A stretch of 64,000 nucleotides of DNA from Halorussus limi (GCF_023238205.1 NZ_CP096659.1:682001-746000), one strand, 5' to 3'. Positions 1-64,000 are shown, counted from the stretch's first letter. A program made the numbers and translations. Notes: generated by a model from the sequence alone, not told the origin.

Positions 1-368
1 AGGTGCTTGGCCAGCACCGGGGCGCCCCCGGAACCGGTGCCACCACCCATCCCCGCGACGATGAGGAACGCGTCGACTTCGTGGACGGGGATGTTGTCGA
101 TAGCCCCCTGAACTTCGTCGATGTCCTCCTCGGCGATTTCCGCGCCAAGTTCGTTGTCTGCTCCGACGCCGTGACCTTTCACTCGGGATTGACCAATCAG
201 GACACGATTGTCCTGGGGAACCTCGTTGAGTCCCATCAGGTCGGCCTTCGCGGAATTAACCGCGACTGCCGACCGGACGATGTCGCTTCCAGTTCGCTGG
301 TCGTATTCCAGGAACTTGTCCACGATTTTCCCACCGGCCTGCCCGAAACCAATCATTGCAAGCTTCAT
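1..368 (-). CDS. cetZ: CetZ tubulin-like protein (5' part only)
   Basis: This is the first 122 residues of a CetZ-family tubulin/FtsZ-like GTPase; the rest lies beyond the window edge. It begins MKLAMIGFGQAGGK, and the tubulin signature GGGTGSGG sits near residue 108. CetZ proteins polymerise with GTP and control cell shape and motility in haloarchaea. The N-terminal part is very similar to the complete CetZ at 48052, differing mostly by conservative changes, so the two are paralogs. The start is the only ATG giving the canonical CetZ N-terminus. The upstream neighbour on the same strand is an SDR gene 270 bp away. Which CetZ subfamily it belongs to cannot be decided from the fragment. Confidence 0.9.
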   Translation of the reverse strand, partial: MKLAMIGFGQAGGKIVDKFLEYDQRTGSDIVRSAVAVNSAKADLMGLNEVPQDNRVLIGQSRVKGHGVGADNELGAEIAEEDIDEVQGAIDNIPVHEVDAFLIVAGMGGGTGSGGAPVLAKH

Positions 369-410
369 TTTCCGGACCGTACTCCGTTGGGAGAAACACA
401 GCCACGAAGG

Positions 411-421
411 GGTGATAATCC
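411..421 (-). promoter_or_regulatory. Possible TATA element for the first cetZ
   Basis: On the minus strand an A/T-rich stretch (AAGGATTATC-like) lies about 45 nt upstream of the cetZ ATG at 368, which would give a short leader of roughly 20 nt. A second A/T-rich block at 531-545 (minus CAATAAACTTAAAAG) is an alternative that would give a leader near 140 nt. Neither has been shown to be functional. Confidence 0.3.
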
Positions 422-580
422 TTTTGGTCCGTTCCACGACCACCGGAAATGGCGTATTACGCCTAATCACCCGACGATAACCGGACATTTCCGGGTGTGA
501 AGGACCACCACCAGCTGGCGGACATGTCCTTTTAAGTTTATTGCCGAGCAGACGTATTTGATAACTGGACGGTCGAAACG

Positions 581-611
581 CGTCTGACTGGCGTCTGACT
601 GGCGTCAGACG
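581..611. repeat. Short direct repeat plus perfect inverted repeat
   Basis: CGTCTGACTGG occurs twice in tandem (581-591, 592-602). The second copy forms a perfect 8-bp inverted repeat with GTCAGACG (592-599 and 604-611, 4-nt loop). It lies between the stop of the SDR gene and the cetZ start, both on the minus strand. It could be a terminator stem for the SDR gene or a protein-binding site; no T-run follows it. Confidence 0.55.
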
Positions 612-637
612 GCGATTCGCGTGAGCGCCCGGCGAGG

Positions 638-1522
638 CTACCGATTCGAGACGCCGAGATAGGCCCCGAGCGTCGTCAAATCGCCGGTCTCGACGCCGAA
701 CGCGTCGATGTCGTTGTCCGAGACCGTGTTGTCGAACTTCAGGGAGCGATACTGGTCGCTCCCGAACGGGACGAACGGAATCGAGTCGGCCGCGGTCAGG
801 CCGATGCGCGCGAGCGACATCGGAAGCGGGAGGACCGTGACCGACTTCCCCTCCGCACGGTAGGCGAGGCGAGTCACGTCGGCCAGCGTCAGCACCTCCG
901 GGCCGCCGATTTCGTAGGTCTCGCCGTCGTGGGTCTCCTCGACGCACGCGGCGAGCATCGGCGCGATGTCACCGACCCAAATCGGCTGAAAGCGCGTGCG
1001 GCCGCCGCCGGGCAGTGCCGTGACGTACGGCGTCGTCAGGACCTTCGTGAACGAGACGAACTCCCCGCCCTCGCCGAAGACGACCGACGGCCGGACGATA
1101 GTGGTCGCCAACGCGGCGTCCTCGACGACTTGCTCGGCCTGTCCCTTCGAGCGCAGGTACTCGGTCGGTGCGGTCGGGTCGGCGTCGAGCGCGCTCATCT
1201 GGACGATTTTCCGAACGTCGTGGTCCTCGGCCGCCTCTACGACGTTCTGCGTACCTCCGAGGTGGACTTTCATGTGAGAAGTTCCCCCGGAGGGTTTGAA
1301 CAGCGGCGAGAGCGCGACGAGGTTGACGACCGCGTCCTGTCCCTCGAACGCGCCCTCGATAGAGTCGTAGGCCGTCACGTCGCCGCGGACGCGTTCGACG
1401 CTCGCCGGAAGGTCGGCCTCGTCGGGGTCGCGCGCCAACACGGTCACGTCGTGGTCGTCGTCCAGTTCGCGCACGAGATTCGTTCCGATGAACCCGGTTC
1501 CGCCCGCTACGAGAATGTTCAT
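638..1522 (-). CDS. NDUFA9-like atypical SDR, NAD(P)-binding epimerase-family protein
   Basis: The 294-residue protein has a Rossmann fold starting VAGGTGFIGTNL (Gly-rich dinucleotide site, residues 5-16). It resembles the atypical short-chain dehydrogenases related to complex I subunit NDUFA9 and NmrA. The classical YxxxK pair is replaced by EYLRSKGQAE near residue 122, which retains Y and K. Motifs such as VRPSVVFGEGGEFV and FQPIWVGDIA are characteristic of the NDUFA9-like subgroup. Substrate is unknown; haloarchaeal members are often annotated as complex I NAD(P)-binding proteins, but there is no complex I gene in this window. It is transcribed alone, toward cetZ. Confidence 0.8.
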   Translation of the reverse strand: MNILVAGGTGFIGTNLVRELDDDHDVTVLARDPDEADLPASVERVRGDVTAYDSIEGAFEGQDAVVNLVALSPLFKPSGGTSHMKVHLGGTQNVVEAAEDHDVRKIVQMSALDADPTAPTEYLRSKGQAEQVVEDAALATTIVRPSVVFGEGGEFVSFTKVLTTPYVTALPGGGRTRFQPIWVGDIAPMLAACVEETHDGETYEIGGPEVLTLADVTRLAYRAEGKSVTVLPLPMSLARIGLTAADSIPFVPFGSDQYRSLKFDNTVSDNDIDAFGVETGDLTTLGAYLGVSNR

Positions 1523-1672
1523 GTCCGAGATAAGTACCGTCGGAAAGTAAAACTAACTGCCGCAGGCCGCGTCTCGGAACTCTTGTAGACTGCGCCCCGA
1601 ACTCTCGCGAACTCCGTCTCGGGACTCCCGCGGAGCGTCGGCGGCGCGGCGTTGACAGGACCGACCCGCAGG

Positions 1673-1682
1673 TCTTTATACC
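1673..1682 (+). promoter_or_regulatory. TATA-like box of tmk
   Basis: TCTTTATACC lies about 26-30 nt upstream of the tmk ATG at 1704, the spacing expected for a leaderless haloarchaeal transcript. No Shine-Dalgarno sequence is visible. Confidence 0.6.
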
Positions 1683-1703
1683 GAGCCGAGACCACCTCCG
1701 AGT

Positions 1704-2297
1704 ATGCTCATCACGCTGGAGGGTCTCGACGGGAGCGGCAAGACGACCGTCTGGGAGGTCCTGAGCGAGGAGTTCCCCGAGTTCGTCTTCACCCGCGAAC
1801 CGACCGACTCGTGGTACGGCGACGCGGTGAACCGCTCGATTTCGGACGACGACGCCGACTCGCTGGCCGAACTCTTCCTCTACACCGCAGACCACGCCGC
1901 CCACCTCTCGGAGACGGTCCGACCCGCGCTCGAAGACGGGAAGGTGGTCGTCTCCGACCGCTACTCCGACTCGCGGTACGCCTATCAGGCGGTCAGCATC
2001 GAGGGGCAGGTCAAGCGCCCGCTGGAGTACATCCGGGGCGTCCACCAGCCGTGGACCCGGCCGCCGGACGCGACGCTCTACTTCGACGTGGACCCCGAGA
2101 CGGGCGCGGCCCGGAGCGGTGCGACGAACAAGTTCGAGCAGGCCGCGTTCCTGAGTCAGGTCCAGTCGAACTACGAGCGACTCCGCAGCGCCGAACCCGA
2201 GCGGTTCGTCCGCATCGACGCCTCGCGCTCGCCCGAGGAGGTCATCGACTCGGCGGTGGACGTGGTCGAGCGCCTGCTCGCCGACCGCGACGAATAG
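1704..2297 (+). CDS. tmk: Thymidylate kinase
   Basis: The 197-residue dTMP kinase converts dTMP to dTDP with ATP in the cytoplasm, a step in DNA precursor synthesis. It has the P-loop GLDGSGKTT at residues 7-15, the acceptor-site motif [11 protein letters not shown] (about residues 90-100) and a C-terminal lid region. Length is normal for the family. The start is fixed by the family N-terminus [10 protein letters not shown] and by the TATA-like box upstream. A small membrane-protein gene follows after 30 bp and may be co-transcribed. Confidence 0.95.
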
Positions 2298-2327
2298 CCT
2301 TTGTCACTCGGTGACGTAAGTCGGGCC

Positions 2328-2762
2328 ATGGCAGACGAGGACGCCGGTCGGACCGGTCCCCGCGAGAGTCGGCGCGAACGCGACGAGGAACCCGGCTTCC
2401 GGTTCTCGCTCCCGCCGATGGTGCTCCCGGATATGAAACTCCCCGAGCGCATCCGCCTCGTGTTTCCGGTTCCGGACCCGCCGGAGAAGGTCTCCCGGCC
2501 GGCCCGAATCGAGGTCACGTGGGTCCTGCTCGCGGTCGTTCTCGCGGACGCGCTCGACGCCGCCGCGGTCCTCGCGGCCGGCCCCGAGACGCTCGCGTGG
2601 GCGCGGGCGGCGGTCGGCGTCCTCGCCGCCGCGGTGCTCGTCGGGGGTCCGGGACTGCTCTACGCGTGGGAACTGGTCGCGATTCTGGGCGGACTGGGGT
2701 GGCTCTCGGTCGCGCCCACGCTGACCGCGTTAGTTCTCGCGCGACTCCTCCCCTCGCAGTAG
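2328..2762 (+). CDS. Small haloarchaeal membrane protein of unknown function
   Basis: The 144-residue protein has a charged N-terminal half ([10 protein letters not shown], many Arg/Glu) followed by three or four hydrophobic segments from about residue 60 ([33 protein letters not shown] and a C-terminal pair). No catalytic motif is visible. I chose the ATG at 2328 because the upstream TTG (2301) lies only 4 bases after the tmk stop and adds a non-conserved-looking leader. It lies between tmk and deoC on the same strand. Function is unknown. Confidence 0.7.
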
Positions 2763-2800
2763 GCGGCTTCTCCACTGGGACGTTCCCCCGCGGACAATCG

Positions 2801-2809
2801 CCTTTTTAC
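2801..2809 (+). promoter_or_regulatory. TATA-like box of deoC
   Basis: GCCTTTTTACC lies about 28 nt upstream of the deoC ATG (2834), consistent with a leaderless transcript independent of the upstream gene. Confidence 0.5.
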
Positions 2810-2833
2810 CGCCGCGACGTCTCACCTCCACGT

Positions 2834-3475
2834 ATGAACGACGCGGAACTCGCCGCCAAGATAGACCACACCGTCCTCGGACCGGAGACCACCCTCGCCG
2901 ACGTGGAGGAAGTCCTCGACGCGGCCGCCGAGTACGGCATGAACGCCTGCATCCCGCCGTGCTACGTCGCCGAGGCCGACGAGTACGCCCCGGAGACCAC
3001 CCTCGCCACGGTAATCGGCTTCCCGCACGGCCAGAACGCCACCTCGGCCAAGCGCGAGGAGGCCGTCATCGCCTACGAGGACGGCGCGGACGAGATAGAC
3101 ATGGTCGCCAACATCGGCCGACTGAAGGCCGGAGACACCGAGACCGTCCGAGCGGACATCGAAGAGGTCGTCGCCGCGGTGCCGATTCCGGTCAAGGTCA
3201 TCATCGAAACCGCGCTGCTGACCGACGACGAGAAGCGCGCCGCCTGCGAGGCCGCCGAGCGCGCGGACGCCGCGTTCGTCAAGACATCGACCGGGTTCGC
3301 CGACGGCGGCGCGGAGGTCCCGGACGTGGAACTGATGAGCGAGTACCTTCCGGTGAAAGCCAGCGGCGGCGTCGGGAACTACGAGCAGGCGAAAGCGATG
3401 TTCGACGCCGGGGCCGAACGCATCGGCGCGAGTTCGGGCGTCGAAATCGTCGAGGACTTCCGGCGAAACTACTGA
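2834..3475 (+). CDS. deoC: Deoxyribose-phosphate aldolase
   Basis: The 213-residue class I aldolase cleaves 2-deoxyribose-5-phosphate to glyceraldehyde-3-phosphate and acetaldehyde in deoxynucleoside catabolism. The Schiff-base lysine is in FVKTSTGF (about residue 147) and the second conserved lysine in PVKASGG (about residue 173). The family start AAKIDHTVL is present. The size is typical for archaeal DeoC. The ATG at 2834 gives the conserved N-terminus, and a TATA-like box lies 28 nt upstream. The ribose-1,5-bisphosphate isomerase gene at 24814 is another part of nucleoside salvage in this genome. Confidence 0.95.
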
Positions 3476-3499
3476 CGCGGCAGACTCGCTCCCGTCGAA

Positions 3500-4708
3500 C
3501 TACGGTTCTTCGAGCGCGTGCAGTCGGTTCTGCTTCTCCGACGGCGCGGTGTAGGCGTAGAGTCGTCCGTCGGCGACCGTCACGCCTTCTCGGACGCGAC
3601 CGCCGAGGTCGGTCTTCCAGCGGCGAGCGCCCCACCGCACGCCGCCGACGCTGTTCCCGCCGCCGGTCTTCACGGCGTGAACTCGGCCCGACTCGTCGCC
3701 GACGTAGACCGTGTCGTCGGCGACCGCCGGAGCGCAGTTGGCGTTGTCCGGCGTCGAGACCGTCCAGTCGGTCTCGCCGGAGTCGGCGTCGATGGCCAGC
3801 AGACTGTCGCCGTCGGTGGCGAACACTCGACCGTCGGCGACCGCGAGGTGGTGGTCGCTGAACGCGCGACTCTCGCTCGTCCACTCGACCGCGCCAGCGT
3901 CCTCCGTCGAGAGTTTGTGGACTCTACCGCCGAACGGCAGAACGTAGACGCTCCGGCCCACGACCGCCGGAGCGACCTCGAGCATGCCGGGAACTTTCTG
4001 TCGCCACGCGCCCCCGCCGTCGTCCTTCGAGAGGGCGTACACCTCCCCACCCTCGGTCGCCACGTAGAGGAGGGAGCTGTTTTTCGGAACCGCGAGCGGC
4101 GCGACCACGTGGCCGAACAGTTCCGTGCGCCAGTACTCGGTCCCCGCTTCGAGGTCGAAGCAGTGAATCCACCCCTCGGTGGTCGAGACGAAGGCCCGGC
4201 GACCGTCGCGGCCGAGACGGGGCGCGCCCGAGACCTCACCGCGGGTCGGGAACTCGCGTCGCTTCTCGCCGGTCGCGGCGTCCAGAATCCGGAGCGTCTC
4301 GGCGTTGCCGCCGGAGACGTAAACCCGACCGTCGCGGACCGTCGGGGCCGACCACAGCGCCATCGTCTTCCCGTCGTCGAACGTGTGGGACCAGACCTCG
4401 CTCCCGTCGGCGGCGGCCAGACAGAGCAGGTCGTCGCCCGAGGCGACGTACACTCGGTCGTCGGCGACGACGGGCGGGGCCGCCGCCGAGGAGATATCGG
4501 CGGTCCAGCGCTCGCGGACGCCCGACTCGGGACCGCGACCCTTCGGGTTGTAGCCGGTGTTCGCGCCGTCGTGAGCGAGCGTCGGCCAGTCGGTCGCGTC
4601 GCCCGCGGCGTCGGCGGCGTCGTCGTAGTCGCTCTCGCCGGTACAGCCGACTATCGCGACGGTTCCGGCCGACGCGACGCCGGCGAGATAGCGTCGTCTG
4701 GAGGGCAT
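3500..4708 (-). CDS. PQQ-like beta-propeller lipoprotein, probably Tat-exported
   Basis: The 402-residue protein starts MPSRRRYLAG, a twin-arginine-type signal, followed by a hydrophobic stretch and a lipobox ending VGC at Cys22. It is therefore probably a membrane-anchored lipoprotein outside the cell. The rest is built of repeated blades of the PQQ/outer-membrane-assembly type, with recurring DDRVYVASGD, DGRVYVSGG and DDTVYVGDESG motifs, i.e. a seven- or eight-bladed propeller. Such haloarchaeal proteins are often called BamB-like, but no Bam complex exists in archaea, so the role is unknown. It is convergent with deoC and 24 bp from it. Confidence 0.85.
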   Translation of the reverse strand: MPSRRRYLAGVASAGTVAIVGCTGESDYDDAADAAGDATDWPTLAHDGANTGYNPKGRGPESGVRERWTADISSAAAPPVVADDRVYVASGDDLLCLAAADGSEVWSHTFDDGKTMALWSAPTVRDGRVYVSGGNAETLRILDAATGEKRREFPTRGEVSGAPRLGRDGRRAFVSTTEGWIHCFDLEAGTEYWRTELFGHVVAPLAVPKNSSLLYVATEGGEVYALSKDDGGGAWRQKVPGMLEVAPAVVGRSVYVLPFGGRVHKLSTEDAGAVEWTSESRAFSDHHLAVADGRVFATDGDSLLAIDADSGETDWTVSTPDNANCAPAVADDTVYVGDESGRVHAVKTGGGNSVGGVRWGARRWKTDLGGRVREGVTVADGRLYAYTAPSEKQNRLHALEEP

Positions 4709-4771
4709 GGCTCGGTGTTCAGACCGTCGTTACAAATGTCTTACCGGTCGCCGCCGACGTGAGCTACCCAT

Positions 4772-5881
4772 TCAGTCGTCCGCGGGGCGTTCGTCCTCGA
4801 CGGAGTCCTCTCGGTCGGCGGACCGTTCCCCGCCCGCAGGTTCCGCCGTGTCCCACTGGAGCGTGACCGTCCAGCGGCGCTCGTCGCCGTCGGCGGTCCG
4901 GTACTCGACCAGTTCCACGTCGCCGTCCGGGCGCGGTCGTCGCCGCCCGCCGTCGCCGGTGGCCGGGCGCATCCCGTCGTGGCGACCGGCGAGTTCGTTC
5001 CGGAGGTCCGCGAGGTAGTCGGCGAGTTCGTCGCGGTCCAGCGTCTCCTCGCGCCGGGTCTCGTGGCTGGTCGCTCCGCGTCCCACGCCGCCGGGTTTCC
5101 CCGAGGAGTGGTCGCCGACCACGGCGTTGATGACCGCGCCGAGCAAGAGGACCAGTCCGGAGAAGTAGAGGTACGTCACCACGAGGACGACGCTCCCGAA
5201 GAAGCCCCCCGAACCGGGGTCCTTGAACGCGAGGTACACCTGAAACACGCCCTGTAGCGCCGCCCATCCGACCGCGGCGACCACGACGCCCGGCAGCACG
5301 TCGTCGAGTCCGACCTCGGTGTCGGGGAACCGGTAGTACATCGGGAGGAAGGCGACGACGAGTCCCGCGGCGAGCACGAGCGGCGTCAGGACTCCGACGT
5401 ACGGAATCGTGTCCGAGAAGCGAGCGAACGCGGTCGTGAGACCGATGGTCGAGACGACGGCGACGAGCAGCGCGACGAAGACGACGACGCCGTCCTTCAA
5501 CTGGTCGAGCGGGGAGTTTCGGCTCTCGGTCTCGTAAATCTCGGAGAACGCGGTGTCGAGGCCCCGGAATATCTTGAGCGTCCCCCAGACGAGGACGACG
5601 AGACCGACGAACGACGCCCCGGCGACCGACGACTCGCCCCGGAATATCTGGCGGACCACGTCCGCTATCGGGCCGGGGAGCCAGTTTCCGGCGACGGCGA
5701 CGATTCGCGCTTCGAGGCCGCCGCCGAACACCGAGACGACCAGTAGGAGTAACAGGAGCATCGGCGCGAGCGAGACGAAGGCGTTGTACGCGATACCCGC
5801 CGCCATGAAGGTCACGTTCTTCTCCGAGAAGTCCTCGTACACCCGCTTCGCGACGGTCCGTCCCCGCGCAATCCTCCCCAT
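4772..5881 (-). CDS. YihY/UPF0761 family membrane protein
   Basis: The 369-residue integral membrane protein belongs to the YihY (BrkB) family, with about six transmembrane helices (residues 25-300) including FMAAGIAYNAFVSLAPMLL, the family hallmark. A charged cytoplasmic tail of about 90 residues rich in Asp/Glu/Arg follows. The old link of this family to RNase BN is an error, and its transport substrate is unknown. I chose the ATG at 5881 (MGRIARG) because the 16 residues gained by starting at 5929 are unlike the family. Confidence 0.8.
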   Translation of the reverse strand: MGRIARGRTVAKRVYEDFSEKNVTFMAAGIAYNAFVSLAPMLLLLLLVVSVFGGGLEARIVAVAGNWLPGPIADVVRQIFRGESSVAGASFVGLVVLVWGTLKIFRGLDTAFSEIYETESRNSPLDQLKDGVVVFVALLVAVVSTIGLTTAFARFSDTIPYVGVLTPLVLAAGLVVAFLPMYYRFPDTEVGLDDVLPGVVVAAVGWAALQGVFQVYLAFKDPGSGGFFGSVVLVVTYLYFSGLVLLLGAVINAVVGDHSSGKPGGVGRGATSHETRREETLDRDELADYLADLRNELAGRHDGMRPATGDGGRRRPRPDGDVELVEYRTADGDERRWTVTLQWDTAEPAGGERSADREDSVEDERPADD

Positions 5882-5945
5882 GGTCGAACTCCGGGCGTCG
5901 GCCAAAAAACTCGCACGGCCGGTCGTCACACGAACGAAAAGAGTC

Positions 5946-6716
5946 TCAGTCGTCGTCGCCCGAGGGCGACCCCTGACTCTGTTCGGAGGACATGCTCGAT
6001 GCGCTGCTCCGAGCGGTGCCCGCCCAGCGGTTCATGTTGTTGGCGATGTAGTCCTTGCTCCCCCATCCGAAGCCGACGCCGATGGCGAGCGCGAGACCCG
6101 CTGCGAGTCCCCACGCCATCGCCTGCGCGAAGATGTAGAGCAACTGCACGTCGATGCCCATCGTGTCGAGTCCGATGACGACCGCGGTGAAGTACAGGAA
6201 CATCCGGACGCCCGTCGCGAAGTACCGGGTGTACGCCGACTGGGTCGCTGCCCGGGTCCGAGTGATGGCGTCGCCGATGAAGTCCGAGACGATGAACCCG
6301 CCGATGATGACCAGCAGTCCGGCGATGAACGCCGGCAAGTACGACACTGCGGTCGCGATCCACTCGGACAGAATCGGGATGGCGAGCGTGTTCGCCGCCG
6401 CGAGGATGGCCAGCGCGTAGACGAACCACGCCGTCACCGACCCGAGGAAGTTCGACAGCGCGTCGGGCGAGTCGCCCATCATCCGGCCGAGGGGCGTGCC
6501 CTTCGCACTCCTGTCGAGTCCGGCCTTGTCGGCGACTGTCGAGATGACGCCGCCGAGTACTTTGCCGACTATCCATCCGATGAGCAGGATGACGATAGCG
6601 CCGATGAGTCGCGGGAGCGCCGCGATTATCTCCGAGAGGGCGTTGCCGAGCCAACCCGGAAGGTTTCCGAACAGTTCTCCACCGTCCGCCTGAAGCAGCA
6701 CGTTTGGTACGTTCAT
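5946..6716 (-). CDS. MscS-like transmembrane protein without a soluble domain
   Basis: The 256-residue protein has four or five membrane helices and the conserved TM helix of the MscS family (PRLIGAIVILLIGWIVGKVL near residue 35). A pore-helix-like Gly/Ala-rich segment ending GLALAIGVGFGWGSKDYI lies near residue 205. It then ends in a short Ser/Asp-rich tail, so the MscS beta-domain and alpha/beta cage are absent. It may be a mechanosensitive-channel relative or a scaffold. ATG at 6716 (MNVPNVLLQ) is preferred over 6743. It is 64 bp upstream of the YihY gene on the same strand, and two membrane-stress proteins in tandem suggest an operon. Confidence 0.75.
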   Translation of the reverse strand: MNVPNVLLQADGGELFGNLPGWLGNALSEIIAALPRLIGAIVILLIGWIVGKVLGGVISTVADKAGLDRSAKGTPLGRMMGDSPDALSNFLGSVTAWFVYALAILAAANTLAIPILSEWIATAVSYLPAFIAGLLVIIGGFIVSDFIGDAITRTRAATQSAYTRYFATGVRMFLYFTAVVIGLDTMGIDVQLLYIFAQAMAWGLAAGLALAIGVGFGWGSKDYIANNMNRWAGTARSSASSMSSEQSQGSPSGDDD

Positions 6717-7161
6717 AGGTTCTCGCCGGATGAACTCCGGCAACAGGAACTTCGCGATTGTCGTAGTTTGTTCTTGGCCGCATACCGAGTCGCGGATTTC
6801 GGCGGTGTCGCGCCGGTTTTCGGAACTCGAACGCCGGGAGAGTTCGGTCGTGTCGGGAACGTGTCCGTTCGCCCGAGCGAGCGTGAACGGTACTGAAACG
6901 AGACGGAACTAACGCGAGGACGACACGACGACGGAATAAACCGGACAGAGGGGTTTCGCTACTCGGAGAATCGGACGGCGGGGAGAGCGCCGACGCTCGT
7001 CCGCGTCGCCGACCGACTTCTCGGATTTCCGGGTGCTATTCGGGACGCGCTGGCCGCGCCGAGGCGCCGGCGGACCGCCGGGGAACGTGTCCCGCACGTG
7101 GGAGGTGAAACGAACGTTTTCTACCGACGACAGGTGAGCGATTCCATCGCTCTGGCGGGAG
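6717..7161. other. Intergenic region without a recognisable gene
   Basis: About 450 bp of high-GC sequence between the MscS-like gene and a possible micro-ORF. I see only short open frames with Arg-rich translations that look like chance frames, and no tRNA. The segment next to the MscS-like gene should hold its promoter. The stretch around 7108-7130 is the least GC-rich part. Confidence 0.4.
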
Positions 7162-7299
7162 CTACCGTGCGAGACTCGTCACGCTCGCGGTTTCCAGCAG
7201 GAGCCAGCAGACGAACGCGGCGTCTTCGAGCCAGACGCTTCCCCTTCTGATGGCGGCGGTCGAGACGACGGCGACGACGAGCGAGGGACCGAGAGACAC
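7162..7299 (-). CDS. Possible 45-aa membrane micro-protein
   Basis: A GTG-initiated frame encodes a 45-residue hydrophobic peptide (SLGPSLVVAVVSTAAIRRG followed by a second hydrophobic stretch ending TASVTSLAR). It could span the membrane once or twice. It lies upstream of and divergent from the small membrane gene at 7398. There is no clear promoter or ribosome site and the start is weak, so it may be a chance frame or a gene remnant. Confidence 0.25.
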   Translation of the reverse strand: MSLGPSLVVAVVSTAAIRRGSVWLEDAAFVCWLLLETASVTSLAR

Positions 7300-7397
7300 G
7301 ACGGAAGCGGAAACGCCGGCGGACGGGTCGGTTGGGGGTCCGTCCGGCGACGAGTGCGACCAAAAACGTTAACTCCGTATTGAGACATTTGTCTGAT

Positions 7398-7616
7398 ATG
7401 TTCAGTAGTTCGGTCAGCGGTGTGGTTGACGCGGTACGAGAGTTGGACGACGTACCCGGCATCTCGCTGGTCGCTCTCGCGCTCGCGTTCCTCACCGTCG
7501 GATACGCCGGCGGGAGCGTGCTCGCCGGCGAACCGGTCGAATCGCAGGCGTGGCTGGTCGCGACCGTCCTCCCCTGTCTGGTGGCGGTGCTTGCGTTGCA
7601 CTCGGACGAGGCGTAG
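7398..7616 (+). CDS. Small membrane protein of unknown function
   Basis: The 72-residue protein (MFSSSVSGVVDAVREL...) has an amphipathic N-terminal segment and two transmembrane helices (ISLVALALAFLTVGYAGG and WLVATVLPCLVAVLAL). No family is recognised. The sequence just upstream (AACTCCGTATTGAGAC) is unusually A/T-rich for this region and is the likely promoter. The ATG at 7398 is chosen because an earlier start at 7332 would place a basic leader over the promoter. It precedes the methylthiotransferase gene by 99 bp. Confidence 0.6.
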   Translation: MFSSSVSGVVDAVRELDDVPGISLVALALAFLTVGYAGGSVLAGEPVESQAWLVATVLPCLVAVLALHSDEA

Positions 7617-7715
7617 CTGACCGGTCACAACCGTGAAGCGAACTGCTACGGCGGGTGGTCAGCAGGCTAATCCGTCGCGCTTTTGCCCGCGTAGCCGAAA
7701 GGCACGCACAAGCGA

Positions 7716-8966
7716 ATGGCCCGGTATCACATCGAAACCTACGGTTGTACGTCGAACCGGGGCGAGAGCCGCCAGATAGAGCGGCGGCTCCGCGACGCGG
7801 GCCATCACCGCGTCGAGGGTGCCGAGGAGGCCGACGTGGCCATCCTCAACACCTGCACGGTCGTCGAGAAGACCGAGCGAAACATGCTCCGGCGGGCCGA
7901 GGAGTTGGGCGACGAGACCGCGGACCTCATCGTCACGGGTTGCATGGCGCTCGCGCAGGGCGAGGAGTTCCGCGACGCCGACGTGGACGCCGACGTTATC
8001 CACTGGGACGAGGTTCCCGAGGCGGTCACGAACGGCGAGTGTCCGACGACGACGCCCGACGCCGAGCCGATTCTCGACGGCGTCATCGGCATCCTCCCCA
8101 TCGCTCGCGGCTGTATGTCCGACTGCTCGTACTGCATCACGAAGAAGGCGACCGGCAAAATCGACTCGCCGCCGGTTGAGGAGAACGTCGAGAAAGCCCG
8201 CGCGCTGGTCCACGCGGGCGCGAAGGAACTCCGAATCACCGGACAGGACACCGGGGTCTACGGGTGGGACGACGGCGAGCGCAAGTTGCACGAACTGCTC
8301 GACCGAATCTGCGACATCGAGGGCGACTTCCGAGTCCGCGTCGGGATGGCGAACCCGAAGGGCGTCCACGGCATCCGCGAGGAACTCGCCGAGGTGTTCG
8401 CCGAGAACGAGAAGTTGTACAACTTCATCCACGCGCCGGTCCAGTCGGGGTCCGACGACGTGCTGGGCGACATGCGCCGCCAGCATCAGGTCAGCGAGTA
8501 CGTCGAAATCGTCGAGACGTTCGACGAGTATCTGGACTACTGGACGCTCTCGACCGACTTCATCGTCGGCTTCCCGACCGAGGAGGAGGAGGACCACGCC
8601 CAGAGCATGGCGCTGCTGCGCGAGACCCGCCCGGAGAAGATAAACGTCACGCGCTTCTCGAAGCGGCCCGGTACGGACGCCGCGGACATGAAGGGACTGG
8701 GCGGACAGGTCAAGAAGGACCGCTCGAAGGCGATGACCGACCTGAAGATGGACGTGGTCGCCGAGGCGTACGACGACATGGTCGGCGAGACGCACGAGGT
8801 GCTGGTCGTCGAGGAGGGGACCGGCGACTCCGTGAAGTGCTACGACGAAGCGTATCGACAGGTCATCGTCCAGAACGCCGACGACCACGGCGTCGAGGTC
8901 GGCGACTTCGTGGACGTGGAGATTACGGGCCACAGCACGGTGTACGCCTTCGGCGAACCGGTCTGA
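7716..8966 (+). CDS. tRNA t6A37 methylthiotransferase (archaeal/eukaryotic type)
   Basis: The 416-residue radical-SAM enzyme inserts a methylthio group into threonylcarbamoyl-A37 of tRNA (CDKAL1/MtaB type). The N-terminal MTTase domain has its three cluster cysteines in YGCTS (C11), NTCTV (about C47) and TGCMA (about C76). The radical-SAM cluster motif is GCMSDCSYC (about residues 132-140). A C-terminal TRAM domain covers the last 65 residues (HEVLVVEEG...HSTVYAFGEPV). The motif order and size match the archaeal family. It is a single gene, convergent with the CDF gene. Confidence 0.93.
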   Translation: MARYHIETYGCTSNRGESRQIERRLRDAGHHRVEGAEEADVAILNTCTVVEKTERNMLRRAEELGDETADLIVTGCMALAQGEEFRDADVDADVIHWDEVPEAVTNGECPTTTPDAEPILDGVIGILPIARGCMSDCSYCITKKATGKIDSPPVEENVEKARALVHAGAKELRITGQDTGVYGWDDGERKLHELLDRICDIEGDFRVRVGMANPKGVHGIREELAEVFAENEKLYNFIHAPVQSGSDDVLGDMRRQHQVSEYVEIVETFDEYLDYWTLSTDFIVGFPTEEEEDHAQSMALLRETRPEKINVTRFSKRPGTDAADMKGLGGQVKKDRSKAMTDLKMDVVAEAYDDMVGETHEVLVVEEGTGDSVKCYDEAYRQVIVQNADDHGVEVGDFVDVEITGHSTVYAFGEPV

Positions 8967-9055
8967 CGGACTCGACCCCGATACAGCAATACACAGACAC
9001 GCTTGAGCAAGGTAGCGGTTTCTTCGTGACGGGGCGCTTTCTCTCGCCCGCCCGA

Positions 9056-9167
9056 CCTCACGGCTTCGACATCTCGTTCGCCCGGCCTCACGGCTTCGGC
9101 ATCTCGTTCGCCCGGCCTCACGGCTTCGGCATCTCGTTCGCCCGACCTCACGGCTTCGACATCTCGT
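9056..9167. repeat. 30-bp tandem repeat, about 3.7 copies
   Basis: CCTCACGGCTTCGRCATCTC plus GTTCGCCCGR repeats with an exact 30-bp period at 9056, 9086, 9116 and 9146 (the last copy is partial). Copies differ at only one or two bases. The copy at 9146 contains the last codons and TGA stop of the CDF gene. Since 30 is a multiple of three, the downstream copies repeat the same end (EM[SP]KP-stop) in the same frame. Confidence 0.95.
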
Positions 9168-10074
9168 CTTCGACCAACTCGTCTATCGACTCGTCGTCCT
9201 TCCACTCGCCGAGTTCCTTCGGGTCCACGTGGACGAACACGTCGTCTACCTCCTCCAAGTCACGGATGGACTGCACGATGTCGGTCTCGATGGCGTGGGC
9301 CTCGAACAGCGTCCGGTCGCCCTCGACTTCGATGTGGAGGCTCACGTCGATTTCCGGGCCGACGTAGTGGGCGATGACGTCGTGAGCGCCCTCCACGTCG
9401 GGGTGGTCCAGCGTCCGGCGGATGATTTCGGCCCGGAGGTCCTCGGGCGGCGCGCTCCCGACGAGGTAGTCCACGTTGTCGCGTACGATTTCGTACCCCG
9501 TGTAGAGGATGCCGACCGAGACGACGCCCGCTGCGATGGGGTCCAAAACCGGCAGTCCGACGGTCCCGCCCAGCACCCCGACCAGCGCCGCGCCCGCGGT
9601 CAGGATGTCGTTGCGGTTGTCGAGCGCGGTGGCGGTCAGCGCCGGGGAGCGGGTCTCCTCGGCGACGCGGAGGCAGTAGCGGTAGAGACCGAACTTCACG
9701 GCGGCGGTGGCGACCAATACGCCGACCGCGGCCGGAGAGGTCACGGCCGCCCCGACGTCTCCCGAGAGGACAGAGGTGACCGCCTGCCAGAGGACGCCGA
9801 TGCCGGCCGCGAAGACCCCGAGCGCGATGAACAGCGAGACGAACGGTTCGATGCGCTCGTGGCCGTGAGGGTGGCTGAAGTCGGGCGGTTGAGTCGTCAG
9901 GTAGAGGCCCGCGAGGATGACGAGGCTGTAGCCCGAGTCCGCGAGGCTGTTGACCGCCTCGGAACCGACCGCGAGGCTTCCGGTCGACCACCAGACCAGT
10001 CCCTTGGCGGCGACCAACAGGACGTTGACGGCCAAGACGACCGCCCCCACGCGGCGCATGCTCCGCTCGCTCAT
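9148..10074 (-). CDS. Cation diffusion facilitator (zinc/manganese efflux family)
   Basis: The 308-residue CDF transporter exports divalent metals in exchange for protons. It has six transmembrane helices in the first 210 residues, the TM2 metal motif NSLADSGYS, the TM5 motif ALDNRNDI and a His-rich cytoplasmic loop HPHGHERIEP. A C-terminal cytoplasmic dimerisation domain follows with metal-site histidines (HDVIAHYVGPEIDVSLHIE). The substrate metal cannot be assigned. The last codons lie in a 30-bp tandem repeat that continues past the stop. Confidence 0.9.
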   Translation of the reverse strand: MSERSMRRVGAVVLAVNVLLVAAKGLVWWSTGSLAVGSEAVNSLADSGYSLVILAGLYLTTQPPDFSHPHGHERIEPFVSLFIALGVFAAGIGVLWQAVTSVLSGDVGAAVTSPAAVGVLVATAAVKFGLYRYCLRVAEETRSPALTATALDNRNDILTAGAALVGVLGGTVGLPVLDPIAAGVVSVGILYTGYEIVRDNVDYLVGSAPPEDLRAEIIRRTLDHPDVEGAHDVIAHYVGPEIDVSLHIEVEGDRTLFEAHAIETDIVQSIRDLEEVDDVFVHVDPKELGEWKDDESIDELVEDEMSKP

Positions 10075-10130
10075 CGAGAAGGGGTTGGAACTCCCGAAAG
10101 AAGGGAGTATCGTTCTCGCGGACGCGGCGG

Positions 10131-10670
10131 TCAGAACCGGACCGCTCGCTCGTCGTCGTTCGGAACCTCCGCGCCCTCCTGCTCGGCGAACGCCTCGCGC
10201 ACGCGGTCGTAGGTCTCGTCTATCGCTTCCACGATGACCTTCGTGTCAGAGACGACCGGCATGAAGTTGGTGTCTCCCTCCCAGCGCGGAACGACGTGGG
10301 TGTGGAGGTGGTCGTCGATGGACCCGCCCGCGCCCTGCCCGAGGTTGAGGCCCGCGTTGAAGCCGGTCGGCGAGAGCGCGTCGTCGAGCGCGTCGAAGGT
10401 CCGCTGCTTGAGTCGGGCGTGGTCCAGCAGGACCTCCTCGGAGAGGTCCCGGTAGTCGCCGGTGTGTTCACGGGGAATCACCATCGCGTGGCCCGGATTG
10501 TAGGGGTAGTTGTTGAAGACGACGAAGGCGTGGTCGCTCCGCGCGACGACGAGGTTCTCGCGGTCGTCGTCTCGCTCGGCGAACGCGCAGAAGACACAGC
10601 CCTCGATGTCGTCGTCGGCGTCGTCTCGCTCGACCCACTCGATGCGCCACGGTGCGAAGACCTGTTCCAT
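10131..10670 (-). CDS. HIT family nucleotide hydrolase
   Basis: The 179-residue histidine-triad protein has the zinc-ligand CVFC at residues 25-28 and the catalytic triad HLHTHVV near residue 118, preceded by the nucleotide-binding region NNYPYNPGHAMVIP. Family members hydrolyse or transfer nucleoside monophosphates from dinucleotides or adenylated substrates; the exact substrate is not evident. It lies 57 bp from the CDF gene on the same strand and is divergent from trkA. Confidence 0.9.
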   Translation of the reverse strand: MEQVFAPWRIEWVERDDADDDIEGCVFCAFAERDDDRENLVVARSDHAFVVFNNYPYNPGHAMVIPREHTGDYRDLSEEVLLDHARLKQRTFDALDDALSPTGFNAGLNLGQGAGGSIDDHLHTHVVPRWEGDTNFMPVVSDTKVIVEAIDETYDRVREAFAEQEGAEVPNDDERAVRF

Positions 10671-10822
10671 ACGGCTTCGAAGGGCGAGGAGGGTTTAGGT
10701 TTCCGCGGTTCGGAAGCGGCGTTTCGGTTCTGTGAGTTGGCCCGTCGAGTTCGCGGCGGTCCGGGAGCCTCGACCGGAGAAAGGTATCTTTTCAAGTGTC
10801 GCCCTTTTTATGGGGGACACGA

Positions 10823-11503
10823 ATGTATCTCGTCATCGTCGGAGCGGGCGACATCGGCTCGCAACTCATCGAGATAGCGACGCAGAACGACAACGACGTG
10901 GTCGTCGTCGAGAAGGACCCCGCGAGAGCCGAAGCCGCCGCCTCGCAGTTCGACGCGCTGGTGTTGAACGACGACGCGACCATCATGGACACCTTGGAGG
11001 AGGCGGGCGGCGACAGGGCCGACGCGCTCATCGCCACGACGCAACACGACGCGACGAACGTGATGGTGAGCCTGCTCGGCAAGGAACTGGAGATTCCCTC
11101 CATCGTCTCGGTCGTCCACAACCCCGAACACATGAACCTCTTTCGCCAAATCGGGGTCAACGTCATGGAGAACCCCCAACGGCTCATCGCAGACTACCTC
11201 TACCGGGCGGTCAAGCGCCCCTCCATCAAGGACTACATGCGCGTCGGCGACCGAGCCGAGGTGTTCGAGATAACCGTCCAGCAGGACGCCGACGTCTCCG
11301 GCATGACCCTGTCGCAGGCCGCCGACGAGGGCATGTTCCGGGAGGGCATCCTCGTGGTCGCCATCGAGCGCGACGGCGACATCATCACGCCGCGGGGCGA
11401 CACCCGAATCCGGCCGGGCGACCTCGTGACGGTCTTCTCGGAGTCGGGCGTCACGCCCGAGACGACCGATATCTTCGGCCACTACGAGGACCACGCTACA
11501 TGA
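10823..11503 (+). CDS. trkA: TrkA potassium-uptake regulatory subunit
   Basis: The 226-residue protein has an N-terminal RCK/TrkA-N Rossmann domain (IVGAGDIGSQL at residues 4-14) and a C-terminal TrkA-C domain (about residues 140-225). It binds NAD(H)/nucleotides and gates the TrkH channel on the cytoplasmic side. ATG 10823 (MYLVIVGAGD) fits the family; upstream in-frame starts lie within the promoter-like T-rich stretch. The stop overlaps the trkH start in ATGA, so translation is probably coupled. Confidence 0.92.
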   Translation: MYLVIVGAGDIGSQLIEIATQNDNDVVVVEKDPARAEAAASQFDALVLNDDATIMDTLEEAGGDRADALIATTQHDATNVMVSLLGKELEIPSIVSVVHNPEHMNLFRQIGVNVMENPQRLIADYLYRAVKRPSIKDYMRVGDRAEVFEITVQQDADVSGMTLSQAADEGMFREGILVVAIERDGDIITPRGDTRIRPGDLVTVFSESGVTPETTDIFGHYEDHAT

Positions 11504-13137
11504 CGCGAAGGCGCACCGTCCGAGGTGTGCCCGCGGACCTCGCCACCATCCTCCGGGACGTGGGTGCGCTCGTGTTGATGCAGGCCGGACTGATGACGCT
11601 CAGCGTCGGCGTCGCCGCGGCGTTCCGCGAGTGGTACGTCGCGCTGGCGTTCCTGCTCGCCGGCGGCGTCACCGCGCTGTTCGGCGGCGTCGCCCGCAAG
11701 TGGTTCGCGGACGCACCCGACCCCCAGATGAAACACGGGATGGTCATCGCCGCCGGGGGCTGGTTCGCCACGGCGACGTTCGGGTCGCTCCCGTTCCTGT
11801 TCGCGGCCCACTTCGTCCCGCCGGAGCTGATGGCGACGTTCGTCCCTGCGGGCGCGGACACCTCCTCGTGGGAGCCGATTCGCGTCGGTTCGACCACGAC
11901 GCTGTCGAGTCTCGCGTACTTCCAGAATCCGCTCCACGCCTTCTTCGAGAGCATGTCGGGGTGGACCGGAAGCGGGCTGACGATGGCGGTCCACGAACCG
12001 TCGCTCCCCCACGCCATCCAGTGGTGGCGCTCGCTCATCCAGTGGGTCGGAGGCGTCGGCGTCATCGTCCTCACGACCGCCATCCTCGCCCGTCCCGGAA
12101 GCGGGAGTTACACGCTCTATCAGGCCGAGACCCGCGAGGAGCGCATCCACCCGAGCATCATACACACGGTCCAGACCGTCTGGAAGATTTTCGCGGGCTA
12201 CACCGTCCTCGCCATCGTCGCGCTGTTCGCCGCCATCTCCCTGAGCGAACCGCTATCGCCGGGCACGGCGCTCTGGCAGGCGCTCAATCACGCCATGACC
12301 GGACTCTCGACCGGCGGGTTCAGCGTGACCGACAACTCCATCGCCACCTACGACTCGACGCTGGTCGAGACGGTTCTACTGCCCATCATGACCCTCGGAG
12401 CCATCGCGTTCCCCATCCACTACATGGTGCTGACCAACCGGGACCCGCGCGCGCTCTTCGAGGACGTACAGACGAAGTGGCTGTTCGTCCTGTTCGCGGT
12501 CGGCGTCGTCGCGCTGACCGTCCAGAATCTGCTGACTCCCGAGTTCGCACGGGCGTTCGCGGACGAGGGCGACGTCCTCCGGGACTCGGTGTTCCAGTTC
12601 GTCAGCGCGCTGACCTGCACGGGGTTCCAGTCGGCCCCCATCGGCAGGTGGAGCGCGGGCGGGAAACTCATCGTGAGTTTCGCCATGACGCTGGGTGGCG
12701 CGGCCGGGTCGACCGTCGGCGGCATCAAGATAATCCGGGGCTACACCATCGGCAAGGGAATCCGATGGCAGTTCTCCCGCGTGTTCCTCCCCTCGTCGGC
12801 CGTCGTGAACGTCGAAATCGGCGACCGACTGCTCGACCGCGAGGGGATGGAGCGGGAGTTCAGCGAGGCGGCCATCGTGAGCATGCTCTGGCTACTCATT
12901 CTCCTCGCGAGTAGCCTCGTCATGATCAACGTCGTCGGCCAGTCGTTCACCTACGCGGACGCTCTCTTCGAGGTCGCCAGCGCGCAGGGCAACGTCGGAC
13001 TCTCGGCCGGCATCACCGGGCCCGAGATGCCCGCGCTCGCCGAGGGGATGTTCCTGCTTAACATGTGGATCGGTCGACTCGAAATTATCCCCGTGCTGGT
13101 GTTCCTGCGGTCCGCTCTCTACGGTCTCGACCCCTAA
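11500..13137 (+). CDS. trkH: TrkH potassium channel subunit
   Basis: The 545-residue membrane protein imports K+ through four pore repeats. Their filter-like motifs are visible as GWTGSGLT, TGLSTGGFS, LTCTGFQS and SAQGNVGLS, in that order. High intracellular K+ is the haloarchaeal osmotic strategy, so this is central to salt adaptation. Its ATG overlaps the trkA stop (ATGA), and the two form a transcription unit. A T-rich stretch follows about 40 nt after the stop. Confidence 0.93.
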   Translation: MTRRRTVRGVPADLATILRDVGALVLMQAGLMTLSVGVAAAFREWYVALAFLLAGGVTALFGGVARKWFADAPDPQMKHGMVIAAGGWFATATFGSLPFLFAAHFVPPELMATFVPAGADTSSWEPIRVGSTTTLSSLAYFQNPLHAFFESMSGWTGSGLTMAVHEPSLPHAIQWWRSLIQWVGGVGVIVLTTAILARPGSGSYTLYQAETREERIHPSIIHTVQTVWKIFAGYTVLAIVALFAAISLSEPLSPGTALWQALNHAMTGLSTGGFSVTDNSIATYDSTLVETVLLPIMTLGAIAFPIHYMVLTNRDPRALFEDVQTKWLFVLFAVGVVALTVQNLLTPEFARAFADEGDVLRDSVFQFVSALTCTGFQSAPIGRWSAGGKLIVSFAMTLGGAAGSTVGGIKIIRGYTIGKGIRWQFSRVFLPSSAVVNVEIGDRLLDREGMEREFSEAAIVSMLWLLILLASSLVMINVVGQSFTYADALFEVASAQGNVGLSAGITGPEMPALAEGMFLLNMWIGRLEIIPVLVFLRSALYGLDP

Positions 13138-13278
13138 TCTCTGTATTTAAAGGCTTCGGTCGTTGCACGGAGTTTTTGTTTCATTACTCTCTCTAACGAG
13201 GTTATAAACTGTTTGAGGCGCTCTCGTTCGATATTACGGGTAAATCGCAAGACGGAAGCGGAATAAACGGTTCGAACG

Positions 13279-13301
13279 CCCCCCAACGGATGGGGGTTTT
13301 T
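13279..13301 (+). terminator. Hairpin followed by T-run
   Basis: C-run, AACGGAT loop, then GGGGG followed by TTTTT forms a stem of about 5 bp with a poly-T tail, 140 nt after trkH. The T-run plus TATG may double as the TATA box of the zinc-ribbon gene starting at 13344. An earlier T-rich stretch at about 13170-13182 is an alternative trkH terminator. Confidence 0.45.
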
Positions 13302-13343
13302 ATGCTCTTATCAGCGCAAGAAGAGACCGAGAGGAAGGTCACG

Positions 13344-13544
13344 ATGGCTACACAAAATCACAACTTCCAGGCGATAACGGAATCGTGCGACCAGTGCGAG
13401 CGCGAGACCCCACACGAGGTCTCCGTGCAAATTCGGACCGAGAGCCAGAAGCGCGAGAACGCCGAGTTCTCCCGGGAACCCTACCGCGTCACCGAGTGCG
13501 AAATCTGCGGCGAAGAGTCGAGTCAGCGGATGAACAACGCGTAA
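13344..13544 (+). CDS. Small zinc-ribbon protein
   Basis: The 66-residue protein has two CxxC pairs, CDQC near residue 14 and CEIC near residue 54, the arrangement of a zinc beta-ribbon. It is charged, has no membrane segment and probably acts as a nucleic-acid or protein-binding adaptor, as many small haloarchaeal CPxCG-type proteins are thought to. ATG 13344 is chosen because an earlier start at 13290 overlaps the hairpin/T-run. Function is unknown. Confidence 0.75.
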   Translation: MATQNHNFQAITESCDQCERETPHEVSVQIRTESQKRENAEFSREPYRVTECEICGEESSQRMNNA

Positions 13545-13797
13545 CGCCGCCGCTCTCCCTGCCGTACGTGTGGTGGGTATTTTGCCGTCCGTCCCCGACG
13601 CTGCGACGTCCCTTCTCGTTTCGAGCGGTCCCGCCGGTGGTAGAGCGACAGGACGAGCGAGTAGTCGGTCACACTAGCACGGGATACGTCTCGGAAATTA
13701 AAACACCTCGTAGCGAAAGGTATCGTCGTCGCCAATGATGTCAACAGAAGTGAAACTTCGGCCGGGAGTTCGTCGGCCCGCCGACTTTCCGACGGCG

Positions 13798-14694
13798 CTA
13801 CTCGGTCGTGACCTCACACCCGTCTTCGGTGACGATGATGGTGTGTTCCTTCTGGCTGACTAGCTTGCCGTCGTCCTCCTTGAGAACCGGATAGCCGTGG
13901 ACGATGTCGTTCATCTTGAGGCGGCGCAGCGCCATCTCGGCGCGGGGCGCGTCGAGCCACCGCTGGGCGAACGGGAGCGTCCGGAACTCCTCGGTTATCT
14001 GTTCGAGCGCCTTCCGGGCCTGTCGGTCGCGGACCGACCCCTCGCGTTCGAGCGCGAATATCTCCTCGTCGTTGCCCTCGGTCACTTTGCCGGTGCCGTC
14101 GGTGGCGAACGGTTCGATGGCGACCACGTCGCCGACCTCCAGTTCCACGCCCTGCGAGACCGCTCGATTGGGGATGTTCGGCGAGACGTGCTGCTGGTAC
14201 TGGTCGAGACCGTGGCCGGTGAGGTTGACCACCGGGTTGTAGCCGTAGCCGTCGATGACCGACTCGATTTCCGCGCCGATGTCGCCGGTCTCGACGCCGG
14301 GTTCGACCATGTCGAGCGCCGCGTCGAGGGCCTCCTCGCTGGCCTCTTCGAGTTCGGGATTGCCGGACAGGTCCACCGTAATCGCGGTGTCGGCTATCCA
14401 GCCGTCGATGTGGACGCCGATGTCGAGGTTGACCATCTCCTCGCCGAACTCGGTGTCGTCGTCCGCGCTCGGCGTCGCGTGGGCGGCTTCCTCGTCCACG
14501 CTGATGTTGACCGGGAACGCGGGTTCGCCGCCGAGTTCGCGGATGCGCTCCTCGGCGTACTCGGCGACCTCCAACTGGGTCGTTCCGACCGCGACGCGGT
14601 CGGCGGCCTCCTCGCGGACCTGTGCGAGGATTTCGCCGGCCTCGCGGTGCTTCTCGTACTTCTCGGCTTCGAGGTCCACCTCGGTTTCGCTCAT
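13798..14694 (-). CDS. map: Methionine aminopeptidase, type II
   Basis: The 298-residue metalloprotease removes the initiator methionine from nascent proteins. The metal ligands are recognisable as Asp in NLDIGVHIDG and IADTAITVD, His in LTGHGLDQY, and Glu in VAIEPFA and the C-terminal KEHTIIV region. The substrate-pocket His is in AAHATPSADD. The insertion around residues 195-260 marks it as the type II (archaeal/eukaryotic) form. It is a single-gene unit with no close co-directional neighbour. Confidence 0.93.
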   Translation of the reverse strand: MSETEVDLEAEKYEKHREAGEILAQVREEAADRVAVGTTQLEVAEYAEERIRELGGEPAFPVNISVDEEAAHATPSADDDTEFGEEMVNLDIGVHIDGWIADTAITVDLSGNPELEEASEEALDAALDMVEPGVETGDIGAEIESVIDGYGYNPVVNLTGHGLDQYQQHVSPNIPNRAVSQGVELEVGDVVAIEPFATDGTGKVTEGNDEEIFALEREGSVRDRQARKALEQITEEFRTLPFAQRWLDAPRAEMALRRLKMNDIVHGYPVLKEDDGKLVSQKEHTIIVTEDGCEVTTE

Positions 14695-14946
14695 GCCTTG
14701 ACGTTGTTCTGAGCCCCGGAAAGAGTTTCCGTCTCGCGCGACGGCGAACCGAAGGTCGCGCCGCCCCGGTCGGAGGCGAGGCCAGCCCAGACGAGAGGGA
14801 GGTCGGACGTTTTCCAGCGGTGACAGACCGGGATTCGTCGGCCTGCACGTCCGAAGCCGTTAGGGCCGTCGTACCAGCGGGATAACTCGGCGGTAACGGC
14901 AGTAATAGCCCGTCAAAACGCCAAACGGTTCGGAACGGTTGGCCCC

Positions 14947-14955
14947 GTTTATTGG
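14947..14955 (+). promoter_or_regulatory. TATA-like box of the mucin-like gene
   Basis: GTTTATTGG lies about 30 nt upstream of the ATG at 14983, in the position expected for leaderless or near-leaderless transcription. Confidence 0.5.
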
Positions 14956-14982
14956 CGACTCTGGCGATATGATTGCCTGCAT

Positions 14983-16521
14983 ATGCAACGAGAAACAGGC
15001 GCAGTGCTGATGGTGACGGCCCTCGTTCTCGCCAGCGTCCCGCTGGCGGCTCTCGGAGGGACGTCGTCGTCGCCTGCCGCGCAATCGGAGAACGTCACCC
15101 TGCAGAACGTCACAGTCGAACAGTTACAGTTAGCGAACGTCACAGTCGAAAACGCGACGATTCAGACCCTGCAGGTAGACACGGTCGAAGTCGTCGGGCA
15201 GAACAAGACACTCGATAACGCGACGCTCCAGAACGTCAGGCTACGGAGTCTGGCGGTCCAGAACGTCTCGGTCCAGAACCTCCAGACCCAAGACCAGACT
15301 CTCGCACAGGCGCTGAGCGGTAACACCTCGGTCCAGTCGGTCACGGTGCAGGACCTGACCATCGAGCAGATGAACCTCTCGCAGTTAATCGTCCAGAACG
15401 TCCGCGTCGAGAGCGGCCAGCAGAGCGGCGCGGCGACGCAGGGCGGCGAGACCACCACCGAGGAGGCCGCGCTCCAAGAGGAGACCACCACCACCGAGGA
15501 GGAGGCCGAGACCACCGCCGAACAGGAGGAGACCACCACGGCGGCGGGTCAGCAGACCACGACCGCCGCGGAGGGCCAGAGCCAACTCGGAAACGTCACG
15601 GTCGATAGCGCGACCATCGAGAACCTCCAAGTGGACCAGATGACCATCCAGACGCTGGTCCTCATGGACATCGGCGCCCAAGCCGCGCAGGTAACGACGC
15701 AAGAGACGACGACGGCGGCGGAAGAAACCACGACCGCGGCGGCCGAGGAGACGACCACCGAAGCAGAGACCACCGCGGCGGGCGAAGAGACGACCATGGC
15801 CGGCGAGGAGACGACCACCCAAGAAGCGGCGCTCCAAGAGGAGACCACCACGGCGGCGGGTCAGGAGACCTCCGTCGAGGAGGAAACCACGACTGAAGGG
15901 GAAGAGACCACCGCAGCGGACGAAGCCGCAGCGGAGACCACGACCGAGGAAGCCGCCGGTACGGCCGACCAAGCGGGTGGCACGACCATCAGCAGCGTCT
16001 CGGCCGAGAGCGTGAGCGTCCAGCGAGCGGTCGTCGGGTCGGTCGCGGCTAGCTCGGTCGACCTCGGGAGCGGACAGATCGCGCTCATCTCCATCCAGAA
16101 CCTGAACGCGCCCAGTTCGGTCCAGCAGGGCGAGTCGTACACCGTCGAAGCGGTGCTGGTCAACGTCGGTAACGACATGATCGCGAAACAGGTCTCGTAC
16201 CGCATCGCGGGCAACGTCATCGAGTCCGAACTCGTGCAGGTGCCCGCCGGCGGGTCCGCGACCGTGACGTTCAACGCCACCATCGGCGCGTTCCCGGCCG
16301 GGACCTACACCCACGGCGTCTACACCGACACGGCGCGTTCGACCGCGCAGTTGGACGTCACCGAAAGTAACGAAACCGACGGCGGTCAGATAAACGTCGA
16401 TCAGGAGACCACGACCGAAGGCGGCCAGCAGACGACGACCGAGGCCGGCGAACAGACGACGACCGAAGACGAGCAGGCGACGACTGAAGCCGGCGAGCAG
16501 ACGACCACCGCGGAAGTCTAA
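14983..16521 (+). CDS. Secreted Thr/Glu-rich mucin-like repeat protein
   Basis: The 512-residue protein starts with a Sec-type signal (basic MQRETG, hydrophobic core to about residue 27). Residues 35-140 and again 200-235 contain degenerate 10-11-residue repeats of the type xxNVTVExLxL, suggesting a right-handed beta-helix. Several Asn-X-Ser/Thr sequons (NVT, NAT, NKT, NVS) fall in the repeats. They are separated by TTT-E-rich linkers (residues 143-198, 238-320). A CARDB/adhesion-like beta-sandwich (about 330-460) and another TTT-E tail follow. No PGF-CTERM anchor or final helix is visible, so it is probably released or held by other proteins. It resembles haloarchaeal cell-surface or mucin-type proteins; the exact role is unknown. 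Confidence 0.75.
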   Translation: MQRETGAVLMVTALVLASVPLAALGGTSSSPAAQSENVTLQNVTVEQLQLANVTVENATIQTLQVDTVEVVGQNKTLDNATLQNVRLRSLAVQNVSVQNLQTQDQTLAQALSGNTSVQSVTVQDLTIEQMNLSQLIVQNVRVESGQQSGAATQGGETTTEEAALQEETTTTEEEAETTAEQEETTTAAGQQTTTAAEGQSQLGNVTVDSATIENLQVDQMTIQTLVLMDIGAQAAQVTTQETTTAAEETTTAAAEETTTEAETTAAGEETTMAGEETTTQEAALQEETTTAAGQETSVEEETTTEGEETTAADEAAAETTTEEAAGTADQAGGTTISSVSAESVSVQRAVVGSVAASSVDLGSGQIALISIQNLNAPSSVQQGESYTVEAVLVNVGNDMIAKQVSYRIAGNVIESELVQVPAGGSATVTFNATIGAFPAGTYTHGVYTDTARSTAQLDVTESNETDGGQINVDQETTTEGGQQTTTEAGEQTTTEDEQATTEAGEQTTTAEV

Positions 16522-16540
16522 CGCCGTCTACCGGTCTCGA

Positions 16541-16548
16541 TTCTTTTT
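16541..16548 (+). terminator. T-rich run between convergent genes
   Basis: TTCTTTTT sits in the 33-bp gap between the mucin-like gene and the convergent asparaginase gene, and could terminate plus-strand transcription. Confidence 0.35.
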
Positions 16549-16554
16549 CCGGAC

Positions 16555-17478
16555 TCACTCGGTCGCGGAGCGGTCGCTGACCGCGGTCTGCATCGCCTCG
16601 GAGTTGAACGCGCTCCCGGCGTTCCCGTCGCCGTCGAGGACGATGACGCCCGCCGACGACCCGGTGAGTTCGGCGAACTCTTCGACGGCGCGGTCGGCCG
16701 CGGCCTGCGCCTCGTAGCCCGATTCGAGGTGGCGGACCGCCCGGCGGGTCAGCGTGGCTTTAGCGATGTCTTCGCCCGCACCGGTCGCGCTGGCCCCGCC
16801 CGCGGGGGCCGCGAAGAAGCCGCTCCCTATCTGGGGTACGTCGCCGACTCGGCCCGCGAGCGCGAGCCACCGGCCGCCGGTCGAAGTCGCCGCCGCGAAC
16901 TCGTCGGTCTCGCCGTCGTACGCGACTGCGCCCACGGTGTCGTGGTCCTTCGGGTTCCGGTCCGCCTCCTCGCCGTCGTCGGCGCTCTCCGGACTCCCGC
17001 CGAACTTCTCGGCGAGCCAGTCGAGGTGTTCGCTGGGGGTGCCGTCCGGCACGTCGTCTAGGTCGGCCCACTTCTCGCGGGTCTCCTCGGACCAGAGGTC
17101 CGCGCCGGTCTCGACCCCGAAGTCCGCGGCGAGGTCGACCGCGTGGTCGCCCGAGACGAGGACGTGGGGCGTCTCCTCCATGACGACTCTGGCGGCGCTC
17201 ACGGCGTGTTCGACGCCGGGCATCGAGCAGGCCGCTCCCGCCTCGCGGTCGCTGGTCATCAGGCCGGCGTCGGTCCGAATCGCGCCGTCGCTCTGGACCG
17301 CGCCGCCGACGCCCGCGTTGAACCGGGGCGACGATTCGAGGACGTGGACCGCGGATTCGACCGCGTCTACGACCGAGGATTCGGCCGCGCCGGTCTCGGC
17401 CGCCTCGTCCAACACTGCCTGTCTGGGTTCGGGTTCGTCCGGGGCGCTTCCGGCCCCGCCGTGAACGATGACCTTCAT
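16555..17478 (-). CDS. Isoaspartyl peptidase / L-asparaginase (Ntn hydrolase)
   Basis: The 307-residue plant-type asparaginase precursor begins IVHGGAGSAP. The autocatalytic cleavage site and nucleophile threonine are in HDTVGAVAYD (about residue 180), preceded by the acidic linker typical of the alpha/beta junction. The conserved STGGRWLALAGRVGDVP motif follows in the beta subunit. Such enzymes hydrolyse isoaspartyl dipeptides and asparagine; preference cannot be read from the sequence. It is a single gene, convergent with the mucin-like gene and divergent from icd. Confidence 0.9.
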   Translation of the reverse strand: MKVIVHGGAGSAPDEPEPRQAVLDEAAETGAAESSVVDAVESAVHVLESSPRFNAGVGGAVQSDGAIRTDAGLMTSDREAGAACSMPGVEHAVSAARVVMEETPHVLVSGDHAVDLAADFGVETGADLWSEETREKWADLDDVPDGTPSEHLDWLAEKFGGSPESADDGEEADRNPKDHDTVGAVAYDGETDEFAAATSTGGRWLALAGRVGDVPQIGSGFFAAPAGGASATGAGEDIAKATLTRRAVRHLESGYEAQAAADRAVEEFAELTGSSAGVIVLDGDGNAGSAFNSEAMQTAVSDRSATE

Positions 17479-17624
17479 GCGATGGGGTGGTTCGCCATCC
17501 GCCTTAAAATCGGGCCACTCGCAACCGAGCGGAGTCGAAGGGCGACCCGATTCGGGGAATGAGTCACGTCCTCAAACTAGGAATTTAAGGACGTATATGG
17601 CACCCGCGGGACTAAACGGTAGCC

Positions 17625-17633
17625 CTTTTATCC
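17625..17633 (+). promoter_or_regulatory. TATA-like box of icd
   Basis: CTTTTATCC lies 25-30 nt upstream of the icd ATG at 17658, matching leaderless transcription. Confidence 0.5.
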
Positions 17634-17657
17634 CTCTCTCCCGCAGATTCGAGTGTC

Positions 17658-18929
<1,272 letters not shown>

Positions 18930-19027
18930 AGCCGCGTTTCGATTCGGCCTCTTTTTCGCGCCGGAACTCCGGTAACGATTCGGCGGTTTCGTTGCCTCGA
19001 TATATTCGTAAATTCTCCGGGGAGAGA

Positions 19028-19036
19028 TTTATAAAA
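19028..19036 (+). promoter_or_regulatory. Strong TATA box of the TPR-like gene
   Basis: TTTATAAAA is the best TATA match in this part of the window. It sits 22-30 nt before the ATG at 19058, predicting a leaderless transcript beginning at or just before that ATG. Confidence 0.7.
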
Positions 19037-19057
19037 TTTCGCGAGAGAGACTCCCGC

Positions 19058-19954
19058 ATGAGTACGTAGGAGGTCCCGAGAACTCGCGGCCGTCTCGACA
19101 GGTGGTTGGAGCAGAACCTCGCGCAGTTGCTCCCGTGGAAGCGCCGCGCCGAGGCGCTCTACCACGAGAAGCGCGCCGAACTCGCGGGCGACTACGAGAC
19201 CGCCCGCGACCACTACGACGAGGCCATCGGCGTCCGGGGTCGCCTCGGCGACTCCGAGCGAGCCATCGACCTCGGCCTGCGACTGGCCGACCTCGCCCGC
19301 GAACGGGACGACCACGCTACGGCCCGAACCCACTACGAGCGCGTGGTCGAACTCCACGCCCGCCGGGAGAACGCCCGCGAGGCGCTCGACGCGCTCGAAC
19401 CGATACTCGACGTTCTGGAGGCGGCGGGCGCGGAGGACGAACGCTCCCGGTGGTGGGGTCACGCGCTGGCGATTCTCGGGAGGGCCGACCCCGGCGAGAT
19501 TCCGGCCGCGCGCCGCGACGAACTGATTCGACGCTACGCCGACCGGATTCACAGCGAGGACAGCGCCGGACGCCTCTACGGGTTCGCGCTCACGCGCCTG
19601 CTGGCGAGCGAGGACGCGACCGGTGCAGACCTGCTGGACGCCGCGTGGGAGCGCCGCGACGTGGTGCGCGAGCAGGTCGGCCAGTTCCGGGTCGTCCTCG
19701 CGGCGGGCGTCGGCCGGGTCGCTCACGCGGAACTGACGGGCCGCAGTGTGGACCGCGAAGCGACTCTCGACTTCGTGGCGGACCACCGCGAGAAACTCTC
19801 CGAACCTGCGACCGCGCTGTTCGAGCGCCTCCGCGACTGCGAGACGGACGCCGACCCGGCGGACCTGAAGACCGGCGTCGGACCGAACGAGGGCGCTGAA
19901 CTCCGGGACGTGGAGGGCGAGGTGTTCGGACAGTTCCTCGAACGGTTGGACTGA
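19058..19954 (+). pseudogene. TPR-like helical protein with in-frame amber at codon 4
   Basis: The promoter at 19028 points to the ATG at 19058, but the frame reads Met-Ser-Thr then TAG (19067-19069). After the stop it stays open in the same frame to 19954, giving EVPRTRGRLDRWLEQNL... and then the helical body. The longest intact product would use the TTG at 19106 (282 residues). The body has tetratricopeptide-like pairs (RAEALYHEKRAELAGDYETARDHYDEAIG, then ARERDDHATARTHYERVVELHARREN) and a helical C-terminal domain of unknown type. Either the gene is a fresh nonsense mutant, or a 3-codon mini-ORF precedes reinitiation at TTG, or the base is a sequencing error. No partner genes suggest a function. 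Confidence 0.6.
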
Positions 19955-20022
19955 AACGGCGCGAGCGCAAGGTCCGGGTTCCTCGAGTTCGACGCGTTCC
20001 GGATAATCCACCCGGCGCGTGC

Positions 20023-20045
20023 GAGCGCGCCGTCGTGGCGCGCTC
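20023..20045. repeat. Perfect 9-bp inverted repeat
   Basis: GAGCGCGCC and GGCGCGCTC are separated by GTCGT, about 70 nt after the TPR-like gene. This is a strong GC hairpin without a T-run. It lies in a 290-bp gene-free stretch (19955-20245) that has a low-complexity G/C-rich middle (about 20050-20135) resembling dispersed intergenic repeats; I see no gene there. Confidence 0.6.
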
Positions 20046-20245
20046 AAGCGCGCGAGGGACGAGTAGCGCAGCGAAGTGAGCAACGCAGGCGGTTGGGGAG
20101 GTAGAGGCTGGTGCGGCGCTGTGCGGTGCGGTCTGATAGGCGTCGGCAGTAGCTAGCTCCGACTCGATTTCTACTCGGGTCACTGCCTTCGACTCGATTA
20201 CCACCACGACCAACGTTGAGCCGATTGCCGCAGGAGAACCGGTCC

Positions 20246-20584
20246 TCAGTCCTTCCAGTCCGGGTTCTCACGCGGCGGACTGAAGATGTCAACGCCCTCG
20301 ACCGGCACGTCGCCGCGGTTCTCGGCGGCGTGGGGTTCGTCGCCGGGGATGGCGTAGGAGTCGCCCTCGCTCACGTCGAGTTCCTCGCCGTCCACGAGGA
20401 ACGTCAGCGTCCCCTGCGTGATGTACCCGGTCTGCTCGTTGTCGTGGCTGTGTTCGGGCACCTCCGCGCCGGGTTCGATGAAGAAGTGCTGGACGTTCAT
20501 CTCCTCGGCGCCGGCGAGCAGCGAGAGGTGGACGCCCTCGACGGCCTCGGTGGACTCCTCCGCGTCTTTGGGTACGACTTCCAT
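20246..20584 (-). CDS. Cupin-domain protein
   Basis: The 112-residue single-domain cupin has the two metal-binding motifs in order: PEHSHDNEQTGYITQG (His-X-His and Glu, residues 44-59) and PGDEPHAAEN (His near 86). Small haloarchaeal cupins of this type include oxygenases, isomerases and sensors, so no reaction is assigned. The ATG at 20584 gives the compact family length. It is divergent from the VOC-domain gene at 20692. Confidence 0.85.
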   Translation of the reverse strand: MEVVPKDAEESTEAVEGVHLSLLAGAEEMNVQHFFIEPGAEVPEHSHDNEQTGYITQGTLTFLVDGEELDVSEGDSYAIPGDEPHAAENRGDVPVEGVDIFSPPRENPDWKD

Positions 20585-20691
20585 GGTCGGCCGTATCGAG
20601 GACGGCCGGGCACCTAAAGGTTCGACCGGCGGACGGTCTTACCGGCGTCGGTCCGGAGAACGCTTTTGGCCGCGGCTTTCGATTCCGGCGT

Positions 20692-21198
20692 ATGGACGAC
20701 GAGGCGCCGACGAACGCGGGCGAGGGGACGCCCGCCGAGACGCCCGACCGAATCGCGGACGCCCAGTCGCCGCCGGTGCCGGACGACGGTGCCGCGGGAC
20801 TGCTCCACCACGTCGAACTGTACGCCTCGGACTTCGAGGCGTCGGTCTCGTTCTGGGAGTGGTTCCTCGGGGAACTCGGCTACGAGGAGTACCAGCGGTG
20901 GCCCGACGGCCGGTCGTGGAAGCGCGGCCCGACGTATATCGTCCTCGTGCGCGCGCCGGAGGACTACGCCGACGAGGCGTACCACCGTCGCCGTCCGGGC
21001 CTGAACCACCTGGCGTTTCACGCCGCGTCGCGTTCGCAGGTGGACGAACTGACGCGGAAACTCCGGGAGCGGGGCGCGACGATTCTCTACGAGGACGACC
21101 ATCCGCACGCGGGCGGGCCGGACCACTACGCCGTCTACGTCGAGGACCCCGAGCGAATCAAGGTGGAGGTCGTCGCCCCCGAAGCGACCGACCGGTGA
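20692..21198 (+). CDS. VOC/glyoxalase-superfamily protein
   Basis: The 168-residue protein has a disordered acidic leader of about 35 residues, then a single vicinal-oxygen-chelate domain (HHVELYASDFEASVSFWEWFLGELGY, later LNHLAFHAASR and DPERIKVEVVAP). The metal-site positions are His in HHVEL, His in NHLAF and Glu in VEVVA. Dimeric glyoxalase, dioxygenase or fosfomycin-resistance-like functions share this fold; the substrate is unknown. A membrane-protein gene follows 51 bp downstream. Confidence 0.8.
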   Translation: MDDEAPTNAGEGTPAETPDRIADAQSPPVPDDGAAGLLHHVELYASDFEASVSFWEWFLGELGYEEYQRWPDGRSWKRGPTYIVLVRAPEDYADEAYHRRRPGLNHLAFHAASRSQVDELTRKLRERGATILYEDDHPHAGGPDHYAVYVEDPERIKVEVVAPEATDR

Positions 21199-21249
21199 GC
21201 GAGACGCCGGGAGCGAACAGTTTTGAGCCTGACATTCGAAGGCCCGGTG

Positions 21250-22080
21250 ATGGCTACCGGCCCTCTCCCACTCGTCTCGCAGGCGACCGTTCGAGCGGTC
21301 GGTCTCGGGGCGCTCGCCGGCGCGGCGTACCTCTCGCTCGTCGTCGGGACGATGCGGGCGGTGTACCCGTCGTTCTCCGTTCGAGAGCAGTGGCTGTCCT
21401 CGCTCGGCGACCTCCGGGGTCTCGCGTACGCGTTCGGCGGCCTCTGGTTCGTCGGAACGGTCGCGGCGGCGCTGTTCGTTCGATTCGGCGCGATTCTCCC
21501 GCTGGCCGTCCTCGCGTTCGACTACCTGGTGTTCGTCGCTGACCCCTTCGTCGGCGACGTGCAGGGGCCGCCGGCGTTGCTCCTCTGGGTCATATACGTC
21601 CCGGTACTCCTGCTCCTCGGCGGCGCGGAGTACGGGTCGCTGGTGGTCGCGAGCGGCGGGCCACCGCCGGTCGTCGCGCTCCGGAATCTGGCGGTCGGAG
21701 CGGTCTTTCTGGCGCTCGTCGGCCGAGGACTCGCCGCGTATCTCCCGGTCTGGCGCGTCCTGTCGGTGTCGCACTCGCTCCCCGTCCGCGTCGAGAACGA
21801 CGGCGGTTCGCCCCACTGCGTCGAGGTAACGGTCTTCGACGCGACGGACGAGACGCCCGTGTTCACCGACCGGGTCCGAGTCGAGGCGGGTACCACCGTC
21901 GCGCTGGACGACGCGATTACGGAACTCGGTCGGTACCGAATCGAGGCGGCCCTGCCGGACGGAACGACCGACGAGTACGTCTTCGAACCGCGACGCCGTT
22001 TCAGCGTTATCGGCGTCGTCGTCTGGGTGGAGGGCGAACTCGGCCGCCTCACCGTCGTCGGACAGGGTAGCGGACCGTGA
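21250..22080 (+). CDS. Membrane protein with C-terminal soluble domain, unknown function
   Basis: The 276-residue protein has five hydrophobic segments in the first 170 residues (for example ALAGAAYLSLVVGTMRAVY and LLLWVIYVPVLLLLGGAEY). An extracytoplasmic beta-rich domain of about 100 residues follows (PVRVENDGGSPHCVEVTVFD...YRIEAALPDG) and looks like an immunoglobulin-type or carboxypeptidase-regulatory fold. No family is recognised. I use the ATG at 21250; the TTG at 21223 would add nine residues. It is possibly co-transcribed with the VOC gene. Confidence 0.65.
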   Translation: MATGPLPLVSQATVRAVGLGALAGAAYLSLVVGTMRAVYPSFSVREQWLSSLGDLRGLAYAFGGLWFVGTVAAALFVRFGAILPLAVLAFDYLVFVADPFVGDVQGPPALLLWVIYVPVLLLLGGAEYGSLVVASGGPPPVVALRNLAVGAVFLALVGRGLAAYLPVWRVLSVSHSLPVRVENDGGSPHCVEVTVFDATDETPVFTDRVRVEAGTTVALDDAITELGRYRIEAALPDGTTDEYVFEPRRRFSVIGVVVWVEGELGRLTVVGQGSGP

Positions 22081-22213
22081 CGCTGGTCGTGGGATAACTA
22101 CAGCGTTGCCAAAGACATATTGATGGTTCTTAGAGATAGGAATAGGCACCTGAAAGACGCCGACACCGGCCCGAGACCGAACATTCACGTAGGAAAGAGC
22201 CCGACCGGTGAGT

Positions 22214-22744
22214 ATGTACGCCGTCGTGGGGTGTAGCGAGTGTCAGGCGCTCAAAATCGTGGAGGGGCGGCCCGAGACCACCCAGTGTCCGCGCTGCGGC
22301 AAGCGCCGGAAGTTCGAGAGGTTGAAGAAGTTCGTGGAGACCGACGACGAGGACCACGCCCGCGAGGTCCGGTCGTCGATGCTCGCCAACCGGCAGGGCG
22401 AGGGCGAGGCGTTCGCGGAACTCGACTCGTTCACCGAGATGGAGTCGCAAGTCGAGAACGCGGGCGTCTCCGACGAGGAGTACCTCGAAGCCTCGGGCAT
22501 CGACACCGACGAGGTCGAAGCGGCCGCCGAACGCGTCGAGAACCGGTCGGCCAGCACGCGCGGGACCTCTCGGAAGGACACCGTGCTGGCGGCTCTGCGG
22601 GAACTCGACCGGCCGACCGAGGACGAGGTGGTCGCGTTCGCGGACGAGGAAGGCGTTCCGGCCGACTACGCCCGCGACGCGCTGGAGAAACTGGTCCGAC
22701 GCGGCGAGGTCAGCGAGAGTCGCGGTCGGTATCGGTTGCTCTGA
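22214..22744 (+). CDS. DUF5817-like zinc-ribbon and winged-helix protein
   Basis: The 176-residue protein starts with a zinc ribbon: CSEC near residue 7 and CPRC near residue 28. A charged coiled middle region follows, then a C-terminal winged-helix-like domain (DTVLAALRELDRPTEDEVVAFADEEGVPADYARDALEKLVRRGEV). This layout matches a haloarchaeal conserved protein family with a predicted DNA-binding role. A GTG two codons earlier (22208) could also start it; I prefer the ATG. Function is unknown. Confidence 0.75.
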   Translation: MYAVVGCSECQALKIVEGRPETTQCPRCGKRRKFERLKKFVETDDEDHAREVRSSMLANRQGEGEAFAELDSFTEMESQVENAGVSDEEYLEASGIDTDEVEAAAERVENRSASTRGTSRKDTVLAALRELDRPTEDEVVAFADEEGVPADYARDALEKLVRRGEVSESRGRYRLL

Positions 22745-23010
22745 GGGAAGTCCGTCGAGAGAAGCGCGGTCGTGACGACGGTCCCGCGGTGGCGGACGGG
22801 GCGCGGTGCGATGGGGGTAGGGGATGACAGGAGTCGGTGGAGACCGAATCGAACTTGCTGGGTCCGCGCCCCGCCGGGCCGCTGCGTGCGTGGACTCGCT
22901 CCGGTCGGCCACTCCGGGGACCACTCGACGCTACGGGCGAGACGGCCATAAACCTCAGCCACGCGCGGAGTGAAAGTAAAAGTGGTCGCGGGCCGGGCGG
23001 CGAGGCGGTC
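22745..23010. other. Gene-free spacer upstream of the hmgA repeats
   Basis: About 265 bp of GC-rich sequence without a convincing frame. It leads into the 15-bp tandem repeats and the hmgA promoter region. Nothing else was seen. Confidence 0.4.
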
Positions 23011-23085
23011 CGGCCCGGAATGACTCGGTCCGGAGTAGCTTGGCCCGGAGCGACTCGGCCCGGAGCGACCCGACCCGAATGAGAA
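23011..23085. repeat. 15-bp degenerate tandem repeat upstream of hmgA
   Basis: Five consecutive 15-bp units of the form CGGCCCGGAGCGACT run from 23011, 23026, 23041, 23056 and 23071. The third and fourth are nearly identical and the outer units have diverged. The array ends 33 bp before the hmgA ATG. Confidence 0.85.
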
Positions 23086-23117
23086 CTGTTAGGGGCCGCG
23101 CCCGCCATCGCCCGGAC

Positions 23118-24350
23118 ATGACCGACGACTCTGCCGCGGACGACCCGGACGCGCTGGCCGAGCGAGTCCGGGAGGGCGAACTGCGACTCCACGAACTCGA
23201 CGACCGCACCGACGCCGAGACCGCCGCGGCGGCCCGGCGACGCCTGCTGGAGGCCGAGACCGACGCCGACCTCGACGCCGTCGGCGACTACGCGCTCGAC
23301 GCCGAGCAGGCCGCCGACGCGAACGTCGAGAACATGGTCGGCGCGGCCCAGATTCCGATGGGCGTCGTCGGCCCGGTGCAGGTCGCGGGCGGCGCGGCCG
23401 ACGGCGAGTACTACCTGCCGCTGGCGACGACCGAAGGGGCGCTGGTCGCCAGCGTCAACCGGGGTTGCTCGACCATCGCCACCGCCGGCGGCGCGGACGC
23501 CCGCGTCACCAAGTCGGGGATGACCCGCGCGCCGGTCTTCCGGGTGTCCGGCGTCGCCGAGGCCGAGGAAGTCGTCTCGTGGGTCGGCGAGAACGCAGAG
23601 CGCCTGCGCGAGGCCGCCGAATCGACCACCAGCCACGGCGAACTCCTCGACGTGGACACCTACGTCGTCGGCGACTCGGTCTACCTGCGGTTCGTCTACG
23701 ACACCAAGGACGCGATGGGGATGAACATGGCGACCATCGCCACGCGCGAGGCCGCCGAAGTAGTCGAGGACGAGACACCCGCCTCGCTGGTCGCGCTCTC
23801 GGGCAACCTCTGCTCCGACAAGAAACCCGCCGCCATCAACGCCGTCGAGGGCCGGGGCCGGAGCGTCACCGCGGACGTGGAAATCCCGCGCGAGACGGTC
23901 GAGGACCGCCTCCACACCACGCCGGAGGCCATCGAGGAGGCCAACACCCGGAAGAACCTCGTCGGGTCCGCGAAGGCCGGGAGCCTCGGGTTCAACGCCC
24001 ACGCCGCGAACGTGGTCGCCGCGGCGTTCCTCGCCACCGGACAGGACGCCGCGCAGGTCGTAGAAGGGGCCAACGCCATCACGACCGTCGAGGCCCGTGA
24101 TGACGCGCTCTACGCCAGCGTGAGCCTCGCCAGTCTGGAGGTCGGCACCGTCGGCGGCGGCACGAAACTCCAGACTCAGTCGGAGGCGCTGGACGTACTC
24201 GGCCTCCGTGGCGGGGGTGACCCCGCCGGAAGCAACGCCGACGCGCTCGCCGAAATCATCGCCGTGGGCGCGCTCGCCGGGGAACTCTCGCTGCTCGCGG
24301 CGCTCGCCTCACGCCACCTGTCGAGCGCCCACGAGGACCTCGGCCGGTAG
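23118..24350 (+). CDS. hmgA: HMG-CoA reductase
   Basis: The 410-residue class I enzyme reduces HMG-CoA to mevalonate with NADPH, the committed step for archaeal isoprenoid lipids and the target of statins. Visible are ENMVGAAQIPMGVVGPV (catalytic Glu region), DAMGMNM (cofactor motif), LCSDKKPAAIN (catalytic Lys) and GFNAHAANVVAA (catalytic His). It starts at the ATG giving MTDDSAADD. The 15-bp repeat array directly upstream may influence its promoter; overexpression of this gene in Haloferax through promoter changes is known to give mevinolin resistance. Confidence 0.95.
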   Translation: MTDDSAADDPDALAERVREGELRLHELDDRTDAETAAAARRRLLEAETDADLDAVGDYALDAEQAADANVENMVGAAQIPMGVVGPVQVAGGAADGEYYLPLATTEGALVASVNRGCSTIATAGGADARVTKSGMTRAPVFRVSGVAEAEEVVSWVGENAERLREAAESTTSHGELLDVDTYVVGDSVYLRFVYDTKDAMGMNMATIATREAAEVVEDETPASLVALSGNLCSDKKPAAINAVEGRGRSVTADVEIPRETVEDRLHTTPEAIEEANTRKNLVGSAKAGSLGFNAHAANVVAAAFLATGQDAAQVVEGANAITTVEARDDALYASVSLASLEVGTVGGGTKLQTQSEALDVLGLRGGGDPAGSNADALAEIIAVGALAGELSLLAALASRHLSSAHEDLGR

Positions 24351-24419
24351 CGCGACGGGACTCCGACCGTCACGCATCCGGTAGCCACAAAAGCGAGCGG
24401 TCCCAAGACGGACGTAGCA

Positions 24420-24743
24420 ATGGTCTCGGCCGCCACAGCCATCGGGTTCCTGCTCATCATGGTCGTCAACACCGTCCTCGCGGCGGTCGCCATCCGGTTT
24501 TTCCGCCTCCGCCTCTCCACCCAGTGGGGCGCGGTGGTGTACACCGTCGTCTTCGTCCCGCTACTGTACGTCGTCACGACCATCCTGCTCTCGGGATTCG
24601 TCGGATTCGGCGGGAGCGGCGTGGAGGACAGGACCACCGCGCTGATGCTGGTCTGGGCGATTCCGTTCGCGCTGGCGGTGTCGCTCGAAATCTTCTGGAT
24701 GCCGGCGCCCGACGAAATCGAGTTGCCCGAGCAGGCGCGGTGA
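24420..24743 (+). CDS. Small haloarchaeal membrane protein
   Basis: The 107-residue protein has three transmembrane helices (VSAATAIGFLLIMVVNTVLA, AVVYTVVFVPLLYVVTTILL and LVWAIPFALAVSLEIFW) and a short acidic C-terminal tail. No family name or function can be given. It lies 69 bp after hmgA and 70 bp before the ribose-1,5-bisphosphate isomerase gene, all on the same strand. Confidence 0.7.
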   Translation: MVSAATAIGFLLIMVVNTVLAAVAIRFFRLRLSTQWGAVVYTVVFVPLLYVVTTILLSGFVGFGGSGVEDRTTALMLVWAIPFALAVSLEIFWMPAPDEIELPEQAR

Positions 24744-24813
24744 CGAGCGAGTCGCGCCTCGGGTTTCTTCGCCGACCCCGTCGTTTTTCCCTCCTTGGCC
24801 CGTACCCGCGGGC

Positions 24814-25794
24814 ATGAGCCGAACCGACCCCGAACTGCACGAGAGCGTGGAGGGGGCCGCCGCCGACATCGCCAGCATGGAAATCCGAGGCGCGGCGACC
24901 ATCGCCGACGCCGCGGCCGAGGCGCTCGCGGCGCAGGCCGAGGACAGCGACGCCGACGACCCCGACGAGTTCCGTGCGGAGATGCGCGCGGCGGCCCGGA
25001 GACTCCGCGAGACCAGACCGACCGCGGTCAGTCTGCCGAACTCGCTGCGGTACGTCCTCCGCGGGATGGACGGCGAGACGGTGCCCGAACTCCGGGAGTC
25101 CGTCGTCGAGAGCGCCCGCGAGTTCCGGCGCGAACTCGACCAAGCGCAGGAGAATCTGGGGCGTATCGGCGCGAACCGCCTCCGGGACGGCGACACCGTG
25201 ATGACCCACTGCCACTCGACCGACGCGCTCTCGTGCGTCGAGAAGGCCCTCGAACAGGGCAAGGACATCAGCGCCATCGTCAAGGAGACCCGGCCGCGCA
25301 AGCAGGGCCACATCACCGCCCGCCAACTCCGGGAGTGGGACGTGCCGGTCACCCTCGTCGTGGACAACGCCGCACGCCGGTATCTGGACGAAGTCGACCA
25401 CGTCCTCGTCGGCGCGGACTCCATCGCGGCCGACGGGTCGGTCATCAACAAGGTCGGGACCTCCGGTCTCGCCGTGAACGCCCGCGAGCGGGGCGTCCCC
25501 ATCATGGTCGCGGCACAGACGCTCAAACTCCACCCCGACACGATGACGGGCCACACGGTAGAAATCGAGATGCGCGACGAGCGCGAGGTGCTGACCGAAG
25601 ACGAGGAGGCCGAAATCAACGGCGACGCCGACGGCGAGGGCTTCGCGGTCGAGAACCCCGCGTTCGACGTGACCCCGCCGCGCTACGTGGACGCCATCGT
25701 GACCGAACGCGGCCAGTTCCCGCCCGAGAGCATCGTGACCCTGATGCGGGAACTGTTCGGCGACCAGCAGGGCGGCGAACCGTGGGAGGAGTAG
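24814..25794 (+). CDS. Ribose-1,5-bisphosphate isomerase (eIF2B-like)
   Basis: The 326-residue protein belongs to the eIF2B alpha/beta/delta-like isomerases. In archaea it converts ribose-1,5-bisphosphate to ribulose-1,5-bisphosphate, linking NMP degradation to RuBisCO. Conserved features are IRGAATIADAAAEAL near residue 25, THCHSTDAL near residue 131, ETRPRKQGHITA near residue 161 and VLVGADSIAADGSVINKVGT near residue 203. A translation initiation factor role is less likely because of the HCHS and GADS motifs of the metabolic group. Other pathway genes (AMP phosphorylase, RuBisCO) are not in the window. Confidence 0.85.
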   Translation: MSRTDPELHESVEGAAADIASMEIRGAATIADAAAEALAAQAEDSDADDPDEFRAEMRAAARRLRETRPTAVSLPNSLRYVLRGMDGETVPELRESVVESAREFRRELDQAQENLGRIGANRLRDGDTVMTHCHSTDALSCVEKALEQGKDISAIVKETRPRKQGHITARQLREWDVPVTLVVDNAARRYLDEVDHVLVGADSIAADGSVINKVGTSGLAVNARERGVPIMVAAQTLKLHPDTMTGHTVEIEMRDEREVLTEDEEAEINGDADGEGFAVENPAFDVTPPRYVDAIVTERGQFPPESIVTLMRELFGDQQGGEPWEE

Positions 25795-25833
25795 GCCGAA
25801 AGTCGTCGTCTCGCCGGTTTCTTAGAGTATCTC

Positions 25834-26619
25834 TCAGTCGGTCAGTCCGTACCCGCGCTTGAACAGCGCAATGTCGAGCGCGAGGACTGCCGCGGTAAGC
25901 GCCGAGAGGACCGCCAGCGACCAATTGGGGTCCACTTCCGAGACGCCGAGGAAGCCGTACCGGACGCCGTTGACCATGTACACCATCGGGTTGAGCATCG
26001 AGAGTTCCTGATACGGCGAGGGGAGTTCCCGAATCGCGTAGAACACGCCGCCGAAGAAGACGAGCGGTCGGACGATGAACTGGTTCATCATGGTGAGGTT
26101 GTCCCAGTCGTCGGCCCAGAGACCGACCACGACGCCGAAACTGGCGAACAGCAGGCTGACGACCAGTCCGAACGCCGCGAGGTAGAACGGCTTGGCGACC
26201 CCGACCGAGGTGAAGAACGCGCCGATGACCGCGATGAGCGACCCGACGAGCAGGCCGCGGGTCGCGCCCGCGACGATGTAGGCGACGACCATCCGCGAGT
26301 AGGACATCGGCGACGTGAGCGTCTCCTCGATGTAGTCGTTCCAGCGTCCGTGGAAGATGGAGAACGAGGCGTTCTCGAAGGCGTTCGAGATGGCCCCGAG
26401 GACCACGAGTCCGGGCAGGATGAACAGGATGTACGGAATCGGGTCGCCGCCGTCCAGCGCGATTCTGCCAACGCGGTCCCCGAGGATGACTCCGAACACC
26501 GAGAAGTAGAGGACGTTGGTGATGAACGGCGGGACGAAGGTGTTGCGGGGCCGCCGGAGGAACCGGAGGATTTCGCGGCGCGCGAGGGTCTTGAACCCCG
26601 TGAACCCCGAGAGGTTCAT
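25834..26619 (-). CDS. ABC-2 type transporter permease
   Basis: The 261-residue membrane protein has six hydrophobic segments and the ABC-2 layout of the NodJ/DrrB type, with a short N-terminal cytoplasmic region FKTLARREILRFLRRPRN. Its start overlaps the stop of the ATPase gene (ATGA at 26616-26619), so the two are translationally coupled and form an exporter. Substrates of this class are lipids, polysaccharides or drugs; nothing nearby identifies it. Confidence 0.9.
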   Translation of the reverse strand: MNLSGFTGFKTLARREILRFLRRPRNTFVPPFITNVLYFSVFGVILGDRVGRIALDGGDPIPYILFILPGLVVLGAISNAFENASFSIFHGRWNDYIEETLTSPMSYSRMVVAYIVAGATRGLLVGSLIAVIGAFFTSVGVAKPFYLAAFGLVVSLLFASFGVVVGLWADDWDNLTMMNQFIVRPLVFFGGVFYAIRELPSPYQELSMLNPMVYMVNGVRYGFLGVSEVDPNWSLAVLSALTAAVLALDIALFKRGYGLTD

Positions 26620-27638
26620 TCCGAGACACCCCCGTCGTCGCCGACGGTCCCACCGCGGCCGCCGTCCGCCGCGACGGTCTCGGCCGACTGCTGGTCGCTC
26701 CCGCCCTCGCGGGTCATGTCCACGAACACCTCTTCGAGCGAGGTCCGGGAGATGCCGAAGTCCACGATTTCGAGGCCGGCGCGGTCGAGCGCCCGCACGA
26801 GGTCGGGCGCGACCAGTCCGCCCTGCGTCGCCGTGACGACCAACTGGTCGCCGTCGAGTTCGACGCTCTCGACGCGGCCCTCTCGCTCGCCCGCCGCGAG
26901 CGCCGGCAGGTCGGGCGCGCTCGCCGGCGCGTTCCGGAGCGTGACCCGAATCTTGTCCGGGCCGCGGTCCATCAGTTCCTCCGGCGTCGCCACGGTCAGC
27001 AGGTTGCCCGAGTCCAGAATCGCCACCTCGTCGCAGAGCCGTTCGGCCTCCTCGATGTAGTGGGTGGTGAGCAGAATCGTGGTGCCCGACTCGTTGAGTT
27101 CGGTGATGAGGTCCCAGAGGTCGTGGCGCAACTGCACGTCCACGCCCGCGGTCGGTTCGTCCAGAATCAGCAAGTCGGGGTCGGTGATGAGCGCCCGCGC
27201 CAGCATGAACCGGCGCTTCATCCCGCCCGAGAGCCAGTTGAACCGGGTGTCGCGCTTGTCGTAGATGCCGACCTGCTTCAGCACCTCGTCGGCGCGCTCG
27301 CGGGCCTCGTCGGCCGGAATACCGTGGTATCCCGCCTTGTGCTCCAGAACCTCACGAACCGGGAAGAAGTGGTCCACGTTGAACTCTTGAGGCGCGAGGC
27401 CGATGGCGTCGCGGGCCTCGCGGTAGTCGTCCTCCACGTCGTGGCCGAACACCTCGGCGCGGCCGCCCGACCGCCGGACGAGTCCCACGAGGATGTTGAT
27501 GAAGGTGGTCTTGCCCGCGCCGTTGGGGCCGAGCAGACCGAAGAAGCTCCCCTCGGGCACCGACAGCGAGACGCCGTCGAGCGCCTGCACGCCCTCGTAC
27601 TGCTTGCGAAGGTCCTCGACTTCGATAGCGGCAGTCAT
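26616..27638 (-). CDS. ABC exporter ATP-binding protein (DrrA/CcmA type)
   Basis: The 340-residue ATPase drives the ABC-2 permease encoded just downstream. It has the Walker A GPNGAGKTT (about residues 38-46), signature LSGGMKRR (about 133-140) and Walker B LLILDEPTAGVD. A C-terminal domain of about 100 residues of the DrrA kind follows, then an acidic Gly-rich tail. It starts at MTAAIEVEDLRKQ. Confidence 0.92.
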   Translation of the reverse strand: MTAAIEVEDLRKQYEGVQALDGVSLSVPEGSFFGLLGPNGAGKTTFINILVGLVRRSGGRAEVFGHDVEDDYREARDAIGLAPQEFNVDHFFPVREVLEHKAGYHGIPADEARERADEVLKQVGIYDKRDTRFNWLSGGMKRRFMLARALITDPDLLILDEPTAGVDVQLRHDLWDLITELNESGTTILLTTHYIEEAERLCDEVAILDSGNLLTVATPEELMDRGPDKIRVTLRNAPASAPDLPALAAGEREGRVESVELDGDQLVVTATQGGLVAPDLVRALDRAGLEIVDFGISRTSLEEVFVDMTREGGSDQQSAETVAADGGRGGTVGDDGGVSE

Positions 27639-27849
27639 CGGCGAGTCGTAGACGAGTCGCGGCGAAAAGGGCGTTGGTAGCGGCCGAACGTCACGCCTAC
27701 CGGCGCTCGAACTCTCCGAATCGCGTCCGTCCCCCGAAATTACGATGCGGTCGGCGCACCCGAAGCGAACGTCCTCGCACGCGAGGAACTCGCCGACTCG
27801 CTCGACGCAGACGAAGACGCACCGCGCGTCGGGGTCTGAGTCGGGGCAC
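27639..27849. other. Gene-free region between the ABC exporter and the IclR gene
   Basis: About 210 bp with no convincing frame. It contains the promoter of the ABC exporter (minus strand) and the 3' end region of the IclR gene (minus strand). Confidence 0.4.
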
Positions 27850-28665
27850 TCACGCGAAGTCCGGGAGGTCGTCGTCGGTCTCGGCCATGTTGATGTTGAC
27901 CTCGATGACGTTGGCGGCGTTGGTCACCTTCTCGACGATGGTGTCGTGGTAGTCCGGGTCGTTCATCCGCCGGAGCGGGCCGGAGACGCTGAGCGCCCCG
28001 AGGACGTCGCCCCCGCGGTCGCGGATGGGCGCGCCGATGGCCTGCAGGCCCTCTATCTCCTCCTCGTCGTTGTAGGCGTAGCCCCGGTCGCGGACCTCCT
28101 CCAGTTCCGCGAACAGTTCTTCGCGGTCGGTGATGGTGTTCTCGGTCTTCCGGGCGAGTCCGTAGCGGTCGACGATTTCCTCGACGCGTTCGCGGGGCAT
28201 GTGCGCGAGCATCGACTTCCCGGTCGCGGAGAAGTGGAGGTAGTCGGGCTTCTGGAGCTTGCTGGTCTGGTAGTTGCTCCCGACAGCCTTCTCGCCTTTC
28301 ACCTTGTAGAGGTTGACGCTGAGGCCGTGCTGGACGGTCGCGAGGTGGGCGTACTCGCCGGTCTCCTCGGCGAGTCGCTCTATCTCGTCCTTGCCGGTCT
28401 CGTAGAGGGTGTTCTGGTTGCGGACGTACTCGCCGAGCATCAGGAACTGCAGCGACAGCGTGTAGGTGTTGCCCTCCTTGACCACGAGTCGCTGGTCCTC
28501 GAGGGTCATGAGATAGTTGTACGCTGCGCTCTTGGAGATATCGAGGTGGTCGGCCACCTCGGTGACGGTGGCCCCGTCGAGTTCCTCCAGCGCGCGGACG
28601 ACTTGGAGTGCGCGCGAAACCGTCTGCAGAATCCGCGGCGACTCCCCCGAGTTCTCCTCGGTCAT
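27850..28665 (-). CDS. IclR family transcriptional regulator
   Basis: The 271-residue regulator has an N-terminal winged-helix DNA-binding domain (ALQVVRALEELDGATVTEVADHLDISKSAAYNYLMTLE, about residues 20-58) and a C-terminal GAF-like effector domain (about 95-260). IclR proteins bind small organic acids. I use the ATG at 28665 (MTEENSGE); the ATG at 28692 would add nine residues. It is downstream of the M20 hydrolase gene on the same strand and beside the divergent ABC importer, so it is the probable regulator of that catabolic cluster. Confidence 0.85.
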   Translation of the reverse strand: MTEENSGESPRILQTVSRALQVVRALEELDGATVTEVADHLDISKSAAYNYLMTLEDQRLVVKEGNTYTLSLQFLMLGEYVRNQNTLYETGKDEIERLAEETGEYAHLATVQHGLSVNLYKVKGEKAVGSNYQTSKLQKPDYLHFSATGKSMLAHMPRERVEEIVDRYGLARKTENTITDREELFAELEEVRDRGYAYNDEEEIEGLQAIGAPIRDRGGDVLGALSVSGPLRRMNDPDYHDTIVEKVTNAANVIEVNINMAETDDDLPDFA

Positions 28666-28693
28666 GACTGTCTGTATCCGCTGGAGGTTCATA

Positions 28694-28785
28694 GGTGTTC
28701 TCGTATCGTGAACGCACCGAACGGCAGTCTGAGCCCGGTGGATGACCGCATGCGGCCGAGAGACTCACTACTGCGAGAGAACACC
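28694..28785. promoter_or_regulatory. Long-spaced inverted repeat upstream of the IclR gene
   Basis: GGTGTTCTC (28694-28702) and GAGAACACC (28777-28785) are exact reverse complements, 74 bp apart, in the promoter region of the IclR gene. They could be two operator half-sites for looping or autoregulation, or a chance pair. Confidence 0.3.
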
Positions 28786-28952
28786 GCTCGAATTTTCCGC
28801 GGTAGATCGGCGTCTATACCCCTTCTTATAGCCGATTTTCTGAAAATACGCCAGTGTTCCCGCGAGAAACCGGCCGTGTTTCCATTTCGTGAACCGACGG
28901 TCGCGCCACGAATCGGGCCTCCTTCGCGGCCAGTCGGACCGGACCGTCGGGG

Positions 28953-30200
28953 CTACTCCGCGGCCAGTCGCGCCATCGCGCCGGCGAGCACCCGGGTCGC
29001 GGCCGCGCAGTCCTCCCAGTCGGTCCACTCCCGGGGGTTGTGCGAGATGCCGTCCTCGGAGGGCGCGAACAGCAACGCTGCGTCGGTCGCGTTCGCCACG
29101 TGCATCGTGTCGTGGGCCGCCCCCGAATGGAGGTCGAGCGTCTCGATGCCCGCGCTCGCTCCCGCTTCGTGGAGCGCGTCGCGGCAGCGCTCGCTCATGG
29201 GGACCGGCGCGCGGTCCCACGGTCGGTCGAGACTCGTCTCGACGCCGCGCTCGGCTTCGAGGCGGTCGAGGCTGGCGCGGGCCTCGTCGACGATGCGGTG
29301 GACCGAGTCGTGGCGGACGTCCCGGACGTCGACGGTCAATTCGACCGCGTCGGCGATGACGTTGGGCGCGTTCGGCCGGACGTCGAGTTTGCCGACCGTA
29401 GCGACCGCGGTGTCGCTCTCGTCGGCGACGACGTCGTTCGCGGCCGACTCCACGTCGAGCACGAACTCGCTGGCGGCCGCCAGCGGGTCGCAGCGCTCGT
29501 CCATCCCGGTCGACCCGGCGTGGTTGGCCTCGCCCCGAATCTCGACGTCGCACCGCGAGATGCCGGTGATGGTCGTCACGACGCCCGCCGGGACCCCCGC
29601 CCGTTCGAGTCGCTCGGCCTGTTCGATGTGGAGTTCGAACCACGCGTGCCAGTCGCTCGCGTCGAGCAGGCCCTCACCCCGAGCGCCGATGTCGTCGAGC
29701 GCGGCCGCCAGCGTGACGCCGTCGTCCTCGAAGGCCAGCGCCTCCTCGACGGGGATGTCGCCGGCCGCAACGCTCGACCCGACGAGGCCACCGTCGAACC
29801 GCTGACCCTCCTCCTCGGTGAACGAGACCACCTCGACCGGCCGGGCGGGGTCGAGGTCGGCGTCTCGCATCGCCCGGACCGCTTCGAGGGCCGCGTAGAC
29901 GCCGAGCGGACCGTCGAAGATGCCGCCCTCGGGAACCGAGTCGAGGTGGCTCCCGGCCGCAACCGGGTCCGCGTCGGGGTCGGCGCTGTCCGGCGTCCAC
30001 CGGCCCGCGACGTTGCCCACCGCGTCGACGCGCACGTCGAGGCCCGCGTCGCGGAGTCGCGCGACGAGGTACTCGCGGGCCTTACGGTCGGCAGTCGTTC
30101 CGGTCAGTACAGTCCGTCCCCTACCCTCCTCGACCGGCACAGCCCCGAACTCGGCGTTGGCCTCGATGTCGTCCCGGAGCCGCGATGTCCGTACGTCCAT
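28953..30200 (-). CDS. M20 family carbamoylase / allantoate amidohydrolase-like enzyme
   Basis: The 415-residue di-metal amidohydrolase is of the N-carbamoyl-L-amino-acid hydrolase, beta-ureidopropionase and allantoate amidohydrolase group. Metal and catalytic motifs are GSHLDSVPEGG..FDGPLGVYAALE, SFTEEEGQRF, FELHIEQ and HSGAAHDTMHVA, each with the expected His/Asp/Glu. It therefore probably releases ammonia and CO2 from a carbamoyl or ureido substrate. ATG 30200 (MDVRTSRLRDD) is preferred to 30221. Its divergent neighbour is a dipeptide-type ABC importer, a likely supplier of its substrate, and an IclR regulator follows it. Confidence 0.85.
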   Translation of the reverse strand: MDVRTSRLRDDIEANAEFGAVPVEEGRGRTVLTGTTADRKAREYLVARLRDAGLDVRVDAVGNVAGRWTPDSADPDADPVAAGSHLDSVPEGGIFDGPLGVYAALEAVRAMRDADLDPARPVEVVSFTEEEGQRFDGGLVGSSVAAGDIPVEEALAFEDDGVTLAAALDDIGARGEGLLDASDWHAWFELHIEQAERLERAGVPAGVVTTITGISRCDVEIRGEANHAGSTGMDERCDPLAAASEFVLDVESAANDVVADESDTAVATVGKLDVRPNAPNVIADAVELTVDVRDVRHDSVHRIVDEARASLDRLEAERGVETSLDRPWDRAPVPMSERCRDALHEAGASAGIETLDLHSGAAHDTMHVANATDAALLFAPSEDGISHNPREWTDWEDCAAATRVLAGAMARLAAE

Positions 30201-30491
30201 GGTCGGTACGCCTCGTTTCACCGACCGCTACTTGATTGTTTCTCACAAACGGTATTTCCATTCTCGACGAACGCCCGAGACGGCCGAATTCGGCACGCGT
30301 GGCGCGTGGAGAAGCGTAGTTCTTATGGCGGAGTAAGGTCGTCCCCGAATACAGGGGTCGGAAGGGCGCCCTCCCGTTCACATTTCGACAAACGTTTACT
30401 TACCATAGAGTTTTGGAAAAAGACGATTGATTAGACCGAAGATAAGTTAAACTCCAGAAGTTTTATGGCGTATAACCCTGAATCACGGCCT
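30201..30491. promoter_or_regulatory. Divergent promoter region of the hydrolase and ABC importer
   Basis: The 290-bp A/T-richer spacer carries both promoters. TTTTATGG at 30461-30468 sits about 27 nt before the ATG at 30492, giving a leaderless lipoprotein transcript. Two related motifs with a common ACAAACG core (30245-30251 and 30388-30394), each preceded by TTTC, are candidates for regulator binding, perhaps by the IclR protein. Confidence 0.45.
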
Positions 30492-32138
30492 ATGCCAAGC
30501 GATAGCAATGAGAGTGACGGGAGCGACTCGGGCGTCTCGCTCGACCGGCGGCAGTTCGTCGGCGCGGTCGGGACGTCGGTTCCGCTGGTGCTCGCTGGGT
30601 GTACGAGCGGCGGCGAATCCGAAGGGGGACAGGACGCGACCACGACCGGTAGCGGCGGCACGTCTCAGACGAGCGGCGGCAGCGGCGGGTCGCCCAAGTC
30701 CGGCGGAACGCTTCAGTGGGGCGGCGCGGTCCCGGTGCAGGGCCTCGACCCGCACCTCGACAGTTCGGCCGCGTCCAAGCGGGTTCTCGAGAACATCTAC
30801 GAGGAACTCGTCCAACTCCAGTCCGACTACTCGCTGAAGCCACATCTGGCGAAGAACCTGAAGAAGCAGGAGAACAACACGCTCCTGTCGATGGACCTCC
30901 AGCAGGGGGTCAAGTTCCACGACGGTACGGAGATGACTTCCGAGGACGTGCTGGCGAGTTACCAGCGGGTCGCCAACGGCGACTACCTCGCCAGCGGCTT
31001 CTTCGACTTCGTCGAGAACATGAAGGCTCCGAGCAAGTACAAGTTCCAGATCAAACTGAAGGAGCCGTTCGCGCCGTTCATCGCGAAGATGGCGACCGCC
31101 GAACTCGCCATCATGCCCAAGAAGGAGGCTCAGAAAAAGAAGATCGGAAATCCCGTCGGTACGGGCCCCTACCAGTTCGAGAGCCGCGAAATCGAGTCGT
31201 CGTTCACGATGACGAAGTTCGACGACTACTGGGACAGCAAGAGCGGCGGCCCGTACATGGACAAAATCGTCAAGAGCGAGATTACCGACCCGAGCGTCCG
31301 CCTCCAGTCGTTCCAAGCGGGCGAGTACGACTTCATCAACGGTGTCGCGCCCAAGGACGTCGAAACGGTCAAGAACATGCCTCAGACCCGCTTCGAGAAG
31401 CAGTTCCCGAAGTCGCTGGTCTACCTCGGCATGAACTGCAACCAGAAGCCGTTCGACGACAAGCACGCCCGTCTGGCGCTCGACTTCGCGCTCGACAAGC
31501 AGAAGATAGCCGAGGCCGCGCTCTACGGCACGGGCAAGACGACTGCGACCCCCGCGACGCCCGGGAGCCCGTGGGTCAACAAGGACGTCAAGCCGCGCCC
31601 CCGTGACAAGCAGAAGGCCAAGAAGCACTTGGAGCAGGCGGGCATGGCCGACGGTTACTCGGCGTCGTTCAAGATTCCCCAGTCGTACCCGGCACAGGTC
31701 CAGGCCGCGAAGGTCATTTCCGACCAGGCCAGCGAGGTGGGCATCGAACTCGACATCCAGAAGATAACCTGGAACAGCTGGCTCTCGGACGTCTACTCCA
31801 AGCAGAACTTCCAAGCGACGACGAGTTCGTACCTCGCGCTGTGGTACCCCGACGTCTCGTTCTACAAGTTCCTCCACCCCGACGGCGCGTTCTTCTTCAC
31901 GGGCTGGAAGAACGAGGAGTACAACAAGCTGGTCGAGGAGGCCCGTCACATGTACGACCAGCAGAAGCGCGCCGAGAAGTACCACAAGGCGACCGAAATC
32001 CTCCACCGCGAGCGGGCCGGTCACCTCTTCCTCTGGTGGCAGGGGAACCTCTACGGCGCGAAGAACCAGTACAAGGGCGACATCGGCGCGCCCGACGGGT
32101 CGACGCTCCGCTTCCAGGACAACTGGCTCGAGAACTGA
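30492..32138 (+). CDS. ABC importer substrate-binding lipoprotein (peptide/opine/nickel family)
   Basis: The 548-residue extracellular solute-binding protein is of the SBP_bac_5 family. The N-terminus has a twin-arginine-type motif DRRQFVGAVG, a hydrophobic core and lipobox LAGC, followed by a Gly/Ser/Thr-rich flexible linker. The mature domain begins near GGTLQWGGAVPVQGLDPHLD. It captures a peptide-like or ureido-type ligand for the permeases. The start ATG 30492 lies at the leaderless distance from TTTTATGG. It is the first gene of a four-gene importer operon. Confidence 0.9.
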   Translation: MPSDSNESDGSDSGVSLDRRQFVGAVGTSVPLVLAGCTSGGESEGGQDATTTGSGGTSQTSGGSGGSPKSGGTLQWGGAVPVQGLDPHLDSSAASKRVLENIYEELVQLQSDYSLKPHLAKNLKKQENNTLLSMDLQQGVKFHDGTEMTSEDVLASYQRVANGDYLASGFFDFVENMKAPSKYKFQIKLKEPFAPFIAKMATAELAIMPKKEAQKKKIGNPVGTGPYQFESREIESSFTMTKFDDYWDSKSGGPYMDKIVKSEITDPSVRLQSFQAGEYDFINGVAPKDVETVKNMPQTRFEKQFPKSLVYLGMNCNQKPFDDKHARLALDFALDKQKIAEAALYGTGKTTATPATPGSPWVNKDVKPRPRDKQKAKKHLEQAGMADGYSASFKIPQSYPAQVQAAKVISDQASEVGIELDIQKITWNSWLSDVYSKQNFQATTSSYLALWYPDVSFYKFLHPDGAFFFTGWKNEEYNKLVEEARHMYDQQKRAEKYHKATEILHRERAGHLFLWWQGNLYGAKNQYKGDIGAPDGSTLRFQDNWLEN

Positions 32139-32162
32139 CAGTCGGCGGTCTCTCTCCTACCA

Positions 32163-33122
32163 ATGTCGATGTACAACTACGTGGCTCGGCGGGTGGCGTT
32201 CATGGCGGTGACGCTGTTCCTGGTGACGCTCATCGCGTTCGGCGTCACCAACATCCTGCCCGGGAACGTCGCGCTGCTCATCCTGGGACCGAACGCCTCC
32301 CCCGAGTCGATACAGGCGCTGAAAGCACAGATGGGTCTCAACCAACCGCTCTATCTCCAGTACGTCGACTGGGTCCTCGGACTCCTCCAGGGCGACATGG
32401 GAACGTCGCTGCGGTACGAGAAGCCGGTCGTCTCGCTCATCATGGAGAAGCTCCCCCGGTCGCTCCTGCTGGCGTTCGCCGCGACGTTCGTCGCGGTCTC
32501 GCTGTCGATTCCGCTCGGGGTCTACTCGGCGGTCCACCAGAACGAACCCTCGGACGTGGCCACCTCGCTGTTCGCGTTCGTCGGCATCTCGCTCCCCATC
32601 TTCCTCTGGGGACTACTGTCGATTCTGGTGTTCGCCGTCTGGCTCGACGTCCTGCCGACCGGCGGCTACGTCTCGCCGATGAAGTCGCCCGTCGGCGCGC
32701 TGAAGCACCTCGCGCTGCCGGCGGCGTCGATGGGGTTCGCGCTGACGGCGTACATCATGCGGATGACCCGGTCGTCGATGCTCGAAGTACTCAGCGAGGA
32801 GTACGTCAAACTGGCCCGCGCGAAGGGGATGACCCAGCGGGTCGTCGTGCTGCGTCACGCCCTCCGCAACGCCATCATCCCGGTCATCACGGTCGTCGCG
32901 TTCCAGTTCAGCTACGCCTTCGGGGGGGTCGTCGTCCTCGAGAAGGTGTTCTACTGGCCGGGCATCGGCCAGTTGACGCTGACCGCAATCCAGAGCCGCG
33001 ACATCCCCCTGATACAGGGCTGCATCATCGTCGTCGCGCTGATATACATGGCCTCGAACTTCGCCGCCGACCTGCTGTACGCCTACTTCGACCCGCGCAT
33101 CCGCTACGGGGGTGAGGAGTGA
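32163..33122 (+). CDS. ABC importer permease, DppB/OppB type
   Basis: The 319-residue membrane permease has six helices and the cytoplasmic EAA-type coupling loop (MLEVLSEEYVKLARAKGMTQ, about residues 204-223). The pore-lining subunit pairs with the second permease downstream, whose ATG overlaps its stop (GTGATG at 33119-33124). The first helix and the region after it, LPGNVALLILGPNA, are typical of the DppB type. Confidence 0.92.
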   Translation: MSMYNYVARRVAFMAVTLFLVTLIAFGVTNILPGNVALLILGPNASPESIQALKAQMGLNQPLYLQYVDWVLGLLQGDMGTSLRYEKPVVSLIMEKLPRSLLLAFAATFVAVSLSIPLGVYSAVHQNEPSDVATSLFAFVGISLPIFLWGLLSILVFAVWLDVLPTGGYVSPMKSPVGALKHLALPAASMGFALTAYIMRMTRSSMLEVLSEEYVKLARAKGMTQRVVVLRHALRNAIIPVITVVAFQFSYAFGGVVVLEKVFYWPGIGQLTLTAIQSRDIPLIQGCIIVVALIYMASNFAADLLYAYFDPRIRYGGEE

Positions 33123-34027
33123 TGTCGGCCGAACCCGGCGACACGCTCCGCGCCCGACTGTCCATGTCGGACGCCCAGCGCGAGCGGGCCTCGACGTTCG
33201 TCCGGAAGTTCCGCAACAACACCAAGGCGATGGTCGGCCTCGTCATCGTCGTGGCGCTGATCGTGGTCGCCGTCTTCGCCCCGATAATCGCGCCCTACTC
33301 CATCTCGGAGACCGACATCAGCGAGCGGACCGAGGCGCCGTCGCTCGAACACCCGTTCGGGACCGACGAACTCGGCCGCGACATCTTCAGTCGGGTGGTG
33401 ATGGGGAGTCGCATCTCGCTGTACGTGGGCTTCGGTTCCATCGCCGCGGCGCTCGCAGTCGGGACGCTCATCGGGGTGGTCGCGGGCTACTTCGGCGGGT
33501 TGACCGACGAGGTCCTGATGCGAGTGATGGACGCCGCCATGGCGTTCCCGCCGGTGTTACTGGCGCTGACGCTGATGGTGGTACTCGGCCCGGAACTCCG
33601 GAACGTCATCCTGGCGCTGGCGTTCGTCTACACCCCGTACATCGCCAGGGTCGCCCGGAGCGCGGCGCTGACCGAGCGCAACGAGGCGTACGTCGAGGCC
33701 GCCGTCGCGCGCGGCGAGTCCGACACCCGCATCGTCTTCAGCGAGGTGCTGCCCAACTGCGCGGCCCCGCTGCTCGTCCAGGGGTCGCTCAACATCTCGT
33801 TCGCCATCCTGGCCGAGGCGAGCCTCTCGTTCCTCGGTCTGGGCGCACAGCCACCGACGCCGTCGTGGGGACTCATCATCGACACGGGACGGGGGTTCAT
33901 CGAGACCGCTCCGTGGATGATCGTCTTCCCGGGACTGGCCATCGGCATCACCGTCATCGGGTTCAACATGCTCGGTGACGGCCTGCGGGACGTCCTCGAC
34001 CCGAAGGTCGACACGGAGGAACGGTGA
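33122..34027 (+). CDS. ABC importer permease, DppC/OppC type
   Basis: The 301-residue second permease has a cytoplasmic N-terminal extension, the DppC-type motif EHPFGTDELGRDIFSRV near residue 80 and the EAA loop EAYVEAAVARGESDTRI near residue 188. It starts at the ATG overlapping the previous stop. It forms the membrane channel with the DppB-type protein and is powered by the downstream double ATPase. Confidence 0.92.
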   Translation: MSAEPGDTLRARLSMSDAQRERASTFVRKFRNNTKAMVGLVIVVALIVVAVFAPIIAPYSISETDISERTEAPSLEHPFGTDELGRDIFSRVVMGSRISLYVGFGSIAAALAVGTLIGVVAGYFGGLTDEVLMRVMDAAMAFPPVLLALTLMVVLGPELRNVILALAFVYTPYIARVARSAALTERNEAYVEAAVARGESDTRIVFSEVLPNCAAPLLVQGSLNISFAILAEASLSFLGLGAQPPTPSWGLIIDTGRGFIETAPWMIVFPGLAIGITVIGFNMLGDGLRDVLDPKVDTEER

Positions 34028-34031
34028 ACCC

Positions 34032-36191
34032 ATGAGCACGCACACGCCGACCGACGAGGAGGCATCGACCGTCGCATCGCCGGCGAACGACGAGGACCAC
34101 CTGCTCGACGTCCGGAACCTCCGCACGGAGTTCCGAACCGCGGAGGGGTCGGTCGTCGCCGCCAACGACGTCTCGTTCGCGCTCGACCGCGGCGAGACGA
34201 TGGGCATCGTCGGCGAGTCGGGGGCCGGCAAGAGCGTGACCGCCCGCTCCATCATGCGACTCATCGACTCGCCCGGCGAGATAACCGGCGGGCAGGTGCT
34301 GTTCGAGGGCGAGGACCTGCTGGAACTCACCGAGACGGAGATGCAGGGCGTCCGGGGCAAGGACATCGCGCTCATTCCACAGGACCCCATGTCCTCGCTC
34401 AACCCGGTGCTGACTGTGGGCTCTCAGATAATCGAGACCATCGAACACCACCAGGGACTCGGCGAGGCGGAGGCTAGACGCCGCGCCATCGAGGCGATGC
34501 GCGAGGTCGGCATCCCCGACGCCGAGTCGCGAATCGACGACTACCCCCACGAGTTCTCGGGCGGGATGCGCCAGCGCGTCCTGCTGGCCATCGGACTGTC
34601 CTGCGAACCCGACCTCATCATCGCCGACGAACCGACCACCGCGCTCGACGTGACGACCCAGGCCAAGATACTCGACCTGCTGAACGAACTGCAGGAGGAG
34701 AAGGGGATGGCTGTGCTGATAATCACCCACAACCTCGGCGTGGTCGCCCAGACCTGCGACCACGTCGGCGTGATGTACGCGGGCAACCTCGTCGAGACCG
34801 CTGAACTCGACGACCTGTTCGCCGACCCCCAGCACCCCTACACCCGGGCGCTCATCGACTCGATTCCGGAGGTCGACGCCGACTACGACGAACTGCCGAC
34901 CCTCGACGGGGCGATGCCCGACCTGACGAACCTCCCCGAGGGCTGTAACTTCGCCCCGCGGTGCCCCCACGCGACCGAGGCGTGTCGCACCGGCGGGGAC
35001 CCGCCGCTCGACACGGTCCCGGGGACGAACTCGCGGGCGGCCTGCATCCACGCCGCAGACCTCGACCTTTCGGAGAGCGACGTCCGCGAGACCGGCGCGG
35101 GACGGGCGGACGTCGACCGCAGCGGCGAACCGCTGTTCGAGGTCCGGGACCTGAAGAAGCACTTCAGCGCGGGCGACGGCGTCCTCGGCAACCTCAGCCT
35201 CTCGTTCGACGGCGGACTGCCGTCGGTCGAGCGCGAGTACGTCAGGGCGGTCGACGGCGTGAGTTTCGACATCTACGAGGGCGAGACCCTCGGACTGGTC
35301 GGGGAGTCCGGGTGCGGGAAGTCGACCGTCGCCCGGACCGCGCTCAACCTGCTCGAACCCACCGACGGCGAGGTCTACTTCGAGGGCGAACCGGTCCACG
35401 AGATGGGGAGTTCGGAGGTCCGGAGCCTCCGCCGGGAGATGCAGATGGTGTTCCAAGACCCCCAGAGTTCGCTCAACCCCCGCAAGACCGTCGGTCAGAT
35501 AGTCGGCCGGGCGATGGAGAAGCACGGCATCGCCACCGGCGAGGAGAAAGACGAGCGCGTGCGGGACCTGCTGGAGCGGGTCGGCCTCTCGCGCGACGCC
35601 GCCCAGCGGTACCCCCACGAGTTCTCGGGCGGCCAGCAGCAGCGGGTCGCCATCGCTCACGCGCTGGCGGTCGAACCGAAACTCATCGTCTGCGACGAAC
35701 CGGTCTCGGCGCTCGACGTGTCGGTGCAGGCCCAGATTCTCAACCTGCTCAACGACATCCAGGCCGAGCGGGGCATCTCGTTCCTGTTCATCTCGCACAA
35801 CATCGGCGTGGTCCGGCACATCTGCGACCGGGTGGCCGTGATGTACCTCGGCACTATTTCGGAGATCGGTACGGTCGAGCAGGTGTTCGGCCCGCCGTAC
35901 CACCCCTACACGGAGAGCCTGCTGTCGGCGGTGCCCCACGCCGACCCGAACCGGGAGACCGACCGCATCCTTCTGGAGGGGTCGGTCCCGAGTCCGATAG
36001 ACCCGCCGTCAGGCTGTCGGTTCCACACCCGCTGTCCGAAGAAGATAGGCGACGTGTGCGAACAGGAGGTCCCGGAACTGGAGGAGAAGCGGGCCGGAAC
36101 CGGCCACGAAATCTCGTGTCACCTCTCGGTCGAGGAGATGAGCCAGCGGGACTTCGAGGACGAGTCAGAGACCGCGGTGCGGGGCGACTGA
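34032..36191 (+). CDS. Double ABC ATPase (DppD-DppF fusion) of the importer
   Basis: The 719-residue protein carries two complete ABC domains. The first has Walker A GESGAGKS and signature FSGGMRQR, the second GESGCGKS and FSGGQQQR. Each ends in an oligopeptide-type C-terminal extension with conserved cysteines (CNFAPRCP and CRFHTRCP) that in related subunits can hold an iron-sulfur cluster. Normally these are two separate genes (DppD and DppF), so here they are fused. It lies 4 bp after the DppC gene and ends the operon. Confidence 0.93.
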
Positions 36192-36222
36192 CCGTCCTCC
36201 CGGAGTCCACCGCCCGCCGTTC

Positions 36223-37908
36223 TTACGCGTACTGGCGCTCGAACTCCCGGATGGTCGCGTCGGTTCCGGCCACGATGAGTCGGTCGCCGGCCGCGATTTC
36301 GGTCCCGTCGTCGGTGACGAGTGCCCCGTCGCGCTCCACGCCGACGAAGACGTACCCGGCTTTCGTCTCGGCGCTCACCTTGGCGAGCGTCCGCCCCGCG
36401 AAGGCCGCGGCGTCCGCGCGGACGATGCGCAACTGCTCGAACGGCGTGAGAACGTCCTCTCCCCGGAGTTCGCGGGCCAGCAGGCGGGCGCTGACCCGCT
36501 GGGTCGAGAGGACGTAGTCGGCCCCGGCGTCGAACGCGGTGGGCGACTTCGCCGTGCCGTCGACCCGGACCAGAATCTCGATGTCGTCGGTGAGCGTGCG
36601 GGCGATGGCGATAGCGAGCATGGCGGTCGAGTCGTCGCCCACCGTGACGACGAGCGCGCTGGCGTCCTCGATGCCGGCCGTCTCCAGCGTCTCGGGGTCG
36701 CGCACGTCGCCGACCACGTCCACGTTTCGGCCGTCCTCGGCGTCGATGGTCGTCGCAGTGACCCCTTCGGCCAACGCGTCGACGGCCGCCCGGCCGCCGA
36801 CGCCCATCCCCGCGACGACGACGTTTTCGTGGCGGCGCGGGGGTCGGAGTCCGGCCGCGAACTCCTGAACGTCGTCGATGGCCGCCTCGGTCCCGGCCAC
36901 GATGAGGACCGAGTTCGGCGTGACGACGTCGGTCGGGTCCACCGGCAGACGGAGGTCGCCGTCTATCCACGCGCCGACGAGCGTGACGTCGGAGTGGTTG
37001 GCGAGCGCCGTGTCCTCTATCTGCACGCCCGCCAGCGGGCTGTTTCGGCGGACTAACACCTCTCGGATGCGGACGTCCCCGACGGTGGCGTCGCCCATCG
37101 CCTCCGGCGTGTCGGCCCACGCGGCCGTCTTCTGGCCGAGTCGGCGACCGATGAGCGCGTCGGGCGACAGCACCACGTCCGCGCCGACCTCCCGGAGTGC
37201 GGCGTTGTGGTCGGGCGTGTCCGTGAACGATATCACCCTGAGGTCGTCGTTGAGTCGGAGCGCCGTCAGGACGACGCTGGCGTTACGGTCGCCCGCGTCG
37301 GTGACGATGGCGCTCGCCTCGTCTACCATGGCGCGTTCGAGTTCCGCGCCCTCCTCCGGGTCGCCGTGAATGACCTGATAGCCGTCGTCGGAGAGTTGCT
37401 TGGCCTCCTCGGCGTCGGACTCGATGAGGACGTAACCTACGTTCAGTCGCTCCAGTTCGTCCAGCAGGACGCCCGTGTCTCGCCGGTACTCGCAGACGAT
37501 TACGTGGTCGTCCTTCGCGGTCAGGCGGTCGCTGAGGTCGAGCGGTGCGCGCTCGAACAGGGGGATGATGAGGACCCGAAGCGTGGCGAACCCGATGGCG
37601 ATGCCCGTCAACTGCATGAAGATGACGAACACGTTCATCAGCGGCGACGACCACGGCGCGTCCGCGCCGTATCCGGTCGTCGTCATCGTCTCGACCACGG
37701 TCTGGAGCGACCGGAACAGCGAGTGGTCGTGGCCCTCCAGCGTCCGCATCCCGTAGTTGTAGAGGACCGAGTACAGCAGGATGAGAACTACGAGAGAAAT
37801 CACGTAGGCGGTGACGAGGCGCTGGCGGCGGGTCAGCCACGGGAACAGCGTGTCCTCGCCGGCGAACCACTTCGACCAGTTAGTGGGCATGGATACCGTG
37901 GACTCCAT
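36223..37908 (-). CDS. Two-TM potassium channel with duplicated RCK domains
   Basis: The 561-residue protein has TM1 (residues 30-53), a pore loop with selectivity-filter-like TTTGYGAD, and TM2 (about residues 90-112). Two RCK cassettes follow (N-terminal Rossmann regions DHVIVCEYRRD and NVVVAGMGVGG, each followed by a TrkA-C domain). This matches MthK/Kef-like NAD-gated K+ channels, with both RCK copies in one chain. ATG 37890 (MPTNWSK) would be a slightly shorter alternative start. It faces the ABC importer, and the region downstream of nucS supplies its promoter. Confidence 0.85.
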   Translation of the reverse strand: MESTVSMPTNWSKWFAGEDTLFPWLTRRQRLVTAYVISLVVLILLYSVLYNYGMRTLEGHDHSLFRSLQTVVETMTTTGYGADAPWSSPLMNVFVIFMQLTGIAIGFATLRVLIIPLFERAPLDLSDRLTAKDDHVIVCEYRRDTGVLLDELERLNVGYVLIESDAEEAKQLSDDGYQVIHGDPEEGAELERAMVDEASAIVTDAGDRNASVVLTALRLNDDLRVISFTDTPDHNAALREVGADVVLSPDALIGRRLGQKTAAWADTPEAMGDATVGDVRIREVLVRRNSPLAGVQIEDTALANHSDVTLVGAWIDGDLRLPVDPTDVVTPNSVLIVAGTEAAIDDVQEFAAGLRPPRRHENVVVAGMGVGGRAAVDALAEGVTATTIDAEDGRNVDVVGDVRDPETLETAGIEDASALVVTVGDDSTAMLAIAIARTLTDDIEILVRVDGTAKSPTAFDAGADYVLSTQRVSARLLARELRGEDVLTPFEQLRIVRADAAAFAGRTLAKVSAETKAGYVFVGVERDGALVTDDGTEIAAGDRLIVAGTDATIREFERQYA

Positions 37909-38176
37909 CGAGAACGGTCGTCCGTCGAACGAGTCTCATCTCGGGTCACTGTTCATGTCCGAGCGCCATGAGTCGTATGCCCGCTACAAGCCACCTCGCG
38001 CGTCTCACCCCTGCTTGCGGTAGTCGACGGGCCGTAGTTCGTCGCGGATCGGGTCCGCCGGAATCGCTGGACGGTCGTTCGGTTCGAGACCGGAGCGGGC
38101 GCTACGAAGGAATAAAATTCATTCCATTCTGTGTGTACGTGCGCCCAAAAGAAACCTAGACGTTGCTCACAGTCGG
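37909..38176. other. Spacer with A/T-rich palindrome
   Basis: Gene-free 267 bp between nucS and the channel gene. It contains GGAAT (38109-38113), an A/T-rich centre and ATTCC (38121-38125), with a TATA-like AATAAAATTC inside. It may be the channel promoter with an operator, or a terminator for nucS. No frame in it looks real. Confidence 0.4.
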
Positions 38177-38965
38177 CTAGAAGTCGGTCAGTTTCGCCTC
38201 GGTCGCGCCCTTCGCGTCGGTCTCGAACTCCGAGAGACCGACGAACTCCAGACCGTTGTCCCGCAGCGCCCGCTTCACGCGCTCGGAAGCGGAGGGCGCG
38301 ACGAGCATCCCGCGCACTTCGTCGTTTCCGGCGGCTACACCGCCTTCCTGAGGCGAAGATTCGCGCTCTTCGTAGAGGGAGACGTACCGCTGCAACTGGT
38401 CGAAGTGGTTCAGGGTCGCCTGAATTCGCTTGACCTCGACGACGACCGGAGTGCCCGACTCGTCGCGCGCGAAGAAGTCGATGAAGCCGTACTTGCTCTC
38501 GCGCTCGTGTTCGACGATGCGCAGGCCCTCCTCCAGCACGTCGGGGTTCGACTCGATGTACTCGTGCATCTCGGCCTCGGTGCCCGATTCCTCGTAGGTC
38601 GCGCCGTCGGTCGCGTCGAAGCGCGTCAGACCGTGGGCGTCGAGAATCCGGGCCTCGACCCGCTCGGTGGGGTTCGTGCGCCGCGCGAGCAAGACCGCCT
38701 CTCCGTCGCTCACGCGCGCGGAGACGGTTCCCCCGCCGGGCATCCAGTTGACGGGCTTGTGGCCGGTCGGCTGGTGGACCAGAAACGTCCCGTCGGGCTT
38801 GGCGACGAGGAGGCGGTCCCCCGGTCCCAAGTAGCCCGAGGTCCGGCCGTCGTACTCGACTTCGCAACGTGCCTGCACGGAGAGCAAAGCGCCGTCCCGG
38901 AACGCGGCCTTCGCCTCGCTGACGAGGGTTTCGGGGTCGGGCGCGTCTATCTGCTCGGCGACCAT
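38177..38965 (-). CDS. nucS: Endonuclease NucS (EndoMS)
   Basis: The 262-residue nuclease cuts both strands at mismatches and takes the place of MutSL-type repair in many archaea and actinobacteria. An N-terminal dimerisation/DNA-binding domain comes first, and the RecB-like active site follows with D in YGFIDFFARD and E-x-K in VVVEVKRIQ. The C-terminus ends EAKLTDF, possibly a PCNA-interacting tail. It starts at MVAEQIDAPD. It is a single-gene unit. Confidence 0.9.
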   Translation of the reverse strand: MVAEQIDAPDPETLVSEAKAAFRDGALLSVQARCEVEYDGRTSGYLGPGDRLLVAKPDGTFLVHQPTGHKPVNWMPGGGTVSARVSDGEAVLLARRTNPTERVEARILDAHGLTRFDATDGATYEESGTEAEMHEYIESNPDVLEEGLRIVEHERESKYGFIDFFARDESGTPVVVEVKRIQATLNHFDQLQRYVSLYEERESSPQEGGVAAGNDEVRGMLVAPSASERVKRALRDNGLEFVGLSEFETDAKGATEAKLTDF

Positions 38966-39148
38966 TCTCTTTGCCCGGTGGTCGGCATCGGAGCAAAAAG
39001 GTAGCGGATTCCGAGTCGGCGGCGTCGGGTCGCGGTTAGCGGGCCGGGTCGCGGTTAGCAGGTCGCGTCGAGTTGCGGGTACTGGAAGATAGCTCTCGCC
39101 GGTCGAAGTTCCAGAAACCCGGGGTCGTCCGGAGAGTCCGCTCTCGAC

Positions 39149-39676
39149 TCAGAACTGCTCGGCGACCTGTCTCCGCGTCTCGGCCGCGCTCTCGGAGTTA
39201 TCCACCGTGACGTGGTCGGCCGAGACGGCGTCGAACTGCTCGCGGTACATCGCGTGAACCTCGAAGTCGGCGTCGCTGGCGTCGTCCTCCCTGCTGGCGA
39301 TTCGGTCCCGGACGACCGCCTCGTCGCACTCGACTTTGACCAGTCGGAACTCGGCGTCCAGCGACTCGCAGAGTTCGACCGCGCGCTCGCGGTCGGCGGC
39401 GTCCTTGAACGTCCCGTCGAGGACGACGCTCCGCCCGCCCTCGACCACGTCGCTCGCGCGCTCGAACAGTTCGCGGTAGACCATCCGGGCCTCCGCCTCG
39501 GTGTAATCGGGGTCGTCGAGGATGTCCTTGCGAACCACGTCGGTCCGGAGGAGACGCCCGTCGAGTCGCTCGGCGATGTCCTCGGCGACGGTGGTCTTGC
39601 CGACCCCCGGCAGGCCACAGACCACGACGAACTGCGGAGTCCGCTGTCGCGCGTCGAGCGATTCGGTCTCAGACAT
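39149..39676 (-). CDS. P-loop kinase (AAA/zeta-toxin-like small kinase)
   Basis: The 175-residue protein has Walker A GLPGVGKTT, an Asp in LRTDVVRKDI, and Walker B-like VVLDGTFKDAADRE. This is the adenylylsulfate kinase / gluconate kinase / zeta-like family, which phosphorylates small molecules. Its substrate is unknown. I start at ATG 39676 (MSETESL), two codons in. It is divergent from a glycosyltransferase gene, with a 170-bp spacer. Confidence 0.8.
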   Translation of the reverse strand: MSETESLDARQRTPQFVVVCGLPGVGKTTVAEDIAERLDGRLLRTDVVRKDILDDPDYTEAEARMVYRELFERASDVVEGGRSVVLDGTFKDAADRERAVELCESLDAEFRLVKVECDEAVVRDRIASREDDASDADFEVHAMYREQFDAVSADHVTVDNSESAAETRRQVAEQF

Positions 39677-39848
39677 CGCCACCGGCCCCCGGTCGATTCG
39701 TTACAGCGCAGGTGCGACTCATCGTAGCTACCGTAATCCACGACACCAATGCCTTATCAAGATGTGGAAACGAGTCCAGCGGCCGCCGAACGGACTCGGG
39801 CGTCGGCCGCCGCCGCGACTTTCCCGACCGAAGTCGTACGACCGAGAG

Positions 39849-40763
39849 ATGACGCGAAACGGTGAGTCCGGCGGTCTCGTCTCGGTCGTCGTGCCGACCC
39901 ACTACCGGAACGACCGCCTCCGCCGGGCGCTCGAAAGCGTCGCGGCCCAAGAGTACCGACCGATAGAGGTCCTCGTCGTGGACGGGTCCGACGACGAACA
40001 CGCCCGGCCGGTGGCCGAGTCGTTCGGCGCGACCTACGTCCCACAAGAGCGCGACGAGGGGCCGCAGGCCGCCCGGAGTATCGGGGCGGAGATGGCCGAC
40101 GGCGAGTACGTGCAGTTCCTGGACGACGACGACCGACTCGCGCCCTCGAAGGTGCGCAAGCAGGTGGACCGCCTCGGTCCCGAAGTCGGGGTCGTCTACT
40201 GCGGGATGGACGACGAGAACCGCGGCGAGATTCTGCCGAACCCGGTCGTGCGCGGCGACGTTCTCGGACGCGCGCTGGAGATGCGGACGTTCCCGTGCAT
40301 CAACTCCACGATGCTGATACGCCGCGAGGTGCTGGAGCGAGTCCTGCCGCTCCGTCACCGCCACGGGGCCGACGACACCGGACTGAAGATAGACCTCGCG
40401 CTCCAGACGAAGTTCGACTACGTGGCCGAACCGCTGGTGGTCCGGGGTCGGACCGGCGACTCGCTGTCGGACTCGTGGACCTACCTCGACGGGCGCATGG
40501 AGGTGATAGCGACCTACGACCGACTCTACCGCCGGTTCCCCGACCGGATTCGCCAGCGCGCGCTCCGGGAGACCCACTATCAGGTCGGCCGGAAACTGCT
40601 CGCGGAGGAGGGCTGGTCGCCCCGCGCGACGGCGGCGCTCGCCCGCGCGGCGTGGGAGACGCCCGACGACTACGCCTACCACATCGGGGCGGCGCTCGGG
40701 TCCGCGCTCGGCCGGCCGGGACTGGCCGCCGTGGACCGCCTGTTCGGCCGCCCGGAGGCGTAG
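39849..40763 (+). CDS. Family 2 glycosyltransferase
   Basis: The 304-residue GT-A enzyme transfers a sugar from a nucleotide donor to a lipid or protein acceptor. It shows the fold's VSVVVPTHYRNDRL start, LVVDGSDD and the acidic FLDDDD (metal-binding DXD region) near residue 95. No transmembrane helix is seen, so it is probably peripheral to the membrane. The ATG at 39849 is 9 bp after the last upstream stop-rich region and gives the canonical N-terminus. Confidence 0.88.
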   Translation: MTRNGESGGLVSVVVPTHYRNDRLRRALESVAAQEYRPIEVLVVDGSDDEHARPVAESFGATYVPQERDEGPQAARSIGAEMADGEYVQFLDDDDRLAPSKVRKQVDRLGPEVGVVYCGMDDENRGEILPNPVVRGDVLGRALEMRTFPCINSTMLIRREVLERVLPLRHRHGADDTGLKIDLALQTKFDYVAEPLVVRGRTGDSLSDSWTYLDGRMEVIATYDRLYRRFPDRIRQRALRETHYQVGRKLLAEEGWSPRATAALARAAWETPDDYAYHIGAALGSALGRPGLAAVDRLFGRPEA

Positions 40764-40832
40764 GTCGGGGGTCGGCCGGCCTCGAACGACCCGGGGTACT
40801 AACGCGGTGGCGACCGAAACGCCGCCACGACG

Positions 40833-42020
40833 ATGACGACTCCGCACGACGAACTCGCGGCGCTCGCGGCCGAACTCGTCGCCATCCCCACGGAGAACCC
40901 GCCGGGCGACGAGCGACCCTGCGCCGAGTTCGTCGCGGACTGGTTCGCCGAGCGCGGCATCGAGACCCGCCTCGTGGAGCGACCGAGCGCAGAGCGCGCG
41001 CAGGTGGTCGCGTGGGTCGGCGAGGACCCCCGGGAGGCGGCCGGGGACGACGCAACTACGCTCGTGCTGAACGGCCACCTCGACGTGGTGCCCGCGGGCG
41101 ACCCCGGCGAGTGGGAGCGCGACCCCTTCGCCGGAGTCGTCGAGGACGGCATCCTCTACGGCCGGGGGAGCGCCGACATGAAGACCAACCTCGCGCTCGC
41201 GATGCTGACGCTCCGGGACCTCGCGCCCGAAATCGAGTCGGGGGACCTCGACGGGTCGCTGGTCTTCCACGGCGCGATGGGCGAGGAGACAGGCCATCCC
41301 GGAACCCGGACGCTCCTCGAAGAGGGCTACGGCGGGGACTGCGCGGTCGTGTTGGAACCCACCGACTTCCGGGTCGGGACGAGCGCGAAGGGCGTCGCGA
41401 CCTACCGCATCGCCGTCTCGGGGTCGGCCTCCCACGCGAGTCGCCCCGACCAAGGCACCAACGCGATAGACGCCGCGAGACCGCTGCTCGACGCGGCAGA
41501 CGAGTACGACGACCGCCTGCGCGAGCGCTCGGACCCGCTGGTCGGCCGGGCGTTCGCGACCGTCACCGAGTTCGAGGCCGGGACCGACTCGAACATGGCG
41601 GTCCTGCCCGGTCGCGCGGAGTTGCTGCTCGACCGGCGCATCCTGCCCGACGAGACGTTCGCCGAAGTCGAGGACGAAATCGAGGCGTTGCTCGCGGGTG
41701 TCGAGCGCGAGGCGGGCGTCGAGACCGACCGCTCGCTGGTCAAGCACTACGCCTCCGCGGGGATTCGCCCCGACCATCCGCTCGCCGAGCGATTCCGGGG
41801 TCTCTCGGCGGAACTGGCCGACGCGCCCGCCGACCCGTGGGGACTGGAGGCCGCGACAGACGCCCGCGAGTTCGTGGCGGCCGGGACGCCAGCCATCATC
41901 TGGGGACCGGGGAACCTCGCGCAGGCCCACGCCGTCGACGAGTACATCGACCTCGGGGACGCCGCGACCGGACTGGAGATTCTGAAGGAGGCCTCGCGGG
42001 GAGTCCTCGGAGAGCGGTAG
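40833..42020 (+). CDS. M20 family peptidase / deacylase (ArgE/DapE-like)
   Basis: The 395-residue di-zinc hydrolase has the ArgE/DapE layout: NGHLDVVPAG (His, Asp), GRGSADMK, catalytic Glu pair in MGEETGHPG and a C-terminal metal His in NLAQAHAVDEY. The dimerisation insert lies between. It may deacylate acetylornithine, succinyl-DAP or a dipeptide; the haloarchaeal family is not resolved by sequence alone. It sits 69 bp after the glycosyltransferase gene. Confidence 0.88.
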   Translation: MTTPHDELAALAAELVAIPTENPPGDERPCAEFVADWFAERGIETRLVERPSAERAQVVAWVGEDPREAAGDDATTLVLNGHLDVVPAGDPGEWERDPFAGVVEDGILYGRGSADMKTNLALAMLTLRDLAPEIESGDLDGSLVFHGAMGEETGHPGTRTLLEEGYGGDCAVVLEPTDFRVGTSAKGVATYRIAVSGSASHASRPDQGTNAIDAARPLLDAADEYDDRLRERSDPLVGRAFATVTEFEAGTDSNMAVLPGRAELLLDRRILPDETFAEVEDEIEALLAGVEREAGVETDRSLVKHYASAGIRPDHPLAERFRGLSAELADAPADPWGLEAATDAREFVAAGTPAIIWGPGNLAQAHAVDEYIDLGDAATGLEILKEASRGVLGER

Positions 42021-42023
42021 GTC

Positions 42024-42743
42024 TCAGAGCGAGACGCCGTCGAGGCTCGCGTCGAGGTCCTCGACGTAGTCGTTGAACGCCTCGACGAACGCGGGCACGT
42101 CCTCGGCGAGACTGCGAACGTCGTGGGCCGACGGGGGTTGGTACTGCGAGAGGAGGTAGATGCCGCCCTCGCCGCCGACCCGGAGGTACGACGCGCCGTC
42201 CTCGTCCCACTTGAGTTCCCAGCGGTTGCCCGCGACCCGAGTGCCGTAGGTGCCGTACTCGCCGCCCTCGTAGCGGGCGAGTTGCCGGGCAATCTGGTCG
42301 GCTACCTCCCGGACGCGCCGGAGGATGCGCTCGCGCTCGGCCACCACCGACTCGGTGGACGCGACGGTCGGGAAGTCCGCGGGCACCTCGTCCAGCACGC
42401 CGTCGAGCGACCGGACGTAGCGGTTGAACGACTCCACGAAGTTCCCGTAGTCGGTCATCGCCTCGGCGAGGTCCTCGGGGTCCGGTGGCTGGTGGGTCGA
42501 GACGACGTAGGTCTCGGCCTTCCGGCCCTCGAACAGGAGGAACTGGAGGTCGCCCGCCTCGTACTTGACCGTCCACTCGCCGTCGTCGGTCTCGAAGGTG
42601 CGCTTGCCGTAGTCGCCGCCCTGCAGGAGGGCGAGTTGGCGGGCGATTTTTCCGGCGTGGTCGCGGACCCGAGCGACCACCTCGTCCCGGCGCTCGGCGG
42701 CGTCCTCGGTCGATTCGACGGGCGCGTCGAACTGCTCTGTCAT
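42024..42743 (-). CDS. Two-repeat protein of unknown function
   Basis: The 239-residue protein is an internal duplication. In each half a segment with AKIARQLA or ADQIARQLA plus GG(D/E)YG, a beta-rich middle and (F)VE(S/A)FN(R/D)YV..LD..LD is repeated (first half about residues 19-115, second about 130-237). No catalytic motif or membrane segment is evident. It may bind nucleic acids or a partner. I begin at ATG 42743, since upstream in-frame codons fall in the promoter. It is convergent with the M20 gene, 3 bp apart. Confidence 0.7.
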   Translation of the reverse strand: MTEQFDAPVESTEDAAERRDEVVARVRDHAGKIARQLALLQGGDYGKRTFETDDGEWTVKYEAGDLQFLLFEGRKAETYVVSTHQPPDPEDLAEAMTDYGNFVESFNRYVRSLDGVLDEVPADFPTVASTESVVAERERILRRVREVADQIARQLARYEGGEYGTYGTRVAGNRWELKWDEDGASYLRVGGEGGIYLLSQYQPPSAHDVRSLAEDVPAFVEAFNDYVEDLDASLDGVSL

Positions 42744-42932
42744 CGCTCTCACTCGGAGCGCGACGGACAAAAGGGTCGTGACCCGCGGTCCGGAATCGGT
42801 AGTCTCGCGGTCGCCGGGTCGTCGCGGTACCGGGAAGGGAACCGCCGAACGTCGCCACACACCGGAGCAGTTCGGGCGGTTCGGTCGCCCGGCGAGAAGC
42901 TATTTCGGCGTCCGGGTGGACGTACACCCGAC

Positions 42933-43616
42933 ATGGCGCTCGACACCGACGCGGTCGAGGCGATAGCGTTCGACTCCTACGGCACCATCGTGGACGTGAC
43001 CACGGTCGAAGAACCGCTGTCGGAGCACGTCGACGACCCCGAGACGGTCGCCCAACTCTGGCGCGACCGGTCGCTGGAGTACGCGATGGTCGGGAACGCC
43101 GTCGAGGAGTACCGTTCGTTCTACGAACTCATCAGGCACGCGCTCCGGTGGGCGCTCGACGCGCGGGGCGTCGAACTCGACGAGAGCGAACGCGAGGACA
43201 TCCTCTCGACGTACCACGAACTCGACGTGTACGGCGACGTTCGGGAGGGAATGGAGCGACTGCGCGACGCGGGCTACGACCTCTACGTCGTCTCGAACGG
43301 CAACGAGGAGATGCTCGAATCCATGGTCGACCACGCGGACATCGGCGACCTGCTCGAAGCGACCGTGAGCGCGGACGAGGTAGAGCGGTTCAAGCCGGAA
43401 CCGGAACTCTACCGCCACGCCGCCGACCGCATCGGGGAACCGCCAGAGGGAATCGCTTTCGTGGCCGGCGGGTGGTGGGACGTTCCGGGCGCGATGCACG
43501 CCGGGATGCAGGGAATCTGGGTCGACCGGCAGGACGCGCTCTGGGGGCCGTACGATGCGGAACCCGACCTGACGGTGGAAACGTTCCGCGAAATCGCCGA
43601 CGAGTTCGACGCCTGA
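42933..43616 (+). CDS. HAD hydrolase, L-2-haloacid dehalogenase type
   Basis: The 227-residue HAD enzyme has the nucleophile Asp in AIAFDSYGTIVD, Ser/Asn in LYVVSNGNEEM, Lys in VERFKPEPELY and an acidic motif FVAGGWWDVPGA at the motif IV position. It resembles type II haloacid dehalogenases, though many haloarchaeal members are phosphatases. The ATG at 42933 gives the usual HAD N-terminus. It is a monocistronic gene between two minus-strand genes. Confidence 0.85.
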   Translation: MALDTDAVEAIAFDSYGTIVDVTTVEEPLSEHVDDPETVAQLWRDRSLEYAMVGNAVEEYRSFYELIRHALRWALDARGVELDESEREDILSTYHELDVYGDVREGMERLRDAGYDLYVVSNGNEEMLESMVDHADIGDLLEATVSADEVERFKPEPELYRHAADRIGEPPEGIAFVAGGWWDVPGAMHAGMQGIWVDRQDALWGPYDAEPDLTVETFREIADEFDA

Positions 43617-43692
43617 CCGGCGATTCCGTCGGGCCGCGGACTCGGGCGAACACCCCGCCCTCACTTCGACCGACAGCCATCGGAAGGACGCA

Positions 43693-44160
43693 CTACTCCC
43701 GGAACTCCCGGTGAATCTCCATCCCCTCATCGGCGAGCACGTCGCCGAGGACCGGAATCTCCCGGCCGCGGCGCTCGAAGACTTCTCCGCACGGGATTCC
43801 TTCCGGCCCGTCGAACGCCTCGGCCAGTCGCGCCGCCGAGACGCTGTAGACGACGCCGCCGAGACCGGTGATAGCGATGCCGCCCGCGCACATCGGACAG
43901 GGTTCGGTGCTGGTGTACATCACCGTCTCCGCGCGCTCGGCCCGAGAGAGTTCGCGAGCGGCGCGACGCGCGAGCGTGAGTTCCGGGTGGAGCGCGACGT
44001 CGTCGTCGGTGTTCTCGCGGTTCGTCGCCTCCATCGCGACTTCGCCGTCGCGGACGAGAACCGACCCGTACGGACCGTCGCCGCGGTCGCCGGCCTCGCG
44101 GGCGAGGTCGATTGCGCGTCGGACGTGGGGTTCGTGGTCGAGCGCGTCGAGTTCGAGCAT
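43693..44160 (-). CDS. Cytidine/deoxycytidylate-deaminase family protein
   Basis: The 155-residue zinc deaminase has the zinc-binding motifs HPE (normally HAE, with catalytic Glu) near residue 58 and TEPCPMC near residue 86. Many members deaminate guanine, adenosine in tRNA, or cytosine derivatives. The substitution P for A in the HAE motif occurs in some nucleoside deaminases, so the substrate is uncertain. It lies 69 bp from the CheC-like gene on the same strand. Confidence 0.85.
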   Translation of the reverse strand: MLELDALDHEPHVRRAIDLAREAGDRGDGPYGSVLVRDGEVAMEATNRENTDDDVALHPELTLARRAARELSRAERAETVMYTSTEPCPMCAGGIAITGLGGVVYSVSAARLAEAFDGPEGIPCGEVFERRGREIPVLGDVLADEGMEIHREFRE

Positions 44161-44229
44161 GGCGTATCGTCTTCCGCCCCGGCAAGAAACGTTCCGGTCC
44201 GGGGAATCGGGCGAGGGTGCCGGAGGACT

Positions 44230-44994
44230 CTATCGGTCGATGACTTTCGGGCCGAAGCGCGCGATTTTGCTCACGAACTCCTCGTCGTCCGGGAAGACGA
44301 AGACGGTCGCCTCGACGTCGTGTTCCGGAATCCGGAGGCTCGCGGTCAGGTACAGTCCCACGTCCGAAATCGAGAAGACGCGCTGGACCAGCGTCATCTC
44401 GGGGTTCTGGACCGCGACGGGCGGGCCGGTGTCGATGGGCGTGTCGAGGCGTTCGGCCCACTCGTCGACGAACCCGTTGGCCATCGCGTTGCAGAGTTCG
44501 GTCAGCGCGTCCCGGCCCATCTCGGTCGAGACGACAGACTCCACGTCTCGGACGGCGCTCCGGAGCATGAGCGACGCCGCGCGGTTCGCGCTCTTGACCG
44601 GGAAGACGACGAGGACGGTCCCCGAAAACGGACCGCGGAGGCGGACCCGCGCGCCGGCCCGGTCCTCGACGCCGAACCGGTCGACGACGGTCTCGGCCGT
44701 CGCGTAGTCGATTTTGACGTGGTCGGTCCGCGCCGAGAGGTCGCCGACGGGCACCTTGTTCAGTCGCGACTCGACGCCGTCGACGCCAACGTCGCCGAGC
44801 CAGTTCAGGACCGCGACCGTTTCGAGGGGGATGGTGAGTCGGCCGTCGTCGGTCGGCGGCGTCTCGGCGGACTCGGCGTCAGCGTCGGCCGGTCCCGCGG
44901 ACTCGGCGTCGGCCTCGACCGGTTCCGCGCGCTCGAACTCGTCGCCGGGGTCGTCGTTTCGACGTGATTCGCGGTCCGCGTCGCCGGGCATCAT
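44230..44994 (-). CDS. CheC-like chemotaxis phosphatase family protein
   Basis: The 254-residue protein has an acidic, Ala/Asp/Glu-rich N-terminal tail of about 55 residues, then a CheC/FliY-type domain. The conserved active-site-like ELCNAMANGFVDEWAERL near residue 166 keeps the Glu and Asn of the CheC E-x-x-N pattern, whereas the first half has no such pair (LNWLGDVGVDGVESRL). It could dephosphorylate CheY, or bind CheD, or be a specialised paralog, since there is no che cluster here. Its first ATG overlaps the end of a mini-ORF starting at 45092. Confidence 0.75.
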   Translation of the reverse strand: MMPGDADRESRRNDDPGDEFERAEPVEADAESAGPADADAESAETPPTDDGRLTIPLETVAVLNWLGDVGVDGVESRLNKVPVGDLSARTDHVKIDYATAETVVDRFGVEDRAGARVRLRGPFSGTVLVVFPVKSANRAASLMLRSAVRDVESVVSTEMGRDALTELCNAMANGFVDEWAERLDTPIDTGPPVAVQNPEMTLVQRVFSISDVGLYLTASLRIPEHDVEATVFVFPDDEEFVSKIARFGPKVIDR

Positions 44995-45092
44995 GCGGCG
45001 GCGACGCTCTCGGCGTCGGTCGGGCGTGTGCGTTGCGTCAGGCGGCGTAGAGTCCGCTGGCGTGGAAGTGGAACGCCTGTGGCAGTCGCCAT
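44991..45092 (-). CDS. Possible 33-aa leader ORF upstream of the CheC-like gene
   Basis: A 33-residue Arg-rich frame (MATATGVPLPRQRTL...) starts about 30 nt after a good TATA box (45121-45128, minus strand GTTTTATAC). It ends with TGA overlapping the ATGATG of the CheC-like gene. It could be a real leaderless peptide or a coupling leader that controls translation of the CheC-like protein. Its sequence is basic, unlike typical haloarchaeal proteins, which argues for regulation rather than a functional protein. Confidence 0.35.
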   Translation of the reverse strand: MATATGVPLPRQRTLRRLTQRTRPTDAESVAAA

Positions 45093-45120
45093 GTGTCGTT
45101 GTTCACCGATTCTACGGGAA

Positions 45121-45128
45121 GTATAAAA
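45121..45128 (-). promoter_or_regulatory. TATA box of the CheC-like transcription unit
   Basis: GTATAAAA on the plus strand (TTTTATAC on the minus strand) is about 30 nt upstream of the ATG at 45092 and about 130 nt upstream of the CheC-like ATG at 44994. Confidence 0.55.
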
Positions 45129-45173
45129 CGTTGTTCGCCGTTCCGTCCGTTCGTCCGAGCGGTCGGCGGTCGC

Positions 45174-45812
45174 TCACTCCCCGTCGAGGGGCGACTCCAG
45201 CGCCTGTTCTATCGGTTCGTCCCCGGAGAGAACCTCGAACGTCTGCCCGTGGGTGCTCTCCATCGGAAGCGCGGCGACGAGGGTGGCGGCGACGTCCTCC
45301 CGGGGAATATCGTCGCCCTTCCGGTCGAGGTCCGCACCGGTTCGGATTTTCCCGGTCCCCTCCTCGTTCGTCAGCGCCCCCGGACGGACGATACTGTACG
45401 TCAGGTCGCTCTCGCGGAGTCGCTCGTCGGCCTCGGCCTTCGCCTTCAGGTACTCCCGGAGTTCCTCCGGACTCTCCTCGGGCGAGTCGGCGTTGATGGA
45501 ACTCAGCATCACGAACCGGTCGACGTCGCCGTCCTCGGCGGTCTCGATGATGTTTATCGCGCCGTCGCGGTCCACGCCCCACACGTCGTCGCCGCCCGAC
45601 CCGGCGGCGAACACGACGGCGTCGCACCCTTCGACCGCGCTGGTTACGTCCTCGGTCAGGTCCGCGAGGACCGCCTCGGCGCCGAGGTCCTCGATGTCGG
45701 ACGTCTGGGCCTCGTCGCGGACCATCCCCCGGACCTCGTGGTCGCCCTCGGCAAGTAGTCGAGTGACGTGCTGGCCGACCTGTCCGTGCGAACCGGCTAC
45801 GAGTACGTGCAT
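45174..45812 (-). CDS. NAD(P)-binding SDR, NmrA/YwnB type
   Basis: The 212-residue Rossmann-fold protein starts MHVLVAGSHGQVGQHVTRLL with the Gly-rich motif at residues 6-14. It has the conserved VFAAGSGG, MLSSINADSP (active-site region) and IVRPGALTNE segments. Such proteins are NAD(P)H-dependent oxidoreductases or redox sensors with unknown substrate. The ATG 45812 gives the canonical N-terminus. It lies 80 bp upstream of tRNA-Pro in window coordinates, on the same strand. Confidence 0.88.
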   Translation of the reverse strand: MHVLVAGSHGQVGQHVTRLLAEGDHEVRGMVRDEAQTSDIEDLGAEAVLADLTEDVTSAVEGCDAVVFAAGSGGDDVWGVDRDGAINIIETAEDGDVDRFVMLSSINADSPEESPEELREYLKAKAEADERLRESDLTYSIVRPGALTNEEGTGKIRTGADLDRKGDDIPREDVAATLVAALPMESTHGQTFEVLSGDEPIEQALESPLDGE

Positions 45813-45891
45813 GAGCGTCGTTCGAAGGGGGCGCGAGCGCAAGAGGCTTGTGCCCCTCGCCGTCGCTCATCGGGAGTGAATGCGGGAAAAG

Positions 45892-45964
45892 TGGGCCGGC
45901 GCGAATTCGAATCGCGGTTACGGCCACCCGAAGGCCGAAGGATACCAAGCTACCCCACCGGCCC
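45892..45964 (-). tRNA. tRNA-Pro (anticodon CGG)
   Basis: The minus-strand sequence folds as a tRNA. The acceptor stem pairs GGGCCGG with CCGGCCC (discriminator A). The D-arm is GGGU...UCCU, the anticodon stem CGGCC/GGCCG encloses loop UUCGGGU (anticodon CGG, G37), the variable loop is UAAC, and the T-arm is CGCGA/UCGCG with loop UUCGAAU. No intron is present, and the CCA end is not encoded. The 73-nt length is normal. Confidence 0.93.
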
Positions 45965-45989
45965 GCACGTGAACAAAGGCGGGTCGGAA

Positions 45990-45997
45990 GTTTAATC
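45990..45997 (-). promoter_or_regulatory. TATA-like box for tRNA-Pro
   Basis: TTTAATCC on the plus strand (GGATTAAA on the minus strand) lies about 28 nt upstream of the tRNA 5' end at 45964. A T4 run on the minus strand just past the 3' end (about 45885-45890) could terminate the transcript. Confidence 0.5.
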
Positions 45998-46043
45998 CTT
46001 CCGGATTCGCCCGACCGGTCGCCGGGATTCCGCCGCCGAGGAG

Positions 46044-46349
46044 TCAGGTCGCGCGGTAGAACTCGACCTTCTCGCCGCCGTCGACCACCGCGCGCTTCTC
46101 CAGTTCACCGGCGTGGACGAGGTACTCGAACGCCCACCGGTACTCGTCCTCGGCCGACTGCTCGCCGAGGACCGCGCCCACGTCCTCCCACGTCGACGAC
46201 GAGTCGTCCTGAACGCTCGCCTCCGCCTTCGTGAATATCTCCTCGATGGAGTAGGCGGTCGGCTTCTCGTCTTCGAGGAAGCCGTAGACGAGCGCGATGA
46301 CGTTCTGGTCCGGTTCGGCCTGCTCCCACTGGTCCTCGGAGAGTGGCAT
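46044..46349 (-). CDS. Haloarchaeal conserved hypothetical protein (wHTH-like)
   Basis: The 101-residue acidic protein has helical segments YSIEEIFTKAEASV and AFEYLVHAGELEKRAVVDGGEKVEFYRAT, an arrangement resembling a winged helix with a C-terminal beta wing. No known motif is present. It starts at MPLSEDQWEQ. It is upstream of the tRNA-Pro promoter, on the same strand. Confidence 0.7.
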   Translation of the reverse strand: MPLSEDQWEQAEPDQNVIALVYGFLEDEKPTAYSIEEIFTKAEASVQDDSSSTWEDVGAVLGEQSAEDEYRWAFEYLVHAGELEKRAVVDGGEKVEFYRAT

Positions 46350-46509
46350 TGGGTCCCGTAGCGGACGGACGGCCTTCAGGATTGTTGCGGGCGATACGTC
46401 GAGTGAGAGAGTCGTCGTCTCGTGGTCGTCCGTTCGGTCTTTGTCGGAGTCGAGGCAGAAGATAACTGTACGTTTCTCTCAGCAATATCTACGCACCTCT
46501 AAGACACAT

Positions 46510-46974
46510 CTACCGTTCTCTACCGTCGCCCGACTCGACGGCCGCCTCGACGAAGGCCACCGCGTCGGCGGCCGACCCGACCGCCTCGACCCCCGGCGCG
46601 TCGTGCGTGTCGATACCCGCTATCGGCCGGTCGAAGACGCCCGCGAAACCGAGTTCCGAGAGGGTGCCGACGCCGCCGTCCACCGCGACCACGGCGTCGC
46701 CGTTCATCACGACGAGCGCGTTCCGGGCGTGGCCCAGTCCCGTGGCGACGGCCACGTCCACGTAGGGATTCGCGGCGGCGCGGTCCTCGCCGGGGAGGAT
46801 GCCGATGGTCCGCCCGCCCGCCTCGCTCGCGCCGCGACACGCGGCCTCCATGACGCCGCCCAAACCGCCGCAGACGACGGTGTGGCCGCGCTGTGCGAGG
46901 CGGCGGCCGACGCGCTCGGCGGACTTGGCTTCCGATTCAGTGACGGTACTGCCGCCGACCACGCTGACTCGCAT
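46510..46974 (-). CDS. TIGR00725-type Rossmann protein (LOG/molybdenum-cofactor-carrier-like)
   Basis: The 154-residue protein has the family's VVGGSTV start, GGLGGVMEAACRGA (residues 36-49) and GGVGTLSELGFA (about residues 99-110). These belong to the lysine-decarboxylase-like/LOG superfamily, which includes nucleotide-binding and cytokinin-activating enzymes. This subgroup lacks the full PGGxGTxxE LOG motif, so it is more likely a carrier or of unknown function. It starts at MRVSVVGG. Confidence 0.85.
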   Translation of the reverse strand: MRVSVVGGSTVTESEAKSAERVGRRLAQRGHTVVCGGLGGVMEAACRGASEAGGRTIGILPGEDRAAANPYVDVAVATGLGHARNALVVMNGDAVVAVDGGVGTLSELGFAGVFDRPIAGIDTHDAPGVEAVGSAADAVAFVEAAVESGDGRER

Positions 46975-47098
46975 GGGCGTAGGTGCTGGTCGGAGAACCG
47001 TGAGGGTGTCGTTCTCCCGGTGAGACGAACCCGCGTCTCGGTGCGAGTTCGGTCCGCCGACTCTGGACCGGACCGTCTCGAAACCCCGGAAATGCCCG

Positions 47099-47695
47099 TC
47101 AGTAGCGCTCGAACCCCTCGGTGTCGAGGTAGTTGTGCGCCACCGTGACGGCGTGGTCGGCGTGGAGCAGTTCCGGGCCGAGGCGCACGCGCCGGTCGGC
47201 CGCGTCGGCGAGCAGCGACGCCTCGCCGTCGCCGAAGTCGTGGTGGTCCGAGAGGACGAAGACCGGATTTTCGGGCGGTTCGACCTCGACTACCGGGTCG
47301 CCGTCTTCGTGGAGTTGGACCACGGTGCCGTCGCGCGCGGCCTCCTCCAGCACCGGTTCGAAGCCGCGCTTCGAGACGTAGACGCCGGGCGAACTCTCGG
47401 CCTCCATGTGGCCGATAGCCTCGCCTTTCTCCTCTAGGGCACCGCGAATCAGGGCCGCCGTGCTTCGCTCGTCGGGATTGAGTCGTCGGAGTTCGGACCC
47501 CTCGAACCGGACCGTGACCTCGTCCCGCAAGACGAGGTGGACCCGCACGTCCTCTCGAATCGCGTGCGAGAGGAAGAACGCGGAGTTGACGCACCGACAC
47601 AGCACGTCGAGGCGGCCCGCGCCGCCCGCGAGGTCGTCGAGCGAGAAGTCGGGGGTCGTCGGGGCGTCGTGGCCGAGGACGATGAACTGGCGCAT
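47099..47695 (-). CDS. trmY: tRNA (pseudouridine54-N1)-methyltransferase
   Basis: The 198-residue SPOUT-fold enzyme makes N1-methylpseudouridine at position 54 of archaeal tRNAs. The N-terminus [24 protein letters not shown] is a family signature. The C-terminal SAM-binding knot shows FVLSDHHDF and [16 protein letters not shown]. Length is typical. The gene is divergent from the full-length cetZ gene, sharing the 355-bp spacer at 47696-48051. Confidence 0.93.
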
Positions 47696-47760
47696 GCGCT
47701 TGGGTTGTCGGTCGGGAATAATACGCGCGTCGAAGCGCGCCGACGGGATAGCGGAGCGGC

Positions 47761-47785
47761 CGGCAGTAAGCGGTCTTTACTGCCG
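47761..47785. repeat. Perfect 9-bp inverted repeat between trmY and cetZ
   Basis: CGGCAGTAA (47761-47769) and TTACTGCCG (47777-47785) with a 7-nt loop lie in the trmY-cetZ spacer, about 270 nt upstream of the cetZ start and 65 nt upstream of trmY. It could be an operator for either gene. The rest of the 355-bp spacer has no gene. Confidence 0.55.
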
Positions 47786-48036
47786 AGAACCGCTAAACGG
47801 CGGCGGTCCGTACTTCGAGCCGTCTCGGACGAATCGACCGTCACCGCTCGGAGAACACACCGCTTGACTCCTCGCGACGGCGTTCGCTCGTCCGCCACGG
47901 TCTCGTGTGGGACCGCCTGAAACCCCGTGTGCCGCCGTATAACTATGGGTAAGTCCCCCGACGTGACGAGATACAGCCGATAAGCCCGGCACAACCTGCG
48001 CGGTAGTCGCCGGGTAACTCGCAGATATCGGCGTTA

Positions 48037-48042
48037 GGGAGG
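48037..48042 (+). promoter_or_regulatory. Shine-Dalgarno site of the full-length cetZ
   Basis: GGGAGG lies 9 nt before the ATG at 48052. This gene therefore appears to have a leader. A TATA-like element (CGTATAACTA, about 47936-47945) would start it roughly 85 nt upstream. Confidence 0.6.
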
Positions 48043-48051
48043 CACCAAAAT

Positions 48052-49215
48052 ATGAAGCTCGCAATGATCGGCTTCGGGCAGGCAGGAGGTAAAATCGTGG
48101 ACAAGTTCGTGGAGTACGACCGGGAGACGGGAAGCGACGTCGTCCGGTCGGCCATCGCGGTCAACACCGCGAAGGCGGACCTCGCGGGACTCGAAAACGT
48201 CCCCGAGCGAAACCGCGTCCTCATCGGACAGGCCCGCGTCAAGGGTCACGGCGTCGGCGCCGACAACGAGTTGGGCGCCGAAATCGCCGAGGCGGACATC
48301 GACGAGATTCAGGGCGCGCTCGACGACGTGCCGGTACACGAGATCGACGCGTTCCTCGTCGTCGCGGGGATGGGCGGCGGCACCGGGTCGGGCGGCGCGC
48401 CCGTCCTCGCCAGCCACCTCAAGCGCATCTACACCGAACCGGTGTACGGGTTGGGCATCCTGCCCGCCGAGGACGAGGGCGGCATCTACACGCTCAACGC
48501 CGCGCGGTCGTTCAAGACCTTCGTGGACGAGGTGGACAACCTGCTGGTGTTCGACAACGACGCGTGGCGCGAGACCGGCGAGTCGGTCCGTGGCGGCTAC
48601 GACCGCATCAACGAGGAGATCGTCCGCCGGTTCGGCATCCTGTTCTCGGCGGGCGAGGTCCGCGAGGGGCAGGCGGTCGCCGAGAGCGTCGTGGACTCCA
48701 GCGAGATAATCAACACGCTCTCCTGCGGCGGCGTCTCGACGGTCGGCTACGCCACCGAACAGGTCGAGACGGCGGGCGGCGGTCTGCTCGGCCGGTTCTC
48801 CGACGGCGAACTCGACGCGACCGAGACCACCAATCGCATCACCAGCCTCGTCCGGAAGGCGGCGCTGGGGCGACTCACGCTGCCCTGTGAGGTCCGAAGC
48901 ACCGACCGCTCGCTCGTCGTCGTGAGTGGCCCACAGGACCACCTCAATCGGAAGGGAATCGAGCGCGGCCGGAAGTGGCTGGAGAACGAGACCGCGAGCA
49001 TGGAGGTCCGGGGCGGCGACTTCCCCGTCGGCGACACCGACCACGTCGCGGCGGTCACGCTCCTCTCGGGCGTCACCGACGTCCCGCGCGTCAAGGCCCT
49101 CCAAGAGGTCGCGGTCGAGACGCAGGACAACATCGACGACATCGAGGAAGAGCGCGAGGAGAATCTGGAGAGTCTCGTCCGGGACGACGCCGACGAACTG
49201 GAAGCGTTGTTCTGA
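48052..49215 (+). CDS. cetZ: CetZ tubulin-like GTPase (full length)
   Basis: The 387-residue CetZ has the N-terminal GTP-binding domain (IGFGQAGGKIVDKF, tubulin motif GGGTGSGG near residue 110, a T7-type loop region NVGNxx-like in the second half) and a C-terminal tubulin-like domain ending in an acidic tail of about 20 residues (RDDADELEALF). CetZ polymers control rod development and motility. It is the paralog of the fragment at 1-368; the first 122 residues agree closely. It is divergent from trmY. Confidence 0.93.
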   Translation: MKLAMIGFGQAGGKIVDKFVEYDRETGSDVVRSAIAVNTAKADLAGLENVPERNRVLIGQARVKGHGVGADNELGAEIAEADIDEIQGALDDVPVHEIDAFLVVAGMGGGTGSGGAPVLASHLKRIYTEPVYGLGILPAEDEGGIYTLNAARSFKTFVDEVDNLLVFDNDAWRETGESVRGGYDRINEEIVRRFGILFSAGEVREGQAVAESVVDSSEIINTLSCGGVSTVGYATEQVETAGGGLLGRFSDGELDATETTNRITSLVRKAALGRLTLPCEVRSTDRSLVVVSGPQDHLNRKGIERGRKWLENETASMEVRGGDFPVGDTDHVAAVTLLSGVTDVPRVKALQEVAVETQDNIDDIEEEREENLESLVRDDADELEALF

Positions 49216-49281
49216 AAAAACGCGAGTTTTTCTGGCGGGACCGACGCGGAGGATTTTCCGGCGGGGACCGCGGCGATCGAG

Positions 49282-49446
49282 TTACCAGACGCGAGCGGCG
49301 GGCGTGCCACACTCCTCGCAGACGACGGCGGCGTCGCCCTTGAACTCCTCGCGCGCCAGGGTTCCGGCGGCGCACCAACTGCATTCGTCACCGACGAGTG
49401 CGGCGAGCACCGGAGTCGACGCGTCTTGCGAAGATACCTGTTGCAT
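49282..49446 (-). CDS. Small zinc-ribbon protein
   Basis: The 54-residue protein has two CxxC pairs (CSWC near residue 21, CEEC near residue 44) and ends GTPAARVW. It is one of the small CPxCG-like zinc proteins common in haloarchaea, some of which affect motility or biofilm formation. I start at ATG 49446 (MQQVSSQ) since a frame upstream of it looks like non-native sequence. It is convergent with cetZ and divergent from nothing close. Confidence 0.7.
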   Translation of the reverse strand: MQQVSSQDASTPVLAALVGDECSWCAAGTLAREEFKGDAAVVCEECGTPAARVW

Positions 49447-49533
49447 CGTTCGGAACAGAACGACAGCGGCATATGAAAGTACCGAAATTATCACGAAATT
49501 TGACACGCCGCGAGTGTCGCCGCTGGCGGGAGT

Positions 49534-50265
49534 TCAGTCGCGCTCACGGACGATTTCCGCCGCGGCGTCGAGGTCGGCGGGCGCGTTGACGTTCACGCGC
49601 TCGGCGGTCAGCGGAACTGCCTCGACCCGCGCTCCCGCCCGAATCAGGACGCCGAGCGCGTCGGCGAGTTCGTACTCGCCGCGCTCGGACGGACGGAGCA
49701 GGTCGAGCGCGTCGAAGATTTCCTCCGGCAAAACGTACGCTCCGGTCGTCGCCAGCGTCGAGGGCGGGTCGGTCGGTTTCTCCGCGATTCCAGTGATGCG
49801 CTCGCTCGCGCCGTCGTCGCCTCCCTCGACGGACACCACGCCGGTCTCCCGCGCCGTCGCGAGGTCCACTTCCTCGACGGCGACCACCGCGTCCACGTCG
49901 GGGTCGCGCTGGCGAGCCATCGGTTCGCGCAGGTCGCCCGCGACCACGTTATCGCCGTTCAGCACGACGAACGGGCCATCGACGTGCGACTCGGCCTGCA
50001 AGACGGCGTGGCCGAGTCCTAACCGGTCGTTCTGTTCGACGTAGGAGAGCGGGACGCCCGCGGCACTGGTGCCGAAGTAGTCCCGAATCGCGTCGCCCTC
50101 GTAGCCCACGACGACGACCACCTCCTCGACGCCGCTCGCGGCGAGCGTCTCGAAGACGTGCGCGAGCAACGGCTTCCCAGCGACTTCGACCAGTCCCTTC
50201 GGTTTCTCCTCGGTCAGCGGCCGGAGACGAGTTCCCTCGCCGGCGGCCGGAACGACTCCGAGCAT
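49534..50265 (-). CDS. Sugar-phosphate nucleotidyltransferase (AglF-like)
   Basis: The 243-residue nucleotidyltransferase has the signature VPAAGEGTRLRPLTEEKPKGLVEVAGKP (residues 5-32) and the substrate region LNGDNVV near residue 97. It makes NDP-sugars from sugar-1-phosphate and NTP; AglF-like enzymes serve haloarchaeal N-glycosylation. The sugar is not evident. It is co-directional with the VOC gene and divergent from the epimerase further on, which would be a plausible sugar partner. Confidence 0.88.
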   Translation of the reverse strand: MLGVVPAAGEGTRLRPLTEEKPKGLVEVAGKPLLAHVFETLAASGVEEVVVVVGYEGDAIRDYFGTSAAGVPLSYVEQNDRLGLGHAVLQAESHVDGPFVVLNGDNVVAGDLREPMARQRDPDVDAVVAVEEVDLATARETGVVSVEGGDDGASERITGIAEKPTDPPSTLATTGAYVLPEEIFDALDLLRPSERGEYELADALGVLIRAGARVEAVPLTAERVNVNAPADLDAAAEIVRERD

Positions 50266-50324
50266 ACTGTGAGTTGGCGCTCGCGGTACCTGAAGTTGTC
50301 CGCAATCACAAGTTCCTCCCGGAC

Positions 50325-50744
50325 CTACGCTTCGAGTAGTTCGACGAGATTGCCCTCGGGGTCGCGGACGAACAGGATTCGGGTCCCGCTCTCGGTCGTC
50401 CGGGGTTCGCTCAGCGTCTCGACCTCGGCCGGCAGGTCCGCGTGGAAGCTATCGAGGTCGTCGACCGCGAGGCCGAGGTGTTTTGCGCGAGGTTGGTTGA
50501 CGCTCGTCGCGTCCGACTCGTCGGCTTCGGGGTCGTACTCCACGAGTTCGACGCGGGCCGACCCGGCGTCGAGGTGCGCGAAGTCGCCGGTCGCGCCCGA
50601 GACGCCGACGCCGTCCGAGAACGCCTCGCCCGAGACGGTGAATCGGTCGAGAACGTCGAGACCGAGGACGTCGCGGTAGAATTCGACCGCCCGGTCGAGG
50701 TCCGTCACCGTCACGCCGAAGTGGTGCGCAGTTGGCGCTGTCAT
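50325..50744 (-). CDS. VOC family dioxygenase/glyoxalase-like protein
   Basis: The 139-residue single-domain VOC protein has metal positions His in HHFGVTVTDLDRA, His in KHLGLAVDDLD and Glu in EGNLVELLEA. It is a different paralog from that at 20692. The substrate is unknown. The start ATG 50744 gives the family N-terminus (TAPTAHHFGVTV); the earlier frame would add a poor leader. It is divergent from the mini-ORF and epimerase. Confidence 0.82.
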   Translation of the reverse strand: MTAPTAHHFGVTVTDLDRAVEFYRDVLGLDVLDRFTVSGEAFSDGVGVSGATGDFAHLDAGSARVELVEYDPEADESDATSVNQPRAKHLGLAVDDLDSFHADLPAEVETLSEPRTTESGTRILFVRDPEGNLVELLEA

Positions 50745-50820
50745 ACGCGGTGTCGCGGGAGCGACCCGGAAAATCCTGTCCATCTCCCCGGGCCGGTCGC
50801 CCTCGCAGGACCTTCGCAGA

Positions 50821-50829
50821 GTTTATACC
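50821..50829 (+). promoter_or_regulatory. TATA box upstream of a mini-ORF and the epimerase
   Basis: GTTTATACC lies 23-31 nt upstream of the ATG at 50852, predicting a leaderless start at that ATG. A second T-rich stretch, GCTTTTTGCTAA (about 50916-50928), lies near the usual distance from the epimerase ATG at 50951. Confidence 0.55.
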
Positions 50830-50851
50830 CCACTCACGACATTCGCCCACC

Positions 50852-50908
50852 ATGAATAGCGTACGCGAGGCGACCGACGACCCTCAGACTACCGTGTATC
50901 GGCTTTGA
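50852..50908 (+). CDS. Possible 18-aa leaderless mini-ORF
   Basis: The frame MNSVREATDDPQTTVYRL ends 42 nt before the epimerase start. Its ATG is the one at the leaderless distance from the strong TATA box at 50821. It could be a small acidic protein or a leader peptide affecting the epimerase. No family is recognised and its length is near the chance level. Confidence 0.3.
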   Translation: MNSVREATDDPQTTVYRL

Positions 50909-50950
50909 CCCCAGTGGCTTTTTGCTAATCGCCGTTGAGAGCAGTAGGTA

Positions 50951-51937
50951 ATGCGAATACTCGTTACCGGTGGTGCGGGGTTCATCGGCGGCCATCTCGC
51001 CGAGGAGTTCGCCCGCGACGGCCACGACGTGGTCGCACTCGACAGCTTCGAACCGTTCTACGATACGGGCATCAAGGAACACAACGTCGAGGCGGCCCGC
51101 GAGGCGGCCGCGGAGAGCGACGGGTCGTACGAACTGATTCGGGGGGACGTACGCGACGAGGCGGTCGTAGACGAGCAGGTCGGCGACGCCGACGTGGTCT
51201 TCCATCAGGCCGCGCAGGCCGGAGTCCGAACCAGCGTCGAGGAACCCCAGAAGGTCAATGACATCAACGTCGCGGGCACCCTCAACGTGCTGGAGGCCGC
51301 CCGTGACTCGGACACTGAGCGCGTCGTCGTCGCTTCATCGTCGTCAGTGTACGGCAAGCCGGAGTACCTGCCCTACGACGAGGACCACCCGAACACGCCC
51401 GTCAGTCCCTACGGCGCGTCGAAGGTGGCTCAGGAGCAGTACACCCGCGTCTACAACGAGGTGTACGGCCTGCCGACCGTCTCGCTCCGGTACTTCACCG
51501 TGTATGGCCCGCGAATGCGGCCGAACATGGCCATCTCGAACTTCGTCTCGCGGTGCACGAACGGCGAACCGCCGGTCATCTACGGCGACGGCACCCAGAC
51601 GCGGGACTTCACCTTCGTCGGCGACGTGGTCGAAGCGAACCGAACGCTGCTGGACACCGACGCCGCCGACGGCGAGGCGATGAACGTCGGCAGCACGGAC
51701 AACATCGAGATTCGGACGCTCGCCGAGGAGATTCGCGACCAACTCGCGCCGGAGTTGGAACTAGAGTATGGCGAACGCAACGACGCCGACGCCGAACACA
51801 CCCACGCCGATATCTCAAAGGCGAAGGAACTGATCGGGTACGAACCGACGACGACCATCCGAGAGGGCGTCGAGGAGTTCACCGAGTGGTACCGAGCAAA
51901 TCGGGACTGGTACGAACCGCTGGTCCGGAACTCCTGA
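50951..51937 (+). CDS. NDP-sugar epimerase/dehydratase of the extended SDR family
   Basis: The 328-residue enzyme has the Rossmann motif VTGGAGFIGGHL (residues 5-16), SSSSVYG near residue 133 and YGASK (YxxxK active site) near residue 153. It has the C-terminal substrate domain of UDP-glucose/GalA 4-epimerase relatives. It acts on nucleotide sugars feeding N-glycan or polysaccharide synthesis; the exact sugar cannot be set. It is the last clearly core-type gene before the GC drop at the accessory region. Confidence 0.9.
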   Translation: MRILVTGGAGFIGGHLAEEFARDGHDVVALDSFEPFYDTGIKEHNVEAAREAAAESDGSYELIRGDVRDEAVVDEQVGDADVVFHQAAQAGVRTSVEEPQKVNDINVAGTLNVLEAARDSDTERVVVASSSSVYGKPEYLPYDEDHPNTPVSPYGASKVAQEQYTRVYNEVYGLPTVSLRYFTVYGPRMRPNMAISNFVSRCTNGEPPVIYGDGTQTRDFTFVGDVVEANRTLLDTDAADGEAMNVGSTDNIEIRTLAEEIRDQLAPELELEYGERNDADAEHTHADISKAKELIGYEPTTTIREGVEEFTEWYRANRDWYEPLVRNS

Positions 51938-52281
51938 CTGGTTGCTCTTTACTTCCTGCTATCAACGTAAGTGGGTTTTTGCTGGCGTATATTTCCATCA
52001 TTATACCTGTGAACGATATCAAGTCTTCTTGTCGCGCTAGCGGCGTTGCTCTCGTCCCTCGTCGCCGTGTAGGAAGTGCCGACGATAGCGGTCCGAGGGT
52101 TCGGCGCTCACCTAAGCAAAAAGTACTCAAGAGTGACCTTGAACAAACTTTCTATGGGTCCCCTTTCACCATCCTCCTCCAAGGGTAGCTACCGACGAAT
52201 GACGCACCGATTCGGCCTACTCTGCCATGCGAGTCACCAGGTGAATTACGACGCCGAATTGACTGCGCAAACGGAGGGAGT
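51938..52281. other. Low-GC boundary region with no recognised gene
   Basis: The 340 bp right after the epimerase become A/T-richer (TTTTTGCTGGCG, ATATTTCCATCATTATACC). I find no frame with a credible protein. This is a probable boundary of the accessory island. A 12-bp match to 53143-53154 (TACTTCCTGCTA at 51950-51961) was noted but is not a convincing att site. Confidence 0.5.
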
Positions 52282-52516
52282 ATGAATTTCGATAGCGAGA
52301 CCCTTCACCGCCTCGGCGGCGTCACGGGCATCGGTTGGACGACCTCGGTATTGGGGCTATGCGAGCACCTTCGTCGGATACGGGAGCGGATATCTCTCGA
52401 AGTTGGCCACCGACCCCCAGTCGTTCCTATACGCCGGCGGTGTCCTGCTCCTCGCAACGCTCGGCCTCGACCAACTCGCTCAGCGATTGGACGAAGAGTC
52501 GGCATCTCCGGACTAA
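52282..52516 (+). pseudogene. Small membrane protein gene with 1-nt frameshift
   Basis: The ATG at 52282 opens MNFDSETLHRLGGVTGIGWTTSVLG, then meets GGGG (52353-52356). In the +1 frame the sequence continues seamlessly as GYASTFVGYGSGYLSKLATDP..., through the hydrophobic FLYAGGVLLLATLGLDQL, to a TAA at 52514. Removing one G joins both parts into a protein of about 77 residues with one or two membrane helices. The open part on both sides and the good haloarchaeal composition argue for a recent single-base insertion, or a sequencing error in the G run. Confidence 0.55.
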
Positions 52517-53470
52517 TTTCGGTCTTCAGTCGGTATTTGCGGACTGTTTCTACACCCCTTCAGTCCGTGTATTTGACCGCAAGATGTTCGCAAAGCTTCC
52601 GAATGCCGGTCTACAAATCGGCTGTTTCCCGAAAGTTATGCTGTATGAGTGAGTGTAGACTGCTGTTTTGCGTTATTAACTTGTGGGGTTCTAGGGTTAT
52701 CGAAACGATTCTACGTATTGCTTGATTTCTTCGGAGAGACATGGTGTACGTATAGATTCTGGTCTGTGAGTGGTCTGGTAATCAGTATATAGATGGTTCC
52801 GATTCTGATTCGGTATCGGTAGAAATGGAATTTGACGGTAGATCGCCGGTTTTGTTGTCGAATTCGGGCGTTTCGCCGTAGTAGATTCAGGAGAGGCCTC
52901 CGGTTCGGGGCTGAGTGCGAAAAAATGGGGTCGTGAAGGCTTCTGTGTGGTGAAAATACCGTAGGCGGTCGTCGTTAGAAGGCGCTCCTGTAACGCGTCC
53001 CCGGTACGAGGCGGACCAAATTCCTGGATACACCCTTGTTGTGCGGTCGAATTTGCGGGAATTGTTCGCTGAAATCGCAGGGCAACTCAGGTCTACATGC
53101 TCGTTTTAGCGCCGCTCCGGGTCGGTCTCGAATCAGGTGGTCTACTTCCTGCTACGTGCGTGGAATTGGGAACTGGGTGAAAGGGTACATCGTCCACGAG
53201 AGCCGTTCTTTCGGCTAATTCACGAGGTGTGAACTGCTTCGGGGGTAAGTGGTTCGAGAACGCTTGTTCTCACGGGAATCGGAGATTGCCGAACGATTTC
53301 GAGACAGCCGCCTGCGTTTCCTGTCGATTCAGACGGATGCAAAGCTATTCAAGTAAAAACGTGTCTGGAAGCGTGTTGAAATCGACATCTGGTACCATCA
53401 AGTATCCCGGTTGCATTTGTGCCGGTACTCTGGACCGAATCGCTTCGATAGCGGCGTCCCTCGATATGAG
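52517..53470. other. Gene-poor low-GC region upstream of the primase gene
   Basis: The 950 bp have clearly lower GC than the core and no credible protein frame. There is a short hairpin GAGAAC-GCTT-GTTCTC at 53256-53271. Such A/T-rich non-coding stretches beside a primase gene may hold an origin of replication, a regulatory RNA or degraded genes. Peptide-like fragments in several frames (for example around 53130-53220) could be remnants of a lost gene, but I cannot identify one. Confidence 0.45.
53256..53271. repeat. Small inverted repeat upstream of the primase gene
   Basis: GAGAAC and GTTCTC with a 4-base loop, about 200 nt upstream of the primase-like gene. It might be an operator or part of an origin. 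Confidence 0.35.
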
Positions 53471-54742
53471 ATGACAATGCTTCCGACTGCTTCCGACCTT
53501 CCCAAACTGCTTGTTGAGTACGACCAGTGGGTGTGCTGGCGCGAACAGACACGCGGCGACAACCCAACGAAGGTTCCTGTGAACCCCCACACGGGACGGT
53601 TTGCGTCCGCGACCGATGACGAGACATGGGGGAGTTTCGAGACGGCACGTGAGTATGCAGTTGACGGATCGGCTGAAGGGCTCGGCTTCGTCTTCTGTGA
53701 TGACGACCCCTTCGTGGGGGTTGACCTTGACGACGCCCGTGACCCGGAGACGGGAACGCCGACCGACTGGGCGAAATCCATTATCGACGAACTCAACTCG
53801 TACACCGAAATCAGTCCGTCTGGAACGGGCTATCACGTCCTCGTTGACGGTGAACTACCGCCAGGTCGGAACCGGCGAGGTGACGTTGAACTCTACGAAA
53901 CTGCCCGATTCTTCACCGTCACCGCCAACCACGTTGAGACGACTCCGACCGGAATTATCGAACGGACAACGGCTCTTGCAGGCGTGTACGCCGACCATGT
54001 CGCCGACGAAGACGAACATGAGAAAACGGACGGCGAGCCAAACACGGAATCCAGCGGCGGGGATAACGAACTTACCGGAGCTGAAACAAGTAGCGCCGAA
54101 GCGTCCGCATCACCGAACGAGGCGCTTTCGGACGAGGAGTTGCTTGCTCGGGCGCGAGCAGCGTCCAACAGCGCGAAGTTCGAGCAACTCTGGCGTGGTG
54201 ATACCCACGGGTACGACAGCCAATCTGAGGCCGACATGGCGCTTGCGTGCCTCCTCGCATTCTGGACCGGCGGCGATACTCACCGCATGGACCGACTGTT
54301 CAGACGGTCGGGCCTCATGCGTGAGAAATGGGATGCCGTTCACTACGCCGACGGAAGTACCTACGGCGAAAAGACGATTGAGCGTGCTAATAACGTGACG
54401 ACCGAGTACTATTCGCCGAACGACGAGCACGATCAACAAACCCAGACAGACCCCGACGACGGAGCGGACGATTTGTCTGTTAATTCGGCGACGGCGTCTG
54501 CATCCGTTCGTAATGTTCAGCCTTCGAAGGATGAAGGAACTATCTATGAGCGTGAGCAGGCCCGTATCGAGACGATTACGAGGCTTGAACAACGGCTCCG
54601 AGAGCTCGAAGAAGAGAACGAACGTCTCCGTGAAGAACGCGATGCTGAACGTGCAAAACGGAAAGCACTCGAAGACGATAACTTACAGGAGTCTTCGCCT
54701 ACTGGGATCATCTACCGGCTCAAACAGATTCTATCTGGATGA
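53471..54742 (+). CDS. NrS-1-polymerase-like primase-polymerase of a mobile element
   Basis: The 423-residue protein begins with an AEP-type primase-polymerase domain (about residues 1-170). It has an acidic metal site GVDLDDA near residue 78, SPSGTGYHVLVDG near residue 115 and RFFTVTANHV near residue 150. A second domain (about residues 220-320) with ADMALACLLAFWTGGD and SGLMREKWD matches the helical part of phage NrS-1 polymerase. A coiled coil (about residues 365-410) and a short C-terminal tail follow. It probably primes or copies element DNA. It starts at ATG 53471, in a low-GC region. Confidence 0.8.
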   Translation: MTMLPTASDLPKLLVEYDQWVCWREQTRGDNPTKVPVNPHTGRFASATDDETWGSFETAREYAVDGSAEGLGFVFCDDDPFVGVDLDDARDPETGTPTDWAKSIIDELNSYTEISPSGTGYHVLVDGELPPGRNRRGDVELYETARFFTVTANHVETTPTGIIERTTALAGVYADHVADEDEHEKTDGEPNTESSGGDNELTGAETSSAEASASPNEALSDEELLARARAASNSAKFEQLWRGDTHGYDSQSEADMALACLLAFWTGGDTHRMDRLFRRSGLMREKWDAVHYADGSTYGEKTIERANNVTTEYYSPNDEHDQQTQTDPDDGADDLSVNSATASASVRNVQPSKDEGTIYEREQARIETITRLEQRLRELEEENERLREERDAERAKRKALEDDNLQESSPTGIIYRLKQILSG

Positions 54743-54790
54743 TATGGACGGTTGGGAACCTCAAAGAGAGGTGTACGGAACGAATCTGCA

Positions 54791-55567
54791 TCACATTCTC
54801 TTTTCAGATATTTCAACGCCTGGCTTATTCTCCATCGAGAGGAGGTGGTTGTAGGTTTGTGCGACAGTAGCGAGGAAAAAGACCCCGAGAAATGCAGATC
54901 CGAATTGTGCAATCAAAAATCCGAGGATATCGGGGAGAACGATTCCCGGGATTCCGAAACCGATGCTGACCAGCATTGCGATGATTGCGATGACGATGCC
55001 CAGTCCGAACAATCGTAGCCGATGGCCACTAGTCAGTTGCCAACTGTTCCGGAACCCTTCGATGAAGTTCTGATCCTCTACGGCGACATAGACTTCCCAG
55101 AAAAATAGGCTCACGAGCAGGAACAAGCCTGGAACAACGAGGAAGATGAATCCAATAGCGATGGTGATTCCAAAGATGATGCCTCCGATGATGAGGTTCA
55201 GTCCCGCCCACAAGAGGTTGTGTCTGAAGTGCGCTTCGGGGATCTGCTCTGTTTCCTCAGTTACGAACGTCCGTAGTGCACCGATTGTAACGACTATCGA
55301 GATGATTCCGAGAAGCAACGAGAGAAGACTCGTGATTACCGGTGAGAAACCCAACGATGGTGCGTAGGGCTGCATCCCTTCCGCTGGAACGGGCCCCATA
55401 CCCGGCCCGCCCATTGGGTCCGGAAGCGTAGTGGATTGAGTTGGAGTGGGCAAGAACAATCCCTCGAGAAGAGAAATCAGGTAGAAAATACCGATGAAGA
55501 GTAACCCGTTTCGTGCTACAGTTCGTTCGTACCCATCACTCACAACGTCTCCAATATCAATTGGCAT
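54791..55567 (-). CDS. Membrane protein with six helices (glycerophosphodiester-type membrane domain)
   Basis: The 258-residue protein has a cytoplasmic start MPIDIGDVVSDGYERTVARNG, an external Pro/Gly/Met-rich loop after the first helix and about six transmembrane segments (for example NLIIGGIIFGITIAIGFIF and IVIAIIAMLVSIGFGIPGIV). The pattern resembles the membrane domain of haloarchaeal DUF7847-like proteins. ATG 55567 is preferred to the upstream 55591. It is convergent with the primase gene and follows the EVE-like gene on the same strand. Function is unknown. Confidence 0.7.
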   Translation of the reverse strand: MPIDIGDVVSDGYERTVARNGLLFIGIFYLISLLEGLFLPTPTQSTTLPDPMGGPGMGPVPAEGMQPYAPSLGFSPVITSLLSLLLGIISIVVTIGALRTFVTEETEQIPEAHFRHNLLWAGLNLIIGGIIFGITIAIGFIFLVVPGLFLLVSLFFWEVYVAVEDQNFIEGFRNSWQLTSGHRLRLFGLGIVIAIIAMLVSIGFGIPGIVLPDILGFLIAQFGSAFLGVFFLATVAQTYNHLLSMENKPGVEISEKRM

Positions 55568-55706
55568 CTGTATCACCAAGAACCACGTCAACTACGAAAA
55601 AATTGGTAGCCGATGAAAAGCTCCCAGAAAGAAGCCTCGATTTCCGTAGACGGCTGTTACGAACTCTCGGAGCTGTTTGAACCTCTAATGTGCAGACATG
55701 CGCGAG

Positions 55707-56261
55707 TCATCCTCCAAAGTGGTCTTCTGCAATCGTCTCCAAAGAGTCGTCTGGACGTGAGTTTGAAGAGCCTTCCTGTGACTCCATCGAGTCGACGAGA
55801 TTACGAACGCGGTCAATATCCGAAGCCGTTATCTGAGCAATGTTGAAGCCCTCTTGACCACAGTAATTCATCTGCTCGGAGAAGGAGCCTTTCTCGATCT
55901 CCTCCTGAATATCACTATAGGGAATCTTGGGAATCAGTTCTTGGATGGATGAGAATTCAAGGCGCGCTCCATCTGATTCACTAAGAATCACGCTCTCTAC
56001 GGTCAAAAGATGGCTTAAACAGGCTCCATGTTCGTCAACACTTCCAGTACAGTAAACTAGAACTTCATCTCCCGGTAAAATACTCTGCCAGGCTTCTCGT
56101 CGTCCATATCCTTCTCGTTTCCAGAATGGACTGGCGTTGAAATACTCCCCGTGCTTAAGTGGTTCATCACAGAAGCGTGGTCCTTTCGCGCCAGCGATGT
56201 AACGGCGGTCAGCTTTCTCTTGGATGGAGTGCCCACTTACCTGAATGAGGAAGGTCGACAT
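55707..56261 (-). CDS. EVE/PUA-like domain protein
   Basis: The 184-residue protein has the EVE-type layout: FLIQVSGHS at the N-terminus, WQSILPGDEVLVYCTGSVDEHG near residue 58, a beta-rich SHLLTVESVIL, and a closing helix with GFNIAQITASDIDRVRNLV. EVE domains read modified bases in DNA, RNA or small nucleosides, and often occur beside restriction or defense genes. The last 35 residues are a Ser/Asp tail. A/T-rich sequence just upstream (56265-56330) holds its promoter. It lies 89 bp downstream of the HerA-like gene. Confidence 0.5.
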   Translation of the reverse strand: MSTFLIQVSGHSIQEKADRRYIAGAKGPRFCDEPLKHGEYFNASPFWKREGYGRREAWQSILPGDEVLVYCTGSVDEHGACLSHLLTVESVILSESDGARLEFSSIQELIPKIPYSDIQEEIEKGSFSEQMNYCGQEGFNIAQITASDIDRVRNLVDSMESQEGSSNSRPDDSLETIAEDHFGG

Positions 56262-56350
56262 AGGTACTTAGCGCATCCTTTCCCCTATCTTATCAAACTA
56301 TATGTATACTATTTCGTATCTCTCCCTCGATAGGGTTTCTACTTCCCTTA
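56262..56350 (-). promoter_or_regulatory. A/T-rich promoter region of the EVE-like gene
   Basis: The 89-bp gap after the HerA-like gene contains AACTATATGTATACTATTTCG (plus strand), which reads TAGTATACATATAG on the minus strand, about 40-50 nt upstream of the EVE-like ATG. This suggests that the EVE-like gene has its own promoter. Confidence 0.45.
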
Positions 56351-59300
56351 TCATGGTGATTCAAGATCGAGTAACGACCCCCGAACATACCCAAGCGTAT
56401 GAATCTCTGAACACCCAGGTGCGTCAAGGCGGAACGCTCGCGGAGGTGATGAGCGACTGTACTCCTTTTCGACCCGTCGGTCACCAGTCGGCGGATCGTT
56501 TAGCGCTTCCAGCACGTCGTGGGCGGCGTCGCGGTTTTTCACAATCCAGATAGCGTCCTCGGGGTCAAGAGCCGCCATCTTGTCGTAGTCCTCGGGGACC
56601 GCTCGGAGGATATCGTTGTTGGCTCGTTCGGCCTCGACGACAGCTTGAACGTTTCCGTCAGCGTCGAGCCCTGCAACGTCCAGTCGGTGGCCGTCGTCGA
56701 GTTCATAGTAGGGAACAACCTCAACGACGTCAGAATCGCTGTCGTCTACATAGGCTTCTTCGATGTACTGGTGACCCATCTTCACCATCACTCGGTGGAG
56801 ACTCGATTCGCCGAGATCACCGACACCGTGACCATAGGCAATCCCTTCGCGGTGAGCGGCCTGAATTTCATTCCGGCCGTCCGCAGTCACCGTGTAGAGA
56901 CGGTGTGGGTGGTCACAGTCAATACGGAGTAGGTCATCGTCGACGAGTTCGTCTACTGCTTCGGATTCGATGCCGACGTACTCTTGGAGGCGGAGCATGC
57001 TGTCCCAGCAGATATCGTACTCCCATTCAGGGTTGTACTCCCCTTGATGGGCCGCGTAGACGACCTGCAGGAATGCGAGTTGGCGGTCGGAATACTCGCT
57101 TTCCTCGCGCTCCTGTGGCGAGAGGGTGAGATTCACCTCACAGACCGGAATCTTCTCACGGTCAACGCGGTCAAGGCTCGAACAACACTTGATACCGCGC
57201 TTCAGGCCAGCAGGCGACGGGTCGTGGCGACTCTCACACCCCGTGCAGACGATAGCGTGGGCGTCTTCATTGTATTGGATGCAAGTGGGCAGTCGCTTCG
57301 TGTACGGAAGTGCTGAATCGACGCGTGTATTGGTTGTCTCAGTAGCGGTAGCGCTGTTTTCGCTTCCAGTAGTTTGGATTGACGTATTCGGTCGCGACTG
57401 AGCCTGTCCATCAGCGAGGAAGTCGAGTCCGTAGTCAAGCCGGGTTCGGTCCTTGACGCTGTCGAGGAGAGCCTCGAACGCCAACGACTGTGTTTCAGTT
57501 AGCGGGTCGTCGCCCTCTGGATGACCCGGTGGGAGTGGGGCGGACGAAAGGAGGAACGGCCGCGGTTCGCGGTCTTGGAACCCGGCCGGGAGACTGGCGA
57601 ACCATTGTCCGCGACGAAGCGCCCGTAATCGATTCCCGACCTCGCTCGGAGGGATGTCTTCGGTGGCGAGTCGCTTTTCGAGGTCGGCGTCAACCGCGAC
57701 GTTCCCCGTGATGATAGTCGAGATGTTGTTCAAAATCTCGGCGTAAGCCTCTGTATCCGTGTTCCGGATCTGTGCCGGAAACTGCATCGCCAGCGTCACC
57801 GAGAGGTTGAACCCACGTGATTTAGCGAGGAGGTCGGTCATCAAGCCCGAGGCCGCGACCTCTGCGGCCTCTTCGACGTAGAGGTTTACCAGCGGCAGGT
57901 CATTAGTAACGTCGTCTTCGGGGGATTCCCTCTCTTTCGTGTGGAGACGTTGCCGACGCCGAAGTGCCGTCCAGAGGTTCGAGAGCAAGACGAGCGTGAG
58001 TGCTCGCCGACTCTCCGTTCGCAAGCCGCTTGTGTCGAAGATTACGACGGCGTCCTCGTTGAGTACGTCGAAGAAATCGAACTCCGGGTCAGGCGCTGTT
58101 TCGTCAACATTGCTATCGTTACGCTTACTGCTCGTATTCTGTGGGACGTGATTGAAGAGGTGAGCGAGGCGGTCGTCGAGCGAGACCTTCTCGATGCGGT
58201 TCATCACGCCCTGCATGAGTTCGTCGAACGAGCGCTTGCTGTTCGTGACGACACCACCGAGCATCACCGCGAGATCGTCGTCCGTAACGGGCGGTGCATC
58301 TCGCGTCTCGGCCATCTGTGTGGCTTTCTGCTGGAGGTCCCGATGGCTGAACGCGTCCGCCCCGTGGACTGGGTCGAACATCGCTTTGACGAGATAGCGG
58401 ATGATGTCTGGCGAGCGGACCGCACGCTCGAATCGGTCGCGGCCCATGATACCGATGAGGAGTTCGATATAGTGGTCGACCGTGTTCTGGACGGCGGTCG
58501 CCCGGTCGATACCAGCCTCCAACTGGGGTCGGATATCGAAGAACGAGAGCGCAGGGAGTGTTTCAGCGCAGTCGAAGTAGTAGACGTTGTCGAGCGTTCC
58601 GTACTTCGCATAGTGTGCCCGCAGGTATTCGATGGGCATGCCGTCGCCCTTCGGTTCGATGAGGATTGAGGCACCCTTGGTCGCGGCGTGATTGTCGAGC
58701 ATCCCCGTCGTAAGTCCGGTCGACTTCCCCGACCCCGTCTTCCCGAACCATGCAACGTGTAGGGGCTGTAGTTCAGGTGGAAGTGCGATAGGGTCAGTGA
58801 GGGTATCGTCTTGGGAGAGAGGTTGGCCGAGCGTGAGGCCCGACTTCCGGTACTGAGTGAGTTCGTCCTTCGTCGGTCGTGGCAGTGCAGTTTGTTCACC
58901 ACGAGATGGGGCAAGTGCCCGCGTCCCGGCTGTGGTGAGGGCCGCGCCATCAAGCAGGCAGAAGTTCGGGGCTTCCGTTGCGTCGGCAACGATACCGGGA
59001 CTCGTGTTCGCTGTCCACGGAGCCTTCGTTGTGAGTCGCTCGTAATTCGGTGACTGGAATGTACGTTCTTGGATTGCCTCAAAGACAGCGACTCCATCGC
59101 TTCCGGTGTGAACTGTCGCGTCGATTTCGTAGCTCGTCCGACTGACGTCACTAAACGCAGACGTGAACTCTCGAACTGCACGCTTCGGGTCGTCAGTCGG
59201 CGGTTCTGTACCGCTATCGTCTGTGATAGCGACGGCCCGTGCATTCACCTCGAACGAACAGCGAGCGTCTTTGCCTTCAAGCTCTGCAAGGCGCTCTTCG

Positions 59301-60043
59301 TCGCTTGCTGAAAGAACGGCCTCTGAGTCGTCGGGTGATCCAAAAACCGCATTCGCCAGTTGTCCGCCGAGGGTATCGATGTTCATCTCGATGTCGAGAC
59401 GGCGGTCTTCGAGGTCGTCCGTCCAGTCTGGTTTCGGACGGAGTAGAGTTTGGTAGACCATCGGCAGGTCACGCTCGGCCATCGTCTCAACGACCGCCGT
59501 CAGCGGAACTCGTGCATGGTCGTCCTCGTCGTGACTCGTGAACTCTTCGAAGGACGTGAGTTGGGTCTGCCAGTCCCGGCGTCTGTCGGTCCGGCCCTGA
59601 AATTCAACGCCAGCGATATTGGTGGCCTCACTATCGGCTTCGTGGGGTATCTCTTCAGACGGTGTGAGTTGGTCAGTATGCCATTCTACGCGGTCGAACT
59701 CGTATGAGTTCGGGAAGACACTACGGAGGATGCGTTCCAGTTCATCAACCGCGTCTTGCTCGTCGATACCGACGTAGTAGGAGAGCGGAGATTCCGTGTT
59801 GGAGACAAGCAGGAACTCCAGCGTAGGACGAGCCGGTCCTCGGAAACGGTCGAGGAGGCCGTCTGGTTCAGAACGAGTGATTTGTTGCAGTCGCTTGAAC
59901 TGACGCTGTACAGTCTTTGGGTTGAGAGCGTTGTCAGTCGGTTGGACGTGGATGTACTCGTCCAGGGATTCAGCTTGGTTAGTTTTCTCGTCAGCCGGTT
60001 CCTCAGCGGTCTTGGTGTTCGTAACGGGGTCAGACTTCGCCAT
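56351..60043 (-). CDS. HerA/TraG-family ATPase with zinc, winged-helix and nuclease-like C-terminal domains
   Basis: This 1230-residue protein has an N-terminal region of about 400 residues with no known fold. A HerA/VirD4-type motor follows, with Walker A GKTGSGKS (residues 434-441) and Walker B LYVEE (721-725), then a sensor-like TLAMQF. The C-terminal part has cysteines at about 933/936 and 953/954 (possible zinc finger), a winged helix with TVTADGRNEI (about 1050-1065), and a PD-(D/E)xK-like site: RLDVAG (D1122) with VVEAER (E1137, E1139). It could pump DNA for conjugation or partition, or act as a translocase-nuclease. The start is ATG 60043. Confidence 0.8.
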   Translation of the reverse strand: MAKSDPVTNTKTAEEPADEKTNQAESLDEYIHVQPTDNALNPKTVQRQFKRLQQITRSEPDGLLDRFRGPARPTLEFLLVSNTESPLSYYVGIDEQDAVDELERILRSVFPNSYEFDRVEWHTDQLTPSEEIPHEADSEATNIAGVEFQGRTDRRRDWQTQLTSFEEFTSHDEDDHARVPLTAVVETMAERDLPMVYQTLLRPKPDWTDDLEDRRLDIEMNIDTLGGQLANAVFGSPDDSEAVLSASDEERLAELEGKDARCSFEVNARAVAITDDSGTEPPTDDPKRAVREFTSAFSDVSRTSYEIDATVHTGSDGVAVFEAIQERTFQSPNYERLTTKAPWTANTSPGIVADATEAPNFCLLDGAALTTAGTRALAPSRGEQTALPRPTKDELTQYRKSGLTLGQPLSQDDTLTDPIALPPELQPLHVAWFGKTGSGKSTGLTTGMLDNHAATKGASILIEPKGDGMPIEYLRAHYAKYGTLDNVYYFDCAETLPALSFFDIRPQLEAGIDRATAVQNTVDHYIELLIGIMGRDRFERAVRSPDIIRYLVKAMFDPVHGADAFSHRDLQQKATQMAETRDAPPVTDDDLAVMLGGVVTNSKRSFDELMQGVMNRIEKVSLDDRLAHLFNHVPQNTSSKRNDSNVDETAPDPEFDFFDVLNEDAVVIFDTSGLRTESRRALTLVLLSNLWTALRRRQRLHTKERESPEDDVTNDLPLVNLYVEEAAEVAASGLMTDLLAKSRGFNLSVTLAMQFPAQIRNTDTEAYAEILNNISTIITGNVAVDADLEKRLATEDIPPSEVGNRLRALRRGQWFASLPAGFQDREPRPFLLSSAPLPPGHPEGDDPLTETQSLAFEALLDSVKDRTRLDYGLDFLADGQAQSRPNTSIQTTGSENSATATETTNTRVDSALPYTKRLPTCIQYNEDAHAIVCTGCESRHDPSPAGLKRGIKCCSSLDRVDREKIPVCEVNLTLSPQEREESEYSDRQLAFLQVVYAAHQGEYNPEWEYDICWDSMLRLQEYVGIESEAVDELVDDDLLRIDCDHPHRLYTVTADGRNEIQAAHREGIAYGHGVGDLGESSLHRVMVKMGHQYIEEAYVDDSDSDVVEVVPYYELDDGHRLDVAGLDADGNVQAVVEAERANNDILRAVPEDYDKMAALDPEDAIWIVKNRDAAHDVLEALNDPPTGDRRVEKEYSRSSPPRAFRLDAPGCSEIHTLGYVRGSLLDLESP

Positions 60044-60283
60044 GGATTCAGGGGGTCATCGCGGAGGGTAAATCGGTGAATACCCCTCTCTACCAATCCC
60101 GGATAAATCCCTGTTCTTACGCAGTGAGAGGTAAGAAATGGAGGAAATCAATGAGCTTGTCACTCTGAAAACCTTCACGCCAAGATTTGCGTTGCTTCCG
60201 TAACCCCAGATAGGAAACTGTATCTCCTGAATTCTGTCGTGGAACTCGTCCCTCTGTTCGAGAAGTCATTTCAGAAATTCATC
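60044..60283. other. Promoter region of the HerA-like gene
   Basis: The 240 bp between the Bat-type gene and the HerA-like gene (both on the minus strand) have no credible frame. They carry the promoter of the HerA-like gene and the 3' end region of the regulator gene. Confidence 0.4.
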
Positions 60284-60979
60284 CTAGTCTTCCATGGCGA
60301 GGTTGATGTATGGGAGGATGAAATGGAACACCTCTCGCTGGGCTTTCCGCATGTGGTTTGACGCAGTTGTCTTCGTAATTCCCATTTCGTCAGCGATTTC
60401 TTCGAGAGTCACTTCCCGTGGTATCTCGAAATAGCCGTGGTCATATGCGATGTTCAGTAGTTCACGCTGACGTTCCGGAATTGAGTTTAGCAACTCTTGC
60501 CACTCAGCTTCGCTAGGAACGATTTGTCGGCTGTAGTTCTGCGAGAGTCGGCGGACATTCACGTTGCCGAATTCACTGAGGAGTGTGGTCGCTTTCGAAA
60601 GTTCTTCTCGATCCTCCAGCAATAGGTCGAAGCATTCCCTCCCATTCTCCAATCTAGTTGGACCGAGGGGAAGGAAGCCTTCATAGAGGAGTGTCTGCAG
60701 TGGTGTGAACTCAGAGAGCGAGCCACGGAGAAGTAGCGTCGCTGAGACGCGGCCCTGCGAACCGGTGTTATAGCGCTCAACGACGTCGACTGTCTCGGTA
60801 TCCTCGTGTTCTTGAATTACCTCAAGGACCTCGTCAAATTCGCTCGTCTCGAGTGCCATGATGCCGATATAGCGGCGGTTCTGGAACGTCGATGCAACGA
60901 ACTCACCGAAGATATCGTAGCTCTGGAGCTGAGCCGTCCAGTCGCCCTCATACTGGACACAGATTTTCGCAGTTAACAT
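60284..60979 (-). CDS. Bat-type HTH transcriptional regulator
   Basis: The 231-residue regulator has a ligand-sensing-like N-terminal region of about 150 residues and a C-terminal HTH_10 domain (LNSIPERQRELLNIAYDHGYFEIPREVTLEEIADEMGITKTTASNHMRKAQRE). Proteins of the bacterio-opsin-activator group regulate nearby catabolic genes in haloarchaea. I use ATG 60979 (MLTAKIC); 60988 adds three residues. It lies 51 bp downstream of the MmgE/PrpD gene on the same strand and probably controls that operon. Confidence 0.85.
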   Translation of the reverse strand: MLTAKICVQYEGDWTAQLQSYDIFGEFVASTFQNRRYIGIMALETSEFDEVLEVIQEHEDTETVDVVERYNTGSQGRVSATLLLRGSLSEFTPLQTLLYEGFLPLGPTRLENGRECFDLLLEDREELSKATTLLSEFGNVNVRRLSQNYSRQIVPSEAEWQELLNSIPERQRELLNIAYDHGYFEIPREVTLEEIADEMGITKTTASNHMRKAQREVFHFILPYINLAMED

Positions 60980-61030
60980 GGGTGTCAATGGGGGTCACGC
61001 TGAGACCAAGGTAGGTTCGTAGTGGCACCA

Positions 61031-62368
61031 TCAATTCCATGGAGCCAACACATCATGAACCGATGATGTAGGTTGATTCAGTACCCTATTGACGGTCTCG
61101 AACGTGTTCGATGGAAGTGTCGGAGAGAGAAGCCCGTCAATCTTCCGCATGAACTCCGACTCCGAGAGCGGTCGGTCAACAGCACCTCTTGCCTTAACGA
61201 TGTCCGAACGGTGTGTCTGACTCTCGGTTTCAACTATAACCCTTGCTAGACACTCTTCGGGAAACCGACTGTCTATCTCTTCATCCGTAGTAAGTCTAAT
61301 CGACTCCGCGAGAGCCTTGACTTCTGGGTCATCCCATTGGGCCGGAGAAAGATTTGATTCAGTGAATTCACCCTGACTCGCCATTACGGCGACTGGATAT
61401 GGATAGGAGTACTCGGCCTCCTCAACTGATTGCGGATGTCGAGTCTGTAAGTGTGTCGCCTCTTCGAATGTCTTAACGGTGATGCACTCAACAGTCACTG
61501 GAGTAATGTCGTGGCTAGCAACGAGTTCGCGCATCGCCTCGATTCCGGGTTGTGCCCACCGGCAACAAGGGTACGGCTTGAGATAGCTTTCCGTAATGTG
61601 ATGAGCCGTTCCTAAATCCTCAATAAACCTTGTGGACTCGTCAAACACTGTACCTGAGGCTGTGAACTCACGTTCGCTCAGTGCGGCCGCTTCAACACCC
61701 GTGTAACATCCCCAGCCGATACCATCTTTCGTCATGCCCGGTTGCTCAACCCCACGCATGATGGGGGTTCGTGGTGCATGATACTCTGCAGTGCCCAATG
61801 CAGCAGCCATCGTCCCCACATCATAGTCTCTGAGACGCCCAACTGCGGCAGCAGCACCAACGGCACCCCATGAACCCGTTCCGGTGTAAACGCCATCGAC
61901 ATCGTGTAACGTCAATCCCGTTCGGACGGCGATTTCATACCCGATGTAGACTGCATTGAGGAGTTCCGCGACAGAGGCATCTGTCTCTTCGGCGACCGCT
62001 AGCGCTGCGGGGACCACGACTGCTGCCGGATGACCCTTGACGTCACGATGGCCGTCGTCGATGTCAAGAACGTTTGCGGCTGTTGCATTCGCGAGTGATG
62101 CCTCGGTGGGTGGAGCTGTCCGGCCGTTCCCATCGAGCACTGTTACATCGCCATTGTCGTGTGCACGGTCAAGTGCATGGTCACGGACTACCTCACCACT
62201 CCCATATCGGTATCCTGCTGTGATCGCAGCGAGCGTATCTAGCACTCGGCGGCGAACCGTCTCTGTGACAACTTCGTCATAGGTGGACAGATTCGCACAG
62301 CGGGCAAATTGTGCGACTTTCACTGTCCCAGAGGCCGAATCTTGGGCCTCTGTTTCACTGCCAGTCAT
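61031..62368 (-). CDS. MmgE/PrpD family protein
   Basis: The 445-residue protein belongs to the MmgE/PrpD family, which includes 2-methylcitrate dehydratase, cis-aconitate decarboxylase and iminodisuccinate epimerase. Motifs DIDDGHRDVKGHPAAVVVPAALA and YLKPYPCCRWAQPGIEAM mark the large and lid domains. The start ATG 62368 lies one base after the Rieske stop; earlier in-frame starts would overlap the Rieske gene. The substrate is unknown, but the operon context suggests an organic-acid or aromatic catabolic step. Confidence 0.85.
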   Translation of the reverse strand: MTGSETEAQDSASGTVKVAQFARCANLSTYDEVVTETVRRRVLDTLAAITAGYRYGSGEVVRDHALDRAHDNGDVTVLDGNGRTAPPTEASLANATAANVLDIDDGHRDVKGHPAAVVVPAALAVAEETDASVAELLNAVYIGYEIAVRTGLTLHDVDGVYTGTGSWGAVGAAAAVGRLRDYDVGTMAAALGTAEYHAPRTPIMRGVEQPGMTKDGIGWGCYTGVEAAALSEREFTASGTVFDESTRFIEDLGTAHHITESYLKPYPCCRWAQPGIEAMRELVASHDITPVTVECITVKTFEEATHLQTRHPQSVEEAEYSYPYPVAVMASQGEFTESNLSPAQWDDPEVKALAESIRLTTDEEIDSRFPEECLARVIVETESQTHRSDIVKARGAVDRPLSESEFMRKIDGLLSPTLPSNTFETVNRVLNQPTSSVHDVLAPWN

Positions 62369-62369
62369 T

Positions 62370-62837
62370 TCAGAGGTACACGACGACTTGGTCGTCTTCG
62401 ACATCCACCTCGTACGTATCAACAGGCGGTTCGTCACCCTCAAGGTCGACATCACAACCACAGCTATCGTCACTCGGGGTTTGCCCACTTTCGCCGTCCT
62501 GTGACGATTCGACGGCCGTCTCGTATGAGCGGGCCTTTACTTTGTGGGGGTTGAATACTGATTCACCGGACGTGATCTCAAACTCCCAGCCGTGCCACGG
62601 ACATCTGAGGATGTGGCCATCACACTCCCAGTTGACTTCTCCAGGTTGCTCGGCCGTGACAGTACCGGTTACTTTTCCTTCGCAGAGCGGTGCTCGTTGA
62701 TGTGGGCAGTCGTTCTTCAATGCGTGATACTCACCGTCAACGTTGAACACGCCAACGGAGACACCATCTAGCTCCACGATTTTGCGTTCACCGGGTGCGA
62801 TCTCCGAAGTCGGACAGATTTCAAATCTCTTCTGCAT
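62370..62837 (-). CDS. Rieske-type ferredoxin
   Basis: The 155-residue protein carries the [2Fe-2S] Rieske motifs CPHQRAP and CPWHGWEF (Cys-x-His and Cys-x2-His), typical of a small electron-transfer ferredoxin or a nitrite-reductase-like small subunit. The C-terminal tail has an acidic stretch and a Cys-Gly-Cys. It lies 2 bp after the amidohydrolase stop and 1 bp before the MmgE/PrpD start, i.e. a tight operon. A dioxygenase partner is not in the window. Confidence 0.9.
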   Translation of the reverse strand: MQKRFEICPTSEIAPGERKIVELDGVSVGVFNVDGEYHALKNDCPHQRAPLCEGKVTGTVTAEQPGEVNWECDGHILRCPWHGWEFEITSGESVFNPHKVKARSYETAVESSQDGESGQTPSDDSCGCDVDLEGDEPPVDTYEVDVEDDQVVVYL

Positions 62838-62839
62838 GA

Positions 62840-63943
62840 TTAACTCGTGGGGAGGGTAGTCGGGTCGTCCGGGAGGCCGTACAGTTCTTGGGCGTTCTTC
62901 GCGAAGACGCGTTCTTCCATCTCATCAGGGAGTGGCGGGAGTGCGTACATGGGCGAGTCCGTATCCCAGTGTGGATAGTCGCTTGCAAACATCACCGTCT
63001 CCTCGGCATGCATCATCTCGAGGATACGGACGAGATCTTGGGGGTCGTTCGGCTCTTCGATAGGTTGGGTCGTGAACCGAACTTGGTCGCGGATATACTC
63101 GCTTGGTGGCTTCTGGAGATACGGAACTTGCGCTCTAAGCGCCTTCCAGTTTTTGTCCATCCGCCAGAGGAAGTGAGGAACCCAACTGAGTCCACCTTCG
63201 ATGAACACCCAATTGAGGTCAGGGAATTTCGCAAAGACCCCTTCGGCGGTGAGACTTACAAGTTGACCCATGCCATAGGTACCAAGCAGCGAGTGCCACT
63301 CAAAGTACGTGTCGGGGTGGCCAGCTCCGGTTGGCGGTCGCGTGACACCGTGTCCTTCTGTGTATGGGTGCATCGCGATAGGGAGCCCCATCTCTTCGGC
63401 CGCCTCGTACATCGGCCAATAGTATTCATGTCCATAGGGGAGCTGTGACGCATACGGCATCACGACTTGGACGATGCGGGGATGGTCACCAAGATTGCGA
63501 ATCATCTCGGCCATCCGTTCAGGTTTCTGTGGTGCTGCAATCAGCGACCCGACGAACGGACCTCCCTCCGAAAGCCAGCGGTCAATGACCCACTTGTTGT
63601 TAGCCACCGCAAGTTCGGCTGCATAGTCCCTGTTCGGGAGTGCTGTAAGGTTCAGGTAAGAGTTCCCGGTGAGAATTGCGTAGTCGACACCGTATTCGTT
63701 CAAGTGGTGCTCTTTCATCTTCTCGATGTCCGACCCTGGCTTACTCCCATCGTCCGGGATAGCATCACGGCGAGAGAACTCCGCGACGTTGTCGTAGAGG
63801 ATTGCAGGAGACTGGAGACCGCGATCCTTGTACCGGTCGGGAAGGTACTGGATGACCTCTTCCTCGTCTTTCCACCGTTGGTGGATGTCACAGTCGATGA
63901 GAGTTGGACCCTCACCGGACCTATCGAAATTGCGTCTAGCCAT
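62840..63943 (-). CDS. Amidohydrolase-2 family protein (ACMSD-like)
   Basis: The 367-residue TIM-barrel amidohydrolase has metal-site residues Asp-x-His in LIDCDIHQRW (N-terminal), a His in AMHPYTEGHG and an Asp in FASDYPHWDTDSP near the C-terminus. This group includes amino-carboxymuconate-semialdehyde decarboxylase and salicylate-type decarboxylases. It may decarboxylate or hydrolyse an aromatic ring-cleavage product. The first gene of the operon starts at ATG 63943 (MARRNFD). The sequence from 63944 to the window end (57 bp) holds its promoter. Confidence 0.85.
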   Translation of the reverse strand: MARRNFDRSGEGPTLIDCDIHQRWKDEEEVIQYLPDRYKDRGLQSPAILYDNVAEFSRRDAIPDDGSKPGSDIEKMKEHHLNEYGVDYAILTGNSYLNLTALPNRDYAAELAVANNKWVIDRWLSEGGPFVGSLIAAPQKPERMAEMIRNLGDHPRIVQVVMPYASQLPYGHEYYWPMYEAAEEMGLPIAMHPYTEGHGVTRPPTGAGHPDTYFEWHSLLGTYGMGQLVSLTAEGVFAKFPDLNWVFIEGGLSWVPHFLWRMDKNWKALRAQVPYLQKPPSEYIRDQVRFTTQPIEEPNDPQDLVRILEMMHAEETVMFASDYPHWDTDSPMYALPPLPDEMEERVFAKNAQELYGLPDDPTTLPTS

Positions 63944-64000
63944 CGGTGGCTGAATCAAAATGGGCTATCGTGGTTATAGTTCAGGGCGCACTTGTGTCGA

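Follow-up and report, generated by a model that had tools for sequence, protein, structure and literature searches.

What does a low-GC segment of a haloarchaeal genome that carries a primase, a membrane protein, a possible modified-base reader and a large ATPase encode, a mobile element or a base-guided defense system? The segment lies in a 64,000-nucleotide stretch of Halorussus limi (NZ_CP096659.1:682001-746000; hereafter the window), and a sequence-only reading had left two answers standing: the core of an integrated plasmid or ICE, or a translocase-nuclease guided by a base-recognition domain. We found all four predicted ORFs in place (Table 1), the ATPase and then the EVE-like gene following each other on the minus strand across an 89-bp gap, and a GC content of 0.50–0.60 in the segment against mostly 0.60–0.72 across the remaining window. 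The earlier reading held that the sequence does not decide between its two answers, but the co-occurrence comparison that it had itself proposed does decide. As set out below, the segment is very probably the left end of an integrated conjugation-type haloarchaeal element of ~30 kb that carries the EVE gene as cargo.

The low-GC island is sharply bounded, has the primase at its left edge and spans ~52–104 kb in window numbering: GC drops at 52,000 from about 0.63–0.68 to 0.50–0.60 and is back up to 0.69 at about 104,000. Inside it, DNA from 52,613 to 82,620 is collinear with Halorussus aquaticus at 86–92% identity, broken mainly at 59,957–69,216 and 71,481–74,183, and a third genome (G017) shows the same gene order at a DNA identity of about 69–77%. 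Collinearity and GC profile thus place the four genes, earlier framed as a self-contained module, at one end of a larger element. Using our own ORF calls by simple scoring for genes outside annotated records, we found that the element encodes two T4SS-type motors, a channel-like VirB6/TrbL protein, membrane proteins, TFB, an OB-fold protein and a primase, a block conserved in two related genomes. A VirB4 motor, a VirD4/TraG coupling ATPase, VirB6/TrbL and a TFIIB homologue, four of the features of archaeal ICEs, are all present. Extra cargo accounts for about 9 kb of the ~30-kb element in the present strain. Within the window this insertion encodes an HTH_10 regulator, MmgE/PrpD, a Rieske protein and an amidohydrolase, and beyond it a nitrilase-like protein, a universal stress protein and a glycine-betaine-type ABC transporter.

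Table 1. Features of the segment and of the surrounding element, in window numbering; the window ends at 64,000.
Feature	Position	Strand	Basis or remark
Part of the putative integrated element inside the window	52613-64000	.	Collinear with H. aquaticus, GC profile; element continues to ~82,620
Conserved, mostly non-coding stretch upstream of primase	52613-53470	.	Aligns to H. aquaticus; homology starts at 52,613; about 850 bp
NrS-1-type primase-polymerase	53471-54742	+	PF22763, phrog_1829; start ATG 53471, TTG 53411 also possible
Membrane protein, EI24/GPDPase_memb-like	54791-55591	-	Weak PF07264/PF10110, hydropathy
Stand-alone EVE-fold protein, predicted modified-base reader	55707-56261	-	AlphaFold and Foldseek
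Predicted VirD4/TraG-type coupling ATPase, FtsK/HerA superfamily, 1230 aa	56351-60043	-	P-loop, TIGR03743, VirB4 synteny
Winged helix and likely PD-(D/E)xK-topology domain at ATPase C-terminus, residues 963-1230	56354-57157	-	AlphaFold, conserved residues
Cargo insertion (part inside window; continues to 69,216)	59957-64000	.	Absent from H. aquaticus element; Pfam
OB-fold protein (past window end)	69,406-70,545		
TFB (past window end)	70,612-71,760		PF00382 2e-32
MNT nucleotidyltransferase and HEPN pair (past window end)	72,314-73,420		Typical toxin-antitoxin arrangement
DUF6735 (past window end)	74,706-75,344		
Conserved membrane protein as two overlapping ORFs (past window end)	76,475-78,267		
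TrbL/VirB6 (past window end)	78,252-79,655		PF19590 3.6e-25
Second membrane protein (past window end)	79,652-80,665		
VirB4 (past window end)	80,662-82,605		39% to plasmid VirB4s, P-loop GKLGAGKS

A search of the island for an integrase gave no PF00589 (Phage_integrase) match, att-like terminal repeats of the element were not found, and the subset of island ORFs scanned with Pfam gave no relaxase match. With neither an integrase nor att repeats detected, recombination is its probable way of entry, and the element may no longer be mobile; on the same grounds we call it a conjugation-type element that is integrated and possibly defective, rather than a proven ICE. The conserved stretch upstream of the primase, in which we found no repeated 9-mers, inverted 10-mers or tandem arrays, is a candidate replication or transfer origin. 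In each of the three collinear genomes the element has sugar-metabolism genes in its vicinity. To its right in the present genome, at 87217–90011, are decayed UDP-glucose dehydrogenase, nucleotidyltransferase and epimerase genes, which resemble intact sugar genes adjoining the element in G017. An epimerase direct repeat of 378 bp (77.5%) links 51,560–51,937 with 89,638–90,010. We set aside Campbell-type integration through this repeat as only a guess, the degenerate copy being part of the decayed sugar-gene set outside the conserved element.

Evidence on the nature of the element came from a linkage count at the 33 strongest places encoding relatives of the ATPase, drawn from 59 genomes. At 22 of the 33, the ATPase relative directly followed a VirB4 gene of the same strand no more than 1.5 kb away, and at 26 a VirB4 gene lay within 25 kb. 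Plasmid records with homologues number 149 for the ATPase, 129 for the primase and 269 for VirB4, and the operon order in annotated plasmids is membrane proteins, VirB4, ATPase, primase. On pNG600 of Haloarcula marismortui, the gene after a VirB4 of 71% identity bears the annotation 'type IV secretory system conjugative DNA transfer'. The genome in which the present element sits has a further set of these genes, a divergent one, on C4, a contig of 168.6 kb. Because its relatives directly follow VirB4 at two-thirds of the places counted, the ATPase is most likely a VirD4-type coupling ATPase, the DNA-loading motor of the element. More broadly, ATPase and primase recur in relatives with genes for VirB4, TrbL/VirB6, TFB, OB-fold proteins and Cdc6. 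This recurrence supports the plasmid or ICE core of the sequence-only reading, whereas its EVE-guided translocase-nuclease was not supported.

The same count turned up ATPase-primase pairs without a nearby VirB4, in G010, G013 and G033 (separate contigs, draft) and in a second copy in G017. Such pairs would suit an orphan plasmid-maintenance function, in which ATPase and primase serve replication or segregation by FtsK/HerA-like pumping, their linkage to VirB4 being vestigial, as would the finding of neither a relaxase nor an integrase. We nevertheless consider this explanation improbable, given how often VirB4 adjoins ATPase relatives, the conservation of VirB4 among the collinear elements (87–96% protein identity) and the presence of VirB6/TrbL. 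We read the pairs in G010, G013 and one of the G017 copies as decayed or helper-dependent forms; the ATPase-primase pair may also act on its own.

That the large protein is a HerA/TraG-type ATPase is upheld by its P-loop (GKTGSGKS), which is nearly invariant in an alignment of 21 homologues that also conserves the Walker A core and many motor residues. The profiles that match it do so weakly but point the same way: SXT_TraD TIGR03743 at 1.7e-6, a CD1115 VirD4-like model at 1.9e-4, DUF87/HerA at 4.6e-3 and TraG-D_C at 6.8e-3. Hydropathy revealed no transmembrane segment, and the N-terminal anchor of type IV coupling proteins is missing. An AlphaFold model of the last 268 residues (pLDDT 83.7, pTM 0.84) opens with a winged helix, after which come one helix, three strands, another helix and a last strand, an alpha-beta-beta-beta-alpha-beta core with an acidic motif of the PD-(D/E)xK type. 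Strands two and three bear D1122, E1137 and E1139, the helix after them bears K1155, and D1122, E1137-A-E1139 and K1155 are conserved in 19 relatives having the same tail. Foldseek returned no match of any kind to the tail below 0.001; its weak matches at E about 0.01–0.1 include the PD-(D/E)xK structures Card1, Can2, NucS/EndoMS, SfsA, R.BspD6I2 and YaeQ. The PD-(D/E)xK-like end noticed earlier is therefore backed by topology and conserved residues, though not by a significant structural match, and on the strength of one model the fold is likely. We found no Pfam family for this domain, and a Replic_Relax search of the genome for the ATPase C-terminus was empty but uninformative, no control having matched either. 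The ATPase of plasmid C4 has a different C-terminus (L054:10640-11152), and a similar H/PD/ExE/K pattern noticed there on visual inspection was rejected, as hhalign gave no support for a link to the domain in the window.

Against the conjugation-type reading stands that MOB-suite classes every plasmid record bearing the ATPase as non-mobilizable. The modeled nuclease-like tail is a candidate for the relaxase function missing in archaea, and the conserved domain offers one concrete candidate for the missing DNA-cutting step. The stronger proposal, that the winged helix and PD-(D/E)xK tail replace the relaxase missing from archaeal conjugation and unite motor and cutter in a single protein that might work on double-stranded DNA, is speculative, and we hold it to be unlikely.

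The predicted EVE fold was recovered. An AlphaFold model of the protein (pLDDT 70.9, pTM 0.68) matches solved EVE structures in Foldseek with probability 1.00, and the best twelve matches are all EVE-domain structures, among them PH1033, MJECL36, Rpa0253 and Atu2648. Also matched are human THYN1, PSPTO5229 and the restriction enzyme VcaM4I, known EVE (PUA-like) readers (PMC7641849) whose fold the protein shares; unlike them it escapes the Pfam EVE model, PF01878, as it does all of Pfam at E<=1, and its base-reader role is predicted. Matches to TAL effectors in a PDB sequence search were discarded, since no stretch passed alone. Relatives are rare: of 293 genomes in the order, 6 have one, and a search of 84,980 species genomes gave 10 loci (two of these being one H. 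aquaticus locus counted twice), while none was found in viral contigs or plasmid collections.

Outside the present genome, the EVE and ATPase genes are neighbors only in H. aquaticus, where the ATPase is ~91% identical, but the eight other EVE loci have no such ATPase adjoining, and most ATPase homologues come without an EVE gene. What varies is the slot between ATPase and primase. It holds the EVE and membrane-protein genes in the present genome and H. aquaticus, a Fic-domain protein in the third collinear genome and elsewhere a DUF4352 protein, TnpB with a DUF3604 protein, or nothing. In other settings, the genes next to EVE relatives encode an HNH nuclease, EVE-McrB, a type IIG R-M protein or a mad8-like HerA. 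Because the family is rare, the slot varies and relatives sit near restriction genes, the EVE gene is likely swappable cargo that moves between elements, likely restriction-related, and not a guide for the ATPase. Its product most likely reads a modified DNA base, by predicted binding, and serves restriction or counter-restriction. EVE contexts published for archaea agree with a cargo-type modified-base reader (PMC7641849).

These data bear directly on the idea that the EVE protein recognizes modified incoming DNA and loads the ATPase, which would translocate and then cut through its C-terminal domain. The tandem, co-directional arrangement with its 89-bp spacing, which makes co-expression of the two genes likely, speaks for such a system; the EVE fold and the nuclease-like tail are both supported, EVE relatives occur near restriction genes and in one fusion to NucS, and PADLOC matched the ATPase weakly to mad8 of MADS (1.6e-8). 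PADLOC convincingly matched no other MADS component in the segment, however, and the EVE-ATPase adjacency is confined to two closely related species. Where EVE is lacking, the ATPase family is still widespread and retains the nuclease-like tail, and a Fic protein takes the place of EVE in the third collinear genome. We therefore give EVE-guided defense little credence, and the position of the EVE gene as variable-slot cargo argues against naming a new defense system from adjacency alone.

The call of a primase-polymerase is confirmed by matches to the NrS-1 helix-bundle (PF22763, 3.9e-30) and to PHROG primases (phrog_1829, 8e-89, coverage limited to profile positions 4–324 of 772). The protein consists of a prim-pol domain and a helix-bundle, and 14 homologues show no variation in its AEP/prim-pol motifs D85/D87, H122 and E140 (numbered from the start at 53471). 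A helicase domain is missing: the phrog_1829 match is N-terminal only, and the remaining ~60 residues match only coiled-coil models. The membrane protein has about 4–6 hydrophobic segments by hydropathy and matches to PF07264 (8e-4) and PF10110 (1.2e-3) that are both below cut-offs. Apart from the present genome, its gene stands beside these genes only in H. aquaticus, and it is cargo of the element.

Taken as an integrated conjugation-type element, the locus suggests a route of transfer. While mobile, the element would be copied by its primase and OB-fold protein, joined in relatives by Cdc6, and the VirD4-type ATPase would gather element DNA through its winged helix. The nuclease-like tail may cut or process the gathered DNA, which the motor would then pass to a VirB4-VirB6 membrane pore for transfer into another cell. 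A cargo slot behind the ATPase gene would accommodate the EVE protein and the membrane protein beside it. Packaging into vesicles instead, with a VirB4-like ATPase loading plasmid DNA as in pR1SE-like (apHPV) plasmids, which are haloarchaeal, integrate into chromosomes and carry one VirB4/TrwB-like ATPase, two conserved core clusters (ORF6-9; ORF17, 21-25) and a variable cargo region (PMC10818511), is hardly credible for an element with two separate motors and TrbL/VirB6, in which the cluster 1 products of that paper (subtilisin-like protease, CotH/S-layer), by their descriptions, were not found among the scanned genes.

The gene content of the present conjugation-type element resembles that of known archaeal systems. 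ICEs of Thaumarchaeota carry VirB4, VirD4/TraG, VirB6 and TFIIB and no recognized relaxase (PMC6563490). Transfer of pT33-3 needs VirB4 and VirD4 with no relaxase known, and archaeal conjugative plasmids without a recognized relaxase include those of Sulfolobus, reviewed alongside it (PMC12857230). The present element shares with these the VirB4 and VirD4 pair, a VirB6-type membrane protein and, among the ORFs scanned, the lack of a recognized relaxase, and with the Thaumarchaeota ICEs also a TFIIB gene. It differs in its NrS-1-type primase, in the lack of a detected integrase, in that its transfer is a prediction and in a VirD4-type ATPase that has no transmembrane anchor and bears a winged helix and nuclease-like tail. 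Haloarchaeal plasmid operons for VirB4, VirD4 and primase (NZ_CP031308, NZ_CP101826 and contig C4) have homologous VirB4, ATPase, TrbL and membrane genes. Those genes are contiguous and co-directional, whereas the present ATPase lies 20 kb from VirB4, on the opposite strand and next to cargo. Fusexin-bearing haloarchaeal IMEs, which encode HerA, VirB4, TraG/VirD4 and XerC/D (PMC9259645), are likewise integrated regions of deviating composition with VirB4, TraG/VirD4 and HerA-type genes, but the present island has no XerC/D-type integrase. The ATPases of HerA-NurA and MADS (mad8) share an FtsK/HerA superfamily motor with ours, which differs in having no matched NurA (Pfam, PADLOC) or other MADS neighbors and in its synteny with VirB4. 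Together with its many haloarchaeal relatives (149 plasmid records with the ATPase), the element provides a well-sampled family from haloarchaea whose genes include VirB4, VirD4 and VirB6.

Several further observations concern the genomes compared. In the H. aquaticus record NZ_CP100400.1, the last ~55.5 kb repeats the first ~55.5 kb, since the overlap of the circular assembly was left untrimmed, and genes there look duplicated when they are not; we accordingly rejected 'two copies' of the element in this species, which agree at 99.8–99.9% over ~55 kb with frameshifts in one copy. In Halorientalis persicus, a 1222-aa EVE-McrB-type protein (PF01878, AAA_5; L064:677-4345) is encoded near a stand-alone EVE-like gene. 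A different EVE-HerA neighborhood occurs in Halorussus amylolyticus (L051/L059), where an EVE-like gene adjoins genes for a DUF932 protein, a mad8-like HerA ATPase and a large helicase. Finally, one haloarchaeal protein joins a distant EVE-like domain (30% identity) to a NucS-type PD-(D/E)xK domain (PF01939, 3.8e-6; L083:4521-5441), a candidate modification-dependent endonuclease judging by its domains.
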